The notes beneath the pieces were generated by a model. The model was not told the origin of the DNA and did not search any database. It saw nothing but the letters and a program-made list of their open reading frames with translations. A DNA stretch of 64,000 bases from Azoarcus sp. Aa7 (GTDB lineage: Bacteria; Pseudomonadota; Gammaproteobacteria; Burkholderiales; Rhodocyclaceae): NCBI RefSeq assembly GCF_014822185.1, contig NZ_QVLR01000078.1:52386-116385 (forward strand), read 5' to 3'. Of this stretch, positions 1 through 64,000 are shown in pieces; the first letter of the stretch is position 1, and every line of letters starts with the position of its first letter. The translations under genes and the position numbers were made by a program.

Positions 1-1
1 C

Positions 2-3751
<3,750 letters not shown>

Positions 3752-3823
3752 GCGTTTCGGGGCGTTACGCGTGCTTACCCCGGGAGGGCGGGCGCTGGCC
3801 TAAACTGCAAGCGCACACAGCGC

Positions 3824-3904
3824 GTAGGGCGGGATGAAATCCCGCCATTGTCGGCGTGTGATGTGCGTCGGCGCACTTCGCGGCGGGATTCCATCCCGCC
3901 CTAC
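3824..3904. repeat. REP-like inverted repeat element
   Basis: Two 23-nt arms (3824-3846 and 3882-3904), starting GTAGGGCGGGAT and ending ATCCCGCCCTAC, pair with one mismatch around a 35-nt centre. A longer relative with the same GTAGGG...CCCTAC ends occurs at 11117-11212. The pattern fits a dispersed intergenic palindromic element rather than a terminator, as there is no T-tract. It lies between metH and a small exported protein. Confidence 0.75.
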
Positions 3905-3958
3905 GGTGGAGTGCATCGACTGGTCCTGATGCATTTTTTCGATAGGAGAGACCCGACC

Positions 3959-4327
3959 ATGCAAGTACGCATGCGATTCAGCCGGTCTCGCGGACCGGCT
4001 CCCGTGACCCGTTTCCTGATCGGCCTGGCCCTCGCGCTGGGCGTGACGACCTCGTTGTCCGCGGCCGAACAGGGTTCGACCACCGCCGAGGACGTCGGCC
4101 ACGGCGTCGGCTCGACGATGCACGACATCGGCACCGGCGCACGCGATGCCGGCAAGGAAGTGGGGCATGCGGCCGGGAACGCCGGCAAAGCGGTCGGCCA
4201 CACCGCGCGCGACGCGGCCGTCGTGACCTGGGACGCGATGAAGCGCACCGGCATCACGATCGGTCACACCGTGCGCGACGGCAGCAAGGCCTTCGTGCGT
4301 GGCCTGAAGGGCGAGCCCGAGCGCTGA
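3959..4327 (+). CDS. Small exported protein with GH/AGK-type repeats, unknown function
   Basis: A 122-residue protein, start chosen at the ATG preceded by AGGAG about 10 nt upstream. Residues about 18-36 form a signal peptide (hydrophobic LIGLALALGV, then SLSAAE). The mature part is low in complexity, with repeated pieces such as DVGHGVGSTMHDIG, AGKEVGHAAGNAG and AVGHTARDA, which suggest an amphipathic, possibly surface- or DNA-associated, repetitive helix. No family is recognised. It stands alone between the REP-like element and a terminator. Confidence 0.6.
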   Translation: MQVRMRFSRSRGPAPVTRFLIGLALALGVTTSLSAAEQGSTTAEDVGHGVGSTMHDIGTGARDAGKEVGHAAGNAGKAVGHTARDAAVVTWDAMKRTGITIGHTVRDGSKAFVRGLKGEPER

Positions 4328-4368
4328 GCCTGCACATGCTCGCGCCGATTCGTCCCGGCTGAGATACG

Positions 4369-4409
4369 GAACCACGATTTTCGAGCGAGAATCGTGGTTC
4401 TTTCCTTTT
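4369..4409 (+). terminator. Rho-independent terminator
   Basis: An 11-bp perfect stem (GAACCACGATT, 4369-4379, with 4390-4400) around a 10-nt loop is followed by the T-rich tract TTTCCTTTT. It lies 42 nt after the stop of the small exported protein and before the DedA gene. Confidence 0.85.
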
Positions 4410-4440
4410 GGAGCTCCCCGGCGACGCCGGGAGGGGCGTG

Positions 4441-5364
4441 ATGGATCTCAGCCAGATTACCGAAGCGATCCAGCGTGACGCCGTTTGGGTCGTGTTCGTC
4501 AATGTGCTGCTGCAGCAGCTGGGACTGCCGGTGCCGGCGGTGCCGACGCTGCTGGTCGCGGGCAGTCTCGCGGCGGGCTCCGGCCAGGCGGGCGCGATGC
4601 TCGCCGCGGCGGTGGGTGCCTCGGTCGTCGCCGACTGGGTGTGGTACCTCGCCGGGCGCATCTTCGGCTATCGCGTGCTATCCGGCCTGTGCCGGTTGTC
4701 GCTCAATCCCGGTTCCTGCGTGACGCAGACCGAGGCGCGCTTCATGCGCTGGGGCGTGTGGTCGCTGGTCGTCGCGAAGTTCGTGCCGGGTTTTTCGACC
4801 GTCGCGCCGCCCATCGCCGGTTCGCTGCGCATGCCGCTGCCGGGATTCCTGGTGGCGGCCGCAGCAGGGGCCGCGCTGTGGGCGGGGGGCGCCATTCTCG
4901 CCGGCTGGTGGCTGCGCGACGAGTTGCAGAGCGCGCTCGCGGCGATGAGCCGCCACGGTTCGACGATGATCGTCGGGCTGGCGATTGCGCTGGGCGGATG
5001 GATCGCCTGGAAGCTGTGGCAGCGCTACCGCTTCGAGAAGCTCGCCGCGATCCCGCATGTCACGCCGCTGGAACTGATGGAGGCGCTCGCGTCCGACACA
5101 CCGCCGCTGCTGCTCGACCTGCGCAGCGCGTCGATGGTCGCGGAGACCGGGCCGGTGGCGGGGGCGCGCACGGCGGATGTGCAAAGACTGATGGACGTCG
5201 TGGGCGACTGGCCGCGCGATCGGCCCATCGTGACGATGTGCGCGTGCCCCGCCGATGCGACCGCGGTGCGTGCCGCACATGTGCTGGGCGATCTGGGTTA
5301 CGCCGCCGCGCGACCGCTCAGGGGCGGCTACGAGGCCTGGCTGGCGGCGAATCGGCCGGCCTGA
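4441..5364 (+). CDS. DedA-family membrane protein fused to a rhodanese domain
   Basis: A 307-residue inner-membrane protein; ATG preceded by GGGAGGGG. Residues 1-190 are a DedA/SNARE-associated (VTT) module with hydrophobic helices and the re-entrant signatures LGLPVPAVPTLLVAG and KFVPGFSTVAPPIAGSLRMP. Residues about 205-305 form a rhodanese-like domain (LLLDLRS, then IVTMCACPADATA where the active-site Cys loop is expected, then GGYEAW). DedA proteins take part in lipid recycling and membrane homeostasis; rhodaneses carry sulfur. The acidic residue often seen before the first PxP in DedA is Gln here. The fusion is known as a DedA/GlpE-type architecture; the substrate is unknown. Confidence 0.85.
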   Translation: MDLSQITEAIQRDAVWVVFVNVLLQQLGLPVPAVPTLLVAGSLAAGSGQAGAMLAAAVGASVVADWVWYLAGRIFGYRVLSGLCRLSLNPGSCVTQTEARFMRWGVWSLVVAKFVPGFSTVAPPIAGSLRMPLPGFLVAAAAGAALWAGGAILAGWWLRDELQSALAAMSRHGSTMIVGLAIALGGWIAWKLWQRYRFEKLAAIPHVTPLELMEALASDTPPLLLDLRSASMVAETGPVAGARTADVQRLMDVVGDWPRDRPIVTMCACPADATAVRAAHVLGDLGYAAARPLRGGYEAWLAANRPA

Positions 5365-5376
5365 GCCGGTACGACG

Positions 5377-6318
5377 CTACTCGAACAGCGCGCCGACGCT
5401 CTCGCCGCTGTGGATGCGCTCGATCGCCGACGCGAACAGCGGCGCGACGGTGAGCTGGGTGATCTTGTCGAGGCGCTTCCCCGGCGGCATGTGCACGGTG
5501 TTGGTGACGACGATCGACTCGATCGGCGCGTCGCGCAGGCGGTCGATCGCCGGGCCGCACAGCACCGCATGCACGGCACCGACGTGGATCGAACGCACGC
5601 CGGCTGCTTTCAGCGTGCCGATCGTCGACAGCAGCGTGCCGCCGGTCGAGATCTCGTCCTCGAAGATCACGACGTCGCGCCCCTTCACGTTGCCGACGAC
5701 CTCGCCGTGGGTGACGTTGGTGTCGCTGACGCGGCGTTTGTCGATGATCGCCATCGGGATGCCCAGGCGCTCGGAGAAGCGCCCGACGCGTTTCGCGCCG
5801 CCGGCGTCGGTCGCGACCGCGACCATGTGCGCGAGGTCGTGGTGGCGGCGGAAGTGCTCGGCGATGGTCGGGATCGCGGTGAGGTGGTCGACCGGCACCG
5901 AGAAGAAGCCGTGCACCTGGTCGGCGTGCAGGTCCATGGTCAGCACGCGGTTGGCGCCCGCGGTCTGCAGCATGTCGGCGATCAGGCGCCCGGTGATCGA
6001 GATGCGCGGGGCGTCCTTCTTGTCGGAGCGCGCATAGGAGTAGTAGGGGATCACCGCGGTCACGCGCCGCGCCGAGGCGCTGCGGAGCGCGTCGAGCGTG
6101 ATCATCAGTTCCATGATGTGGTCGCTGACCGGCTCGGTGAAGGACTGCACGACGAACACGTCGCGCTCGCGCACGTTGTCGCGGATCTGCACGTGCAGGT
6201 TGTCGTTCGAGAAACGCGAGATCTCCAGCGGGCTCAGCGCCAGTCCGAGCGTGTCGCAGATTTCCGCGGCCAGCGCGCGGTTGGAGTTGCACGCAAAGAT
6301 GCGCAGGGCGTCGTTCAT
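5377..6318 (-). CDS. prs: Ribose-phosphate pyrophosphokinase (diverged paralogue)
   Basis: Makes PRPP from ribose 5-phosphate and ATP; cytosolic. 313 residues; the ATG at 6318 follows GGAGCG. The family is clear from VIPYYSYARSDKK (ATP loop), VLTMDLHADQVHGFF and C-terminal ribose-phosphate residues. The PRPP loop reads VVIFEDEISTGGTL instead of the usual VDDxxDTxGT, and the regulatory flexible loop is shortened after SDKK. It is therefore probably a second, diverged Prs rather than the housekeeping one. The gene converges on the DedA gene, with 12 nt between the stops. Confidence 0.85.
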   Translation of the reverse strand: MNDALRIFACNSNRALAAEICDTLGLALSPLEISRFSNDNLHVQIRDNVRERDVFVVQSFTEPVSDHIMELMITLDALRSASARRVTAVIPYYSYARSDKKDAPRISITGRLIADMLQTAGANRVLTMDLHADQVHGFFSVPVDHLTAIPTIAEHFRRHHDLAHMVAVATDAGGAKRVGRFSERLGIPMAIIDKRRVSDTNVTHGEVVGNVKGRDVVIFEDEISTGGTLLSTIGTLKAAGVRSIHVGAVHAVLCGPAIDRLRDAPIESIVVTNTVHMPPGKRLDKITQLTVAPLFASAIERIHSGESVGALFE

Positions 6319-6496
6319 CGCATTCGCTCCGGTAGCGGTCGTGCCGCGCCGTGGGGCCGGCGCAACATCTCGTTGCGAATTGTAGCTGCCGGGACGGGGC
6401 CGCGGCAGCATGCGATGACGCGGGAAGGCGATTCACGCGCCCGGAAGCGCCCGCGCTTCCGGGGTCAGGAATGCGCCGAGGGGGCGGGCGCAGATC

Positions 6497-6808
6497 TCAG
6501 GTGCGCGGATCCATGTGCTGGAAGTAAGCCACCCATTCGGTACGGCTGATCTTGCCGTCGGAATCGGTGTCGATGTCGCCGAAGTACTTCACCAGCGGCG
6601 CCGAGGCGCGCGCTTCGTCGCCGTCGATGCGGCTGTCGCTGTTGCGGTCGAGCAGGCCGAAGACGTAGTTCGCGTCCGGCTCGGGTTCCGTGGCGCGCTG
6701 CGACTGGGAATCGAGGGCGGCGGGCGTGAAGGCCCCGGCGGCGGCGGCGACCAGCGGGGCCAGCACGCTCAGTGCGAGCGTGGCGCAGATCAGGCGTTTG
6801 GGTAGCAC
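6497..6808 (-). CDS. Exported EF-hand calcium-binding protein
   Basis: About 103 residues from a GTG start at 6808 with GGAG 8 nt upstream. Residues 1-27 are a signal peptide (LICATLALSVLAPLVAAAAG). Two canonical EF-hand loops follow: DRNSDSRIDGDE and DTDSDGKISRTE, each with acidic residues at loop positions 1, 3, 5 and 12. Probably a periplasmic calcium sensor or buffer. Longer upstream starts lack an RBS and would bury the signal peptide. No partner gene is adjacent. Confidence 0.75.
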   Translation of the reverse strand: MLPKRLICATLALSVLAPLVAAAAGAFTPAALDSQSQRATEPEPDANYVFGLLDRNSDSRIDGDEARASAPLVKYFGDIDTDSDGKISRTEWVAYFQHMDPRT

Positions 6809-7183
6809 GTTGTTTCTCCATCCTGGTGGATCCTGCGGGAAACGCAGAACACCGCCGCCACTTTGCAAGCGACGGGCCAGTCATGGAAAAGTGTTTTGTA
6901 TCAACGTGTTGAAGCCATTGGCATGGCCGCGGAGGGGCGTGCGGGCGCAAAAGCGTCGCCACGAGGCGACGGAACGGCCGGCCTGTGCGCCGAAAGCCGC
7001 GTGTAGCGCGGCCTTTGCGCTGTCGCCGGCTGTCGCCGGCTGTCGCCGGCTGGCGACAGCGTTGGGGATTTGCTGCGCTGCGGCGCGGATGGTGCGGGAG
7101 GAAGTTACAAAGCTGCGCGCGGCGGGCTGGGTGCCGGATGCTGCGGCGCGGCGATCCGGGGCCGTGTCGCCGCGTTGCGTCGT
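6809..7183. other. 375-nt intergenic stretch without a gene
   Basis: Lies between the EF-hand gene and the NamZ-type gene. It holds a 10-bp tandem repeat and hairpin at 7021-7060 (described separately). I see no supported ORF, RNA gene or promoter in the rest. Confidence 0.6.
7021..7060. repeat. Three tandem copies of a 10-mer closing into a hairpin
   Basis: TGTCGCCGGC occurs three times in a row (7021-7050). The last copy pairs with the following GGCGACAGC as a 9-bp stem (7039-7047 with 7052-7060). It is downstream of the minus-strand NamZ-type gene, but no T-tract follows on either strand, so a terminator role is not supported. Confidence 0.7.
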
Positions 7184-8404
7184 TCAGCGATACAGCAGGA
7201 AGGGGTCGCGCGCCGCGGTCCATTCGCCCTCGTCGGGGACGGTCAGGGCGTCGAGGTCGGCCGGCGTCGCGGCCGGATCGTCCACCCAGCGGCGCAACAG
7301 CTCGCTGCCGTTGATGAGGTCGATCGCGAGCCGGTCGTGCTCGTACTCGTAGGGGAAGTCGCGCCACAGCGGATAGTCGGGCTGCAGGGCACGCAGCGCC
7401 TTGAAGGCGAGCGCCTGCAGGCGCCACGGACGGAACGCGGCATGATCGTAATGGGTCGGATCCTCGACGTGGATCTGCAGGCCGCTGCACAGCCGGCCGG
7501 CGTGCTTGTGGAAGGTCGGCTCGAACCAGCACTCGCGCAGCACGCAGCCGGCGAGCCAGTGCGGGGCGAGACGCTGCATCTCCGTGCGGATCGCGCGCGC
7601 GTCGATGTCGGGGGCGCCGAAGAGCTCCAGCGGGCGCGTCGTGCCGCGGCCTTCCGACAGCGTCGTGCCTTCCAGCATCACGGTGCCGGCGTAGGCGCGC
7701 GCCATCGACAGGTTGGGGGCGTTGGGGCTGGGATTGACCCAGCTGCGCTCGCCCTGCGGCCATCCGTAGCCTGGCGCCGCGTCCGGCCGCCAGCCGTCCA
7801 TCGTGACGACCTGGCAGTCGAGGTCGAGCTTCAGGGTCGCGACGAACCAGCGCGCGAGCTCGCCCATCGTCAGGCCGTGGCGCATCGGCAGCGGGCCGGC
7901 GCCGACGAAGCTTTCCCAGCCGGGGCGCAGCAGCAGGCCTTCGGCCGGCCGGCCGGCGGGGTTGGGGCGGTCGAGCACCCATACGGCCTTGCCGTGCCGC
8001 GCGGCGGCTTCGAGGACGTAGCGCAGCGTCGTGATGAAGGTGTAGATGCGGCAGCCCAGATCCTGCAGGTCGACCAGCAGCACGTCGAACGTGTCCATCA
8101 TCGCGTCGGTCGGCCGGCGCACCTCGCCGTACAGGCTGAACACCGGGATGCCATGTGCCGGGTCGATGAAGTCGGGCGACTCGACCATGTTGTCCTGCTT
8201 GTCGCCGCGCAGGCCGTGCTGCGGGCCGAAGGCGGCGCTGAGCGTGATGTCCGGCAGCGCTCCGAGCGCGTCGAGCGAATGCGTGAGCTCGCGCGTGACC
8301 GAAGCGGGGTGGGCGAGCAGGGCGACGCGGCGGCCGGCGAGCGGGCGGCGCAGCGCAGGGTCTTCGAGCAGGCGGTCGAGGCCGAACCGGATTGATGCGG
8401 TCAT
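7184..8404 (-). CDS. DUF1343 / NamZ-type exo-beta-N-acetylmuramidase
   Basis: 406 residues. The family (DUF1343, whose studied member NamZ removes N-acetylmuramic acid from the non-reducing end of peptidoglycan fragments) is recognised from LLAHPASVTRELTHSLDAL, AFGPQHGLRGDKQDN, FSLYGEVRRPTDAM, LLVDLQDLGCRIYTF and VLDRPNPAGR, in order over residues 25-165. Many members are exported; here no signal peptide is visible, so it may act in the cytoplasm on recycled fragments. The DOMON-like gene upstream ends 25 nt before this start, on the same strand, suggesting one operon with the receptor. Confidence 0.85.
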   Translation of the reverse strand: MTASIRFGLDRLLEDPALRRPLAGRRVALLAHPASVTRELTHSLDALGALPDITLSAAFGPQHGLRGDKQDNMVESPDFIDPAHGIPVFSLYGEVRRPTDAMMDTFDVLLVDLQDLGCRIYTFITTLRYVLEAAARHGKAVWVLDRPNPAGRPAEGLLLRPGWESFVGAGPLPMRHGLTMGELARWFVATLKLDLDCQVVTMDGWRPDAAPGYGWPQGERSWVNPSPNAPNLSMARAYAGTVMLEGTTLSEGRGTTRPLELFGAPDIDARAIRTEMQRLAPHWLAGCVLRECWFEPTFHKHAGRLCSGLQIHVEDPTHYDHAAFRPWRLQALAFKALRALQPDYPLWRDFPYEYEHDRLAIDLINGSELLRRWVDDPAATPADLDALTVPDEGEWTAARDPFLLYR

Positions 8405-8429
8405 AGTATGCGGGACGTTTGCGCCGCGT

Positions 8430-8978
8430 TCAGGGCCGAGCCAGGGTCAGCGTGAAGGCGTCGCGCAGGTGGAAATCGGGGCGGGCACCGGGGTGGTGCA
8501 GGGCCCAATAGGATAGCGTGCCGTCGAGCGTTTCGACGACCGTCGTGAGCCCGAGCTCGAGCGCCGAGCCCTGCGGAAGGGCCGCTGTGTCGAGCGTGAC
8601 GTCGAGCACGAGACGGTCCGTTTCGAGCCTCGACGCGATGAAGGGTGCGGGCGGGACGATCCCGGGCGCGCTTCGCTTGCGGTAGGCGTCGAAGTCGTAG
8701 ATCGCCCATTCGCCGGAGGGCGAGAAGTTGAACTCGCGGTAGGCCGGGCTGCCGGGGAGCCCGACGAAAGTCTCGCAGCAGGTGTGCGCCCACAGCCCGT
8801 CCGCCATCCGCGCGGCGCGCGGGCCGGGGATCGCCACCCGCTGGACGTTCCCCACGAGTTCGAAACGCAGCCGTAGCCTGCCTCCGTCCTCGCGGCAGAC
8901 GCTCACCGCGATCGCATCGATCGGGCAGGGCGGACTCGCCGGGTAAAGACGAAGCTGCGCGGTCGCTGAAGCAGTCAC
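8430..8978 (-). CDS. DOMON-like domain protein
   Basis: 182 residues from a GTG that overlaps the TGA of the receptor gene as GTGA, the main reason for choosing this start. The sequence resembles the DOMON-like group (beta-sandwich, possible sugar or haem binding): HTCCETFVGLPGSPAYREFN, SGEWAIYDFDAYR, and the closing SYWALHHPGARPDFHLRDAF. No signal peptide is seen. It sits between the TonB receptor and the NamZ-type enzyme, so a link to uptake or recycling of cell-wall or sugar compounds is possible but unproven. Confidence 0.65.
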   Translation of the reverse strand: MTASATAQLRLYPASPPCPIDAIAVSVCREDGGRLRLRFELVGNVQRVAIPGPRAARMADGLWAHTCCETFVGLPGSPAYREFNFSPSGEWAIYDFDAYRKRSAPGIVPPAPFIASRLETDRLVLDVTLDTAALPQGSALELGLTTVVETLDGTLSYWALHHPGARPDFHLRDAFTLTLARP

Positions 8979-11008
8979 GGGCGTTTGCCGCGCTCCAGCG
9001 CGATGCTGAGCGAGAGGTACGCGACCGGGCATACCTCGTTCACCGGGTCGTTCGAGCCGCTTGCGGCCTGCTGGCTGCGGTCGGCGAATTCCTGGTGGCG
9101 GGACCCGATGTTCTGCGCGGTGAGGCCCCACTGCACGGTGTGACCGGCGACGCGGGTCGTGTAGGTGATGTTCGCGTCACCCGTCGTGTAAGGCCGGGCG
9201 ACGAAGCGGTAGCGCGGCACATAGCCGTCGCCGCCGGCAAGCGGCCCCATGCGCATGACGCTGACCATGCTCTTCCAGCCGCCGCCCCAGTCCTGCAGCC
9301 AGCTCACCGCCGCGGAGTAGGGCGCGCTGCGGTCCTCGATGCCGGGGTGCCGGCTGTCGCGGTCGAGGATGGCGTGCGCGACGCGCAGCTCGGTGCCCGG
9401 CCGGGGGCGCGTCGACAGCTCGTATTCGATGCCGCGCAGGCGCACCGCGGAGTCGAGGTTCTCGTAGCGGGTGGAGCCGAGGAAGGACGACAGCAGAGGC
9501 GCCGGCACGGGATCCGGCTGCGGCACGCGCACGACGAAGTCGTGGATGTCCTCCTCGAATACCCGTACGTCCAGCATCGTGTTCCAGGTCTCGAAGCGGC
9601 CTAAGTAGCCGATTTCGCGGGCGCCGACGCGCGTCTGGTCGAGGTCGGGATTGGGCAGGTAGGGGCGGACCAGCACCTGGCCGCTCGACGGGTCGATCGC
9701 GCGGATGTCCGCGTAGCGCGCGAACACGTTGTTCTGGCGCAGGCCGCGGGAATAGCCGGCGCGCAGCGTGTGTCCGGGTGCCGCCTGCCAGTTCGCGAAG
9801 GCGCGCGGGCTGAGGTGAGTATTCGCGCCGGAATACCTCTCCACGGCTCCACCGAGGTTCAGCGTCACGTCGTCCAGCGCGCGCCACTCGACGTTGCCCG
9901 ATCCGCGGTACAGGTATTGGGGGTCGGGGTTGCCGCCGAAGTATAGGAAGGGCGCGTCGACATCCTCGCGCTGGGCCTCGAGCCCCCACACGAGCTGCAG
10001 GTCCGGGGCGGGCGCGCTGCGCCGCTGGATCCCCACGCTGTCGCGTACGCTGTTGCGGTTGCGGTCGAGCGGCACCGCCGGGAACATCGATGCGCTCGCG
10101 AACCATTCGTCGCGCACGCGCTCGTGATTGCGGTAGTAGTTGAGCAGCCACTCCGTGTCCGCGGACTCGTTGTGCTGCCACTGCAGATGGAAGTTGTGGC
10201 TGTGGTTCCTGCTGTGGCGAGTACCGTTGTTGTCGAACACCGAACCCGGATAGCCTTCGCCGCGCGCGCCGGTGTTGCTCGCAATCCGCACGAGCAGCGC
10301 GTCATCGGCGCCCATCTGCAGGTCGCCCCGCAGTGAGAAGGTGTCGGTGCGGCGAGTGTCGTGCAGGCCGTCGAAGCCTTCGTCCCGCTGCGTCGCCGCG
10401 CTCACGCGCAGGGTCAGCGGGTCGCCGCCCCCGGTCCAGGTAAATGTCGCATCGCGGATGCGGTCGTCGCCCGCGCGCAGGTCCATCCGCAGTCCGGGGT
10501 TCTCGACGCTGTGGCGGGTGATGATGTTGATGACGCCGAGGAAGGCGTTGGCGCCGAAGCTGCTCGCATTCGTCCCGCGCACCACCTCGATGCGGTCGAT
10601 CTCGTCGAGCGTGAGGGGCAGTCCGGTCCAGTCGACACTGCCGAAGGCGCTGCCGTTGATCACCGAGCGGCCGTCGACCAGTACCTGCATTTCGGTCGGG
10701 TAATCGCTCGACAGGCCGTGGTAGGTCACCCACTGCGCGTGCCCGCGCTCCTGTCCGATCTGCATCCCGGGCACGAGCCGCAGTACGCGCGCCAGATCGC
10801 GGTAGCCGGTCGCGGCGATCAGCTCGCGGTCGATCACCGTCACCGCGCCGGGCACCTCGTGCCTGGGCTGGGGCAGGCGGGTCGCGCTCAGCACCAGTGG
10901 CAACTCCTCGAAATAGGGCGATTCGGTCGCGGATGCGGGAATCGCGACGCTTGCGATCAGTGCGAGCGTCAGGTGCAGGCGGAGGGGGCGGATCGACAAG
11001 GCAGGCAA
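8975..11008 (-). CDS. TonB-dependent outer-membrane receptor
   Basis: 677 residues; the first in-frame start is TTG at 11008. Signal peptide about residues 8-27 (LHLTLALIASVAIPASA). A plug domain follows (VLSATRLPQPRHEVPGAVTVIDREL, RVLRLVPGMQI, VLVDGRSV, IDRIEVVRGTNASSFGANAF), then a 22-strand-type barrel up to the C-terminus. The ligand cannot be told from sequence; the plug is of the siderophore/cobalamin receptor kind. It heads an apparent minus-strand operon with the DOMON-like and NamZ-type genes, coupled by a 4-nt stop/start overlap. Confidence 0.9.
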   Translation of the reverse strand: MPALSIRPLRLHLTLALIASVAIPASATESPYFEELPLVLSATRLPQPRHEVPGAVTVIDRELIAATGYRDLARVLRLVPGMQIGQERGHAQWVTYHGLSSDYPTEMQVLVDGRSVINGSAFGSVDWTGLPLTLDEIDRIEVVRGTNASSFGANAFLGVINIITRHSVENPGLRMDLRAGDDRIRDATFTWTGGGDPLTLRVSAATQRDEGFDGLHDTRRTDTFSLRGDLQMGADDALLVRIASNTGARGEGYPGSVFDNNGTRHSRNHSHNFHLQWQHNESADTEWLLNYYRNHERVRDEWFASASMFPAVPLDRNRNSVRDSVGIQRRSAPAPDLQLVWGLEAQREDVDAPFLYFGGNPDPQYLYRGSGNVEWRALDDVTLNLGGAVERYSGANTHLSPRAFANWQAAPGHTLRAGYSRGLRQNNVFARYADIRAIDPSSGQVLVRPYLPNPDLDQTRVGAREIGYLGRFETWNTMLDVRVFEEDIHDFVVRVPQPDPVPAPLLSSFLGSTRYENLDSAVRLRGIEYELSTRPRPGTELRVAHAILDRDSRHPGIEDRSAPYSAAVSWLQDWGGGWKSMVSVMRMGPLAGGDGYVPRYRFVARPYTTGDANITYTTRVAGHTVQWGLTAQNIGSRHQEFADRSQQAASGSNDPVNEVCPVAYLSLSIALERGKRP

Positions 11009-11116
11009 CTGAATCTCGGTCCAGGCGCGGCGGGTAACAAACCCGCAAGCATACCCTGTTCCCTACCTCCATGGTGATAGCGCGGGTATTTCCGCAGGAC
11101 AATCGCACGAACCCGC

Positions 11117-11212
11117 GTAGGGCGGGAGAAGCGAAGCGTATCCCGCCATTTCGGCCGTCGGAGTCGCCCCGAACGCCGCGTGGTGGGATACGCTGCGCTC
11201 CTCCCACCCTAC
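11117..11212. repeat. REP-like inverted repeat element, second copy
   Basis: Two 31-nt arms (11117-11147 and 11182-11212) share the GTAGGG...CCCTAC ends with the element at 3824-3904 but have a longer stem including GCGAAGCGTATCCC. Four substitutions separate the arms. Intergenic, between divergent genes. Confidence 0.75.
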
Positions 11213-11363
11213 GAATCCGTGCCTTTACGACCAATTCCGCGAGCGAAATGACGACACGCGCATTCATGCGATTGCCCTTGGAATTTTCGCTGATTATGCT
11301 GGCGGGTTCGGCTCCGCCCGCGCTGATCCCCAGTCCGGCTGCGCGCCAGCCACCGTCAATCAG

Positions 11364-11397
11364 GAATTCCGGAACCTTTGCTGCGGTTCCGCAATTC
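11364..11397 (+). promoter_or_regulatory. Hairpin in the terC leader
   Basis: GAATTCCGGAACC (11364-11376) pairs with 11385-11397 with one mismatch around an 8-nt loop, 56 nt upstream of the terC start. TerC-family genes in other bacteria can carry the manganese yybP-ykoY riboswitch, but I could not recognise its conserved core here, so this is only a hairpin of unknown role. Confidence 0.4.
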
Positions 11398-11452
11398 GCG
11401 TTTCTTGCCGGCAGCATGCTATATAACGGGATTCTCCGTTTGATGACCCGCC

Positions 11453-12214
11453 ATGATCGAATTCCTCACCGACCCGCAACTCATCGTCGCCTTCCTGACC
11501 CTCACCGCGCTGGAACTGGTGCTGGGCATCGACAACATCATCTTCATCTCGATCCTCGTCGACAAGCTGCCACCCGAGCGGCGTGCGTTTGCGCGTCGCC
11601 TGGGCCTGTTCCTCGCGATGTTCATGCGCCTCGCGCTGCTATCCATCCTCGCGTGGCTCGCCGGCCTCAACCAGGCGCTGTTCGAGCTGTTCGGTCATGG
11701 CTTTTCGGCGCGCGACCTGATCCTGCTGGGGGGCGGCCTGTTCCTCGTGTGGAAGAGCACCGGCGAGATCCATCAGCTGATGGAAGGCGAGGAGGGTGAG
11801 GCGTCGTCGGCGGTCAAGGCGACCTTCACCGCCGTGATCATGCAGATCATCGTCATCGACCTGGTGTTCTCGCTCGACTCGATCATCACCGCGATCGGCA
11901 TGGTGAGCAACCTGACCGTGATGATGGCCGCGGTGGTCGCGTCGGTCGGCCTGATGATGGTCGCGTCGGCGCCGATCGGCAACTTCGTGTCGGAGCACCC
12001 GACCGTGAAGATGCTGGCGCTGTCCTTCCTGATGGTGGTCGGCGTCGTGCTGATCGCCGAAGGCTTCGGTCATCACGTGCCGAAGGGCTACATCTACTCC
12101 GCGATGGCCTTCTCGGTGGTCGTCGAGATGCTCAACATCCGCATGCGCAAGCGCGCGGCCCATCCGGTGGTGCTGCACGAGCCCTACGTCGCGGAGAAGC
12201 AGCCGGCACGCTGA
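11453..12214 (+). CDS. TerC-family integral membrane protein
   Basis: 253 residues with about seven membrane helices. Family signature: ELVLGIDNIIFISILVDKL near the N-terminus and the matching IDLVFSLDSIITAIGMV after the middle, giving paired acidic residues inside helices. TerC/Alx-type proteins are linked to metal ion (manganese) export and tellurite resistance; some work with secreted metalloprotein maturation. The C-terminus is a short basic tail. Stands alone; the next gene is convergent. Confidence 0.9.
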   Translation: MIEFLTDPQLIVAFLTLTALELVLGIDNIIFISILVDKLPPERRAFARRLGLFLAMFMRLALLSILAWLAGLNQALFELFGHGFSARDLILLGGGLFLVWKSTGEIHQLMEGEEGEASSAVKATFTAVIMQIIVIDLVFSLDSIITAIGMVSNLTVMMAAVVASVGLMMVASAPIGNFVSEHPTVKMLALSFLMVVGVVLIAEGFGHHVPKGYIYSAMAFSVVVEMLNIRMRKRAAHPVVLHEPYVAEKQPAR

Positions 12215-12266
12215 TGCTGGCTGGCCGCGCCGGGGAAACCCGGCGCGCCGACGGCGGCGCGGAGGC

Positions 12267-12539
12267 TCAGCCCTTCGCGCCGCCGTTGCCGTTTACGCCC
12301 TGCTCGCGTTCCTCGCGCGCGACCGCGGAAAGATCGCGCAGATACCAGGCCGCATAGCCGAATCCCGCTGCCGCGACCAGCGCCGTGAACATCAGCTTGC
12401 TGTCGAAGGGCATGCCGCTGGCGAGGTTCGCGATCACGACGTAGCCGAGGTAGCAGGCGGCGACGAGGCCGCCGAGGATGCGGGTGAGGGCGAAGATCTT
12501 GCGCTGGCGGAGCGTGGGGGCGGCTTTGGGCATGGTCAT
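12267..12539 (-). CDS. Small two-helix membrane protein, unknown function
   Basis: 90 residues (or 88 from the second ATG). Two hydrophobic segments are visible: ILGGLVAACYLGYVVIANLA (about 21-40) and LMFTALVAAAGFGYAAWYL (about 49-67), with a charged C-terminal tail rich in Glu/Arg and Gly/Asn. I do not recognise the family. Convergent with terC and divergent from prfC. Confidence 0.6.
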   Translation of the reverse strand: MTMPKAAPTLRQRKIFALTRILGGLVAACYLGYVVIANLASGMPFDSKLMFTALVAAAGFGYAAWYLRDLSAVAREEREQGVNGNGGAKG

Positions 12540-12743
12540 GCACGGATGCGAAGGGACGAGGCGCGCATCATCGCAGATTTTCGCGCCGGCACGCCGCGCG
12601 TGGCGCTACGCGCGCGCTGCCGCGGGGGATTTCCACGCTTTCCGCCCGTTTCCCAGCGGATCGCCCTAATTCCTTGATAGAATTGCGTTTGTCTCCGCCT
12701 CGCCGATTCCGGCCGGCGGCTTTGTTTTTTCGCGAACCGATCC

Positions 12744-14366
12744 ATGGCCGACATCCCCTATCCGCCCGAACTGATGCGCGACGTCGCAAAACGCCGCACC
12801 TTCGGCATCATCTCCCACCCCGACGCCGGCAAGACCACGCTGACCGAGAAGCTGCTGCTGTTCGGCGGTGCGATCCAGCTCGCCGGTACCGTCAAGGCAC
12901 GCAAGAGCGCGCGCCATGCCACCTCCGACTGGATGGAGGTCGAGAAGCAGCGCGGCATCTCGGTGACCAGCTCGGTGATGCAGTTCGAGTACCAGGATCA
13001 CACCATCAACCTGCTCGACACCCCGGGCCACCAGGATTTCTCGGAAGACACCTATCGCGTGCTGACCGCCGTGGATGCAGCGGTGATGGTCATCGACGCC
13101 GCGAAGGGCGTGGAAGCGCAGACGATCAAGCTGCTCGAGGTGTGCCGGCTGCGCAACACGCCGATCATCACCTTCGTGAACAAGATGGACCGCGAGGTGC
13201 GCGAGACCTTCGACCTGCTGCAGGAGATCGAAGAGGTGCTGAAGATCGACTGCGCGCCGATCACGTGGCCGATCGGCATGGGCAAGACCTTCCGCGGCGT
13301 GTACCACCTGCTCGAAGACCGCGTGCTGCGCTTCACCGCGGGCGAGGAAAAGCGCAGCGAGGGCGAGCTCATCAAGGGCATCGCCAACGCCCAGCTCGAC
13401 GAACTGTTCCCGCTCGAAGTCGGCAAGTTGCGCGAGGATGTCGAGCTGATCCAGGGCGCATCGAGCCCGTTCTCGCTCGGCGACTTCCTCGCCGGCAAGC
13501 AGACGCCGGTGTTCTTCGGTTCCGGTATCAACAACTTCGGCGTGCAGGAGATCCTGCAGGCGCTGCTCGACTGGGCGCCGCCGCCGCAGCCCCGCGTGGC
13601 GGGCGTCAACGAGGCGGATTCCCGCCTCGTGCAGCCCGCCGAGGCGCCCTTCACCGGCTTCGTGTTCAAGATCCAGGCCAACATGGATCCCAAGCACCGC
13701 GACCGCATCGCCTTCTTCCGCATCTGCTCCGGGCGCTACGCCTCGGGGATGAAGGTCAAGCACGTGCGCATGGGGCGCGAGATGAAGCTCGCCAACGCGC
13801 TGACCTTCATGGCCAACGAACGCGTGCTGATGGAGGACGGCGTCGCCGGCGACATCATCGGCATCCACAACCACGGCCAGCTGCACATCGGCGACACCCT
13901 CACCGAAGGCGAGAGCCTCGGCTACAAGGGCATCCCGTATTTCTCGCCGGAACTCTTCAGCGCCGCGCGCCTGCGCGACCCGCTCAAGTCCAAGCAGCTG
14001 CAGAAGGGCCTGCAGGAGCTCGGTGAGGAGGGCGCGATCCAGGTGTTCGAGCAGGAAGGCGGCAACATGCTGCTCGGCGCGGTCGGCCAGCTGCAGTTCG
14101 AGGTCGTCGCGCAGCGCCTGAAGGACGAGTACAAGGTCGACGCGATCTTCGAATCGGCCGACATCCACACCGCGCGCTGGCTCACCTTCCCCGACGAACT
14201 CACGCGGCGCAACTTCGAGCGCGAGCAGTCGATGCGCATCGGCAAGGACGTGGACGGCAACCCGGTGTATCTGGCCTCCAGCCGCTACAACCTCGAAGTG
14301 ACGATGGAGAAGTGGCCCAAGGTCGGCTTCCACGCGACGCGCGAGCACGGTCAGGTGCTGGCCTGA
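12744..14366 (+). CDS. prfC: Peptide chain release factor 3
   Basis: GTPase that recycles RF1/RF2 from the ribosome after termination. 540 residues, the usual length. GTPase motifs: HPDAGKTT (G1, in the RF3 form), RGISVTSS (G2), [12 protein letters not shown] (G3) and NKMDRE (G4); EF-Tu-like domain II follows and the RF3 C-terminal domain ends at GQVLA. Single gene, followed by a dispersed repeat. Confidence 0.98.
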
Positions 14367-14393
14367 GCCACGCCGCCCCGGCGCGCCACTCCC

Positions 14394-14475
14394 GTTCGTC
14401 CTGAGCCCTTCGACTTGGCTCAGGACAGGCTTGTCGAAGGGCATACGAGGGCTTCGACAGGCTCAGTCCGAACGG
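14394..14475. repeat. Dispersed intergenic repeat of the GTTCGTCCTGAGC...TCGAAGG type
   Basis: The stretch contains GTTCGTCCTGAGCCCTTCGA, then GGCTTGTCGAAGG and GGCTTCGACAGGCTCAG, nested inverted copies of a short unit ending in TCCGAAC. The same kind of element is common between genes in many high-GC proteobacteria. It could also act as a transcription stop for prfC, but no T-tract is seen. Confidence 0.7.
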
Positions 14476-14589
14476 TGTCGTAGCTGTCCGGCTGGCGGGG
14501 AATGGTGCGCCGCAGCATGGCGCAGCTGTTTCCTTCACGCAACACGGGTATCTGCATGGCGTGCCGATGCTGGATAATCCCCGCATCAC

Positions 14590-17500
14590 ATGCACTCGGG
14601 CGCCAACGTGTCAGGTAACACCAGCAACAAGAAGCCGGAACGGCGAGGGTGGTTCAGGGCGCTGCGGCGCTCGCTGTTCTGGTTGTGTGTCCTGGCGATC
14701 ATCGTCGGCGGCGTCGCGGCGTATTACGAAAGCGAAACTTCCTGGCTGCAGTCGCGCGAGGTCCCGCGCTACGCGGCGAAGCTCTCCTACGCGCTGCAGT
14801 CCGGTCCGAGCGAGGCGATCCGCTTCCCCGAGCACGGTCCCTTCGACCAGCGCCTGGGCTACACGCAGCTGGAAGAATTCTCCGAGCGTCTCGCTGCACG
14901 CGGCTACGCGATCGAACGCCAGGCGCGTTTCTCCGAGGCGCTGTTCGACTACGCCGGTCGCGGCTATTTCCCCCCGTACCGCGAAAAGACGCACACCGGC
15001 CTGGCGGTCAGCGATGCACGCGACGAATCGCTGTACGCGACGCGCTACCCGATCCGCCATTACGACGAGTTCGACAGCATCCCCCCGCGCATCGTGCAGG
15101 GGTTGCTGTTCATCGAGAACCGCGACCTGCTCGACCCCGAGCGGCCGCACATGAACCCGGCCGTGGACTGGGCGCGCTTCGGCCGCGCGATCGTCGCCCA
15201 GCTCGCGAAGGTCGTCGACGAAGACCTCAACACCCCCGGCGGCAGCACCCTCGCCACGCAGATCGAGAAATACCGCCACTCGCCCGACGGCGTCACCCAC
15301 TCGCCGCAGGAGAAGCTGCGCCAGATGGTGTCCGCGAGCGTGCGTGCCTATCGCGACGGCGCGGAAACGTTGCCGGCGCGTCGCGAGCTGGTGCTCGACT
15401 ACCTCAACACCGTGCCGCTGTCGGCCGCGCCCGTGTATGGCGAGGTGCATGGCCTGGGCGACGGCCTGTGGGTGTGGTTCGGCGCCGACTTCGCGCGCGT
15501 GAATGATCTGCTCGCGCGGGACGAAGCGAGCGGCGACGAGCTCGCCGAGCAGGGCCTCGCGCTGCGCCAGGTGCTCGCGCTGATGATCGCGCACCGCCGC
15601 CCCTCGCACTATCTGGGCCGCGGCCGCGACGACCTCGCCAAGCTCGCCGACGCGCACCTGCGCATCCTCGCCGAAGGCGGGCTGATCGGGCCGGGCCTGC
15701 GCGATGCGGGCCTCAAGGCGAAGCTCGTGTTCCGCGACCCGGCGGTCGATCCCGCGCGCGTGCCGGTGCCCGCCGACAAGGGCTCGACGCTGGTACGCAC
15801 GCGCATCGCGGGCATGCTCGACGTGTCGCTGTACGACCTCGACCGCCTCGACCTGCGGGCCTCGACGACGCTCGACGGCAAGCTGCAGGAGGTCGTCACC
15901 GAGTACCTGCAGCGGCTTGCCGAGCCCGAGTTCGGCCGCAACGCCGGCGTCATCGGCGAGCGCCTGCTCACCCCGGCGCAGCTCGACAAGGTGCATTACA
16001 GCTTCACCCTGTTCGAGCGCACGCCGGGCGGCAACCGTGTGCGCGTGCAGACCGACACCACCGACCAGCCGCTCGACATCAACGAGGGCAGCAAGCTCGA
16101 ACTCGGTTCCACGGCCAAGCTGCGCGTGCTCGCGACCTACCTCGAAATCATCGCCGAGCTGCACCAAGCTCACGCGGGGCAGTCGGTGGCCGAGCTGCGC
16201 GCGGTCCAGATCGACGCCCACGACCACATCAAGCGCTGGGCGATCGACTACCTGATCCGCACGCCCGACCGCAACCTGCCGGCGATGCTCGAAGCGGCGC
16301 TCGAACGCCCCTATTCGGCCGGCCCCGGCGAGGCCTTCTTTACCGGCGGGGGCTTGCACACCTTCAACAACTTCCGCAAGGAAGACAACGGCCGCGTGCC
16401 GACGATCCGCCAGGCGCTGCAGGCGTCGATCAACCTGCCCTTCGTGCGCCTGATGCGCGACATCGTGCGCCACACGATGTACGAGGTGCCCGGCAGTACC
16501 GCGAAGCTGTTGAAGGACGACGACGATCCGCGCCGCAGCGAATATCTCGCCAAGTTCGCCGATCGCGAGGCGCAGGTCTTCATGCGGCGCTTCTGGCGCA
16601 AGTACAAGGGACAGAGCCCGGAGAAGATCCGCGCGACCTTCATGGACGGCCTGCGCCCGAGCGCCGACCGTCTCGCCGCGGCCTACCGCTACCTCAACCC
16701 GGAGGCCGACCTGAAGACCTTCTCGGCCTTCGTCGCGGAGCGTCTGCCGGCTGCCGGGCTCGGCGAGGAGCGGCTGGGCGCGCTGTACAAGCACTATGCG
16801 CCGGGCTCCTTCGATCTGCCCGACCAAGGCTTCATCGCGCGCGTGCATCCGCTGGAGCTGTGGCTCGCCGGCTACCTCGCGACCCACCCCGAGGCGAGCT
16901 TCGACGAGGTGGTCGCCGCGAGCAAGGCCGAGCGCCAGGCCGTGTACCGCTGGCTGTTCCGCACGCGCTACAAGGGCGCGCAGGACACACGCATCTATAC
17001 GATCCTCGAGGTCGAAGCCTTCCTCGACATCCACCGCCGCTGGGTGCGTCTGGGCTATCCGTTCAACCGCCTCGTGCCCTCGCTCGCGACCGCGCTGGGC
17101 AGCGCCGGCGACCGCCCCGCGGCGCTCGCCGAGCTGATGGGCATCATCGTCAACGACGGTGTGCGCCTGCCGAGCGCGCGCATCGACCGCCTGCACTTCG
17201 CGCCGGACACGCCGTACGAGACGGTGTTCGCGCGTCGGCCGAGCGAGGGCGAGCGCGTGATGGCGTCCGACGTCGCGACGGCCCTGCGCGGGGCCCTGTC
17301 CGAAGTCGTCGAAGGGGGCACCGCCCGCCGCCTCGCCGGCGCCTTCACGGCGCCCGACGGCACGCCGCTCGCGGTCGGCGGCAAGACCGGCACCGGCGAC
17401 AACCGCATCGTGATCTCGGGCGCGCGCGGCCAGTTGAAGGGGGGGGTGGCAATGAACCGCACCGCGACCTTCGTCTTCTACCTCGGACCGCGGCACTTCG

Positions 17501-17799
17501 GCACCTTGACCGCGTACGTGATCGGGCCGGACGCCGCATCGTTCAAATTCACATCGGGCCTGCCGGTGCAGATCCTCAAGTCGATGGCGCCGACGCTGCT
17601 GCCCTACCTCAGTCAGACTGTCGCCGAGCCCGAGCCGGCGCGTGTGCCCCCGACAGAGGCCGCGCGCGATGCAGACGCGTCCGCCGAGGAGCCCGCACGC
17701 AGCAACGCCGATGCGGGCATGGCCACCGGCGAGGTGCGGCCGCTGGTGCCGGCGCCGGAGGGGCAGGTCGAGGCGGAGCGCGCACGGCCGCAGAATTGA
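14590..17799 (+). CDS. Very large bifunctional penicillin-binding protein (GT51 + transpeptidase)
   Basis: 1069 residues; class A PBP expected in the inner membrane with periplasmic domains. One N-terminal TM helix (SLFWLCVLAIIVGGVAAYY). The glycosyltransferase module has LLFIENRDLL with the catalytic Glu, GGSTLATQIEKYRHSP and RRELVLDYLNTVPL. The transpeptidase module has the active-site GSTAKL (SxxK), SIN in QASINLPF, and GGKTGTGDNR (KTG). It is longer than typical PBP1 proteins because of inserts between the SxN and KTG boxes and a Pro/Ala/Glu-rich tail. The start codon has no strong RBS; GTG at 14608 is an alternative. Confidence 0.88.
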   Translation: MHSGANVSGNTSNKKPERRGWFRALRRSLFWLCVLAIIVGGVAAYYESETSWLQSREVPRYAAKLSYALQSGPSEAIRFPEHGPFDQRLGYTQLEEFSERLAARGYAIERQARFSEALFDYAGRGYFPPYREKTHTGLAVSDARDESLYATRYPIRHYDEFDSIPPRIVQGLLFIENRDLLDPERPHMNPAVDWARFGRAIVAQLAKVVDEDLNTPGGSTLATQIEKYRHSPDGVTHSPQEKLRQMVSASVRAYRDGAETLPARRELVLDYLNTVPLSAAPVYGEVHGLGDGLWVWFGADFARVNDLLARDEASGDELAEQGLALRQVLALMIAHRRPSHYLGRGRDDLAKLADAHLRILAEGGLIGPGLRDAGLKAKLVFRDPAVDPARVPVPADKGSTLVRTRIAGMLDVSLYDLDRLDLRASTTLDGKLQEVVTEYLQRLAEPEFGRNAGVIGERLLTPAQLDKVHYSFTLFERTPGGNRVRVQTDTTDQPLDINEGSKLELGSTAKLRVLATYLEIIAELHQAHAGQSVAELRAVQIDAHDHIKRWAIDYLIRTPDRNLPAMLEAALERPYSAGPGEAFFTGGGLHTFNNFRKEDNGRVPTIRQALQASINLPFVRLMRDIVRHTMYEVPGSTAKLLKDDDDPRRSEYLAKFADREAQVFMRRFWRKYKGQSPEKIRATFMDGLRPSADRLAAAYRYLNPEADLKTFSAFVAERLPAAGLGEERLGALYKHYAPGSFDLPDQGFIARVHPLELWLAGYLATHPEASFDEVVAASKAERQAVYRWLFRTRYKGAQDTRIYTILEVEAFLDIHRRWVRLGYPFNRLVPSLATALGSAGDRPAALAELMGIIVNDGVRLPSARIDRLHFAPDTPYETVFARRPSEGERVMASDVATALRGALSEVVEGGTARRLAGAFTAPDGTPLAVGGKTGTGDNRIVISGARGQLKGGVAMNRTATFVFYLGPRHFGTLTAYVIGPDAASFKFTSGLPVQILKSMAPTLLPYLSQTVAEPEPARVPPTEAARDADASAEEPARSNADAGMATGEVRPLVPAPEGQVEAERARPQN

Positions 17800-17932
17800 A
17801 AGGATTTGTATGGGTAGTCGGCATTGGCTCTCCATGGCCGTTGAATGCTCAGGATCCCGGTGCGTGCGCGGATGACGCGAGGCGCGCCGGATCTGCCCGC
17901 CCCGGCAGGGGCTAGTCCGGAGTGACACCGAA

Positions 17933-20083
17933 ATGGTCCGCAACCTGAAAAACGCCTTGCGACAGCTGTTCATCGTGCCGCTGGTGCTTGCCCTGACGGG
18001 CGCGAGCGGCGCCGTCCTGGCCGACCCGCCGTCGCGTGCGGGGCGGCTGTCCGTCGTCGAGGGTGAAGTCGCCCTGCGCCGCGACAGCAGCCGCGACTGG
18101 GCGAGCGCGGCCGTGAACGTGCCGGTCACGACCGGCGACGAGATCGCGACCGAATCCGACGCGCGCGCCGAACTGCGCATCGGATCGAGCGTGCTGCGCC
18201 TCGACCAGGCGACCTCGGTCGAGGTGCAGCGGCTCGACGACGAGCGTATCCGCGTGCGCCTCAAGGAAGGCAGTGTTGCACTGCGCATCCGCAGCGCCGA
18301 CCGCGAGGACGCGATCGAGGTCGAGACGCGCGACGGCGTTGCCATCCCCGCCGCGCCCGGCCAGTACCGGATCGACTATGTGGATTCGGGAACGCTGGTG
18401 AGCAATCACCGCGGTCATATCGACTTCCGCACCGACGACCGCCACGTCGGCGTCACCGAGGGCCGCCGCGCCCAGATCTGGAGCGACGGGCCGACCGACG
18501 TCCAGTGGGACGAGCCCGACGAGGACGACTTCATGGAGTGGTCCTTCGCGCGCGACCAGCGCGACGACCGCCTCGCGCGCAACAACTACGTCTCGCCCGA
18601 GATGACCGGCGCCGAGGACCTGTACGAATACGGCGACTGGCGCGAGTACGACGACTACGGCCCGGTGTGGTTCCCGCGCGAGGTGCCCTACGGCTGGGCG
18701 CCTTACCGCTATGGCCGCTGGGTCTCGATCGCGCCGTGGGGCTGGACCTGGGTCGACGATGCGCCGTGGGGCTTCGCGCCTTTCCACTATGGCCGCTGGG
18801 TACGCATCCGCGGCGTGTGGGCCTGGGTGCCGGGCCGCTACATCGCGCGTCCGGTCTACGCGCCGGCGCTGGTCGCGTGGATCGGCACGCCGGGCGTGAG
18901 CATCACCTACACCTCCGGCCTGCCCAACGTCAGCTGGTTCCCGCTCGCGCCGCGCGAAGTGTACGTGCCGCACTACCGCTACAGCCCGACCTACGTGCGC
19001 CAGGTCAACATCACCCACGTCACCAACGTGATCGAGATCGACCGCGTCGTGAAGACCCCGCGGCAGGTGCGCTACACGTTCCGTGACCGCAGCGAGGCGG
19101 TGACGCGGGTGTCCGAACGCATCCTGCGCGCGCCCAAGCCGGTCGCGCTGGACGTCGAGCGGCGCCGCGAGCACCGCTTCCGCGAATGGGAGCGGCGCGG
19201 CTTCCCGGCGCGCGAGGTGGTGCGTCCGGACGGGACGCGCGTGCGCACCGTGCAGCCGGCCCAGTTCACGCAGCAGCGCGGCGACCGCGACGAGCGTCAG
19301 CCGGCCGTGCGCGAGCAGCGCCAGGACGAGCGTCAACGCCTCGACTCCCGCCAGGAGCGCACCGAGGCGCTGCGCCAGCAGCAGGCGCGCGAGCGCGACG
19401 AGCGGGCTGTACGCGAGCAGGAACAGCAACGCCAGCGCCAGCTCCAGCGCGAGCAGCCGGAACAGCGCCGCGAGCAGCTGCGTCAGGAACGGCGCGACGA
19501 GGCGACGACGCGGCCGGAGCGCCTCGAGGCGCTGCGCTCGCAGAACGCGCGGGAGCGTGAGGAGCAGGGGCGTCGTGAGGCCGCGCAGCAGGAAGAACCG
19601 CAGCGTCAGCGCTCGGTCCTGCGCGAACAGCAGGACCTGCGGCGTGACGAGGCCCGCCGCGCCCAGCGCGAGGAAGGCGAACAGCGCCAGCAGGAACGTC
19701 AGCAGCGGCTCGACGCGCAGCGCCAACAGGAGGCGGGCGAGCGTGACGCGCGCCGGCAGCAGGTCGAGCAGCAGCGCGAAGAACGCAGCCGCCAGCAGGC
19801 GATGCAGGCGCAGGAACAGGAGCGCCGGCGCGACGCGATCCGGCAGCAGACGGAGCAGCGCGAGCGTGAGGTGCAGCAGCGCCAGGTGCAGATCCAGCAA
19901 CAGCGCCAGGTCGAGCAGCAACAACGGCAGGCCGAGCAGCAGCGTCAGGCCGAACAACAGCAGCGTCAGGCTGAGCGCCAGCGCATCCAGCGCGAAGCGC
20001 CGCAACGGGAAAACCGTGGCAGCAGCGAGGAAGAACAACAGCGCCGCCGCCCGCCCTTCGGCCAGATCGAGGGCGGACGCTGA
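17933..20083 (+). CDS. FecR-like, DUF6600-type exported protein with R/Q/E-rich tail
   Basis: 716 residues. Signal peptide (LFIVPLVLALTGASGAVLAD), then a FecR-like domain (GRLSVVEGEVALRRDSS, TGDEIATESDARAELRIGSS), a central block rich in Tyr/Trp/Gly (EYGDWREYDDYGPVWFP, WAPYRYGRWVSIAPWGWTW), and from about residue 440 to the end an almost uninterrupted run of Arg, Gln and Glu that should form a long charged coiled coil. FecR domains here are not tied to a sigma factor. Probably periplasmic or envelope-associated; the role is unknown. Confidence 0.8.
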   Translation: MVRNLKNALRQLFIVPLVLALTGASGAVLADPPSRAGRLSVVEGEVALRRDSSRDWASAAVNVPVTTGDEIATESDARAELRIGSSVLRLDQATSVEVQRLDDERIRVRLKEGSVALRIRSADREDAIEVETRDGVAIPAAPGQYRIDYVDSGTLVSNHRGHIDFRTDDRHVGVTEGRRAQIWSDGPTDVQWDEPDEDDFMEWSFARDQRDDRLARNNYVSPEMTGAEDLYEYGDWREYDDYGPVWFPREVPYGWAPYRYGRWVSIAPWGWTWVDDAPWGFAPFHYGRWVRIRGVWAWVPGRYIARPVYAPALVAWIGTPGVSITYTSGLPNVSWFPLAPREVYVPHYRYSPTYVRQVNITHVTNVIEIDRVVKTPRQVRYTFRDRSEAVTRVSERILRAPKPVALDVERRREHRFREWERRGFPAREVVRPDGTRVRTVQPAQFTQQRGDRDERQPAVREQRQDERQRLDSRQERTEALRQQQARERDERAVREQEQQRQRQLQREQPEQRREQLRQERRDEATTRPERLEALRSQNAREREEQGRREAAQQEEPQRQRSVLREQQDLRRDEARRAQREEGEQRQQERQQRLDAQRQQEAGERDARRQQVEQQREERSRQQAMQAQEQERRRDAIRQQTEQREREVQQRQVQIQQQRQVEQQQRQAEQQRQAEQQQRQAERQRIQREAPQRENRGSSEEEQQRRRPPFGQIEGGR

Positions 20084-20175
20084 CGCAGCATCCCGCAGCA
20101 CTGTTGCAGTGCAGCAGTTGATTTTGGGGGGGCGAGGTTCTATCTTCTCGGGTCGCCCCTCCGAGTCCTGCTTCC

Positions 20176-20646
20176 TTGTCCGTCCATCACCCCAAACTCC
20201 GTTCTGTCCCGGATCGCGCCCGGCAGGTGATCCTGTTCGAAATCGGCGGCCTCGCGCTCATCACGCCGCCGTTTGCGTGGCTGAGCGGCGTGCCGATGGG
20301 CGATTCCCTGGGCCTGCTCGCCGTCACGGCGCTGATGGCCGCGCTGTGGAACGCGGTCTATAACACCGCCTTCGACTGGATCGAAGGCCGCCGCACCGGC
20401 CGCACCGCCGACCGTCGTCCCTTCGCGCTGCGCGCCGTGCATGCGCTCGGTTTCGAGAGCGGGCTGCTGCTGATGACCTTGCCGGTGATCATGGCGTGGA
20501 CCGGCATGGGCTGGCTGGATGCGTTGATCGCCGATCTCGGACTCGCGACCGCGTACGTGATCTATGCCTTCGCCTTCAACCTCGGCTACGACCGTGCCTT
20601 CCCCATCGAATCGACCGCGACCGAGGCACTTGTCCGTGCGAAATGA
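20176..20646 (+). CDS. PACE-family efflux transporter (AceI-like)
   Basis: 156 residues from a TTG start; four membrane helices arranged as two bacterial transmembrane pair repeats, with [20 protein letters not shown] in the first (the Glu equivalent to AceI Glu15) and [20 protein letters not shown] in the second. The family exports chlorhexidine and related biocides, and probably a natural polyamine-like substrate, by proton antiport. The gene ends 7 nt before murB on the same strand. Confidence 0.88.
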
Positions 20647-20653
20647 GCTGTCC

Positions 20654-21682
20654 ATGACCGCCGCCATGCCCGCGATCGTGTCCGATGCCGACCTGCGCCC
20701 CTTCAATACCTTCGGTCTGCCGGCGCGCGCTGCCCGCCTTGCGACGATCGAGGCCGCGGCCCAGGTCGGCGCGCTGATGGCGAGCTCCGAATGGACGCTG
20801 CCGCGCCTGGTGCTCGGTGGCGGCAGCAATCTCGTGCTCACGCGCGACTTCCCCGGCCTGGTGCTGAAGGTCGCGATCGCCGGGCGCCGCCTCATCGACG
20901 AGGATGCCGACGCGTGGTACGTCGAAGCGGGCGCCGGCGAGAACTGGCACGACTTCGTGCGCTGGACGCTCGCGCAAGGCTGGCCGGGGCTGGAGAACCT
21001 GTCGCTGATTCCCGGTACCGTCGGGGCCGCTCCGGTGCAGAACATCGGCGCCTACGGGCTCGAGATGGCCGAGCGCTTCCACTGCCTGCAGGCGGTGTCG
21101 CTGGACACCGGCGAGGCGCTGCGGCTCGGCGCGGCGGACTGCCGCTTCGCGTATCGCGACAGCGTGTTCAAGCAGGCGCTCGCGGGCTGCGTGCTGATCA
21201 CCGCGGTCACCTTCCGCCTGCCCAAGCGCTGGCAGCCGGTCACGGGGTATGCCGACGTCGCGCGCGAGCTTGCCGCGCGCGGCATCGCGCAGCCCGCCGC
21301 GCTCGACGTGTCGGACGCCGTCATCGCCATCCGCCAGCGCAAGCTGCCCGATCCCGCGCACCTCGGCAACGCCGGCAGCTTCTTCAAGAATCCCGTCGTC
21401 GATGCCGCGGTGCTCGCGCGTCTCGACACCGCTCACCCCGACCTGCCGCGCTACCCGCAGCCCGACGGGCGCTTCAAGCTCGCGGCCGGCTGGTTGATCG
21501 ACCGCAGCGGCTGGAAGGGGCGCGACCTGGGCCCTGTCGGTGCCTACGAACAGCAGGCGCTGGTGCTCGTCAATCGCGGCGGCGCGACCGGCGCCGATGT
21601 CGAACGCATCGCGCGGGCGATCCAGGACGACGTCTTCGCGCGTTTCGGCGTGCATCTGGAGCCCGAGCCGGTCTTTGTCTGA
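20654..21682 (+). CDS. murB: UDP-N-acetylenolpyruvoylglucosamine reductase
   Basis: Flavoenzyme that reduces UDP-GlcNAc-enolpyruvate with NADPH in peptidoglycan precursor synthesis. 342 residues, E. coli-type (type I) length. FAD-binding motifs LGGGSNLVL and [18 protein letters not shown]; the YRDSVFK loop and the catalytic [12 protein letters not shown] with the active-site Ser are present. The start is the ATG at 20654; earlier in-frame starts would run inside the PACE gene. Confidence 0.97.
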
Positions 21683-21811
21683 GCGTGTGCCGGGGCCCGT
21701 GGACCCGGGACCTGAAACCATGCTCAAATGCGGGCTTTTGTCCGGCGGCGGCCTTGCTGCTGGCATAACCGCGTGCCGCATGGCCCGCCACTCTCCCCGG
21801 GGGAAACGAAC

Positions 21812-22450
21812 ATGATCCGGAGCCGTCTGGCTCTCTTCGCGGCGCTGCTGATCGGCGCCTGCACCGGCACGGCATTCGCCGGCAACGAGGCGGTGATGCA
21901 GTTGATCGCAAAGGCGGCGGCCGATCCCGCAGCCCGCGCCGCCCTCGTGCGCGAAGGCGATGCGGCCGCTTTCTTCTGCAAGAATTGCCACGGCGACAAG
22001 GGCATCGCCCGCTATCCCGAGGTGCCCAACCTGGCCAGCCAGAATCCGGCCTACATCGTCAGCCAGATCGACGCCTTCCTGTCGGGAAAGCGGCGCAACG
22101 AGTTCATGCAGGGTCTGATGAAGGTCCTGGGCGACCGCGAGAAGGCGGCCATCGCTCTGTTCTATGCGAACCAGCCGTCGACGCCTGCCGTCGCCCCGCC
22201 GCCGCCCGCCGCCACCGCCGGTGCAGACCACTACAAGCGCCTGTGCGTGTCCTGCCACCAGGCGGACGGGCGCGGCACGGAGACCTTCGCGCGCATCGCC
22301 GGCCAGCAGCCGACCTACCTGCGCGTGAGTCTCAAGCGCTACCTCGCGCGCAGCGGCGAACGCACCAATCCCGAGATGAGCGCGTCGGTCGCCCAGCTCG
22401 GCGAGGCGAACATCGAATCCGTCGTGCAGTACATGGCGAGCCTGAAGTAG
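21812..22450 (+). CDS. Dihaem cytochrome c (c4-like)
   Basis: 212 residues, ATG at 21812 after GGGGGAAACGAAC. Signal peptide (LALFAALLIGACTGTAFAG). Two c-type haem sites, FFCKNCHGDKG and KRLCVSCHQADGRG, each followed by a possible Met ligand region, in a tandem arrangement as in periplasmic cytochrome c4. The two halves are joined by a Pro/Ala linker. Likely a periplasmic electron carrier. It converges on the amidase gene with only 13 nt between the stops. Confidence 0.9.
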   Translation: MIRSRLALFAALLIGACTGTAFAGNEAVMQLIAKAAADPAARAALVREGDAAAFFCKNCHGDKGIARYPEVPNLASQNPAYIVSQIDAFLSGKRRNEFMQGLMKVLGDREKAAIALFYANQPSTPAVAPPPPAATAGADHYKRLCVSCHQADGRGTETFARIAGQQPTYLRVSLKRYLARSGERTNPEMSASVAQLGEANIESVVQYMASLK

Positions 22451-22463
22451 GCTCGCTCCTTCT

Positions 22464-23225
22464 TCAGTCGGCGCGCCGTGCCGCGGCGAGGCCGCCGGCC
22501 GTGACGCAGGCGGCGACGCCGGTGGCGATCTCCTCGGCCATGCGCTGCTGGCGCTCCGGATCGCGCAGCAGCAACTCCTCGTCGCGGTGCTTGATCACGC
22601 CCGCCTCGAACAGCACGGCGGGCTGGCGGGCGCGGTAGAGCACGACGAGGTTGTCGTAGTAATGGGTCGCATGCTGCGCGTCGGCGTACTCACGGCGGCG
22701 ACCGTTCTTCTCCGTCGGCACGAAGCCCGCGCGCTGCAGCCGCGCGCCGATCGCCGACGCGCACATCAGGCTGGCGCCGACGTCGGGATTGCGGCGCGAC
22801 ACGAAGAGCGAGTGGCCCGCCCACAGATCGCTGAAATCGAGCGCCATGCCCTGCCACTCCCAGGGCGTGAGGTACTGCTCGCCGACCGAGTCGTGGTGGA
22901 TCGAGATCAGGAAGACCGCCTGTGCGGCGCGCTCCGGCCGCGCCTGCAGTGATTCGATGCGGCCGTCGGCATTGATCAGTTCGGCACTCAGGCCGAGTTG
23001 CTCGACGGCGGCAACGACGCGCCCGGCGAGTTCGCGGTTGAACTCGAACTCGGTGCGCCCGCGCGCGCTGATCGCGCCCGGGGCGTCCAGCGTGTGGCCG
23101 ACGTCGACCGCGACGAGCGGCGGGCGGGTTTCCTGGGCGGCGGCAGGCGAAGTCAGCGCCAGAGCGGCGAGCCAGGCGAGCGCGTTGCGCCGACATGCGG
23201 GAGGGCGGTCAGCGGTGACGGCCAT
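22464..23225 (-). CDS. N-acetylmuramoyl-L-alanine amidase (Amidase_3 type)
   Basis: 253 residues. Signal peptide ending about AAAQE. The zinc-amidase residues appear in order: VDVGHT (His), EFEFN (Glu), SIHHDS (His) and the catalytic Glu in LFEAGVI. It removes stem peptides from the glycan in the periplasm, as in cell separation or wall turnover. Start chosen at 23225; the gene overlaps the end of the antitoxin-like gene by 17 nt. Confidence 0.88.
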   Translation of the reverse strand: MAVTADRPPACRRNALAWLAALALTSPAAAQETRPPLVAVDVGHTLDAPGAISARGRTEFEFNRELAGRVVAAVEQLGLSAELINADGRIESLQARPERAAQAVFLISIHHDSVGEQYLTPWEWQGMALDFSDLWAGHSLFVSRRNPDVGASLMCASAIGARLQRAGFVPTEKNGRRREYADAQHATHYYDNLVVLYRARQPAVLFEAGVIKHRDEELLLRDPERQQRMAEEIATGVAACVTAGGLAAARRAD

Positions 23226-23403
23226 GACGCGAGATTGTCGCGAGCGCGGCGCGAACTCCGTCCGCGAACAGCGCATCATCGAAAGCTACCGCCACGAAGA
23301 CCGGTTTGCCGTGCTTCGTGACGACCGATAGTCTTCCGGTTTCGGTACTCCGGATCAGCTCCCCGGTACGTTCGCGCAGGTCGCGGACGGTGAAGGTTTC
23401 CAT
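23209..23403 (-). CDS. Phd/YefM-type antitoxin, orphan
   Basis: 64 residues from the ATG at 23403. METFTVRDLRERTGELIRST and VVTKHGKPVFVAVAF are typical of the Phd/YefM N-terminal DNA-binding fold. The C-terminal part that would bind a toxin is short, and no toxin gene lies downstream: the next gene, overlapping by 17 nt, is the amidase. Either a solitary regulator or a remnant antitoxin. It marks the left edge of the accessory island. Confidence 0.75.
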   Translation of the reverse strand: METFTVRDLRERTGELIRSTETGRLSVVTKHGKPVFVAVAFDDALFADGVRAALATISRHGRHR

Positions 23404-23494
23404 GGCGGTTTCCCCGGGAGATTGCGCGACCGGAAGATAGCACAAGCTCGGCCGCCCCCCGGATTCCAGTGATGCGGCTCGTCGACCAAGTGCC

Positions 23495-23531
23495 GTGCTC
23501 AGCATCGCGCCTCGTCACCGAGGGGTGATGT
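23495..23531 (-). repeat. Relic of the CRISPR repeat, beyond the mobile mystery genes
   Basis: The 21 bases at 23510-23530 are identical to the hairpin half of the CRISPR repeat of the array at 24827-26297 (stem CCTCG / CGAGG, loop TCAC, then GGTGATG). The other half has decayed: about 27 of 36 positions match over the full length. It lies 38 nt past the fic stop codon and about 1.3 kb from the array. Confidence 0.8.
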
Positions 23532-23568
23532 CCATGAACGGAACGACGATCGCCCCCTTAGCTAGCAG

Positions 23569-24156
23569 TTAACTTCGAACAAATTTCGTCAGGGGACCGA
23601 TATCCCCGGCGTCCGCTGCTCTCAGTGCATCCAAGTACCGCGTACGCGCTTCACCGGGGCCAACCAGATTCTGTCCTCCCCAGCTGAACGGTGGCGCCCC
23701 CGAGGCCTTCAGCAACACATCCGTCATCATTCGGGCGTGACGCCCATTGCCGTTGGGGAAGGGATGGACCACGACAAGACGATGGTGGAACCGCACCGCA
23801 GCCTCGTCCGTGGAATAAACCCCGTGCTCGAACCAATACCTGGTGTCGTCGAAGAGTGCGCGCAAACGGACTGCGACGTGGCGCCAATCGACGCCGATAT
23901 TCTTGTCCGACCGGCGGAACTGGCCGGCCCACTTCCACGTTTTGCCGAACATCCGCTTGTGGAGCTCACGGCAGAAACCTTCTGTCAGGACTTCCCGATG
24001 GCGCTTGGTCGCCAGCCACTTGATGGCTTCCAGGATGTTCGCCTGCTCCCACTCATTGAGGTCTCCCTGAGTGGTGATGTGCTTTGCAATCAAGCCCGCG
24101 GCTTCGTCAGGGTCCAGAGGAGTCTGCCCCGGGGACGTGTCCAGCTCTAGCGCCAT
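23569..24156 (-). CDS. Mobile mystery protein B (Fic domain)
   Basis: 195 residues. Carries the complete Fic active-site motif HPFPNGNGRHARM, with the catalytic His and the phosphate-anchoring loop, so it should be able to transfer AMP (or another nucleotide) to a target. The sequence and its pairing with an upstream HTH gene fit the mobile mystery protein B family, which is found on plasmids and in CRISPR-associated regions. Its start overlaps the partner stop by 10 nt, typical of toxin-antitoxin operons. Whether it is a toxin is inferred, not known. Confidence 0.88.
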   Translation of the reverse strand: MALELDTSPGQTPLDPDEAAGLIAKHITTQGDLNEWEQANILEAIKWLATKRHREVLTEGFCRELHKRMFGKTWKWAGQFRRSDKNIGVDWRHVAVRLRALFDDTRYWFEHGVYSTDEAAVRFHHRLVVVHPFPNGNGRHARMMTDVLLKASGAPPFSWGGQNLVGPGEARTRYLDALRAADAGDIGPLTKFVRS

Positions 24157-24602
24157 AGCTTCGACCAGTTCCCGGCGATTAGCTGTTCACGTCGGTCGGC
24201 AAGCTGCGCAGCAACGAAGGCGTCTGAGGGCCGTTGCTGCTCGAGGCTCATCGTATGGGTGACGCCGAGCACTTCGGCCTTGGCGACTCGGTCCGCTTGC
24301 GCCTCCAGTGTCTCCTGCAGGGACTGCCGCGGTACGAGGCCATACACCAGTTCGCAGTCCAACGCAGCGGCGAGCTTGCGCAACTGGGCGACGGTAATGC
24401 GCTCCTCTGCCTCAGCCTTCTCGGCCTTATGCAGCGTCGGCCCGGCAATGCCGGCTCGGAGCGCTTGCTGTCGGACAGTCAGCCCCAATGCGGTACGAAT
24501 TGCCTGGAGCCACCCGCCCGGGGGCGCTTTCTTTCCACGGAGGGGTTCGAACGAGGCAAGCATTCTGCTCGTCTGTTCAAGGCGGAGTTTTTGCGTATCC
24601 AT
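24147..24602 (-). CDS. Mobile mystery protein A (HTH regulator, partner of Fic protein)
   Basis: 151 residues, ATG at 24602 (MDTQKLRLEQ). XRE-type helix-turn-helix about residues 30-85 (GGWLQAIRTALGLTVRQQAL, then GPTLHKAEKAEAEERITVAQ). The family is always found just upstream of the Fic-domain mobile mystery protein B, as here. Likely DNA-binding autorepressor and functional antitoxin; two copies of a 35-bp palindromic site sit just upstream. Confidence 0.88.
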   Translation of the reverse strand: MDTQKLRLEQTSRMLASFEPLRGKKAPPGGWLQAIRTALGLTVRQQALRAGIAGPTLHKAEKAEAEERITVAQLRKLAAALDCELVYGLVPRQSLQETLEAQADRVAKAEVLGVTHTMSLEQQRPSDAFVAAQLADRREQLIAGNWSKLWR

Positions 24603-24625
24603 CGAACACATCCGTTGCAAGGGAG

Positions 24626-24726
24626 GCTAACAATTGACGTTAATATGTTAGCTCATATGGCAACGGTTATACATGTATAGTTTCACTATAGGCTAACATC
24701 TGAACGTTATGTGTTAGCTTATATGG
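24626..24726 (-). promoter_or_regulatory. Tandem palindromic operator upstream of mobile mystery A
   Basis: Two 35-bp direct copies (24626-24660 and 24692-24726), each built on the inverted repeat GCTAACA ... TGTTAGC with a central ACGTTA and followed by T(C/T)ATATGG. Between them is the perfect 12-bp palindrome TATACATGTATA (24668-24679). The region is AT-rich in contrast to its surroundings and lies 24 nt upstream of the start codon. Probably the binding sites for the HTH protein; promoter elements are not certain. Confidence 0.7.
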
Positions 24727-24754
24727 AAACAAAGTCGCCAGCCGAGACTGCTGG

Positions 24755-24792
24755 GTTTCTCCTACGGACCCCTTGTCATCGACGGGTGATGC
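24755..24792 (-). repeat. Degenerate terminal CRISPR repeat
   Basis: A 38-nt stretch that begins GTTTC and ends GGGTGATGC like the array repeat but has about ten differences in between. It is separated from the first perfect repeat by a 34-nt spacer, so it is the trailer-end repeat; decay here fits minus-strand transcription of the array. Confidence 0.85.
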
Positions 24793-24826
24793 GCATGTTC
24801 AGGATCTCGACCGAGTGCGCGAGGAT

Positions 24827-26297
24827 GTTTCAATCCACACCCCTCGTCACCGAGGGGTGATGCCCGCTGTTGCGGCTGCGCGTCGAGACGCTGCGACTGT
24901 TTCAATCCACACCCCTCGTCACCGAGGGGTGATGCGAATTTGTGCGCACGACTTACCTGCGCGCTGCCATTGTTTCAATCCACACCCCTCGTCACCGAGG
25001 GGTGATGCCGCGAGCCGCGCACCGAACGCCCGAAGGCCGAAAGGTTTCAATCCACACCCCTCGTCACCGAGGGGTGATGCAAAGACGTGACCAAGCGCAT
25101 CGACAGCATGATCGAGTTTCAATCCACACCCCTCGTCACCGAGGGGTGATGCCCCGCGGTGCGATGGCGGACCGTCACGGGCTGGCCGTTTCAATCCACA
25201 CCCCTCGTCACCGAGGGGTGATGCGCAATCTTGCGGGAGGCGTTCCGCCTGTTCTGCGACGTTTCAATCCACACCCCTCGTCACCGAGGGGTGATGCGCT
25301 CGGCATCACCGGCATGCAGCGCCAGATGCCCAAGTTTCAATCCACACCCCTCGTCACCGAGGGGTGATGCCGGATTCCCGCAAGCGGTGCGCCGCTGCTA
25401 CGTCGTTTCAATCCACACCCCTCGTCACCGAGGGGTGATGCGTCATTGGCATAGATGCCAGTATCGACGACGGTCGTTTCAATCCACACCCCTCGTCACC
25501 GAGGGGTGATGCCGTGATTGGGGGTGGGATGCGATCAATCACACCTGGTTTCAATCCACACCCCTCGTCACCGAGGGGTGATGCATGGCTGCAGGCGTAC
25601 CGCGACAGCGGCCAAGTCGTTTCAATCCACACCCCTCGTCACCGAGGGGTGATGCCGTGCTGCCGGGGCTGGTGAAGCGCCGCCAGGCTGTTTCAATCCA
25701 CACCCCTCGTCACCGAGGGGTGATGCGCGATCTACACCCGGTTCAGCACCGACCGCCAACGCGTTTCAATCCACACCCCTCGTCACCGAGGGGTGATGCG
25801 GTAGCGCGAGGCGTACATTACCGCCGCACACAGGTTTCAATCCACACCCCTCGTCACCGAGGGGTGATGCGCAGGGTGAGCTCGCGAGGCGCGTCCTCAC
25901 CCTTGTTTCAATCCACACCCCTCGTCACCGAGGGGTGATGCAGAGTTGAGTCGAGCCGGATGTAAGCTCGCCGAAGTTTCAATCCACACCCCTCGTCACC
26001 GAGGGGTGATGCTTCTGCTGCGGGTTCGAGCGCCGCGGGGCTGGGCGTTTCAATCCACACCCCTCGTCACCGAGGGGTGATGCATGGCTGGCACGTCAGG
26101 CTCGCGTGACGCTGATGGTTTCAATCCACACCCCTCGTCACCGAGGGGTGATGCGGCATCTTCCGCAACCTCTCCGGCGAGCACGTCACGTTTCAATCCA
26201 CACCCCTCGTCACCGAGGGGTGATGCACTGGCGCAATCCGCACCGGCGCATCCCGATCGCGTTTCAATCCACACCCCTCGTCACCGAGGGGTGATGC
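24827..26297 (-). CRISPR. Type I-C CRISPR array, 21 perfect 37-nt repeats
   Basis: 21 copies of one 37-nt repeat (plus strand begins GTTTCAATCCAC and ends GGGGTGATGC) with no differences that I can see, spaced by 34-36 nt unique spacers: 20 between them and one more before the degenerate repeat at 24755. In the transcribed sense (minus strand) the repeat ends in GTGGATTGAAAC, the usual type I-C crRNA handle, and carries a perfect 9-bp stem CACCCCTCG with a TCAC loop for Cas5 processing. Leader and cas2 are at the high-coordinate end, so the newest spacers are near 26260. Confidence 0.98.
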
Positions 26298-26484
26298 TCT
26301 TCGCACGTAATACATTGATTCGCCGACGAGTCACGGACGCGTTGCGCGAACGTGCGTGCGAAGGAGTCCGTCGGTTCGATTTGATAACGTGAATCCAGAT
26401 GGAAAGATAATAAAAGCAAGCGGTTACAGAACGCGCGAACCGGTCGCTGGATGGGCGCTTACTCAGGGTTCGCGCAACCGTATC
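26298..26484 (-). promoter_or_regulatory. CRISPR leader
   Basis: 187 nt between the cas2 stop and the first repeat, with an AT-rich core (GATAATAAAAGC, 26406-26417) unlike the GC-rich surroundings. Expected to hold the array promoter and the integration site for new spacers. I cannot place the -35/-10 with certainty. Confidence 0.75.
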
Positions 26485-26784
26485 CTACAACACCAGGGGG
26501 CCGTCGAAATCCGTTGCGCGGAAAGTTCCATGTTCGCGAACTTCTGCGCCTCGGCTGTCCGGAAGGCGATACAGGCGGAGATTGTCTTGGGTGAGATCGA
26601 CCTCGGCGAGCAGGCGTCGTTCGAGCTCCTCGAACTGCATCAAATTTATCTGGAACTCGAAAACCGATTTCTGGACGCGCTGGCCGACCCCTTCGCAGAC
26701 TTTTGCCACGCGCCGCAGGCGTCGCCGGCCGGCTGCTGTTTCGGTATTCACGTCGTAGCAGACAATTACCAGCATGGCCGTCAT
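26485..26784 (-). CDS. cas2: CRISPR-associated endoribonuclease-fold Cas2
   Basis: 99 residues (95 if the second ATG is used). Begins [20 protein letters not shown], with the conserved Asp after the first strand, then [20 protein letters not shown], typical of type I-C Cas2. Forms the spacer-integration complex with Cas1. The start overlaps the cas1 stop by 4 nt (ATGA). Confidence 0.97.
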
Positions 26785-27809
26785 TTCATGAGGAACGGGA
26801 GGTAGGTGTCCATTTCGCCGCGCAGCGTCCGGGCCATCAGGCGGGCCTGCACGAGGGGCGCCAGGCCGAGCGGAATGGCCTGCGCGAGCAGCGGATGGGT
26901 GAGCTCTTCCTGCTTGCGCTCCTGCCAGGCGACGACCACCGCCTTGCGGGCGTCGCCTTCGAGGAGCACGGCGCCGCCTTCGCGCTCGACGAAGTTGCCG
27001 CCTGCGATCTGGCCGCGATTGATGAGGGTGAGCGCGAGGCGGTCGGCAACCCAGCGGAATTCCTCCATGAGGTCGAGCGCGAGTGCGGCGCGACCCGGGC
27101 GCAGGGCGTGCAGGAAGCCGACCTGGGCGTCGAGTCCGGCCGCTTCGACCGCCGAGCGGCAGTCGTTCATCAGCATGGAATACAGGAAGGACAGCAGCGC
27201 GTTCATGCGGTCGCGGGGCGGGCGGCGGCTGCGGCCATCCATCTGGAACGCGGGGCGGGCGTCGTCGCGCACGAGCAGGTTTAGGGCGGCGAAATACTGC
27301 CGGGCGGCTTCTCCTTCGATACCGCGCAAGGCGTCGTGATCGGCGGCGCCGGGCACGCCACGCAAGGCCGCGGCGAGATCATCCGCCGCCTTGGCGATGC
27401 GTGCGGACTCCTCCTCCTTGCGGGCTTCGCGCGCACCGCGCAGCAGCACCTGGCGCGCGTTGCGGATCTTGCCGGCGACGCAGCTGCGCGCGAAGCCGAG
27501 CGAGAATGCGGCGTCGTCGCTGCGGAGGTGCTGGGCGCGGCGCAACAGCACGTTGCCCGACACGGGGCCTTCCAGCCGGGCCTTGAAGCGCCCGTGCGAA
27601 TCGAGCAGCACCAGCCCGATGCCGTCGTTGGCGAGCCGGTGCATCAGAGGCGTCGATAGCATCACGTTGCCGAGACACACGACACCGCCGATATGGTGCA
27701 GCGGCACGCGCAGCCGCGTCTCGCGCTCGACTTCGACGCGCAGCGTGTCGTTATCGAGATGGACATAGCTTTCCGGGGTGGTGACATAGAGCGTGTTGAG
27801 CAGTTGCAT
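26781..27809 (-). CDS. cas1: CRISPR integrase Cas1 (type I-C)
   Basis: 342 residues from the ATG at 27809, 2 nt after the cas4 stop. The type I-C N-terminus ([20 protein letters not shown]) is followed by the metal ligands in order: [11 protein letters not shown] (Glu), [11 protein letters not shown] (His) and LDLMEEFR (Glu/Asp). Catalyses spacer integration at the leader end with Cas2; Cas4 selects PAM-bearing prespacers. Confidence 0.98.
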
Positions 27810-27811
27810 GG

Positions 27812-28444
27812 TCAGGCGTCCGGGTCGAAGAGGTGGCGGGCGAGGGCGGTCTGCACGTCCTGCGCGGCGAGTGCGCCGGGCTGGCACAGGTCGCGCAGGG
27901 AGCAGGCGTGGCAGCGTTCGTCGTTGACCGGCGGCGGCGTGTGTCCGGAGGCGAGCATGGTGCGGATGGCGCTTGCGGCCGCAGCGACTTCGGCGCGCAA
28001 TTCCGGCGTGATCGGCACGACGCGGCGGCGTTTCGAGCTAGCGTAGAACAGGGCACCTTCCGGCACCGGCCGGCCGGTCATTTCTTCCAGGCACAAGGCC
28101 TGCCCGGCGAGCTGCAGGTCGTCGCAGGCGGCGATCGAGGCCTTCTTGTTGCGCGTGCCATGCTTGTATTCGACGGGGTAGGGCGTGCCGTCGGGGAGGA
28201 ACTCCACGACGTCGGCCTTGCCTATCAGACCGAGGCGGTCGCTGAACACCGGCAGGGCGCGCTCGACGCGCAGGCCGGCGCGTACTTCCATGCCGGGCTG
28301 GTCCGCCCGTGCATGCACTGCCTGACCGCGCAGCGTGTGGATGTTGTCCTCGAAGGCCTGCTCCAGATGGATCAGGGCGCACTGGCGCGGGCAGTAGCGC
28401 CAGTGTTGTAGGGCAGAGAGCGGGATGAGGTCGGCAGTGTCCAT
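27812..28444 (-). CDS. cas4: Cas4 exonuclease, Fe-S
   Basis: 210 residues. The first cluster Cys is in YCPRQC near residue 18 and the C-terminal set in ERCHACSLRDLC, forming a [4Fe-4S] site. The RecB-type nuclease core shows GKADVVEF and PVEYKHG with the QL(A)GQAL helix. Trims prespacers and defines PAM in adaptation. It is separated from cas7 by 585 nt that hold an oppositely oriented toxin-antitoxin pair, so it needs either read-through or its own promoter within 28445-28498. Confidence 0.97.
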   Translation of the reverse strand: MDTADLIPLSALQHWRYCPRQCALIHLEQAFEDNIHTLRGQAVHARADQPGMEVRAGLRVERALPVFSDRLGLIGKADVVEFLPDGTPYPVEYKHGTRNKKASIAACDDLQLAGQALCLEEMTGRPVPEGALFYASSKRRRVVPITPELRAEVAAAASAIRTMLASGHTPPPVNDERCHACSLRDLCQPGALAAQDVQTALARHLFDPDA

Positions 28445-28498
28445 GACGGCTGCGGCTCCAGACGCTAAACTGAAACGGTTCTTGCGATGAGATCAACC

Positions 28499-28735
28499 AT
28501 GTCCGCTACCCTCGAATCCGTCATGGCCGAGGCCATGAAACTGACGCCCGACGAACGGGCGGATCTGATCGAAACCCTGATTGCCAGCGCCGAGCCCGCG
28601 ACCCGTCTGCATCCCGCATGGGAGGCCGAAATCGGCCGGCGCCTGGACGATCTGGAGGCGGGGCGTACCGAGGCCGTTCCTGCCGATGAGGTGTTTGCGC
28701 GGATCGAGGCAGAGCTGAAGCGGGCCGGCGCGTGA
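28499..28735 (+). CDS. Addiction-module antitoxin embedded in the cas operon
   Basis: 78 residues from ATG 28499 (ATG 28487 adds four). SVMAEAMKLTPDERADLIET matches the family of putative addiction module components that precede RelE/ParE toxins; the C-terminus (ARIEAELKRAG) is the toxin-binding type. Encoded opposite to the cas genes, diverging from cas4 with a gap of only 54 nt. Overlaps the toxin by 4 nt (GTGA). Confidence 0.82.
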   Translation: MSATLESVMAEAMKLTPDERADLIETLIASAEPATRLHPAWEAEIGRRLDDLEAGRTEAVPADEVFARIEAELKRAGA

Positions 28736-29022
28736 AGCTGCGCATCCTGCGGGCGGCGGAAGCCGATATCGATCACGCCATCGACTACTACCGCGACATC
28801 GCCGGCCCCGGTGTCGCCGCCGAGTTCTATCGCGAGTTCCGGCGCGTCGCACGTACAGTGCAGGAGCGGCCGGGCCTCGGGCACGCCGTGGGGCGGAGTG
28901 TCCGGGCCTTCGGGCTGCGGCGCTTTCCGTTCGATCTCGTCTATCGGGCTGACGCCGACGCGGTGACGATTGTGGCGGTGGCGCATCATCGGCGCGAGCC
29001 GGCGTATTGGCGGAGGCGCTGA
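28732..29022 (+). CDS. RelE/ParE-family toxin embedded in the cas operon
   Basis: 96 residues, GTG start within the antitoxin stop. KLRILRAAEADIDHAIDYYR, PGLGHAVGRSVRAFGLRRFP and a final AVAHHRREPAYWRRR are typical of RelE/ParE toxins (mRNA interferase or gyrase poison; which one cannot be told). It ends 7 nt from the convergent cas7 stop, so the pair fits tightly into the gap between cas7 and cas4. Confidence 0.87.
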   Translation: MKLRILRAAEADIDHAIDYYRDIAGPGVAAEFYREFRRVARTVQERPGLGHAVGRSVRAFGLRRFPFDLVYRADADAVTIVAVAHHRREPAYWRRR

Positions 29023-29029
29023 GCCGCGC

Positions 29030-29917
29030 TCAGCCGACCTTGCGCAGCAGCGTGACGCCGGACGGCAGCGCCTCCTCATTCACCGTGACGGTGTAGTCGG
29101 CGAAATTGCGGGCGACATCGACGTCGTCCTTCTTCCTCACCGCGATCCGGTCGAACAGCGCGTGGGCGTGGGCGTTGCCCAGCGCCGAATCGTGCTTGAA
29201 CACGTACAGGCCGCGGGTTGCCATTTCGCCACGGGCGGCCGAGCGGTCGTGCTCGAACATGTTTTCGAGCGATTGCCATAACAGCTCGAGATCGTCTTCC
29301 GAGAAGCCGGTTTGCTTGGCGAGGAAGGCCGATACGAAGCCGTGGGCGACGTAGATCCCATATGGGACGGTGTGCTTGCGGCCCATCGTGCGGTTGTCGC
29401 CTTGCTGTTTTGCGGCTTCGGCCTCCGTTGCAACAGCCATGCGGGTGATGGAGTGCTCCAGCGCGACGATCGGGTCGACCGAGCGCGCGAAGGTGAGCTG
29501 CACCGGGCCGCGCACCTGACCGCAGTTGACTCCGGTGGACATGACGGCGCCAAAGCTGCGGACGTCGTAGAAGTTGCGGCACATCCACGCCCGGGCCTTG
29601 TCGACGGTGTCGCCGCTGCCCTTGCGTTTCTTGTCATCCCCCTTCAGTTCATCACCTGCGCCGACTGCGAAGTACGCACGCTCGTGAGTCTGGTTCAGGA
29701 TGGCTTTTTCCTTGACGTAGATCTCGAATGGCGGTTGTTCGCCTTTGACCAGTCCGACGAAGTTGCGCACCTTGCGCTTGAGGGAAACGTCGGTCACCAG
29801 CCCGTGACCGGATTCGGCATCCAGACGCGGCAGGTTGCCGGCGTCGGGGTCGCCGTTGGGGTTGCCGTCGCGTACGTCGAAAACGAGGACGAAGTCGTAG
29901 CGGTTGTCGAGGCTCAT
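29030..29917 (-). CDS. cas7: Cas7 backbone subunit (Csd2, type I-C)
   Basis: 295 residues. The N-terminus [20 protein letters not shown] and later [20 protein letters not shown] are the Csd2 signatures. Six or more copies line the crRNA in Cascade. The gene starts 4 nt after the cas8c stop; an antisense toxin gene follows. Confidence 0.98.
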
Positions 29918-29921
29918 GGTG

Positions 29922-30302
29922 TCAGTTTCCTTCGGGGGTCGATTGCGGTTGATCGTCGGCGTTCCTGGTGAAGAAGGCCTGGCGCTGGTGGTAGTAGCCC
30001 AGCGCGAAGCGGCCCTGATCGGGCAGGGGCAGGTGTTTGGGGAAGTCGGAGACGGCGCCGAGCACGTCCCCCAGCAGCTTCTCGAACCACACCACGCGCC
30101 CGGTAACGAGCTTCTTCAGGTGCGCGTTCTTCAGCCGCAGCAGGGTCGTGAAGACCGCAACCGGCGTGCTGGATGCCGCGCCGTAATAGCGGTCGCGGAT
30201 GGTCGCGTTGATCCCCGGACTGGCTTCTTCCTGGATCTTTTCGAGCACTGCGAACAGGCGGCCGAGGCGGTAGGCGGTGTTCGGGTTGCTGGGGTCGAGC
30301 AT
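29922..30302 (-). CDS. cas11c: Cas11c small subunit from internal start within cas8c
   Basis: In-frame internal ATG (Cas8c residue 457, [20 protein letters not shown]) preceded by a strong GAGAAGGAG with 9 nt spacing, giving 126 residues (about 14 kDa). Type I-C systems are known to make a separate small subunit from the 3' end of cas8c; position, size and RBS fit. This is a prediction from the RBS and from the family, not direct proof. Confidence 0.82.
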
Positions 30303-31670
30303 GGGGCGAAACTCCTTCTCGGTGGCATTGGATGGGCGGTGGCGGAGCTGACGGTTCAGGCACGCCTTGATGGAAGCGGCGCGCAGATAGGTGACACGTT
30401 GTTCCGCGCGGCAGCGCTGCACGGCTGCGTTGAGCCAGGTCGCGGGGAAGGGCGAGCCGTCGAGAATGCTGCGCATCACCTCGCCCCCCAGCTTCGGCGG
30501 GATGTTGTCGGCCTTGCCCTGCACGGCAATCGCGGTAAGCAGGCGGAACAGGCTCGGGTATTCCGGTTCGCCGGGGCCGTGGGCGATGTCGATCTCGCTG
30601 AACCAGGCGCTGATCCGGTGCGCGATGTCCCGCAGACGGCCGGTGTGCCAGAAACGCACGGCGATGCGCGCCGCGTTGGGCGCGAGACTCAGGACGTGGA
30701 ACGCGTTGTCGCCGCGGGCGCCGGCGAAGCGCCCGCTGTGCACAGCGTCGAGCAAGGCGCGGATCTCTTCGGTGCGCGCGTCGGGGTCGTCGCCGTCACC
30801 AAAGAAGTCGGCGAACACGTCTTCGACCGGATCGGCCTTCTGCGCCCAGAACACCGTCGAGGCATCACCGACCTGCAGGCGCTGGCGCGAGCCGCGCGCG
30901 AGCAGGTGGTTGAGGGCTGTGGTGTAGGCGAAGGCGGCCGGGCGGCCGACCGGCGCATTGTTTCCTTGGGTCTTGCCGAAGGAGTTGAACGCATCGAGGT
31001 TGAAGGAAACGATGTTGGCCCCCGAGGTCTGTGCGCCCCATACGCCCTTGATCGCGCTGTGTAGGCGTTCGGGTGTGGCCGGTTCGCCGGTTACGAGGCA
31101 GATGGCGGTTTCGGCCGGCTCGGCGGCAGGGTCGTCGGCGATGCCGGTGCTGGCGACTGCTGGACGCTGACAGACGAGATCGGTGTCTCCCGTCAGACGG
31201 AAGCTGACCAGCGGGTTGATTTCGCGCAGTTCGGGCGTGCAGGACAAGCCGGCGATCTGCGTGAGCGGCTCGGAATCGAGGAAGGCGAGTACCGCGCGAA
31301 CGCCCGTGTCCTCTCGCGCTTCTACGGGCAGGGCGTCGATGCGGGCGCGGAAGGCGGCGTGCTGCTGTGCGACGCGTTCGGGCTTGCCCTTGGTGTCCAG
31401 CCCCAGCGCGTATTCTGCAGTGTCCCACAGCAGGTTCGCGGCGACACCGGAGGTCTTCTTCACGCCCTGCGGGACGAGGTATTTCGCACCGGTCTTCTTC
31501 TTGCCCTCGCCGCTGCGGGTGTCCTTGATCGCCGTGAGTCGGCCATCGGCATCGAGTTCGACGACGAAGGCGATCTCCTTGTCCTCGAAACCGAAGGCGG
31601 GCAGGCGGTGCGCGGGATCGGGGTCGGCCATCTTGCGCCGGTAGTAGTCGTTGAGCGCCTGGAGGATCAT
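29922..31670 (-). CDS. cas8c: Cas8c large subunit (Csd1, type I-C)
   Basis: 582 residues. The start ATG at 31670 overlaps the cas5 stop as ATGA. Opens [18 protein letters not shown]; later [20 protein letters not shown] and [15 protein letters not shown], all typical of Csd1/Cas8c. It recognises the PAM (TTC in characterised type I-C systems) and starts the R-loop. The C-terminal part is also translated separately (see cas11c). Confidence 0.97.
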
Positions 31671-32332
31671 CCCCGGACCTCCACCTGTTCGAGGTCCAGC
31701 ACGCCGCGTGTGACCCGGGCGCGGAAGAACTTGGGGCGGGGATCGTCCGTGCGCGCGAAGTCGAGGTCGTAGAGCATCCAGCCGAGATCGCCGTCCACGC
31801 TGGCCTCGGGGGGCGGTTCGGCGGCGGGGTCGGTGACCAGGCGGAAGCGGGCGGCGAATTCCCGACAGCCGAGATAGGGCTGATTCACGCACTGCCCCTT
31901 TTCGGCGCGGCGGGCAAACATTTCGGCGTACTTGGTCAGCGTGTCATTGGGTGCGCGTGAGGGCAGAAATTCGAGATCGGCATGGAGGCGGTAGGCGACG
32001 TCGCGCAGGAACAGGCCGGCGCGCTGCTGGCGGTCGTCTTCGACGTACAGGCCGAGCTGCCCGCGGCCTTCGTTCATCGCCGCGATGACGTTCCGGGTGG
32101 AGACCACGGAAGCGACTTCGTTGCGCCGCACGCTGATCCAGCGCACCGGCCGCAACACCTCGATGCGCCGCATGTGCCAGCGGACCGCGGGTTTCCACAG
32201 GATGCTCTCGAACACGGCGCGTGCCGCCGACGGCGTGATGAGATCGTAGGACACGCGCTCGACCTTCATCTCGGGGCGCGTGTAGCAGGCGAAGTCGCCT
32301 GAGACTTCGAGGCAGAAACGTCTGGCTGTCAT
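31667..32332 (-). CDS. cas5c: Cas5c (Cas5d), pre-crRNA endoribonuclease
   Basis: 221 residues; ATG with GGAGGACA just upstream. CLEVSGDFACYTRPEMKVER and VSYDLITPSAARAVFESILW are the type I-C Cas5 signatures. This subtype lacks Cas6; Cas5 cuts the repeat hairpin and caps the crRNA 5' handle. It follows the 44-residue microprotein by 9 nt and overlaps cas8c by 4 nt. Confidence 0.98.
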   Translation of the reverse strand: MTARRFCLEVSGDFACYTRPEMKVERVSYDLITPSAARAVFESILWKPAVRWHMRRIEVLRPVRWISVRRNEVASVVSTRNVIAAMNEGRGQLGLYVEDDRQQRAGLFLRDVAYRLHADLEFLPSRAPNDTLTKYAEMFARRAEKGQCVNQPYLGCREFAARFRLVTDPAAEPPPEASVDGDLGWMLYDLDFARTDDPRPKFFRARVTRGVLDLEQVEVRG

Positions 32333-32341
32333 TGTCCTCCC

Positions 32342-32476
32342 CTATTTTTTCAGCACATAACTCAGCACGACGATGAGTGAGAGCAGGTAGAGCGCGTAAA
32401 AGCGAGCAGGTTGTAACTGGATGGCCAGCAGGCGTAGTTCGCGCAGGATTCCTTTCCAATCGATGTTCCAGCCCAT
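32342..32476 (-). CDS. 44-residue single-TM microprotein heading the Cascade operon
   Basis: ATG at 32476 with GGAAG 8 nt upstream. An N-terminal amphipathic part (MGWNIDWKGILRELRLLAI) is followed by one membrane helix, ARFYALYLLSLIVVLSYVL, ending Lys-Lys. Size and layout resemble small hydrophobic type I toxins, but no family is recognised. The stop codon lies 9 nt before the cas5 ATG, with the cas5 RBS in the gap, so the two must be co-transcribed. A TTG at 32536 would add 20 residues but has no RBS. The promoter region upstream is the predicted target of the crRNA-like RNA. Confidence 0.65.
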   Translation of the reverse strand: MGWNIDWKGILRELRLLAIQLQPARFYALYLLSLIVVLSYVLKK

Positions 32477-32520
32477 AGCCGTTGCTTCCGAAAACCAGAT
32501 GGGCGGAACTGTATCATTAG

Positions 32521-32549
32521 ATTCTAAGAGGAACAAACTAGACTATAAG
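32521..32549. promoter_or_regulatory. Cascade-operon promoter region and predicted target of the crRNA-like guide
   Basis: TTC at 32522-32524 (type I-C PAM) is followed by 22 nt (32525-32546) that match the first 22 nt of the pseudo-spacer at 32608 at 18 positions; mismatches at 6, 11, 16 and 18. The site overlaps candidate divergent promoters: minus strand CTTATA - 17 nt - TAGAAT (-10 at 32526-32521, start about 38 nt before the microprotein ATG) and plus strand TTCTAA - 16 nt - TATAAG (-10 at 32544-32549, towards the guide RNA). The -35 boxes are weak. Strongly AT-rich compared with its surroundings. Confidence 0.72.
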
Positions 32550-32569
32550 AAATACAAACAAAACTCTGC

Positions 32570-32663
32570 CATACTCCCCTCTCGTCCGACAAGACGTGGA
32601 TTGAAACTAAGACGAACCAACTCGTCTATGCAGCAAGAAAAGGCGGGGTCTTAGGACCCCGCC
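32570..32663 (+). ncRNA. crRNA-like guide RNA (CreR/CreA type), antisense to the cas genes
   Basis: Pseudo-repeat 32570-32607: keeps the CCCCTC arm start and, exactly, the 12-nt 3' end GTGGATTGAAAC of the array repeat, the part that becomes the crRNA 5' handle. Pseudo-spacer 32608-32641 is 34 nt, the same length as array spacers. It is followed by a 9-bp GC hairpin (32642-32663) in the place of a second repeat. The seed matches a PAM-flanked site in the adjacent promoter (32522-32546) with partial complementarity, as known CreA/CreR guides do to allow binding without cleavage. Transcription on the plus strand is inferred from orientation. Confidence 0.75.
32636..32663 (-). terminator. Rho-independent terminator after cas3
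   Basis: Perfect 9-bp stem GGCGGGGTC / GACCCCGCC (32642-32650 with 32655-32663) with loop TTAG; on the minus strand it is followed by TTTTCTT. It starts 11 nt after the cas3 stop, so cas3 appears transcriptionally separated from the microprotein-cas5-cas8c-cas7 unit. On the plus strand the same hairpin closes the crRNA-like RNA. Confidence 0.85.
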
Positions 32664-32673
32664 TCCCCGTGCG

Positions 32674-35001
32674 TCAAACAATCAATTGCGCGGGATCGCC
32701 GGGCGCTCCTTCGACATTCGTGCCCAATACATCGTCGTAGAAAGTATCCGCAACCTGCACATACAGGCCGGGGAATCCGCCTAGCTCCCGGATATCACCC
32801 TGAGTCAACAAGCGGGCGACGTCGTGCCGATAGATCGATACGCCGTAGCGCTGCAGCTTACGCATCAGCCAGCGCTCGGGGCCGTCGCGTTCGAGCATTG
32901 CAGTCCATTGGTCGACGACATGGCTGTCGCCCGCCGGGTAACGCACGATCACGGTGGCGGCTTCCTCGTCGTCGATGAGGCGGAAGGCGTCGGCGGCGTC
33001 GCGGAAGCGGACGTCGGCGTCGCGACCGACGCGCAGCATCTCGCAGATCCCGCGGGCGTCCAGATCCGCGTCGCCATAGAGCTGCCGGAAGTACGCCGGG
33101 AAGAGGCCGAGCTCCAGCGGGTCGCTTTCGATCCGGTGCCAGACTTTCCGGCAGGTGTCGCGTGCCTGGCGCAACAGACCGGGCGGCGGTTCGCTGGGCG
33201 GGACGAACACATGCACCTCGCCGAGTCCGTCGAGTTCGCCTTCGCGGTTGCAACGCCCGCCGGCCTGTGCGATCGAATCGAGCCCGGCCAGCGCACGGAA
33301 GACCACCGGAAAGCTCATATCGACCCCGGCTTCCACGAGCTGCGTGCTGACAACGCACACCGGCGTGGCCGGCGCGCCAAGCGCGAGGGCTTCGCTGCGG
33401 GCGGCCAGCGCGGCCTTGATGTGGGCGATCGTGTCGCTGCGATGTTGCGGACACATCAGCGCGGAGAGATGCCAAAGGCCGGTCGTGCCGTGCGTCTTGA
33501 GCAAACGATGCAGCTCGCGGGCGTCGCCGCGGCGGTTCACGATGGCGAGCACGGCGTCATGTCGCGCGATGTCCTGCGCGATCTCCGGCCACTCGCGCCG
33601 GGCATCGAGACTGGCGGGAACATGAACCCGTATGCGCTTGAGGGCGGCGTAGAGCGCGGGGACGTCGTCGATGATCTCGGCGACTTCACCGGCGGAGAAT
33701 CCGCGCAGGCCGCGTCGCGGATCGAAGCTTGTTGCCGAACTCAGTGCGGGCTGGGTGGCGGTGCAGAGCACCAGCGTGACGCCGTAGTCGCTTACGAGCA
33801 GGCGCAGGACGTCGAGGATGGGCTGCAGGAACCCGACGGGCAGCAACTGTGCTTCGTCGAGCACGATGACGCTGCCGACGAGGCTGTGCAGTTTGCGGCA
33901 GCGCGACGTGCGGCGGGCGAACAGGCTTTCGAAGAGCTGCACATTGGTCGTGACGATGAGCGGCGCATCCCAGTTCTCGCAGGCGAGCCGTGAGCGTGCG
34001 GTTTCCAGTGTGGCGTCCGCGTCCGCATTGCTGTGATGTTCGACGACGTTTTCGTCGCCGAAGATTGTGCGAAAGATATCGGCCGTCTGCTCGATGATGC
34101 TCGTGTAGGGAATCGCGTAGATCACGCGTCGCTTGCCATGCGCGACGGCATGGTGCAGCGCGAAGGCGAGGCTGGACAGGGTCTTGCCGCCGCCGGTGGG
34201 GACGGTGAGCGTGAATACGCCGGGGGAGAGGGCCGCCTTTGCGCGGCATTGTGCGAGGACGTCGGCGCGCAGCGTATTCACCGGTGTGTTGCGGGCGTTG
34301 GCTGCGAGCGTCGTCATGTGTGCATCGAAACGCGCCAGCAAAGTCCTTAAAACCTCTTCTGGCTCGGTCGGCTGCACCCGTGTCGCTGCCTTGTCCGGGG
34401 CCATGAAGGTCTCGGTGTCGAGGAAATCCGCATCGACGAGGCAGGAGAACAGCATGCGGACCCACAACGCGAAGCTGCCGGCCCCATTGCGCGTGTCGAC
34501 CGGCATCCCGCGCGGGTCGGGTAGCACGCCGCGCGGTTCGAGGATCGCCGCCGGTGGCACCGCGCCCAGACAGTCTTCGAGTTCGCGGCGCGCATCGTTG
34601 CCACCCAGGCGCACCTTGAGGCCGTCATGCCAGTTGTCGAGGCCGGCATGGTGTCCGGCGATGAGGTACGCGAGCACGCGGGAGACGATGCGTCCGGGTT
34701 GTCCCTGGCGTGCGACCAGATGGCTCTCCGCCCATAGCGCGCCGGCGGCCGAATGGGTCTTGTTCGAACTGCTCACCCGGCCTTCGATGTGGGCGTCGGC
34801 GCACGCCCGGATATATTCCTGGAAACCCGGCCGATATTTGCCAAGGTCATGCCACAGGCCGGCAATACATGCCCAGTCGGTGGCACCGAAAGCTCCTGCG
34901 AACGAGGCTGCGATTTCGGAGACGCGGTTCAGATGCTCGCCAAGCTCATGCTCCCGCCGGCTCCCGTCCGGGTTTGACGCCGTATGTGCCAGGTGGATCA
35001 A
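32674..35001 (-). CDS. cas3: Cas3 helicase-nuclease (HD-DExH)
   Basis: 775 residues, TTG start at 35001 with GGAG 8 nt upstream. HD nuclease first: HLNRVSEIAA and LWHDLGKYRPGFQ (HD motif), SAAGALWAESHL; then helicase motifs TVPTGGGKTLSS (Walker A), VLDEAQLLP (DEAx box), LVLCTATQPAL, and VVSTQLVEAGVDMSFPV with QAGGRCNREG (motifs V and VI). Recruited by Cascade to degrade the target strand. First cas gene, 74 nt downstream of the WYL regulator. Confidence 0.98.
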   Translation of the reverse strand: MIHLAHTASNPDGSRREHELGEHLNRVSEIAASFAGAFGATDWACIAGLWHDLGKYRPGFQEYIRACADAHIEGRVSSSNKTHSAAGALWAESHLVARQGQPGRIVSRVLAYLIAGHHAGLDNWHDGLKVRLGGNDARRELEDCLGAVPPAAILEPRGVLPDPRGMPVDTRNGAGSFALWVRMLFSCLVDADFLDTETFMAPDKAATRVQPTEPEEVLRTLLARFDAHMTTLAANARNTPVNTLRADVLAQCRAKAALSPGVFTLTVPTGGGKTLSSLAFALHHAVAHGKRRVIYAIPYTSIIEQTADIFRTIFGDENVVEHHSNADADATLETARSRLACENWDAPLIVTTNVQLFESLFARRTSRCRKLHSLVGSVIVLDEAQLLPVGFLQPILDVLRLLVSDYGVTLVLCTATQPALSSATSFDPRRGLRGFSAGEVAEIIDDVPALYAALKRIRVHVPASLDARREWPEIAQDIARHDAVLAIVNRRGDARELHRLLKTHGTTGLWHLSALMCPQHRSDTIAHIKAALAARSEALALGAPATPVCVVSTQLVEAGVDMSFPVVFRALAGLDSIAQAGGRCNREGELDGLGEVHVFVPPSEPPPGLLRQARDTCRKVWHRIESDPLELGLFPAYFRQLYGDADLDARGICEMLRVGRDADVRFRDAADAFRLIDDEEAATVIVRYPAGDSHVVDQWTAMLERDGPERWLMRKLQRYGVSIYRHDVARLLTQGDIRELGGFPGLYVQVADTFYDDVLGTNVEGAPGDPAQLIV

Positions 35002-35075
35002 CTGGATATCTCCGGTGCGTTCAGAGGATCGAGGTGTCCATTCTCGCCGGGAGGGGGCTCATGGGATGAGCCCCC

Positions 35076-36059
35076 TCAAGCGCGGTCCGAATATTTGTTA
35101 GCCAGTTCCAGGGCCTCCTCCGCCACCACCCGCCGCAACCCCTCCGGCCCCAGCACCTCGCAATGCGTCCCGTGCTTCAGCACATCCATCATCAGTTCCC
35201 GGTGATCCGCATACGGCACTTCCAGCACGTAGCTGCCGTCGGCCTCGAATTCCCCTTTCTGCTGCGGATGCCAGTGCTCCGTCGCGACCCAGCGGGCGCG
35301 TTCCGGGCTGAAGCGCAGTCGTGCCCATTGCAGCGTGCTGCCGGCGAAGATGCCGTAGCCGGGGCCGAGGACGGTGTCCAGGGTCTGGTTGGAGACGTCC
35401 TTGGCGGCGGTTTCGAGCAGTTCGACCTGGCGGATGCTGTCGATGGCGAAGTTGCGCAGCGCGCCGCGCAGGTGGCTCCAGGCGTCGAGGTACCAGTTCT
35501 CCCGATAGTGAACGAGGCGTTGCGGCGAGACTTCGCGGGTGGTTTCCTCACCGCGCCCGCGGGAGTAGTAACGGATCGCGAGGCGCTTGCGGCGCAGCAG
35601 CGCGGAGCCGATGTTCTCGAAGTGGGCGAGCTTCATGCTGCGCTTGCCGATACCGACGATCAGCACGCGGCGGCGGACTTCGTCGGCGGTGTTTTCGGCG
35701 CTGCCGAGCAGCTTGTTGAGGCGCGCGACGAGCGGCTGCACGTGCGGGGCGAGGATGCCGCCGGGATCGAGGTTGGCGAGCAGGTGCTGCATCGTCAGCA
35801 GCGCGTGGATCTCCTTGTCGGAGAACCACAGGCCGGGCAGTTCGTATTGCGCGCCGCGGGTCTGTCCGGGATCGAGGTGGTAGCCGCCGAGTTCGCGGTC
35901 CCACGCGATGGGGATGTTCATGGCGTCGCGCAGGAAGGCGATGTCGCGCTTGAGGGTGGCGGGCGAGACCTCGAGCGTTTCCAGCAGCATTTGGCGGCTC
36001 ACCGACCGCCGTTCGTCGAGGAGTTTGCGGATGCGGATGATGCGGTCGGTCTGGCTCAC
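35076..36059 (-). CDS. WYL-domain transcriptional regulator next to cas3
   Basis: 327 residues. N-terminal winged HTH (RIRKLLDERRSVSRQMLLET, then ATLKRDIAFLRD), central WYL domain (LAIRYYSRGRGEETTREVSP, QRLVHYRENWYLDAW) and C-terminal WCX region (FSPERARWVATEHWHP). This YafY-like family often regulates CRISPR and other defence loci by sensing nucleic acid or nucleotide ligands. The position immediately upstream of cas3, same strand, supports a role for the cas genes. Confidence 0.92.
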   Translation of the reverse strand: MSQTDRIIRIRKLLDERRSVSRQMLLETLEVSPATLKRDIAFLRDAMNIPIAWDRELGGYHLDPGQTRGAQYELPGLWFSDKEIHALLTMQHLLANLDPGGILAPHVQPLVARLNKLLGSAENTADEVRRRVLIVGIGKRSMKLAHFENIGSALLRRKRLAIRYYSRGRGEETTREVSPQRLVHYRENWYLDAWSHLRGALRNFAIDSIRQVELLETAAKDVSNQTLDTVLGPGYGIFAGSTLQWARLRFSPERARWVATEHWHPQQKGEFEADGSYVLEVPYADHRELMMDVLKHGTHCEVLGPEGLRRVVAEEALELANKYSDRA

Positions 36060-36156
36060 GGCGGCCTCGCGGTGGGTGTGACGCGATCATAACGGCCGCG
36101 TCCCTGCGAGGCGGTGAATAATGTCTATGTCTTCGTTGCGCGCATCTCGTCGCGGG

Positions 36157-36579
36157 TCAGCTACCTGACGAAGATGCCTTGCTTGCGGCGCCGTCATCTC
36201 CGATGCATCGTGTGGCCCATGCGATCAATTTCTCGACTATTTCCGCCGCTTGCTCGCGGGTGATGAGGTGCAGCGGATCGTCGTCGTAGCGGAATTCCAC
36301 GGCGTAGGGAGTCAGGCGGCGCAGGTCGGTGACTCCGACCGGTGGCGAGAGGCCGGCGTCGGCGAGCATGCCGCCGAGTTCTTCCAGATCGTGCGTGCGC
36401 CGGTATTCGATGCCGCGAAGGCAGAGAACGGCCTTGAGTGCCTTTTCCGCTGACTGCTGAGCGTGGAAGCAGGCGATTGCGTCGTCGATTTCGGCTGCAG
36501 CCGCCAGGAGCGCGAACGCTGCCTGATCGCGCCGCGCGAGACGCAGCAAGCGAACGGCTTCTTCAAGCTGCGGCGTCAT
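36157..36579 (-). CDS. HEPN-domain protein of a HEPN/MNT pair
   Basis: 140 residues, ATG at 36579 overlapping the end of the MNT gene by 17 nt. FHAQQSAEKALKAVLCLRG followed by RTHDLEELGGML is the HEPN signature of the pfam05168 kind. The RxxxxHxY RNase motif of HepT toxins is not clearly present, so RNase activity is uncertain. Gene order is MNT first, HEPN second. Confidence 0.85.
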   Translation of the reverse strand: MTPQLEEAVRLLRLARRDQAAFALLAAAAEIDDAIACFHAQQSAEKALKAVLCLRGIEYRRTHDLEELGGMLADAGLSPPVGVTDLRRLTPYAVEFRYDDDPLHLITREQAAEIVEKLIAWATRCIGDDGAASKASSSGS

Positions 36580-36886
36580 GGAGGACTTTCCCCTCCTTGC
36601 TGGCCCAGTAGGGCACTGTGCCGGGTACCTGGCTGCGGCGCTCGAATTCCCGCTCGGAGTAAACGAGGAGATCGACACCAATGCCGATCCGGCCGATGGC
36701 TTCCTTGAGGCGAAGATACTCGGCGGCACGGTCTTCGAGGTCGCGCTCGATCACGATGAGATCGAGATCCGAGCCTTCGTCCGCGTCGCCGCGCGCATAG
36801 GAGCCGAACAGGATGACCTTGGCCGGGCGGGAAGTCTGGCGTATGAGTCGTTGCAGCGCTTCGTCGAGTTGGCGGGAGGTGAGCAT
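36563..36886 (-). CDS. MNT-type minimal nucleotidyltransferase
   Basis: 107 residues. Contains the full GSx10DxD motif as GSYARGDADEGSDLDL, with a second Asp in GIGVDLLVY. MntA-type enzymes neutralise HEPN toxins by adding AMPs, in toxin-antitoxin pairs; this pair belongs to that group or to a related HEPN/MNT class. Sits at the right end of the CRISPR island. Confidence 0.88.
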   Translation of the reverse strand: MLTSRQLDEALQRLIRQTSRPAKVILFGSYARGDADEGSDLDLIVIERDLEDRAAEYLRLKEAIGRIGIGVDLLVYSEREFERRSQVPGTVPYWASKEGKVLHDAAA

Positions 36887-36976
36887 ACTGTGCTCCGGGA
36901 ATGGGGGTAGTCCGTATCGGTGAGTGTATCCGGCGAGACGTGTCGTGTCGCGCTCCCGATTCTGTCGCAGCCGCGT

Positions 36977-37831
36977 TCAGCGGTGGTGCAGCGGGTCAGC
37001 GGACATTTGTCCCAGTCTTGCCGAAATCGCCTGCGCGCACGCGCGCAGCTTCGTCGCCACCGGCCCGTCCCACGCGGGATCGAAGTTCGCGGCCGGACCC
37101 ATCGCGGTGATCGCCAGCGCGAGGTGGCCGGTATGGTCGAACACCGGTGCGGTGAAGGCGTTGATGCCGGGAATCGGCTTGCCGACGGCGCGGGCGAGGC
37201 GCTCGTCGCGGATCTCGGCGAGTTCGGTTTCGAGCCGCTCGCGCGTGAGGGCGTCGCTGCTGGCCGCCAGGTGGGCGAATTCTTCTTTGATGAGGGCGGC
37301 CGTCATGCGCGCCGGCATGAATGCGGCGAAAGTGCGGCCGGTGGCGGAGGTGAGCAGGTCCATGACCGTGCCGACACGCATGTTGACATGCACCTGCCGG
37401 CTGCATTCCTCGATGCTGACGATGGTCGGGCCGTGGTTGCCCCACACGGCGATCGCGACGTTCTGCTGGATCTCGTCGGAGAGCCGGGCCGCCTCGGGCG
37501 TCGCGACGCGCAGCGGATTCACGCCGTGCAGCGCCGACAGGCCCATCTGCAGCGCGAAGGCGCCCAGCCCGTAGCGGCCGGTGAGCGGGTCCTGTTCGAT
37601 CAGGCCGAGCTTGCCGAAGCTCACGAGGTAGGGGTGGGCCTTGGCCGGCGGCATGCCGGCCTCGCGCGCGAGGTCCTTGAGAATCATCGGCGCATCGTGG
37701 CGCACCAGCGCCTGCAGCAGCGCGCCGCCGACCTCGATCGACTGGATGCCGCGCCGGTCGCCGCCTTGTTTGCCGCCGCGCTCGTCCGGGCGCTCCGCGC
37801 GCGTTTCGTTGTCCAAGTTCTTGTCTCCCAT
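36977..37831 (-). CDS. IclR-family transcriptional regulator
   Basis: 284 residues. N-terminal HTH (QALVRHDAPMILKDLAREAG, PPAKAHPYLVSFGKLGLIEQ) and C-terminal effector domain (TSATGRTFAAFMP; GINAFTAPVFDHTGHLALAI). Diverges from a flavin monooxygenase gene whose promoter holds a perfect inverted repeat, the likely operator. IclR proteins in such places usually respond to an aromatic compound; the ligand here is unknown. Confidence 0.92.
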   Translation of the reverse strand: MGDKNLDNETRAERPDERGGKQGGDRRGIQSIEVGGALLQALVRHDAPMILKDLAREAGMPPAKAHPYLVSFGKLGLIEQDPLTGRYGLGAFALQMGLSALHGVNPLRVATPEAARLSDEIQQNVAIAVWGNHGPTIVSIEECSRQVHVNMRVGTVMDLLTSATGRTFAAFMPARMTAALIKEEFAHLAASSDALTRERLETELAEIRDERLARAVGKPIPGINAFTAPVFDHTGHLALAITAMGPAANFDPAWDGPVATKLRACAQAISARLGQMSADPLHHR

Positions 37832-37897
37832 GGAGGGCGAATCTTAGCAGTTGCGCGGATCGCCTTCTTTGATTGATATTCAACCATAGCAAACGAA

Positions 37898-37926
37898 TTG
37901 ACGATTAACAAATCGTTGGCTAGGAT
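37898..37926 (+). promoter_or_regulatory. Sigma-70 promoter with operator for the flavin monooxygenase
   Basis: TTGACG (37898-37903), 17-nt spacer, TAGGAT (37921-37926). A perfect 6-bp inverted repeat, ACGATT-AACA-AATCGT (37901-37916), overlaps the -35 and spacer, an ideal place for repression by the divergent IclR-type regulator. About 118 nt upstream of the start codon. Confidence 0.75.
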
Positions 37927-38043
37927 GAAATTCATTCCCCACCGCTCCGGCGGGGAGCCCGTGTCCGGGCATACGACAGGAGGCCGGCGACCCACCCGCA
38001 GAAGGCGGCGCCGTCAGCGATCGGAACTCAGGAGGAGACACCC

Positions 38044-39732
38044 GTGCTGAGCACGTACCAGTACCCGAAGTTCGAATACCGGCGCCCGCCGGAGATCGCC
38101 GAGGGGCGAGAGGGGAGCGGGGGGCGCTATCCCGTCGTGGTCGTCGGCGCCGGCCCCGTCGGCCTCGCGGCGGCGATCGACCTCGCGATCCACGGCGTGC
38201 CGGTCGTGCTGCTCGACAACGACGACACGGTGTCGATCGGTTCGCGCGGCGTGTGCTATGCGAAGCGTGCGCTGGAGATCATGGACCGCCTCGGATGTGC
38301 CGAGGAGATGGTGCAGAAGGGCGTGTCGTGGAACGTCGGCCGCACCTTCTTCCGCGAGCAGGAGGTGTTCAACTTCAACCTGTGCCCGGAGCCCGACCAC
38401 CACCGCCCGGGCATGATCAACCTGCAGCAGTACTACCTCGAGGAATACCTCGTGCGCCGCGCGCAGTCGCTGCCGAACATCGACCTGCGCTGGAAGAACA
38501 ACGTGATCGCGGTCACGGACCAAGGCGATCGCGTCGCGCTGCGCATCGAGACCGCCGACGGCGCGTACTCGATCGACACCGACTGGGTGGTCGTGGCCGA
38601 CGGCGCGCGCAGCCCGATCCGCCACATGATGGGGCTGGACATCGAAGGCAAGATCTTCATGGACCGCTTCCTGATCGCGGACGTCGTGATGAAGGCGGAC
38701 TACCCGACCGAGCGCTGGTTCTGGTTCGATCCGCCCTTCCACCCGAACCAGTCGGTCCTGCTGCACCGCCAGGCCGACAACGTGTGGCGCATCGACTTCC
38801 AGCTCGGCTGGAACGTCGATCCGGAGGAGGAGAAGAAGCCGGAGAAGGTGATTCCGCGCATCAAGGCGATGCTGGGATGGCACGCAAATGAGGAGAGGGA
38901 GTTCGAACTCGAGTGGGTCAGCGTCTACACCTTCCAGTGCCGGCGCATGCACGAATTCCGCCACGGACGGCTGCTGTTCACGGGCGACGCGGCGCACCAG
39001 GTCTCGCCCTTCGGCGCGCGCGGCGCCAATTCCGGCATCCAGGACACCGACAATCTGGTGTGGAAGCTCAAGCTCGTGCTGGACGGCAAGGCACCCGACG
39101 CGCTACTGGATACCTATTCGGAAGAACGCGTCGCCGCCGCCGACGAGAACCTGATGAACTCGACGCGCTCGACCGACTTCATCACGCCCAAGAGCGCCAC
39201 CAGCCGGACCTTCCGCAACGCCGTGCTGGGCCTGGCGAAGGACTACCCGTTCGCGCGCGCGCTGGTGAATTCGGGGCGCCTTTCGGTACCGAGCGTCCTC
39301 GTCGAATCGCGCCTCAACACGCCGGACTCCGCAGTCTTCGCCGGCAACATGGTGCCCGGCGCGCCGATGGACGACGCCCCGGTCGAGAGCGCGGGCGGCG
39401 AGAAATGGTTGCTGCAGGCGGCCGGCAACCGCTTCCAGCTGCTGTACTGCATGCCGGATGCAGGCGACGTCGATGCCGCGACCGCCGCCGCCTTCGCGGC
39501 GCTCGCCGAAGGCGCGATTCCCGTCGAGACCCTGGTCGTCGCCGAGCGCGGCAAGGCGCCCGCGGGCCTCCGGATGCTGATCGACGCGAAGGGGCGCATC
39601 CGCGAACGCTACGACCTCAAGCCGGGCACGTGCTACCTGATCCGCCCCGACCAGCATGTCGCTGCGCGCTGGCGCAGCCTCGACGGCGCGAACGTGCGCG
39701 CCGCGCTCGCCCGCGCGACCTGTAACGCCTGA
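38044..39732 (+). CDS. FAD-dependent aromatic-ring monooxygenase (PHBH/MhpA type)
   Basis: 562 residues, GTG start with GGAGGAGACACCC upstream. FAD motifs: PVVVVGAGPVGLAAAIDLA (GxGxxG), VVADGARSPIRHMMGL (DG) and RLLFTGDAAHQVSPFGARG (GD). The C-terminal thioredoxin-like domain is short. The class hydroxylates phenolic substrates with NAD(P)H and oxygen; the substrate is not evident. Followed after 12 nt by a DUF2783 protein, a known companion of such monooxygenases. Confidence 0.92.
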   Translation: MLSTYQYPKFEYRRPPEIAEGREGSGGRYPVVVVGAGPVGLAAAIDLAIHGVPVVLLDNDDTVSIGSRGVCYAKRALEIMDRLGCAEEMVQKGVSWNVGRTFFREQEVFNFNLCPEPDHHRPGMINLQQYYLEEYLVRRAQSLPNIDLRWKNNVIAVTDQGDRVALRIETADGAYSIDTDWVVVADGARSPIRHMMGLDIEGKIFMDRFLIADVVMKADYPTERWFWFDPPFHPNQSVLLHRQADNVWRIDFQLGWNVDPEEEKKPEKVIPRIKAMLGWHANEEREFELEWVSVYTFQCRRMHEFRHGRLLFTGDAAHQVSPFGARGANSGIQDTDNLVWKLKLVLDGKAPDALLDTYSEERVAAADENLMNSTRSTDFITPKSATSRTFRNAVLGLAKDYPFARALVNSGRLSVPSVLVESRLNTPDSAVFAGNMVPGAPMDDAPVESAGGEKWLLQAAGNRFQLLYCMPDAGDVDAATAAAFAALAEGAIPVETLVVAERGKAPAGLRMLIDAKGRIRERYDLKPGTCYLIRPDQHVAARWRSLDGANVRAALARATCNA

Positions 39733-39744
39733 AGGAGCGCCGCC

Positions 39745-40008
39745 ATGAGCCTCAACACCGACCCGAATTTCTTCACCCCCGGCAAGCGCTACTTCCGTGC
39801 CTTCAGCCCCGGCGACGACTTCTACGAGGCGCTGATCGACATGCACTGCGACCTCAGCGACGAGCAGAGCGCGATGGTGAACGCCCGCCTGATCCTGCTG
39901 CTCGCTAATCACATCGGCGACATCGCGGTGCTGCGCGAAGCGATGAAAGTCGCGCGCGAGGACGTCTTCGGCGCGAGCGAGCAGCAGGTCGTGCCGCTCG
40001 CTCGCTGA
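39745..40008 (+). CDS. DUF2783 small protein
   Basis: 87 residues, ATG after GGAG, 12 nt behind the monooxygenase. LDMHCDLSDEQSAMV-like and NARLILLLANHIGDIAVL segments match the DUF2783 family, usually encoded next to aromatic-ring flavin monooxygenases. Function unknown; probably an accessory subunit or regulator of the same pathway. Confidence 0.85.
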   Translation: MSLNTDPNFFTPGKRYFRAFSPGDDFYEALIDMHCDLSDEQSAMVNARLILLLANHIGDIAVLREAMKVAREDVFGASEQQVVPLAR

Positions 40009-40153
40009 AGTGGCGGGGCGGCGGCATGCAGCCGTGCTGCGCGGTTGTCAGCAATGCGTAGTGATTGAATTCAAATTATTTACCCGATTGCGTTCCATGT
40101 GGCGCACGATGGGCGTTACCATACGGATCAGTATGTTCTTCTTCCGCCGCAAC

Positions 40154-41362
40154 ATGAATCCCGCACCGTCCCTGCCGCTCGCCGTCCTCGTCACCGCCCT
40201 CGTCGCATTGGGCCCGCTGTCGACCGATTTCTACCTGCCCGCATTGCCGTCCATCGCGTCGGGGCTGGCCACGGACGTTGCACACACCCAGCTCACGCTG
40301 TCCGTCTTCCTGTTCGGCTTTGCGATCGGCCAGCTCGTCTTTGGTCCGCTGTCCGATCGCTACGGGCGCCGCCCGGTGCTGCTCTTCGGTGTTGCGGTGT
40401 ACCTCGTGGCGTCGGTCGCGTGCGTCTTCGCCGCGTCGATCGACGCGCTGATCGTCGCGCGCTTCCTGCAGGCGCTGGGCGCCTGCGCCGGCCCCGTGCT
40501 CGGCCGCGCCGTCGTGCGCGACATCTACGGACCGCATGATTCGGCACGCATGCTGTCCTACGTCGGCACCGCAATGGCGCTGGCGCCCCTTGCCGGGCCG
40601 GTACTGGGCGGATGGCTCGCGGTGTGGTCGGGCTGGCGCGCGACCTTCGTGTTCCTCGCCGCGTACTCCGCGCTGCTGCTGCTCGCGACCGCCTTCGTGC
40701 TGCGCGAGACCAATCCCCAGATGAATGCCGCGCCCGGGCGGGTGGCGGGGATGTGGACAAACTTTGCGACGCTGCTGCGCGACCGCGGCTACCGCGGCGT
40801 GCTGTTGTGCAACGCGCTCGCTTACGCTGGGCTGTTCGCCTTCATCTCCGGTTCGTCCTTCGTCTTCATCGACCTGTTCGGCTTCAGTCCGCAGAAGATG
40901 GGCCTCGCCTTCGGCCTGATCGTGTCCGGCTACATGACGGGCACGACGCTCTCGGGGCGCCTGTCGCGCCGCCTCGGCCCGGACCGGCTGATGTGCAACG
41001 GCGCGCTGCTCGGGGTCGCGGCCGGCACGCTGATGCTGGGCCTGGCGCTCGCCGGCGTGCATCACCCGCTCGCGGTGATGCTGCCGATGTGGTTCTCGGC
41101 CTGCTCGATCGGTCTCGTGATGCCCAACGCCGCGGCGATTGCGATGGCGCCTTATCCGCACATGGCCGGTTCGGCCGCGTCGCTGATGGGCTTCGCGCAG
41201 ATGGGGCTCGCGGCACTCGCGGGCGTCGTCGTCGGCCACACGCTCGCCGGCTCGGTCGTGCCGATGGCGCTCGCGATCGCCCTCACGGCGCTCGGCAGCC
41301 TCGCGAGCTACCTGTTCTGGGTGCGGCCGGCAGCGTCCGGGGTGTGCCCCGGCGAGGCCTGA
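40154..41362 (+). CDS. Bcr/CflA-family MFS multidrug transporter
   Basis: About 402 residues with 12 membrane helices. PLSTDFYLPALPSIAS in helix 1 and GPLSDRYGRRPVLLFG after helix 2 are the Bcr/CflA (DHA1) signatures. Exports drugs such as bicyclomycin, chloramphenicol or sulfonamides, or metabolites, by proton antiport. The start is unsure: ATG 40133 (MFFFRRN) is the alternative, and neither has a good RBS. Ends 2 nt before the convergent gene. Confidence 0.9.
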   Translation: MNPAPSLPLAVLVTALVALGPLSTDFYLPALPSIASGLATDVAHTQLTLSVFLFGFAIGQLVFGPLSDRYGRRPVLLFGVAVYLVASVACVFAASIDALIVARFLQALGACAGPVLGRAVVRDIYGPHDSARMLSYVGTAMALAPLAGPVLGGWLAVWSGWRATFVFLAAYSALLLLATAFVLRETNPQMNAAPGRVAGMWTNFATLLRDRGYRGVLLCNALAYAGLFAFISGSSFVFIDLFGFSPQKMGLAFGLIVSGYMTGTTLSGRLSRRLGPDRLMCNGALLGVAAGTLMLGLALAGVHHPLAVMLPMWFSACSIGLVMPNAAAIAMAPYPHMAGSAASLMGFAQMGLAALAGVVVGHTLAGSVVPMALAIALTALGSLASYLFWVRPAASGVCPGEA

Positions 41363-41364
41363 GC

Positions 41365-42789
41365 TCAGCGCCCGCGCAGGATGTCCAGGTCCGCTCCGTT
41401 GCGCTCGTCGCTGTAGGGCGTGGCGGGCGCAACGGGCCCGGTGCCGGCGGAGCAACGCACCAGCACGTTGCTCTCCGGCAGGTCATGGAACATCACCTCG
41501 ATCTCGCACTGGCCGTACACCGACTGGATCGTCGCGAGCAGGTTGCGGGCATACGGGGAGGCGAGGCGCGGGTCGAGGATCAGGTTCGCGAGCATCACGC
41601 CGTCCGGCGCGAGGGCGGCACGGGTGCCCCGCCAGAACTCGCGCGTCACGAGATGGGCCGGGATGCTCGTCAGCGCGCTGTACACATCGACGACGATCGC
41701 GTCGAAGCGCTCCGTCGTGTCCGCGACGAAGCGCCGCGCGTCGGTCGCGACGAACCGGCCACGGATCCGCTCGCGCAGGAACTCGCGTTCGGCGATCTCC
41801 CGGATCGCGGGATCGATATCGACGTACACGTACTCGTTCGACAGCTCCCGGTGCGACAGCGTGAAACCGCCGCCGCCGAGCACGAGAATGCGGCGCCCGC
41901 GAAGGTTCATCTCGTCGAGCAGGATCGCGCGCAGACGCTCGATGTAGTGCCCGTAGCGCGGCGGCTCGCTCGCATCGATCAGCGACGATGCGGAGTTGTT
42001 GCTGCGGAACACTCGCGCGTCCTTCGTGCCCGGCACGGTCACCGGATCGACGCGGTAGGTTGCGTAGGCGGTCTCGATCTGTTGCGGCAGGATCACGTTG
42101 CACCCGAGCGCGACGAGGGCCACCAGCGCTGGCAGCGGCAGACGCCGCAGGGTGTGGCGGTCCTTGTCACCGAGGAAGGGCACGAGCGCGAGCAGGACTC
42201 CGGCGCATATCAGCACCGCGGCGGACACGCCCAGCCACTGCATCACGCCGAGTGACAGCGACAGGGATCCGAGGAATGAGCCCAGCGTCGACCAGTACAG
42301 CGCCGCGCCGCTGCGCGCGCCCGCCCGTTCGTGGCGCAGCAGGTTCGTCAGCACAGGCACGGTCTGGCCGAGCAGCCACGCGATCGGGCACACCACGCCG
42401 GCGATGAAGAGGAGGTAAGCGAGCAGCGGCGGGCGCACGTGCTCGAACAGCGCATCGACGACGGGACCCGCCAGGCCGATTCCCGTGAGTGCCGCCGCCA
42501 CGAGAAAGTTCAGGCGCACGCGAGCGAGAAAATTGCGCTCGACCTTCCCGCCCGCCTGGTAGCCCAGCGCGAGCGCGAGGAGGAAGAAACCGATCGTCGG
42601 CGCCGTGACGGTGATCGCGCTGCCCAGGTGCGGCACGAGGCGGCGCAGCGCGATGATCTCCGCCCCGAGGGACGCGAAGCCCTCGACGAACACCATGCCG
42701 AACAGCAGCAGGCCGGGCAGGGCAACCGCTGTCGCCGACGAAGGAAGAGGGGGCGGCGCGGCCGGAATCCCTTTCAGGACGTCGCTCAT
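41365..42789 (-). CDS. Membrane-anchored spermidine-synthase-like protein
   Basis: 474 residues. Residues 1-225 have about seven hydrophobic helices (GLLLFGMVFVEGFASLGAEI, VCPIAWLLGQTVPVLTNLL); residues 265-450 are a spermidine-synthase-type Rossmann domain (RRILVLGGGGFTLSHRELS, YVYVDIDPAIREIAE, FDAIVVDVYSALTSIPAHLV). Members of this fused class are poorly characterised and may not make spermidine; the substrate is unknown. Confidence 0.82.
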   Translation of the reverse strand: MSDVLKGIPAAPPPLPSSATAVALPGLLLFGMVFVEGFASLGAEIIALRRLVPHLGSAITVTAPTIGFFLLALALGYQAGGKVERNFLARVRLNFLVAAALTGIGLAGPVVDALFEHVRPPLLAYLLFIAGVVCPIAWLLGQTVPVLTNLLRHERAGARSGAALYWSTLGSFLGSLSLSLGVMQWLGVSAAVLICAGVLLALVPFLGDKDRHTLRRLPLPALVALVALGCNVILPQQIETAYATYRVDPVTVPGTKDARVFRSNNSASSLIDASEPPRYGHYIERLRAILLDEMNLRGRRILVLGGGGFTLSHRELSNEYVYVDIDPAIREIAEREFLRERIRGRFVATDARRFVADTTERFDAIVVDVYSALTSIPAHLVTREFWRGTRAALAPDGVMLANLILDPRLASPYARNLLATIQSVYGQCEIEVMFHDLPESNVLVRCSAGTGPVAPATPYSDERNGADLDILRGR

Positions 42790-42835
42790 CGGGGACTGCG
42801 CCGTGTGCGTGAAGACAGGCCGGAAATCAAGATTT

Positions 42836-43168
42836 TCATACCCCCCATACCACCGGCACCCCTTCCTTCTGCGAGGCTTCCAGCAGGTCCAGCAGCGGCC
42901 ACGCGCGTTGCGCCAGATTCACGGGAGCGCCCATGCCGTGCCGCTCGGGGTCGGGCTCCTCGTCGTCGTCCTGCGCCTGGCCGGCGCGGCGCGCCTTGTC
43001 TTCCTCGATCGCCGCCCGCAGGCGCGCGATCGCGTCGGGCAGCTGTTCGACGGTGACGATGCCCTTGCCGTCCTGCGGATCCTTGCCGAGGATCGCGACG
43101 AGCTTCTTGGCGATGTCGCCGAACATGATGACGTCGGCGCCCGCGGCCGACTTGAAGGTGATCAGCAT
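42836..43168 (-). CDS. DUF1840 protein
   Basis: 110 residues. MLITFKSAAGADVIMFGDIA and VEQLPDAIARLRAAIEEDKA, then an acidic linker and PVNLAQRAWPLLDLLEAS, match the DUF1840 family of betaproteobacteria and relatives. Function unknown. Follows hpt on the same strand by 10 nt. Confidence 0.85.
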   Translation of the reverse strand: MLITFKSAAGADVIMFGDIAKKLVAILGKDPQDGKGIVTVEQLPDAIARLRAAIEEDKARRAGQAQDDDEEPDPERHGMGAPVNLAQRAWPLLDLLEASQKEGVPVVWGV

Positions 43169-43178
43169 TGCCCTGTCC

Positions 43179-43736
43179 TCAGAGTCCCTTCACCGCGTAG
43201 ATGCCCGGCGCGTTGCGCCAGTAGCCCTTGTAGTCCATGCCGCAGCCGAACAGGAAGCGGTCGGCGACGTCGAGCCCGGTGAAGTCCGCGCGCATGCCCG
43301 GATAGGCCTTGCGCTCGTGCAGCTTGTGCGTGAGCACCGCGGAGCGCACTTCCGCGGCGCCTTCGCCCTTCAGGTATTCGAGGATCGAATGCAGCGTGTG
43401 CCCCTCGTCGAGGATGTCGTCGAGCACCAGCACCGCGCGCCCGCGCAGGTCCTGCGTCGGCCGCATGCGCCAGTCGAGGTCCGCGCCCTTGAGCGCGTGG
43501 CCGTAGCGCGTCGCGTGCAGATAGGCCAGTTCGAGCGGGAAGGGCAGGCGCGGCAGGATCTGCCCGGCGAGGATCATGCCGCCGTTCATCACGACGTATA
43601 CGAGCGGATTCTTGTCCGCCATCCGTGCGGTGATCTCCGCGGCCATGCGGTCCAGTGCCGCGTTCACGGTCGCCCCGTCGGCCAGGCAGTCGGCCTCCTC
43701 GCGCACGCGGATGATTTCGCCCAGATCGACGGTCAT
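43179..43736 (-). CDS. hpt: Hypoxanthine-guanine phosphoribosyltransferase
   Basis: 185 residues. Salvages hypoxanthine/guanine with PRPP. PRPP loop VLVLDDILDEGHTL and the flexible-loop and C-terminal FLFGCGMDYKGYWRN (base-binding region) are present. Start at ATG 43736, where AGGAG lies upstream. Probably an operon with the DUF1840 gene. Confidence 0.93.
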   Translation of the reverse strand: MTVDLGEIIRVREEADCLADGATVNAALDRMAAEITARMADKNPLVYVVMNGGMILAGQILPRLPFPLELAYLHATRYGHALKGADLDWRMRPTQDLRGRAVLVLDDILDEGHTLHSILEYLKGEGAAEVRSAVLTHKLHERKAYPGMRADFTGLDVADRFLFGCGMDYKGYWRNAPGIYAVKGL

Positions 43737-43853
43737 CGCGGATCTCCTGCGGTGTGATTGAATCGTGCAATTCTACCGGACCGCCGGGGTCGGCGCTTCC
43801 ACTCTGCATGCGTGCGGGATCCGGTCCGCACGCGAACCGGGCGCGGGCGGCCT

Positions 43854-44171
43854 TCAGGCCGCGAAGCGACGCAGGAAGCCGATCAAGGGCTCGAGGCCGC
43901 GCCCGAGCCTGCGGTAGAGCATCCAGCCCAGCCATGCGCGGCGCGCCATGCGCAGCGCGAGGCGCGGCCGGATTGCGAGTGTGAGCAATGCGACGCCGGT
44001 CAGCAGCGGCACATGTTCGCGCAGCCCCTGCGCCCGGTCGCGGGCGCGATCGACGACTTCGAGCAGCGACTCGATGCGGCCGAGGCCCGCCAGGAGCGCC
44101 TCGCGTTGCTGCTCGGAGCGCATTTGCAGACGCTGCTTCCGGAGCGCCAGTTCGAGCTGTCGCGCATTCAT
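43854..44171 (-). CDS. YqjK-like protein
   Basis: 105 residues: N-terminal charged helix (LELALRKQRLQMRSEQQREA) and one hydrophobic stretch (VPLLTGVALLTLAI), Arg-rich C-terminus. Third gene in the yqjD-yqjE-yqjK-like order; its start overlaps the yqjE stop by 4 nt. Function unknown; linked to envelope stress in enterobacteria. Confidence 0.75.
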   Translation of the reverse strand: MNARQLELALRKQRLQMRSEQQREALLAGLGRIESLLEVVDRARDRAQGLREHVPLLTGVALLTLAIRPRLALRMARRAWLGWMLYRRLGRGLEPLIGFLRRFAA

Positions 44172-44551
44172 TCGCGAGGCCGCAGCGCCTCGCGGTCGCG
44201 CGCGAGTTCGCCCAGGCTTGCGGCGAAGAGGCGGCTGCCCCGCTTCGCTTCACGCGCCGCATTGCGCGCCGTCAGAAACCCCGCCGCGAGCAGCACGACG
44301 GTGCCCAGTCCGAGCGCGAGCAGGCGGTGATCGTCCCACAGCAGCACCGTCAGGAACGCCGCCAGGAAGACCACTCCGAATCCGAGGAACACCGCGCTCA
44401 GCATCGTGTTGAAGAGCAGCGAGCTCAGGCGCAGCTTCTCTTCCTGCGCCTCGACAGTGAGCAGTTCCAGGCGGATCTGCGCGGTCGCGAGTCCGGCATC
44501 CAACAAGCCGCGCAGGCTGCCGGCGAGGCGGCGGTGGGGCTCCTCTGCCAC
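44168..44551 (-). CDS. YqjE-type phage-holin-family membrane protein
   Basis: 127 residues from GTG 44551, the first plausible start after the yqjD stop. Two adjacent membrane helices (TMLSAVFLGFGVVFLAAFLT and LLALGLGTVVLLAAGFLT). Matches the YqjE/putative holin-like family. A longer upstream frame would run antiparallel through yqjD and is rejected. Confidence 0.78.
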   Translation of the reverse strand: MAEEPHRRLAGSLRGLLDAGLATAQIRLELLTVEAQEEKLRLSSLLFNTMLSAVFLGFGVVFLAAFLTVLLWDDHRLLALGLGTVVLLAAGFLTARNAAREAKRGSRLFAASLGELARDREALRPRE

Positions 44552-44556
44552 GGAGC

Positions 44557-44868
44557 TCAGCGACGGCCCGACAGCAGTCCGAGCAGGAAGGCGACGCCGG
44601 CGGCGATTCCGACCGACTGCCACGGGTTCTTGTGCACGTAGTCGTCGGTCGCGTTGGCGACCTTTCTGGCCTGTTCGACCGCAGCAGCCTCCATGTCGGC
44701 GATGCGGTCCTTCGCGGTGAGCACGCGGTCGCCGAGGCGGCTGCGGACTTCGCCCAGCCGGTCGCCGGCCTGTCCGGCGGTCAGCTTCAGCAGTTCCTCG
44801 GCGTCGCTGAGTACGACCTTGAAGTCGGAAACGAGTTTTTCGCGGGAAACATCGGCATTGTTGGACAT
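44557..44868 (-). CDS. YqjD/ElaB-type DUF883 protein
   Basis: 103 residues from ATG 44868 (MSNNADVSREKLV). Long amphipathic helix (LVSDFKVVLSDAEELLKLTA) and one C-terminal TM anchor with a glycine motif (VGIAAGVAFLLGLLSGRR). E. coli YqjD anchors ribosomes to the membrane in stationary phase. First gene of the three-gene set. Confidence 0.88.
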   Translation of the reverse strand: MSNNADVSREKLVSDFKVVLSDAEELLKLTAGQAGDRLGEVRSRLGDRVLTAKDRIADMEAAAVEQARKVANATDDYVHKNPWQSVGIAAGVAFLLGLLSGRR

Positions 44869-45064
44869 TTTTCGTACCCCCGGTCTGTGTTGGGAAGATC
44901 GGCCTGCGCGCAAGCGCACGGGACAAAATCAGGCTAGCCCCATTCCCGCGCGAAGGCAAATGCTAAAGGCTTATCGTGCGTGACGCTTTTGCGCGTGCGC
45001 CGCGCGTCGCGGACGAGGTCCCGGGCTGTGGTAGCCTCGCCCCTTTTACCAGGACACTTCCCCG

Positions 45065-47014
45065 ATGACTGGCCGAAACGACCCGTGCCCCTGCGGCAGC
45101 GGAAAGAAGTTCAAGAAGTGCTGCCAGGGGCGGGCGAGCGGATATTCGACGAACACGACCAACGTGCGGCCGGCCTCCGCGCGGTTGCTCGATGCCGTCG
45201 CGCTGCATCAGGCGGGGCGCCTCGACGCCGCCGCGCAGGCCTATCGGGCGATTCTGGCGTCCTCGCCGGGCGACAGCGATGCGCTGCACTACCTCGGCGT
45301 GATTGCCTTCCAGCAGCAACGCTATGCCGAGGCGGTCGACCTCGTCGGGCAGGCGATCGCGCGCAATCCCGGTGCCCCGGCGTTCCATTGCAACCTCGGC
45401 AACGCATACATGCGCCTGCGCCGGTTCGACGATGCGAGACGCGCTTACCGCCAGGCGAGCAGCCTCGACCCGCATTTCGGTATCGCACTGGCCGGGCTTG
45501 CCAATGCCTGCCTGTCGGGCGGAAATGCCGAGGAGGCGCTGGAGCCTGCGCGCAGGGCGGTCGAGGCCGCACCCCAGCTGTTCGCCGCGTGGGTCGCCTT
45601 CGGCGACGCGCTGCACGACACGGGGCATATCGATGAGGCGGCGGAAAGCTACCGGCAGGCTCTCTCACTGCACCGCGACCCGGGCGCGCTGACCAAGCTC
45701 GCCAACATCCTGACCCGCTTCGGACGGGTGGGCGAAGCCGACGAATGTGTCGCGGAGGCCCTGCGCATCGACGCCGGGTTCGAGCCGGCGTGGTGGGCGC
45801 GGCTCATGAACCTGAACTACGTCTCGACGGACCAGCAGGCGATCTGCGCGGCGCATCGCGAGTGGGCCCGGCGCTTCGTGCCGCACGACACGGCCGCACC
45901 GACGGGCCCCGCCGCGTCCCGGGACGACGGCCGCCGGCTGCGCATCGCTTACCTGTCCGCCGATTTCCGGCGGCATGCGTTGCGTTTCTTCGTGCGGCCC
46001 ATCCTGCGCCATCACGACCGTTCACGCTTCGAGGTGCACTGTTATTCGAACTCGGCGGTCGAGGACGACGTCACTGCCGAGCTGAAGGCCTTGGCCGAGC
46101 ACTGGGTCGATTGCCATGTGCTGTCCGATGCCGAGCTCGCGGACCGGATCCGTGCGGACGGCATCGACCTGCTCGTCGACCTCTCCGGCCACAGCCAGGG
46201 AAACCGCCTCAAGGCGCTCGCGCTGAAGCCGGCGCCGGTGCAGGTGACGATGCTCGGCTACCTGAATACCACCGGTCTGAAGGCGATCGACTACCGCATC
46301 GGCGATCCGTTCACGTGTCCGCCGGGCGTCCTCGACGAACACGGCACAGAAACCCTCGTGCGCCTGCCCGCGTGCCAGTGGTGTTACGAGCCCGACGACG
46401 AGCCGCCGATCGCCCCCCTGCCTGCGCTGGCGAACGGCTACGTGACCTTTGGCTGCTTTCACAACCTGGCGAAGCTGATTCCGGCCCAACTGGAGCTCTA
46501 CGCCCGGATCCTCGCTGCCGTTCCGGCAGCGCGTCTGCTGATCGTCGTGTGGGGGGCGGCGCCGCGACAGGATCTGGAGCGCTTCTTCGCAGGCCGCGGG
46601 CTCGCCGGTCGTGTCGAGCTCGTCGAGCCGGCCGCCCACCGCGACTACCTGTCGCTCTACGACAGGGTCGATGTCGGCCTGGACGTGTTCCCGTACGCGG
46701 GCGGCACGACGACGCTGGAGTCGGTGTGGATGGGCGTTCCGGTCGTGACGATGAAGGGGCCCACGCAGGCGAGCAACGGGGGTGTGTCGATCATGTCGAA
46801 CCTGGGCTTGCCCCGTTTCGTCGCGGACGACCCCGATGCCTGCGTCGACACGGCACAACGCATCGCCGCGGACCTCGATGCGCTCGCGGCCTTGCGGGCC
46901 GACCTCAGGTCGAGGCTGCGGGCTTCGCCGATCATGGACGGTCCGGCGTACGTGCGGGCGCTGGAGACCCTTTATAGCGGCTTCGTGACGGGCGCTCAGC
47001 CTGCCCAGTCGTAA
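45065..47014 (+). CDS. TPR / SPINDLY-type O-GlcNAc transferase-like protein with N-terminal SEC-C motif
   Basis: 649 residues. Begins with a SEC-C zinc motif ([16 protein letters not shown], the same as at the SecA C-terminus), then six or so TPR repeats (residues 35-265), then the GT41 glycosyltransferase ([71 protein letters not shown]). It may transfer GlcNAc to proteins. The SEC-C tag could target it to SecB or the ribosome. Its last 19 nt overlap the convergent xthA. Confidence 0.88.
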
Positions 47015-47778
47015 TCGATCGTCAGCGGCGCGTGGTCGGAGAAGCGCTGGTCCTTGTAGACCTGCGCGGTGCGCGCCGTCGCGGCGATGCCCGGCGTCGC
47101 GAGCTGGTAGTCGAGGCGCCAGCCGACGTTCTTCGCCCACGCCTGGCCGCGGTTCGACCACCACGTGTAGCAGGCGTCGGTGGTGTCCGGATGCAGGCGG
47201 CGGTAGACGTCGACCCAGCCCTGCCCGTCGAGCACGCGCGTCATCCAGGCGCGCTCCTCGGGCAGGAAGCCGGAATTCTTCTGGTTCGACTTCCAGTTCC
47301 TGAGGTCGATCTCCTTGTGCGCGATGTTCCAGTCGCCGCAGATCACGACCTCGCGCCCGCTCGCGTGCAGCTTCTCCATGTGCGGAAGGAAGCGCTCCAT
47401 GAAGCTGAACTTGATCTGCTGGCGCTCCTCGGAGCTCGATCCCGAGGGCAGGTACAGCGACACGACCGACAGCGGCCCGAAATCGAGCTGCAGGAAACGC
47501 CCCTCGGCGTCGATGTCGGCGATGCCGAGTCCCTCGACGACGCGGTCGGGCGTACGCCGCGCATACAGGCCGACGCCGCTGTAGCCCTTCTTTTCGGCGT
47601 GATGGAAGTAACCCGTGTAGCCCCCGGGGGCGCGCATCGCGTCGCTCAGGTCGCCCGCGTGCGCCTTCAATTCCTGCAGACAGACGACGTCCGCATCCTG
47701 CGCGCCGAGCCAGTCGAGAAAGCCCTTGGTGGTGGCCGAACGGATGCCGTTGAGGTTGAGAGTGATGACGCGTAACAT
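46996..47778 (-). CDS. xthA: Exodeoxyribonuclease III
   Basis: 260 residues, AP endonuclease/3'-5' exonuclease in base-excision repair. Motifs in order: [20 protein letters not shown] (catalytic Glu), [14 protein letters not shown] (Asp/Asn) and [10 protein letters not shown] (catalytic His). Start ATG 47778. Divergent from pyrE with 33 nt between starts; tail overlaps the convergent GT41 gene. Confidence 0.95.
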
Positions 47779-47811
47779 TCGGCCGGATAACCCAGAACTG
47801 GAAGCAAGAGC

Positions 47812-48453
47812 GTGGATTTTAGCCGGGATTTCATCACGTTGGCCTGCGACAAGGGCGTGCTGCGCTTCGGGTCCTTCGTGACCAAGGCGGGGCGCAATTC
47901 GCCGTACTTCTTCAACGCCGGGCTGTTCGACGACGGCAGCTCGTTCCGCGAGCTGTGCGGCTTCTACGCGCGCGCGATCGTTGCCGCGGGCGTGCCCTGC
48001 GACATGCTCTTCGGGCCGGCCTACAAGGGCATCCCGCTGGTCGCCGGGGTCGCGATCCGGCTGGCCGAGCAGGGCGTGAACCTGCCCTTCGCGTTCAACC
48101 GCAAGGAAGCCAAGGATCACGGCGAAGGCGGCACCCTCGTCGGTGCGCCGCTCGAGGGCCGCGTGCTGATCCTCGACGACGTGATCTCGGCCGGCACCTC
48201 GGTGCGCGAGTCGGTCGACATCATCCGCGGCGCCGGTGCCGAACCGGCCGGCGTCGTCATCGCGCTCGACCGCATGGAGCGCGGCAAGGGCGAGAAGTCG
48301 GCGGTGCAGGAAGTGCGCGAAAGCTTCGGCATCCCCGTCGTCGCCGTCGCGACGCTGGAAGACCTGATCGGCTACCTGGGCGACAGCCCGGAACTGGTCG
48401 CCAACCTCGAGGCCGTGCAGGCCTACCGGAACACCTATGGCATCGCGTCCTGA
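47812..48453 (+). CDS. pyrE: Orotate phosphoribosyltransferase
   Basis: 213 residues, GTG start with GGAAGC upstream. Makes orotidine 5'-phosphate from orotate and [23 protein letters not shown] and the PRPP loop [17 protein letters not shown] are all present; [12 protein letters not shown] is the catalytic lysine loop. Overlaps the next gene by 17 nt. Confidence 0.97.
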
Positions 48454-49060
48454 GTTCCTCGCCGTGCTTCTGCTGGGCCTGACGCTGGCGAACACGGCCG
48501 CCGCGAAGGTGTATTGCTGCGAGGATGCCGACGGCCGGCGCCAGTGCGGCGATATGCTCCCGCAGGCCTGTTACGGGCGTGCCTACCGCGAGATGGGCGT
48601 GCAGGGTACGATCAAGCGCGAGGTTTCCGCGCCGCTGAGCGCGGAGGAAATCGCGCGCCGCAGGGCTGCGGAACAGCAGAAGAAGGACGACGAGGCGCGT
48701 CAGGGCAAACAGCGCCGCCTCGACCAGGCCCTGCTCGAGACCTATGCGAGCGTCGAGGATCTCGACCGCCGCCGCGACCGTGAGATCGGCGACATTGAGC
48801 GCAGCATCGAAGAGGCGCGCAAGCGCGACAAGGAGCTGCGCACGAAGCGCCAGCGTTTCGAGAAGGAAGCCGAGTTCCACAAGGGGCGCGACCTGCCGCG
48901 CGACCTCGCCGCCAACCTGCGCTCGATCGACAGCGAACTGGCGGCGCAGGGCAGGCTGATCGAAGAGAAGACGCGCGACCTCGCCGCGACGCGCGCGCGC
49001 TTCGAGACCGACCGTGCCCGCTACGTGGAACTGAGCAGCGCCGCCGCGAAGCAGCGCTGA
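48437..49060 (+). CDS. Exported coiled-coil protein with N-terminal Cys pattern
   Basis: 207 residues. Signal peptide ([18 protein letters not shown]), then a small Cys-containing module ([24 protein letters not shown]) like DUF4124 domains, then about 140 residues of charged coiled coil (Glu, Arg, Lys, Ala). Starts inside pyrE, so translationally coupled. Envelope protein of unknown role. Confidence 0.75.
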
Positions 49061-49172
49061 ACATGCGGCGGGCCGGTCGTCATCGGCCGACGGCGGACCG
49101 AGCGCCGGGATCCCTGCCCGAAGGTTGCAGGCCGGCGCGCACCGCGCAGTCCGGCAAGATTCAGGAGTGGTC

Positions 49173-51248
49173 ATGAGCACAGCCGCCAGCAAGGTCGTCC
49201 GCGCCGCCTGCCCGCACGACTGCCCCGACACCTGCGCGATGGAGGTCACCGTCGAGGACGGCCGCGCGGTGAAGGTCCGCGGCGCCGCCGACCTGCCCTT
49301 CACGAACGGCGCGCTGTGCACCAAGGTCGCGCACTACCTCGAACGCGTGTATTCCGACCAGCGCTTGTTGCATCCGATGAAACGCGTCGGCCGCAAGGGC
49401 GAAGGGCGCTTCGAGCGCATCTCGTGGGACGAGGCGCTCGACACCATCGCCGACAAGTTCGCCGCGATCGCCGCCGACGACCCGCGCGCGATCCTGCCTT
49501 ACAGCTACGCCGGCACGATGGGCCTCGTGCAGGGCAGCAGCATGGATTGCCGCTTCTTCCACCGCCTCGGCGCGTCGCTGCTGGACCGCACGATCTGCGC
49601 CTCGGCCGGCGCGGCGGGCTGGAAGGCGACGGTCGGCGCTTCGGTCGGCCTGGATCCGGAGGCGATCGTCGACGCGAAGCTGATCCTGATCTGGGGCGGC
49701 AACCCGGTCGTCTCGAACCTGCACGGCTGGCGCTACATCCTGGAAGCGAAGCGGCGCGGCGCCAAGCTCGTGTGCATCGACCCGTGGCGCTCGCAGACGG
49801 CCGAAAAGTGCGACGTCCATCTCGCGCCCTGGCCCGGCACCGACGGCGCCCTCGCGCTGGCGATGATGCAGGTGCTGATTGCCGACGATCTCATCGACCG
49901 CGACTACATCGCCGCGCACACGCTCGGCTTCGAGGAACTCGCCGAGCGTGTGAAGCCCTGCACGCCGGAGTGGGCAGCGCCGCTCACGGGCCTGTCCGCC
50001 GACGCCATCCGCAGCCTCGCGCGTGAATACGGCAGCGTGAAGCCGGCGGCGATCCGCCTCAACTACGGCCTCAACCGCTGCGCCGGCGGCGCCACGGTGA
50101 TGCGCAACATCGCCTGCCTGCCGGCGCTCACCGGCGCCTGGCGCCACCCGGCGGGCGGGGCGCTGCTGTCGACCTCGGGCAATTTTCCGATCGACCAGCA
50201 GGCGCTCGAACGGCCCGATCTGTACACGGCGCATCACACGCGGCCGACGCGCACGATCAACATGTCCACGATCGGCGAGGATCTGCTCACAGCGGGCGAT
50301 CCGCCGATCCGCGCGCTCTACGTGTACAACTCGAACCCGGTCGCGGTCGCGCCGAACGGCACGCGCGTGCGCGAGGGCTTCGCGCGCGAGGATCTGTTCT
50401 GTGTCGTGCATGAACTCTTCCAGACCGACACCGCCGACTACGCGGACATCCTGCTGCCGGCGACGAGCCAGCTCGAGCACCGCGACGTGCACAAGTCCTA
50501 CGGCCACCTGTACGCGCTGACGAACGAACCGGCGATCGCGCCGCTGGGCGAAGCGAAGCCCAACAGCGAGGTGTTTCGGCTCCTCGCCACACGCCTCGGC
50601 TTCACCGATGCGGCGCTGTTCGAGTCGGACGACGAGATCGCCGCGCAGGCTTTCAGGCGTCGCGACGCCCGCGCCCTCGGTCTCGACCCGGAGGCGCTGC
50701 GCGCACGCGGCTGGGCGCGGTTGAACCTGCCGCGGCCCTTTGCGCCCTTTGCGCAGGGCAATTTCCTCACGCCATCCGGCAAGTGCGAGTTCTGGTCGGA
50801 ATCGCTCGCGCAGCAGGGCTTCGATCCGCTGCCGCGCTGGGTGCCGCCGCACGAATCGCCGGTGAGTAACCCGGCGCTTGCGGCGCGCTATCCGCTGGCG
50901 ATGATCTCGCCCCCGGCGCGCAACTTCCTCAACACCAGCTTCGCGAACCTGCCGCGCTTCCGTAACCAGGAGGGCGGGCCCAAGCTCGAGCTCCACCCGG
51001 ACGACGCGGCGCGCCGCGGCATCGCGGCCGGCGAGCGCCTGCGCATCTTCAACGACCGCGGTGCCTTCCACGCGCAGGCGGTAATCACCGATCGCGTGCG
51101 GCCGGGCCTCGTCGTGTGTCCGTCGGTATGGTGGCGCAAGCTCTCCGGCGACGGCGAGAATGCCAACGCAGTGACCTCGCCGGCGCTGACCGACATGGGC
51201 GGCGGGCCGACTTTCTATGATTGTCTCGTCGAGGTGAGCAAGGCATGA
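49173..51248 (+). CDS. Molybdopterin-dependent oxidoreductase, [4Fe-4S]
   Basis: 691 residues, ATG with AGGAG. CPHDCPDTCAMEV plus a later LCTKV gives the N-terminal [4Fe-4S] site; the Mo-bis-MGD domains follow with TICASAGAAGWKAT (probable Mo-ligand Cys), LIWGGNPVVSNLHGWRYI and the C-terminal cap. No twin-arginine signal, so cytoplasmic. Class: DMSO reductase superfamily of unknown substrate. Followed by a sirtuin gene 79 nt later. Confidence 0.87.
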   Translation: MSTAASKVVRAACPHDCPDTCAMEVTVEDGRAVKVRGAADLPFTNGALCTKVAHYLERVYSDQRLLHPMKRVGRKGEGRFERISWDEALDTIADKFAAIAADDPRAILPYSYAGTMGLVQGSSMDCRFFHRLGASLLDRTICASAGAAGWKATVGASVGLDPEAIVDAKLILIWGGNPVVSNLHGWRYILEAKRRGAKLVCIDPWRSQTAEKCDVHLAPWPGTDGALALAMMQVLIADDLIDRDYIAAHTLGFEELAERVKPCTPEWAAPLTGLSADAIRSLAREYGSVKPAAIRLNYGLNRCAGGATVMRNIACLPALTGAWRHPAGGALLSTSGNFPIDQQALERPDLYTAHHTRPTRTINMSTIGEDLLTAGDPPIRALYVYNSNPVAVAPNGTRVREGFAREDLFCVVHELFQTDTADYADILLPATSQLEHRDVHKSYGHLYALTNEPAIAPLGEAKPNSEVFRLLATRLGFTDAALFESDDEIAAQAFRRRDARALGLDPEALRARGWARLNLPRPFAPFAQGNFLTPSGKCEFWSESLAQQGFDPLPRWVPPHESPVSNPALAARYPLAMISPPARNFLNTSFANLPRFRNQEGGPKLELHPDDAARRGIAAGERLRIFNDRGAFHAQAVITDRVRPGLVVCPSVWWRKLSGDGENANAVTSPALTDMGGGPTFYDCLVEVSKA

Positions 51249-51327
51249 GCGCCGCCGCGCGGCCGCCCGAAGGTGGCGCTCTTTCTCCCTTGGGGAGGTG
51301 GTCGCGTAGCGATCGGAGGGTAGTGGA

Positions 51328-52110
51328 GTGAGCGAAGCCCAGACCCTGGACCGCGTCGCGCGCCTGATCGGCGACGCCCGGCGCATCCTCTTCATCACCG
51401 GCGCGGGCATCTCGGCCGACTCCGGCCTGCCGACCTACCGCGGCATCGGCGGGCTGTACCACGAGCGCCTCACCGACGAGGGGCTGATGATCGAGGAGGC
51501 GCTGTCGGGCGAGATGATGAACCGGCGGCCCGACATCGCGTGGAAGTACATCGCGCAGATCGAGGCCAACTGCCGCGGCGCGCAGCCCAACATCGCGCAC
51601 CGCATCATCGCGGCGCTGGAACACGAGAAGCCGGGCGTGTGGGTGCTGACGCAGAACGTCGACGGCCTGCACCACGACGCCGGCTCGCGCCACCTGATCG
51701 AAATCCACGGCACGGTGCACCACCTGCGCTGCATGGACTGCAGCCACCAGCGCAGCGTGAAGGACTACGCCGGCCTGCAGCTGCCGCCGGCGTGCCCGAA
51801 GTGCGGCGGCGTGCTGCGACCGGACGTCGTGCTGTTCGGCGAAATGCTGCCCGAAGCGGGGCTGAACCGGCTCGAGACCCTGATCGCGCACGGCCTTGAC
51901 CTGGTCGTGTCGATCGGCACGACCAGCGTCTTTCCCTACATCTCGGGGCCGGTGTGGTGGGCGCGGGAAGTCGGCGTGCCCAGCGTCGAGATCAATCCCG
52001 GCGACACCGAAGTCAGCGAAATCGTCACGCACCGCCTGCGCCTGGGCGCCGCCGAGGCGATGCCCGAGCTGTGGCGACGCCTGCACCCGGAGCATCCGCT
52101 CGAGGACTGA
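51328..52110 (+). CDS. NAD-dependent protein deacylase (sirtuin)
   Basis: 260 residues, GTG start after GGAGGG. NAD-binding GAGISADSGLPTYRG, TQNVDGLHHDAGS, catalytic His in EIHGTVHHLRC, zinc pairs CMDC and CPKC, and IGTTSVFPYISG. Class of bacterial CobB-like enzymes; deacetylates metabolic proteins. Confidence 0.93.
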   Translation: MSEAQTLDRVARLIGDARRILFITGAGISADSGLPTYRGIGGLYHERLTDEGLMIEEALSGEMMNRRPDIAWKYIAQIEANCRGAQPNIAHRIIAALEHEKPGVWVLTQNVDGLHHDAGSRHLIEIHGTVHHLRCMDCSHQRSVKDYAGLQLPPACPKCGGVLRPDVVLFGEMLPEAGLNRLETLIAHGLDLVVSIGTTSVFPYISGPVWWAREVGVPSVEINPGDTEVSEIVTHRLRLGAAEAMPELWRRLHPEHPLED

Positions 52111-52137
52111 AGGCTCGCCTTCTACCGCGCCTGCGTA

Positions 52138-52173
52138 TGTGCAATAATCTGCACATGTTCAATTTGTTGTACA
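52138..52173 (+). promoter_or_regulatory. YefM-YoeB operator
   Basis: Inverted repeat TGTGCA-6 nt-TGCACA (52138-52155) followed by TGTACA at 52168-52173, ten bases before the antitoxin start. E. coli YefM-YoeB binds operators with a TGTACA core, so this is a likely autoregulatory site. Confidence 0.65.
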
Positions 52174-52182
52174 GGTGCCGCG

Positions 52183-52440
52183 ATGCGAGCCATTACCTAC
52201 ACCGAAGCGCGCAACAACCTCGCCTCCGAACTCGATCGCGTGGTCAATGATTATGACGTTACAATAATCACGCGGCAGAAGGCCGAAGCCGCGGTGTTGA
52301 TGTCGATGCGCGAGTACGAATCGCTGATGGAGACGGCGCACCTGCTGCGCCATCCGAAGAACGCGATGCGGCTGATGAAGGCCATCGACGACATCGAAAA
52401 CCGGCGCAATCTGGTGAAAAGAGAATTGATCGACGAATGA
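52183..52440 (+). CDS. yefM: YefM-family antitoxin
   Basis: 85 residues. MRAITYTEARNNLASELDRV and VTIITRQKAEAAVLMSMREY are the Phd/YefM fold; the C-terminal helix binds toxin. Four-nt overlap with the toxin (ATGA). Confidence 0.92.
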   Translation: MRAITYTEARNNLASELDRVVNDYDVTIITRQKAEAAVLMSMREYESLMETAHLLRHPKNAMRLMKAIDDIENRRNLVKRELIDE

Positions 52441-52694
52441 GGCTCACGTTCCATCCGCAAGCTTGGGAGGACTACCTCCACTGGCAGCAGAACGACAAGC
52501 AGATTCTCAAGCGCATCAACGCCCTGATCCGCGACATTCTGCGTGATCCCTACGACGGCATCGGCAAGCCCGAGGCGCTCAAGTTCAACTTCAGCGGCTA
52601 CTGGTCGCGGCGCATCGACGACGAGCACCGCATCGTCTACAAGGTCATCGACGACGAAGTGATCATCGCGCAGGTGCGCGGGCACTATGACTGA
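52437..52694 (+). CDS. yoeB: YoeB/Txe-family mRNA interferase toxin
   Basis: 85 residues. RLTFHPQAWEDYLHWQQNDK, PEALKFNFSGYWSRRID, EHRIVYKV and the C-terminal GHYD are the YoeB hallmarks: Glu, Arg, His and Tyr of the active site are kept. Cleaves ribosome-bound mRNA. Complete TA module. Confidence 0.93.
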   Translation: MRLTFHPQAWEDYLHWQQNDKQILKRINALIRDILRDPYDGIGKPEALKFNFSGYWSRRIDDEHRIVYKVIDDEVIIAQVRGHYD

Positions 52695-52768
52695 ATCCTG
52701 CGTCGCGGGCCTGCTCGGCATGTTCCCCTGCATCTGGGGCGTGTGGGGTGGGTGAGGGAAAGTAGCGA

Positions 52769-53557
52769 CTAGCGCAGGTCCTCGAGCATTACCTCATAGA
52801 CCTTTCGTGCGTGGTCATAGCTGATGCTGTAACGCGACGGATAGAGGCCGTCCCTGGAGTATTTTGCGGGCCGCGGTACCGGCGCCGAGAACGAGGGTTT
52901 CGACTTGAGGAATTCGAGCGATGCCATCGGTTCCACGAAGGTCAGGCGCTTCTCGTAGTAGCCGTAGATGAAGGTCGCGGTAAACGGCTGCTTCTGGAAC
53001 TCGGGCGCGGCAGGGTTGATTGCGTGCACGCCCATGCGCGGAACGGCGGTGCCCGGAGGCAGGATGTAGCCGGCGGGCATCAGTTCGGCGGGCGGCTGCT
53101 GGCCCGGGTCGGCCGAGTCGTTCGGGCCATTGAAACGGACCTTCGACACCTCCTCGGGGCTCACGACGTAGAAATGGAAATCGAAATGCGGCACGTCGTA
53201 GACCTGCGGCGGCGGATGGCCCGTCGATTCCCAATCGATCATTACGTGATCGACGACCGTCTTCGGCCCCTTTGCCGGCATGCGCAGAACGTAAGGGAAA
53301 TGCGGATTGGCGCCGGGGGCCGCTACGGGCAGCCCGTCGAGCATGCCCTCCGTTAATACCACACCGATCGCGGCCACCGCGCCGTCGGTGCCGGTGCGGA
53401 CCACGGTATGGGCCGTGCCCTGACCGATCTTGACCGGCTTGCCCTCGAACACTGCCGCCTTGCTCTCCGCCACGGCGATCCCTGTCCCGAGTGTGGCGAG
53501 CGCAGTCGCGCCCGCAAGGACCAGGTTCCGCCACGCCCGCGCATGCGTCCGCTTCAT
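52769..53557 (-). CDS. Exported protein, possibly DUF5602/TTHB210-like
   Basis: 262 residues, ATG 53557 with GGGAG at 8 nt; GTG 53566 lies too close to that RBS. Signal peptide (LVLAGATALATLGTGIAVAE). Conserved-looking stretch with several His (VYDVPHFDFHFYVVSPEEV) and PRMGVHAINPAAPEF may bind a metal. Assignment to the family is tentative. Single gene, no partner. Confidence 0.5.
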   Translation of the reverse strand: MKRTHARAWRNLVLAGATALATLGTGIAVAESKAAVFEGKPVKIGQGTAHTVVRTGTDGAVAAIGVVLTEGMLDGLPVAAPGANPHFPYVLRMPAKGPKTVVDHVMIDWESTGHPPPQVYDVPHFDFHFYVVSPEEVSKVRFNGPNDSADPGQQPPAELMPAGYILPPGTAVPRMGVHAINPAAPEFQKQPFTATFIYGYYEKRLTFVEPMASLEFLKSKPSFSAPVPRPAKYSRDGLYPSRYSISYDHARKVYEVMLEDLR

Positions 53558-53715
53558 GATTCGCACTCCCTCGATCGGTGCTTCGACTCGCGGTGGCAGG
53601 GTGGTTCGGCATCTCCGCCCCGGTCCTTCAATCTAGTCGATCGTGGCGAGTCTGCAACGGCGCGCACCCCTCGGCTGTCGGGTCATACGGCGGTGCATCC
53701 GGGACCGGCCGCCGC

Positions 53716-55131
53716 TCATTCCGTGTCGAAACCGAGCAGTCGGCATTCCATGATCCGCGTTGCCACCGCCTCGGGGACGTCCTGCTCCCATTCGCCGCGG
53801 CCGCGGCGCAGCCCGGCGAGCACCTCGGTGACGTCGATGTGCAGGTGGCTGTCGTCGTGGGGCCGGACCGCAATCAGTTTCTGGTTCTCTTTCAGGAAGG
53901 CGAGCAGGTGGCGCAGGTTGGCGGGTACCTCCACGTTGTCGAGCGTGACCAGGGCCTTCGCGTCGCTGCCGCGCGGGCGGGACGGGTACACGTAGACATG
54001 CGTGTTGTCCGGGAACAGCTTGCCGAAGGCTTCGAGGATGCCGCCCTCCAGGCCGTCGTAGTATTTCTCGTCGAACAGGAAGTCGAAGTCCCGCACCGAC
54101 AGCACGATGCCGATGGGCTTCTGGGTGTAGCGGCGCAAGTAGGCCCGCAGGCGGAAGAAGCGCACGTAGTCCGAGATCATCACCGTGTAGCCCTGCGAGG
54201 CGAGGAGGTCGATGCGTGCGAGAAAATCCGCCCCGTCCACGTTGTCGCCGCTGACAAGCGAGTTCATCGTGATTTCGGCGAGGGAAAGGACCTCGTTTTC
54301 ATCCACCGCTGCGAGCTGGCTGAACTGCTTCAGGCCGGCGTACATCATGTCCACGTTCACCAGCGTGACCGGTTTGAAGTTGCCGCGCATGACCATCACC
54401 GGCTTGCGATAGAACAGTTCTCCCGGCACGACCACCTCGCCCGCCGGATTGAACACCACCGCCCGCGTGAGCCAGCTGCGGATCAGGTGCAGGTTCATCA
54501 GCCGGTTCTCGACCTGCTCGAAATAAGGGCCGGAGAAGTGGATCAGGTCCACCTCGATGCGATCGGAGCCTAGCCCGTCCCCCAGCCCCTCGACGACCCA
54601 TTCGGGGTTCTGGTGATGCATGAACGCGTCGTGGATCAGGTTCACGCCCAGAATTCCGAGTGCCTCCGCCTGCAGTGCATTGTCGTTGTCCAGCATGCGC
54701 ACGTGCAGGATCACGTCGCTCGGTTGGGCGCCCGGGTGAAGTTGCAGCCGGATACCCACCCAGCCGTGACATTCGTTCTTCTGCTTGAAGCTGCGAGCGG
54801 TCACGGTTGCCGCGTAGGCGAAGAAGGTCGTGTTCCTGGGGCGCACATGGGCGAGCCGCTCGACCACCTGGCGGAACTCCTTCTCGAGCATCTGCAACAG
54901 TCGCGCGCGACTCACGTAGCGGTCCACGTGGCCGTAGATGTCGTCGCTCACGGCCATGTCGTAGGCCGACATGGTCTTTGCGATGGTGCCGGCGGCGGCT
55001 CCGACCGAGAAGAAGCGTCGCGCCACCTCCTGCCCGGCACCGATCTCGACGATCGAGCCGTACTTGTATCTGTCGAGGTTGACCGCGAGGGCTTTCTGGT
55101 CGGTGGTGAGCGTGTTGTCGCGCTTGCGCAT
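53716..55131 (-). CDS. Conserved cytoplasmic protein of unknown function (471 residues)
   Basis: No signal peptide or membrane helix and no domain that I recognise. Opens MRKRDNTLTTDQKALAVNLD, followed by YGSIVEIGAGQEVARRFFSV; the middle has IEVDLIHFSGPYFEQV and the end PHDDSHLHIDVTEVLAG. Length and composition are those of a normal soluble enzyme. Upstream RBS GGAGG. Separate transcription unit between the exported protein and the ABC exporter. Confidence 0.55.
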   Translation of the reverse strand: MRKRDNTLTTDQKALAVNLDRYKYGSIVEIGAGQEVARRFFSVGAAAGTIAKTMSAYDMAVSDDIYGHVDRYVSRARLLQMLEKEFRQVVERLAHVRPRNTTFFAYAATVTARSFKQKNECHGWVGIRLQLHPGAQPSDVILHVRMLDNDNALQAEALGILGVNLIHDAFMHHQNPEWVVEGLGDGLGSDRIEVDLIHFSGPYFEQVENRLMNLHLIRSWLTRAVVFNPAGEVVVPGELFYRKPVMVMRGNFKPVTLVNVDMMYAGLKQFSQLAAVDENEVLSLAEITMNSLVSGDNVDGADFLARIDLLASQGYTVMISDYVRFFRLRAYLRRYTQKPIGIVLSVRDFDFLFDEKYYDGLEGGILEAFGKLFPDNTHVYVYPSRPRGSDAKALVTLDNVEVPANLRHLLAFLKENQKLIAVRPHDDSHLHIDVTEVLAGLRRGRGEWEQDVPEAVATRIMECRLLGFDTE

Positions 55132-55254
55132 GGTGCCTCCTTGGAGCTTGCCCGGACGGGGCGGGGTTCGGCCGCCGCACGGGGCCTCCGGGGCAGGAAC
55201 CCGAGTTTACACCCGACACGCTACGCGGTTGTCGTAACGCACTGGCGCGGATCC

Positions 55255-57051
<1,797 letters not shown>

Positions 57052-57098
57052 TTCCGATTATCGGTCGTGCAGCCTTTGGTCCCGCACCGGGCGAGCCG

Positions 57099-57118
57099 CC
57101 GCGGGAATGCTCCCGCGG
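57099..57118 (-). other. 8-bp hairpin between the DUF3683 gene and the ABC exporter
   Basis: CCGCGGGA-ATGC-TCCCGCGG, perfect stem, 28 nt after the stop of the DUF3683 gene (minus strand). No T-tract follows on that strand, so only a possible terminator or processing site. Confidence 0.45.
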
Positions 57119-57146
57119 CTGGACTCGGGGCCGTGTTGCGTATCGC

Positions 57147-60100
57147 TTACAGCAATACCCGCTCGATGCCGCCGGTGTTGGCGCGCTGCACATACTCGGG
57201 CATCCAGTTCTCGCCGAGCACGTGCTTGGCGATCTCGACCACGATGTAGTCCGCTTCGACACCACCGGCATCGTTGGCGTAGCGGCTCAAACCCTGCAGG
57301 CAGGACGGGCACGAGGTCAGGATCTTGACCGGGTCGTGGCCGCCGTCGCGCAGCGCCGCGGCGCCCTTCTCGATCTCCTGCTGCTTGCGGAAGCGCACCT
57401 GGGTCGAAATGTCCGGGCGCGCGGCCGCGAGCGTGCCCGATTCGCCGCAGCAGCGGTCGCTCAGGTCGACGCGCGTGCCCATCAGCTCGTTGGCGACCTT
57501 GATGCCCGAATGCACCTTCATCGGCGTGTGGCAGGGCTCGTGGTACATGTACTTGGTGCCGGTGACGCCTTCGAGCTTCACGCCCTTCTCCATCAGGTAC
57601 TCGTGGATGTCGAGCAGGCGGCAGCCGGGGAAGATCTTGTCGAACTGGTACTTCAGCAGCTGATCCATGCAGGTGCCGCAGGACACGATCACGGTCTTGA
57701 TGTCGAGGTAGTTCAGCGTGTTGGCGACGCGGTGGAACAGCACGCGGTTGTCGGTCGTGATCTGCTGGCCCTTGTCGTCCTCGCCGGCCGAGGTCTGCGG
57801 GTAGCCGCAGCACAGGTAGCCCGGCGGCAGCACGGTGGTCGCGCCGACCTGGTACAGCATCGCCTGCGTTGCCAGCCCGACCTGGCTGAAGAGCCGCTCC
57901 GAGCCGCAGCCGGGGAAGTAGAACACGGCCTCGGACTCGTCGCGCCGGACCTGCGGGTTGCGGATCACCGGGATGACCTTGTCGTCCTCGATGTCGAGCA
58001 GGGCGCGGCTGGTGCGCTTGGGCAGGTTGCCGGGCATCGGCTTGTTGATGAAGTGGATCACCTGCGCCTTGAGCGACGGCTTGCCGAGGGTCGCGGGCGG
58101 CTGCTTCACCTGGGACTGGATCAGGCCCAGCGACTTGCCGATGCGGTGGCCGAGGCGCTGCGCCTTGTAGCCCCATTCCAGCATGCCGGTGCGGATCAGC
58201 TTGATCGTGGCGGGGTCCTTCGCGGTGAGGAAGGCCATCGCCGCGGCCTTGCCGGGGTTGAAGCTCTTCTTGCCCTGCTTGCGCAGCAGGTTGCGCATCT
58301 TGATCGACACGTCGCCGAAGTCGATGTCGACCGGGCAGGGCTTCTCGCACTTGTGGCACACCGTGCAGTGGTCGGCGACGTCCTCGAACTCCGCCCAGTG
58401 CGCGAGCGACACGCCGCGGCGCGTCTGCTCTTCGTAGAGCATCGCCTCGATCAGCAGCGAGGTCGACAGGATCTTGTTGCGCGGGCTGTACAGCAGGTTC
58501 GCGCGCGGCACGTGCGTCGAGCACACCGGCTTGCACTTGCCGCAGCGCAGGCAGTCCTTGATGTCGTGCGCGATGTCGCCGATCTCGGTCTGCTCCATGA
58601 TCAGCGATTCGTGGCCCATCAGGTTGAAGCTGGGCGTGTAGGCGTTGTCGAGGTTGCCCTTGATCGGCCCGTTGCGCATCAGCTTGCCGCGGTTGAAGCG
58701 GCCTTCCGGATCGACCTTCTGCTTGTAGGCCCAGAAGTTCGCCATCTCCTCGTCGGTGAGGTAGTCGAGCTTGGTGATGCCGATGCCGTGCTCGCCCGAG
58801 ATCACGCCGTCGAGCGAGCGCGCCAGCGCCATGATGCGGTCGACCGCGCGGTTGGCGGTCTGCAACATGTCGTAGTGGTCCGAGTTCACCGGGATGTTGG
58901 TGTGCACGTTGCCGTCGCCGGCGTGCATGTGCAGCGCGACGAACACGCGGCCGCGCAGCACTTCCTTGTGCACTTCCTCGATGCGCGCGAGCACGGCGCG
59001 GAACACCACGCCATCGAAGATCTTGTCGAGGCGCGGCTTGAGCTCGGTCTTCCACGAGGTGCGTACCGAGTAGTCCTGCAGGCGGTGGAAGAGCCTGGGG
59101 TTCGCCGCGCGGTTCGTCAGCTCGCCGGCATGCACGCCGTACTCGCCAAAGACAGTCTCGGCTTGCGCGAGCGGCAGGTCGAGATTGTCGAGCAGCCATT
59201 GCCAGCGCCGACGCACGCTCGCGACGTAGTCGAGCGCGGCCTGGCGGCGGTCGCCGATCAGCTCCTCGCTGGAGAGGTTCGCGTCGCCCTGGTCGAGCGG
59301 CAGCTCGCCCTGCAGGAGCTCGCTCAGCGCGTCGCACAGCTCCAGCTTGTTGTGCGTCGACAGCTCGATGTTGATGCGCTCGATGCCGTCGCAGTAGTCG
59401 CCCATGCGCGGCAGCGGGATCACGACGTCCTCGTTCACCTTGAACGCGTTGGTGTGGCGCGAGATCGCCGCGGTGCGCGAACGGTCGAGCCAGAAGCGCT
59501 TCCTCTGCTCGGGGCTCACCGCGATGAAGCCTTCGGCGGCTCGCACGTTGCACATGCGTACGACCTCCGAGGCCGCGGCCATCACGGCGGCCTCGTCGTG
59601 GCCGACGATGTCGCCGATCAGCACCATCTTCGGCCGGCCGTGGCGCTTGGCCTTGGTCGTGTAGCCGACCGCCTTCACGTAGCGTTCGTCGAGGTGCTCG
59701 AGGCCCGCGAGCTGCACGCCCAGGCGGTGGCCTTCGGCGCCGGGCTTGAACCAGTCGGTGATCTCGACGATCGCCGGCACGGCCTCGCGTACCTGCCCGA
59801 AGAACTCCAGACAGACGGTGCGCGTCACGGGTGGCATCTTGTGCAGCACCCAGCGCGCGGCGACGATCAGGCCGTCCGTGCCTTCCTTCTGCACGCCCGG
59901 TACGCCGCCGAGGAACTTGTCGGTGACGTCCTTGCCGAGGCCGGTCTTGCGGCACGAGGCGCCCGGCAGCGTCAGGATCTCCTCGCCGAGCAGCGCGTAG
60001 TTCGCGGCATCGAAGCGGCGCAGGCGGAATCGCACCGTCTCCTGCTCGTGGATCTTGCTGAAGTTGTGGTCGAGGCGCTCGACCTCCAGCCAGTTGCCGT

Positions 60101-61046
60101 CCGGCGTGACCATCTTCCACCACGCCAGGTTGTCGAGCGCGGTGCCCCACAGCACGGCCTTCTTGCCGCCGGCGTTCATCGCGATGTTGCCGCCGATGCA
60201 CGAGGCGCTGGCCGAGGTCGGGTCGACGGCGAACACGCGGCCGGCCGCGGCGGCGGCTTCCGCCACGCGCTCGGTGACCACCCCCGCGCCGGTGCGGATC
60301 GTCATGTAGGGCTGGGCGGGATTGCCGCTGCGGTCGGGCAGCAGCATTTCCTCGACCTTGCCGAGGTCGATCAGCTTCTCGGTGTTGATGACGACCGAGC
60401 GCGCGTCGAGCGGCACGGCGCCGCCGGTGTAGCCGGTGCCGCCGCCGCGCGGGATGATCGTGAGGCCCAGCTCGATGCTGCTCTTCACGAGCGAGGCCAT
60501 CTCCTCTTCGGTATCGGGATAGAGGACGACGAAGGGGTACTCGACGCGCCAGTCGGTCGCATCGGTGACGTGGGACACGCGCGCGTGTCCGTCGAAGCAG
60601 ATGTTGTCGCGCCGCGTGTGACGGACGAGCGCCTTGAGCGTCTTCTTGCGCAGCGCGCCGGTATCGTCGAAGAAGGCAGCGAAGCGGTCCACCGCGCCGT
60701 GCGCCGCGGTGACGAGGCGTGCCACGTTGTCGCTGCGGTCCGGGTCCGCGGATGCGCTTTCCTCGCGGCGCTTCTCGACCTCGGTGAGGCGGTGGCGCAG
60801 CGCCTCGATCAGCGCCTTGCGCCGTTCCGGGTTGCCCAGCAGGTCGTCCTGCAGGTAGGGGTTGCGCTGCACGACCCAGATGTCGCCGAGCACCTCGTAC
60901 AGCATGCGCGCCGAGCGTCCGGTGACGCGCTCCTCGCGCAGCGCATTGAGCGTCTGCCACGCGTCGGTGCCCAGCAGGCGGATGACGATCTCGCGGTCGG
61001 AGAACGAGGTGTAGTTATAGGGAATCTCGCGCAGGCGTTGGGTCAT
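57147..61046 (-). CDS. Large FAD-linked oxidoreductase with Fe-S and CCG domains (DUF3683)
   Basis: 1299 residues from ATG 61046. N-terminal DUF3683-type segment; FAD-binding_4 ([38 protein letters not shown]); FAD oxidase C domain; two ferredoxin sites ([35 protein letters not shown]); two CCG/heterodisulfide-type domains ([37 protein letters not shown]). It is of the D-lactate/D-2-hydroxyglutarate dehydrogenase kind with all electron centres in one chain. Exact substrate unknown. Membrane-peripheral quinone reduction is likely by analogy. Confidence 0.9.
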
Positions 61047-61109
61047 GAGATGTTCCGGTACCGGACGGCAGTGAACCGCAAATTGTAACTTACTGCAGTG
61101 CAATAGACG

Positions 61110-61133
61110 CGCGCTTTAAGTCCTTAAAGCGCG
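61110..61133 (-). other. 10-bp perfect hairpin upstream of the DUF3683 gene
   Basis: CGCGCTTTAA-GTCC-TTAAAGCGCG. Lies after the ridA stop (minus strand) and 64 nt before the DUF3683 start. No T-tract directly follows, so it could be a weak terminator or a regulatory stem. Confidence 0.5.
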
Positions 61134-61192
61134 TAGGGTCTTGATTTTCCTGTAGGTTGCGACTGTTGTCGGACAGCTGCGGGCGCGAAAGT

Positions 61193-61552
61193 TCAGTCGG
61201 CGCGCGCGCTTGCAGCGACGATCGCGATCTCCACGCGCCAGCCCGGGCGGGCGAGCCCCGCGACCTGCACGCAGGCGCGCGACGGGGCCGTGCCGGGGGG
61301 GAGCCAGGCGTCCCACACCGCGTTCATGGCGTCATAGTCGGCCAGGTCGGTGAGGTAGATCGTCGCCGACAGCAGGCGCTCGCGGCTGCTTCCGGCACGG
61401 GCCAGCAGCGTGTCGAGGCTCGCGAGGATCTCGCCGGTCTGTGTCGCGGCGTCGGCGTCCGCGGTGGCGGGCACCTCGACGATCCAGGCGGTGCCGTTGT
61501 GGATGACGATGTCGGAATAGCGGGCGGTGGTGCCCAGGCGCTGGATGGTCAT
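61193..61552 (-). CDS. RidA-family protein
   Basis: 119 residues from ATG 61552. DIVIHNGTAWIVEVPAT, TQTGEILASLDTLLARAGSS, LLSATIYLTDLADYDAMNAV and SRACVQVAGLARPGWRVEIA are the YjgF/RidA signatures, with the Arg needed for imine/enamine hydrolysis (SRACVQV). Trimeric, cytosolic, removes reactive 2-aminoacrylate-type intermediates. Next gene upstream ends 34 nt away. Confidence 0.9.
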   Translation of the reverse strand: MTIQRLGTTARYSDIVIHNGTAWIVEVPATADADAATQTGEILASLDTLLARAGSSRERLLSATIYLTDLADYDAMNAVWDAWLPPGTAPSRACVQVAGLARPGWRVEIAIVAASARAD

Positions 61553-61586
61553 GGGGAGTAGGAGGCTGGAGGCAGGGGGCAGGGGA

Positions 61587-62024
61587 TCAGGTGACGGAAA
61601 AGGCGATGAGCGCGTAGCGTAGCAGCTTGCCCGCACCCATCCACAGCAGGCAGGGCAGCCACGGCAGGCGCAGCCAGCCGGCGGCGCCGCACAGCGCGTC
61701 GCCGACGACGGGCGCCCAGGAGAGCAGCAGCACGGGTGCGCCATGACGGCGCACCCAGTCGAGGCGGGTGGTGTCGGCGCGCTGCGGCAGCAGGCGCGCA
61801 AGGCCCCAGGTGCTCATGCCGCCCAGCGTGTTGCCGAGCGTGGCGAGCGCCAGCGCGGGCACGAGCTGTTCGGGGCGCAGGCTCAGCACGCCGGCGAGCA
61901 CCAGCTCCGAGCCGCCGGGCAGCAGCGTCGCCGACAGGAAACTCGATACGAAGAGGGCGACCAGCCCGGCGTCGGGGCCGGGGTCGAGCAGCGAGAGGAA
62001 GCTCATCGGCGATGCCGCTCCCAT
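61587..62024 (-). CDS. YqaA-type DedA/VTT small membrane protein
   Basis: About 145 residues; start ATG 62024 is preferred because GGGAGCGGAG lies at the right distance; ATG 62006 is possible. VALFVSSFLSATLLPGGSEL, ALATLGNTLGGMSTWGLARL and APVVGDALCGAAGWLRLPWL belong to the VTT (DedA-like) fold. Role in membrane lipid homeostasis is inferred from the family. Confidence 0.82.
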   Translation of the reverse strand: MGAASPMSFLSLLDPGPDAGLVALFVSSFLSATLLPGGSELVLAGVLSLRPEQLVPALALATLGNTLGGMSTWGLARLLPQRADTTRLDWVRRHGAPVLLLSWAPVVGDALCGAAGWLRLPWLPCLLWMGAGKLLRYALIAFSVT

Positions 62025-62088
62025 ATCTCCGCTCCCGCGAGACCGCATCCCGTCGCGCCGGGCCTTGCATCCATTGCGGCCTGGCGCA

Positions 62089-62940
62089 TCAGACGATGTC
62101 GATGAACACCAGCTCGCGCTCGACCTCGTTCGCCGAGAAGCCGCAGCCGATGCGGCCGCTGCCTGCGAGCACGAGTTCGGCCCCCTTGATGCAGCTCTCG
62201 TTGCCGCTGTCGTCGGCGAGGAAGGTGCCGTTGGTGCTCTGGTCGATCAGCACGAAACCCTCGCGCCGGCGTTCGATGCGGGCATGCTGGCGCGACGCGC
62301 GCGGATCTGCGATCACGACGTCGTTGCCGAGCTCGCGTCCGAGCAGCACGACCGGGCGCGTTTCGTCCACGAACAGGGTGTTCTGGCCGTGGCGGATGCG
62401 CACGCGCTGCTCGATCCGTCTGTCGACCGGAACCGAGGCCGTGGTGGCGGGCTGGCGCGCCACCGCGAAGGCGGTCCAGCCCAGGCCGGCGAGCGCGGGA
62501 TTGCGCGAGGGCGAGGCGGCGACGAACTGGCGTCCGGTGGCCGACAGTTGCATCACGACGGCCTCGCTCGCGAGCGCGTGCCCCGGTTTGGCGGTTTCCG
62601 CCAGGCGCGTGGCGCCGAGTTCGGCGTCGTCGGCACCGGCGCCGCAGTGCAGGCCGACGCAGATCGTCATGCGCAGGCCGCGCAGCGGGGGCAGGCTCTG
62701 CACGCGGTCGAACATCTCGCAGGTGGAGAGCACGGCCTCGTCGCTGCGCGGAAATGTCGCGCAGACGCGGGCCGCGCCGCGCCGCTGCGCCGTGCCGCCG
62801 TTGGCTTCGATCGCGAGGTCGATGCGGTGCATGCAGCGCTCCAGCGCGCGCCGTGCCTCGGCAGCGTCGAGGGCGTCGGCGATACGGTCCGCGCCGGGTA
62901 TTTCGGCGACGAGGACGCAGACGTTGTTCGGCTGGGTCAT
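62089..62940 (-). CDS. FHA protein with N-terminal cyclase-like domain
   Basis: 283 residues from ATG 62940. Residues 1-165 look like a class III nucleotide cyclase homology domain (VCVLVAEIPGADRIADALD, GLRMTICVGLHCGAGADDAE), but the first metal Asp is replaced by Glu and the second is unclear, so it is probably not catalytic. Residues 195-280 are an FHA domain (VVLLGRELGNDVVIADPRAS, RQHARIERR, STNGTFL), which binds phosphothreonine. Signalling role likely. Confidence 0.78.
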   Translation of the reverse strand: MTQPNNVCVLVAEIPGADRIADALDAAEARRALERCMHRIDLAIEANGGTAQRRGAARVCATFPRSDEAVLSTCEMFDRVQSLPPLRGLRMTICVGLHCGAGADDAELGATRLAETAKPGHALASEAVVMQLSATGRQFVAASPSRNPALAGLGWTAFAVARQPATTASVPVDRRIEQRVRIRHGQNTLFVDETRPVVLLGRELGNDVVIADPRASRQHARIERRREGFVLIDQSTNGTFLADDSGNESCIKGAELVLAGSGRIGCGFSANEVERELVFIDIV

Positions 62941-63062
62941 GACCGGGGTTCCGTTGCTGTTGCGGGCCGGCGGGGGCAGCCGGGCGATGCCGAAGGGGAA
63001 ATCGCGGAGTCTGGAAATGATCGTCAAATGGTGCCGGCGACGCAAGCCGCCGGTATGAACGC

Positions 63063-64000
63063 TCAGTCCTCGTCCGTGAATTCACTCACGATGGGAATGA
63101 CACGGTTCTGCGACGGCAGCTCCGGGCGGTCGAAGGCGATGTCGCCCTCGGCGACCGGCGTGTCGCGCGTGAGATTGGGGAAATCGAACAGCGCACTGTC
63201 CGCGAGGTGCGAGGGCACGACCTGGCTCATCGCCGTCGCGATCGACTCGATGCGCCCGGGGAACTCGCGCCCCCAGCCCTGCAGCATGTTCTTGATCTGC
63301 TTTCTCTGCGCGTTCTCCTGCGAGCCGCACAGGTTGCACGGGATGATGGGGAAGTCCATCGTGCGCGCGAAGCGGGCGATGTCGTTCTCGGTGCAGTAGG
63401 CCAGCGGGCGGATCACGACGTGCTCGCCGTTGTCGCTGACGAGCTTGGGCGGCATGGATTTCAGCTTGCCGCCGAAGAACATGTTGAGGAACAGCGTCTC
63501 GATCATGTCGTCGCGGTGGTGGCCGAGCGCGATGCGCGTGGCGCCGATCTCCTTGGCGACGCGGTAGATGATGCCGCGACGCAGGCGCGAGCACAGCGAG
63601 CAGGTGGTCTTGCCCTCGGGGATCTTGTCCTTGACGATCGAGTAGGTGTCCTCGGTGACGATGCGATACTCGATGCCGATCGACTCGAAGTAGGCCGGCA
63701 GCACGTCGGCGGGAAAGCCGGGCTGCTTCTGGTCCAGGTTCATCGCGACGATGCGGAAGTCCACCGGCGCGCGCTCGCGCAGCGCCATCAGGCAGGACAA
63801 CAGCGTGTAGGAATCCTTGCCGCCCGACACGCACACCAGCACGGTGTCGCCTTCGCCGATCATGTTGAAGTCGGCGATCGCCTTGCCGACGCCGCGTTCG
63901 AGCTTCTTCTTCAGGCGCAGGAAGGTGTTGGAGAAACGGGTGTCGCCAGCGGCGGCGGCAAGGCGATCGCCGACTTCAACATGATCGGCGAAGGCGACAC
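63063..64000 (-). CDS. ttcA: tRNA 2-thiocytidine synthase TtcA (5' end disturbed at window edge)
   Basis: Thiolates C32 of certain tRNAs, using ATP and an Fe-S cluster. [12 protein letters not shown] is the PP-loop; the two CxxC pairs are [12 protein letters not shown] and [29 protein letters not shown] and [14 protein letters not shown] are typical. The real N-terminus extends upstream of Met 63863 ([20 protein letters not shown] reads in frame), but from 63957 outwards the sequence is an inverted copy of 63844-63887, so the true start is not in this window. Confidence 0.93.
63844..64000. repeat. Perfect 44-nt inverted repeat reaching the last base of the window
   Basis: 63957-64000 is the exact reverse complement of 63844-63887, inside ttcA, with a 69-nt loop. 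Because it copies coding sequence and stops at the very end of the sequence, an assembly fold-back is more likely than a biological repeat. Confidence 0.85.

Follow-up and report, generated by a model that had tools for sequence, protein, structure and literature searches.

A CreR-like guide gene in a type I-C CRISPR locus of Azoarcus sp. Aa7 likely directs Cascade to the predicted promoter of its own operon

Introduction

The closest described counterparts of the element studied here are the CreR RNAs. In the available portions of two papers (PMC13131331 and PMC12737573), CreR is described as a crRNA-like gene located with the cas genes; its RNA shows partial complementarity to a cas promoter, and a function in Cas autorepression has been proposed for it. 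The distribution of CreR is given as types I-B, I-E and V-A in the available portion of PMC13131331, and as type I and V-A in that of PMC12737573, in which the term I-C does not appear. In CrePA, which is outlined in the same portion of PMC12737573, a protein-coding gene of the CRISPR locus would be under repression by the guide. CreA, the guide of the CreTA module, pairs through positions 1-5 and 7-11 with a promoter site flanked by TTC, and there is a one-repeat form with a terminator at its end (PMC8501985, available portion). Finally, the phage RNA anti-CRISPR Racr is a solitary repeat mimic, according to the available portion of PMC10651486.

We analyzed a stretch of DNA of 64,000 nucleotides from Azoarcus sp. 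Aa7 (hereafter referred to as the window), in which positions are counted from the first letter. The window contains a locus of type I-C, a compact type I system that is used for editing and silencing. Between cas3 and cas5c, this locus carries an element that is probably a CreR-like guide of type I-C, a crRNA-like gene that would hold Cascade on the predicted promoter of its own operon. Like CreR, the element is a crRNA-like gene within a cas locus, its degenerate repeat keeps the 5' handle, and its guide has a limited, seed-centered and PAM-adjacent match upstream of the cas genes, as observed in 29 of the 35 loci found here to contain such a handle. Unlike CreR, it belongs to type I-C, has a Cas5c-type handle and consists of one repeat mimic followed by a 3' hairpin; the window element is divergent from its target, and a membrane microprotein is often encoded between the target and cas5c. 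As in CreA, to the extent covered by the available description, the guide of the element pairs at positions 1-5 and 7-11 with a TTC-flanked site, but CreA guards an RNA toxin, whereas here the target is followed by the cas operon, with a protein toxin as no more than a possibility. The element differs from CrePA in that its microprotein has no known toxicity and is missing from eight of 29 loci. It resembles Racr, as partially described, in being a solitary repeat mimic, but it lies in a host cas locus, it has a self target, and no similar phage DNA was found among 50,697 records. No such element was found for type I-C among the titles and abstract beginnings listed in searches of the open-licence literature; the survey by Shmakov et al. 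(2023) may include I-C. As CreR is a kind already known from types I-B, I-E and V-A, the novelty, to judge from the readable literature, lies in the subtype and the architecture.

Results and Discussion

Type I-C locus and solitary handle

The genes of the locus are arranged on the minus strand in the order WYL regulator, cas3, microprotein, cas5c, cas8c, cas7c, cas4, cas1, cas2 and array, with the element in the gap that separates cas3 from the microprotein gene, on the plus strand. The assignment to type I-C made in an initial annotation of this DNA was confirmed by matches to profile models for Cas3c (32674-35001), Cas5c (31667-32332), Cas8c (29922-31670, with a start at about 31670) and Cas7c (29030-29917), all encoded on the minus strand, and by the presence of cas4, cas1, cas2 and an array with matching repeats. 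This array, at 24827-26297 (minus strand), contains 21 repeats with the same handle, and its repeat, in the crRNA sense, is GCATCACCCCTCGGTGACGAGGGGTGTGGATTGAAAC (trimmed by one base).

The crRNA-handle 12-mer GTGGATTGAAAC is present at 32596-32607 on the plus strand. All the other copies in the 5.39-Mb genome, 21 in number, belong to the array (minus strand, 24827-26272). No solitary copy arose by chance in 100 shuffles of the window. The 11-nt 5' handle TGGATTGAAAC (32597-32607, plus strand) is identical to the end of the array repeat and is followed, on the same strand, by a 34-nt guide, or pseudo-spacer (32608-32641). The bases and coordinates previously attributed to the handle, guide, TTC and target were all found in place. 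The interval 32570-32607 had also been described as a decayed repeat; this reading holds for 32583-32607, which is repeat-like, but not for 32567-32575, which is better read as a putative extended -10 of the guide gene (TGC-CATACT, plus strand), recognized by eye and negative in a sigma-70 consensus scan. The 5' half of the repeat is decayed. A stem-loop abutting the handle (CGTC-CGACAA-GACG, 32583-32596, plus strand; p=0.010, 200 shuffles) is the predicted Cas5c processing stem, and its sequence differs from that of the array-repeat stem.

A 10-bp GC hairpin lies 3' of the guide (32641-32664, plus strand). It was scored on neither strand by the terminator scan, and it lacks a T-run in the guide direction, which counts against our main reading. 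Its T-run is on the minus strand only, on the cas3 side, and it is therefore at least as likely to be the cas3 terminator as the 3' end of the guide. When folded alone, 32580-32668 exceeded its shuffles in stability (z -4.38), with the 3' hairpin as the main contributor. In the minimum-energy fold, the guide pairs with itself over 6 bp, which could mask the seed and argues against its exposure, unless Cascade opens the fold.

Two other identities were considered for the element and rejected. It is not a known Rfam RNA, as a search of 24500-33000 gave no match at the element; the array repeats matched CRISPR-DR9 in this search, below the gathering score. Nor is it likely to be borne by a phage or plasmid, as similar DNA was absent from the phage records cited above and from plasmid collections, and the element sits inside the host cas cluster rather than on a phage or mobile element.

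Self target flanked by TTC

The guide matches a self target at 32525-32546 (plus strand), which directly follows a TTC PAM (32522-32524, plus strand). The match of 18 out of 22 positions previously noted for this pair was recomputed with the same result, the mismatches being at guide positions 6, 11, 16 and 18. None of 3000 dinucleotide-preserving shuffles of the gap reached 18 matches (best TTC site, 16), and the highest value in 1000 dinucleotide shuffles of the 1.8-kb region was 15. Elsewhere in the window, no TTC site has more than 12 matches. The genome was also searched for TTC followed by the target pattern, with N in place of the four mismatched bases and a tolerance of up to three mismatches, and the sole hits were the target and the element. 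A chance match was rejected on the basis of these shuffles, together with the uniqueness of the pattern within three mismatches.

Handle, seed and PAM in related loci

We retrieved 165 loci by cas5c similarity, from genome searches contributing up to 30 places each, in which five places of one search and nine of another yielded no locus, and with the named genomes limited to the best 80 of 588. The sample is consequently thin for distant type I-C lineages. Two loci without upstream DNA (L112 and L113) and eight duplicates were dropped, leaving 155 non-redundant loci. Earlier scans were smaller, with 138 loci (TTT seed matches), 132 non-redundant loci and 26 elements (stem and hairpin scans). 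Solitary handles were sought within 700 nt upstream of cas5c, and the seed was defined as guide positions 1-5 and 7-11.

A solitary handle was found upstream of cas5c in 35 of the 155 loci sampled. The other 120 have no such element, and this counts against our main reading. A TTC-flanked target in the same locus, with a seed match of at least 8/10, was identified for 29 of the 35 handles, and 27 had at least 9/10, whereas the cross-locus null (5390 comparisons) gave seed values of at least 9 in 0.15% of cases and at least 8 in 1.2%. The expected co-variation of handle, seed and PAM in relatives was thus borne out. Six of the 35 handles lack a good TTC target, which also counts against it: in L021 and L115, a full 10/10 seed match follows TTT rather than TTC, the L023 guide has a six-base match only, and an own-locus TTC seed match was looked for in L050, L161 and L162, with none found. 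When the PAM was left free in the 29 handle loci of the earlier scan of 132 non-redundant loci, 22 had a best match of at least 14/22, preceded by TTC in 17, TTT in one (L115) and other triplets in four (L009, L023, L079 and L126). Over 11 nt, the handle was compared with that of its own array in 20 loci, after trimming by eye of the over-extended array consensus, and was identical in 11, with one change in six and two changes in three.

Methyloversatilis thermotolerans 3T (L127) is among the named sources of these handles, as are metagenome-assembled genomes assigned to Thiobacillus (L061), Cellvibrionaceae (L134), Entotheonella (L106), Polarisedimenticolaceae (L123) and Nitrospira (L115, with TTT). 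We take these named sources to span several phyla.

Target geometry and predicted promoter

The PAM is oriented towards the cas genes in 22 of the 29 loci with a seed match, and a -10-like hexamer is present no more than 22 nt beyond the PAM, on the cas side, in 17 of these 22 loci, versus 48% of shuffles, a moderate excess. The target is on the cas strand in seven of the 29 loci, which counts against a common arrangement: the geometry is not uniform. In the window, a putative extended -10 of the cas operon promoter (TG-A-TACAGT) lies at 32508-32516 on the minus strand; this assignment draws on the hexamer excess in relatives. Consensus scans of 32440-32720 for promoters and terminators found none and, given the negative result of the strict scan, the cas promoter remains a prediction. 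With a -10 at 32516-32508, the target would cover the -35 region.

The gap to the upstream gene exceeds 60 nt in 32 of the 35 handle loci; of the remaining three, L048 and L153 have no measurable upstream gene and L162 has a gap of -13. By contrast, the gap is 60 nt or less in 109 of the 120 loci without a handle. The wide gap in one set and the narrow gap in the other indicate that the element accompanies a break in the cas3-cas5c operon.

In L106 and L115, upstream of cas5c, a TTGACA hexamer is closely followed by the target, which in turn immediately precedes the handle of its own guide (accompanied by a stem in L115), such that the guide would repress its own transcription.

Membrane microprotein

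The first gene of the predicted operon (32342-32476, minus strand), recognized as an ORF and from its relatives, encodes a 44-aa single-pass membrane microprotein. Searches of the Pfam and PADLOC families yielded no match to this protein, and no toxin family was matched; four homologues were present in the protein database, none of them named. Between the target and cas5c, 21 of the 29 seed-match loci encode a small, hydrophobic protein of the single-pass type, with a motif resembling a ribosome site. No such protein was found in the 120 handle-less loci, 109 of which have no room for it and were left out of the examination. By the same criteria, it is missing from the other eight seed-match loci (L019, L045, L106, L130, L134, L142, L146 and L153). 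At least two kinds of microprotein, unrelated to each other, were distinguished. The first is characterized by a motif like DWKGxxRExRLLxxQLPxxRF, and a different kind precedes the elements on the cas5c strand. The first kind was detected in six of 300 genomes of the order, corresponding to five element loci and L187, in which no CRISPR genes were recognized by eye in 3 kb.

Small single-pass proteins are a usual form of toxins in toxin-antitoxin pairs, and the microprotein may have a toxin or guard role. The presence of a membrane protein with a ribosome site in 21 of 29 loci, against 0 of 120 without a handle (109 of them without room), would be consistent with an addiction module resembling CreTA or CrePA, in which the guide would serve mainly as an antitoxin against the microprotein (or an RNA toxin), the cas genes being carried along, and a block of Cascade would release a membrane-active peptide. 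We nevertheless consider such a module quite unlikely to account for the element: eight loci keep the guide and target without a microprotein, the microproteins belong to at least two unrelated kinds, the L187 homologue has no CRISPR genes recognizable within the 3 kb inspected, and no toxin family was matched. Given these eight loci, repression of the Cascade operon is the common denominator.

In L020 and L021, at about 75-90 nt upstream of cas5c, the handle encodes the last residues of the microprotein, WIET, so the same stretch is both coding sequence and guide handle.

R-loop signature and conservation of the stem

The mismatch profile was established for 21 independent pairs of guide and target with at least 14/22 matches, chosen without positional weighting. 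Mismatches were found at 1 of 105 sites for guide positions 1-5, 10 of 21 for position 6, 8 of 105 for positions 7-11, 14 of 21 for position 12 and 3 of 42 for positions 13-14, rising to 12 of 42 for positions 15-16, 10 of 21 for position 17 and 14 of 21 for position 18. Beyond position 18, 10 to 19 of the 21 pairs were mismatched at each position, around the 75% that unrelated sequence would give; pairing fades after about 16-18 nt. Positions 6 and 12 taken together were mismatched in 24 of 42 cases, versus 12 of 252 for the rest of positions 1-14 (Fisher p=1.8e-15). Every sixth base is flipped out in the Cascade duplex, and the concentration of mismatches at positions 6 and 12 appears, as expected, to match that of a Cascade R-loop. 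In the window pair, the mismatches at 6 and 18 fit this profile, but another is at 11 rather than 12, which counts against it.

Co-variation was apparent between two related loci, L066 and L140, whose microproteins differ by two residues over 37. Within the first 17 positions, their guides differ at 3, 10, 12 and 16; the targets changed with the guides at positions 3 and 16, and position 12 is unpaired in both. Broken pairs, at position 10 in L140 and position 7 in L066, count against strict co-variation.

Cas5c is expected to cut at a stem just before the handle. Stem tests were performed on 26 elements, with 200 mononucleotide shuffles per locus. A stem of 4-7 pairs directly preceding the handle was found in 12 of the 16 divergent elements (p<=0.025), in 11 different sequences. 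Nine of the 10 elements on the cas5c strand have no stem before the handle, with L115 the sole exception, which counts against our main reading. A downstream hairpin was present in all 26 elements, starting 20-35 nt past the handle in 25 of them, a count made without a shuffled control.

These patterns bear on the possibility that the element is the now functionless relic of a decayed mini-array, with a spacer derived from the nearby promoter. The decayed 5' half of the repeat and the near-random pairing beyond about 18 nt would both be compatible with a relic, but decay would not spare positions 1-5 (1/105 mismatches) while freeing positions 6 and 12, and the stems kept in 11 different sequences, in 12 of 16 divergent elements, and the co-changes of L066 and L140 argue in the same direction, making a relic very improbable. 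Even less credible is the reading of the two similar stretches as a direct-repeat operator, bound by a protein such as the WYL-domain regulator encoded beside cas3 (35076-36059), with an incidental handle, since the handle follows its own array in most loci, the solitary 12-mer exceeds chance (0/100 window shuffles), the second copy is flanked by TTC with mismatches clustered at positions 6 and 12, and guide and target vary between loci, unlike the sites of one protein family.

Proposed autorepression of the Cascade operon

The reading that we favor, that of a CreR-like guide, is based on sequence comparisons, and on these grounds the guide most likely autorepresses the Cascade operon. The crRNA-like gene (32567-32664, plus strand) would yield a short guide RNA that Cas5c would cut at the stem just before the handle and that would be loaded onto type I-C Cascade. 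Cascade bearing this guide would cover the -35 region of the predicted microprotein-cas5c-cas8c-cas7 promoter, blocking RNA polymerase, and the pairing would be too short for Cas3 action, so that Cascade would be held in place without cutting. In the known CreA and CreR RNAs, pairing of about 16-18 nt goes with repression and not with cutting. Cascade would limit its own supply through this feedback, and the operon would be relieved by Cascade loss, by saturation with array crRNAs or by an anti-CRISPR block, with cas3, upstream of the element, predicted to remain outside the repressed transcript. The target lies just upstream of the putative -10 of the guide gene, so the loop may limit the guide too. 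Given that guide and target change together across relatives, the immune complex likely uses the guide against its own production.

A broader proposal, which we put forward tentatively and consider rather unlikely, is that one self-aimed guide in type I-C systems of several phyla combines CreR with a CrePA-like guard in a single operon, such that, when Cascade is blocked, the same promoter would refill Cascade and release a membrane microprotein to arrest the infected cell. The link with the microprotein makes this guard hypothesis testable.

If about one fifth of type I-C loci (35 of the 155 sampled) restrain their own Cascade, then loci would vary in Cascade supply and in their response to anti-CRISPRs, in a manner predictable from sequence. 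The natural guide-target pairs would also reveal which R-loop positions are under selection, with freedom at 6 and 12 and pairing up to about 16-18 nt, a read-out relevant to the extent of pairing at which binding occurs without cutting.

Neighboring genes

Other genes were noted in and around the cas cluster. The WYL-domain regulator (35076-36059, minus strand) adjoins cas3 and is a possible second control of the locus. Beside this regulator is a HEPN and nucleotidyltransferase pair (PF05168 and PF01909; 36157-36886, minus strand). A type II toxin-antitoxin-like pair, with Unstab_antitox (PF09720) and ParE_toxin (PF05016) domains, lies within the cas cluster at 28487-29022, between cas7 and cas4, on the opposite (plus) strand.
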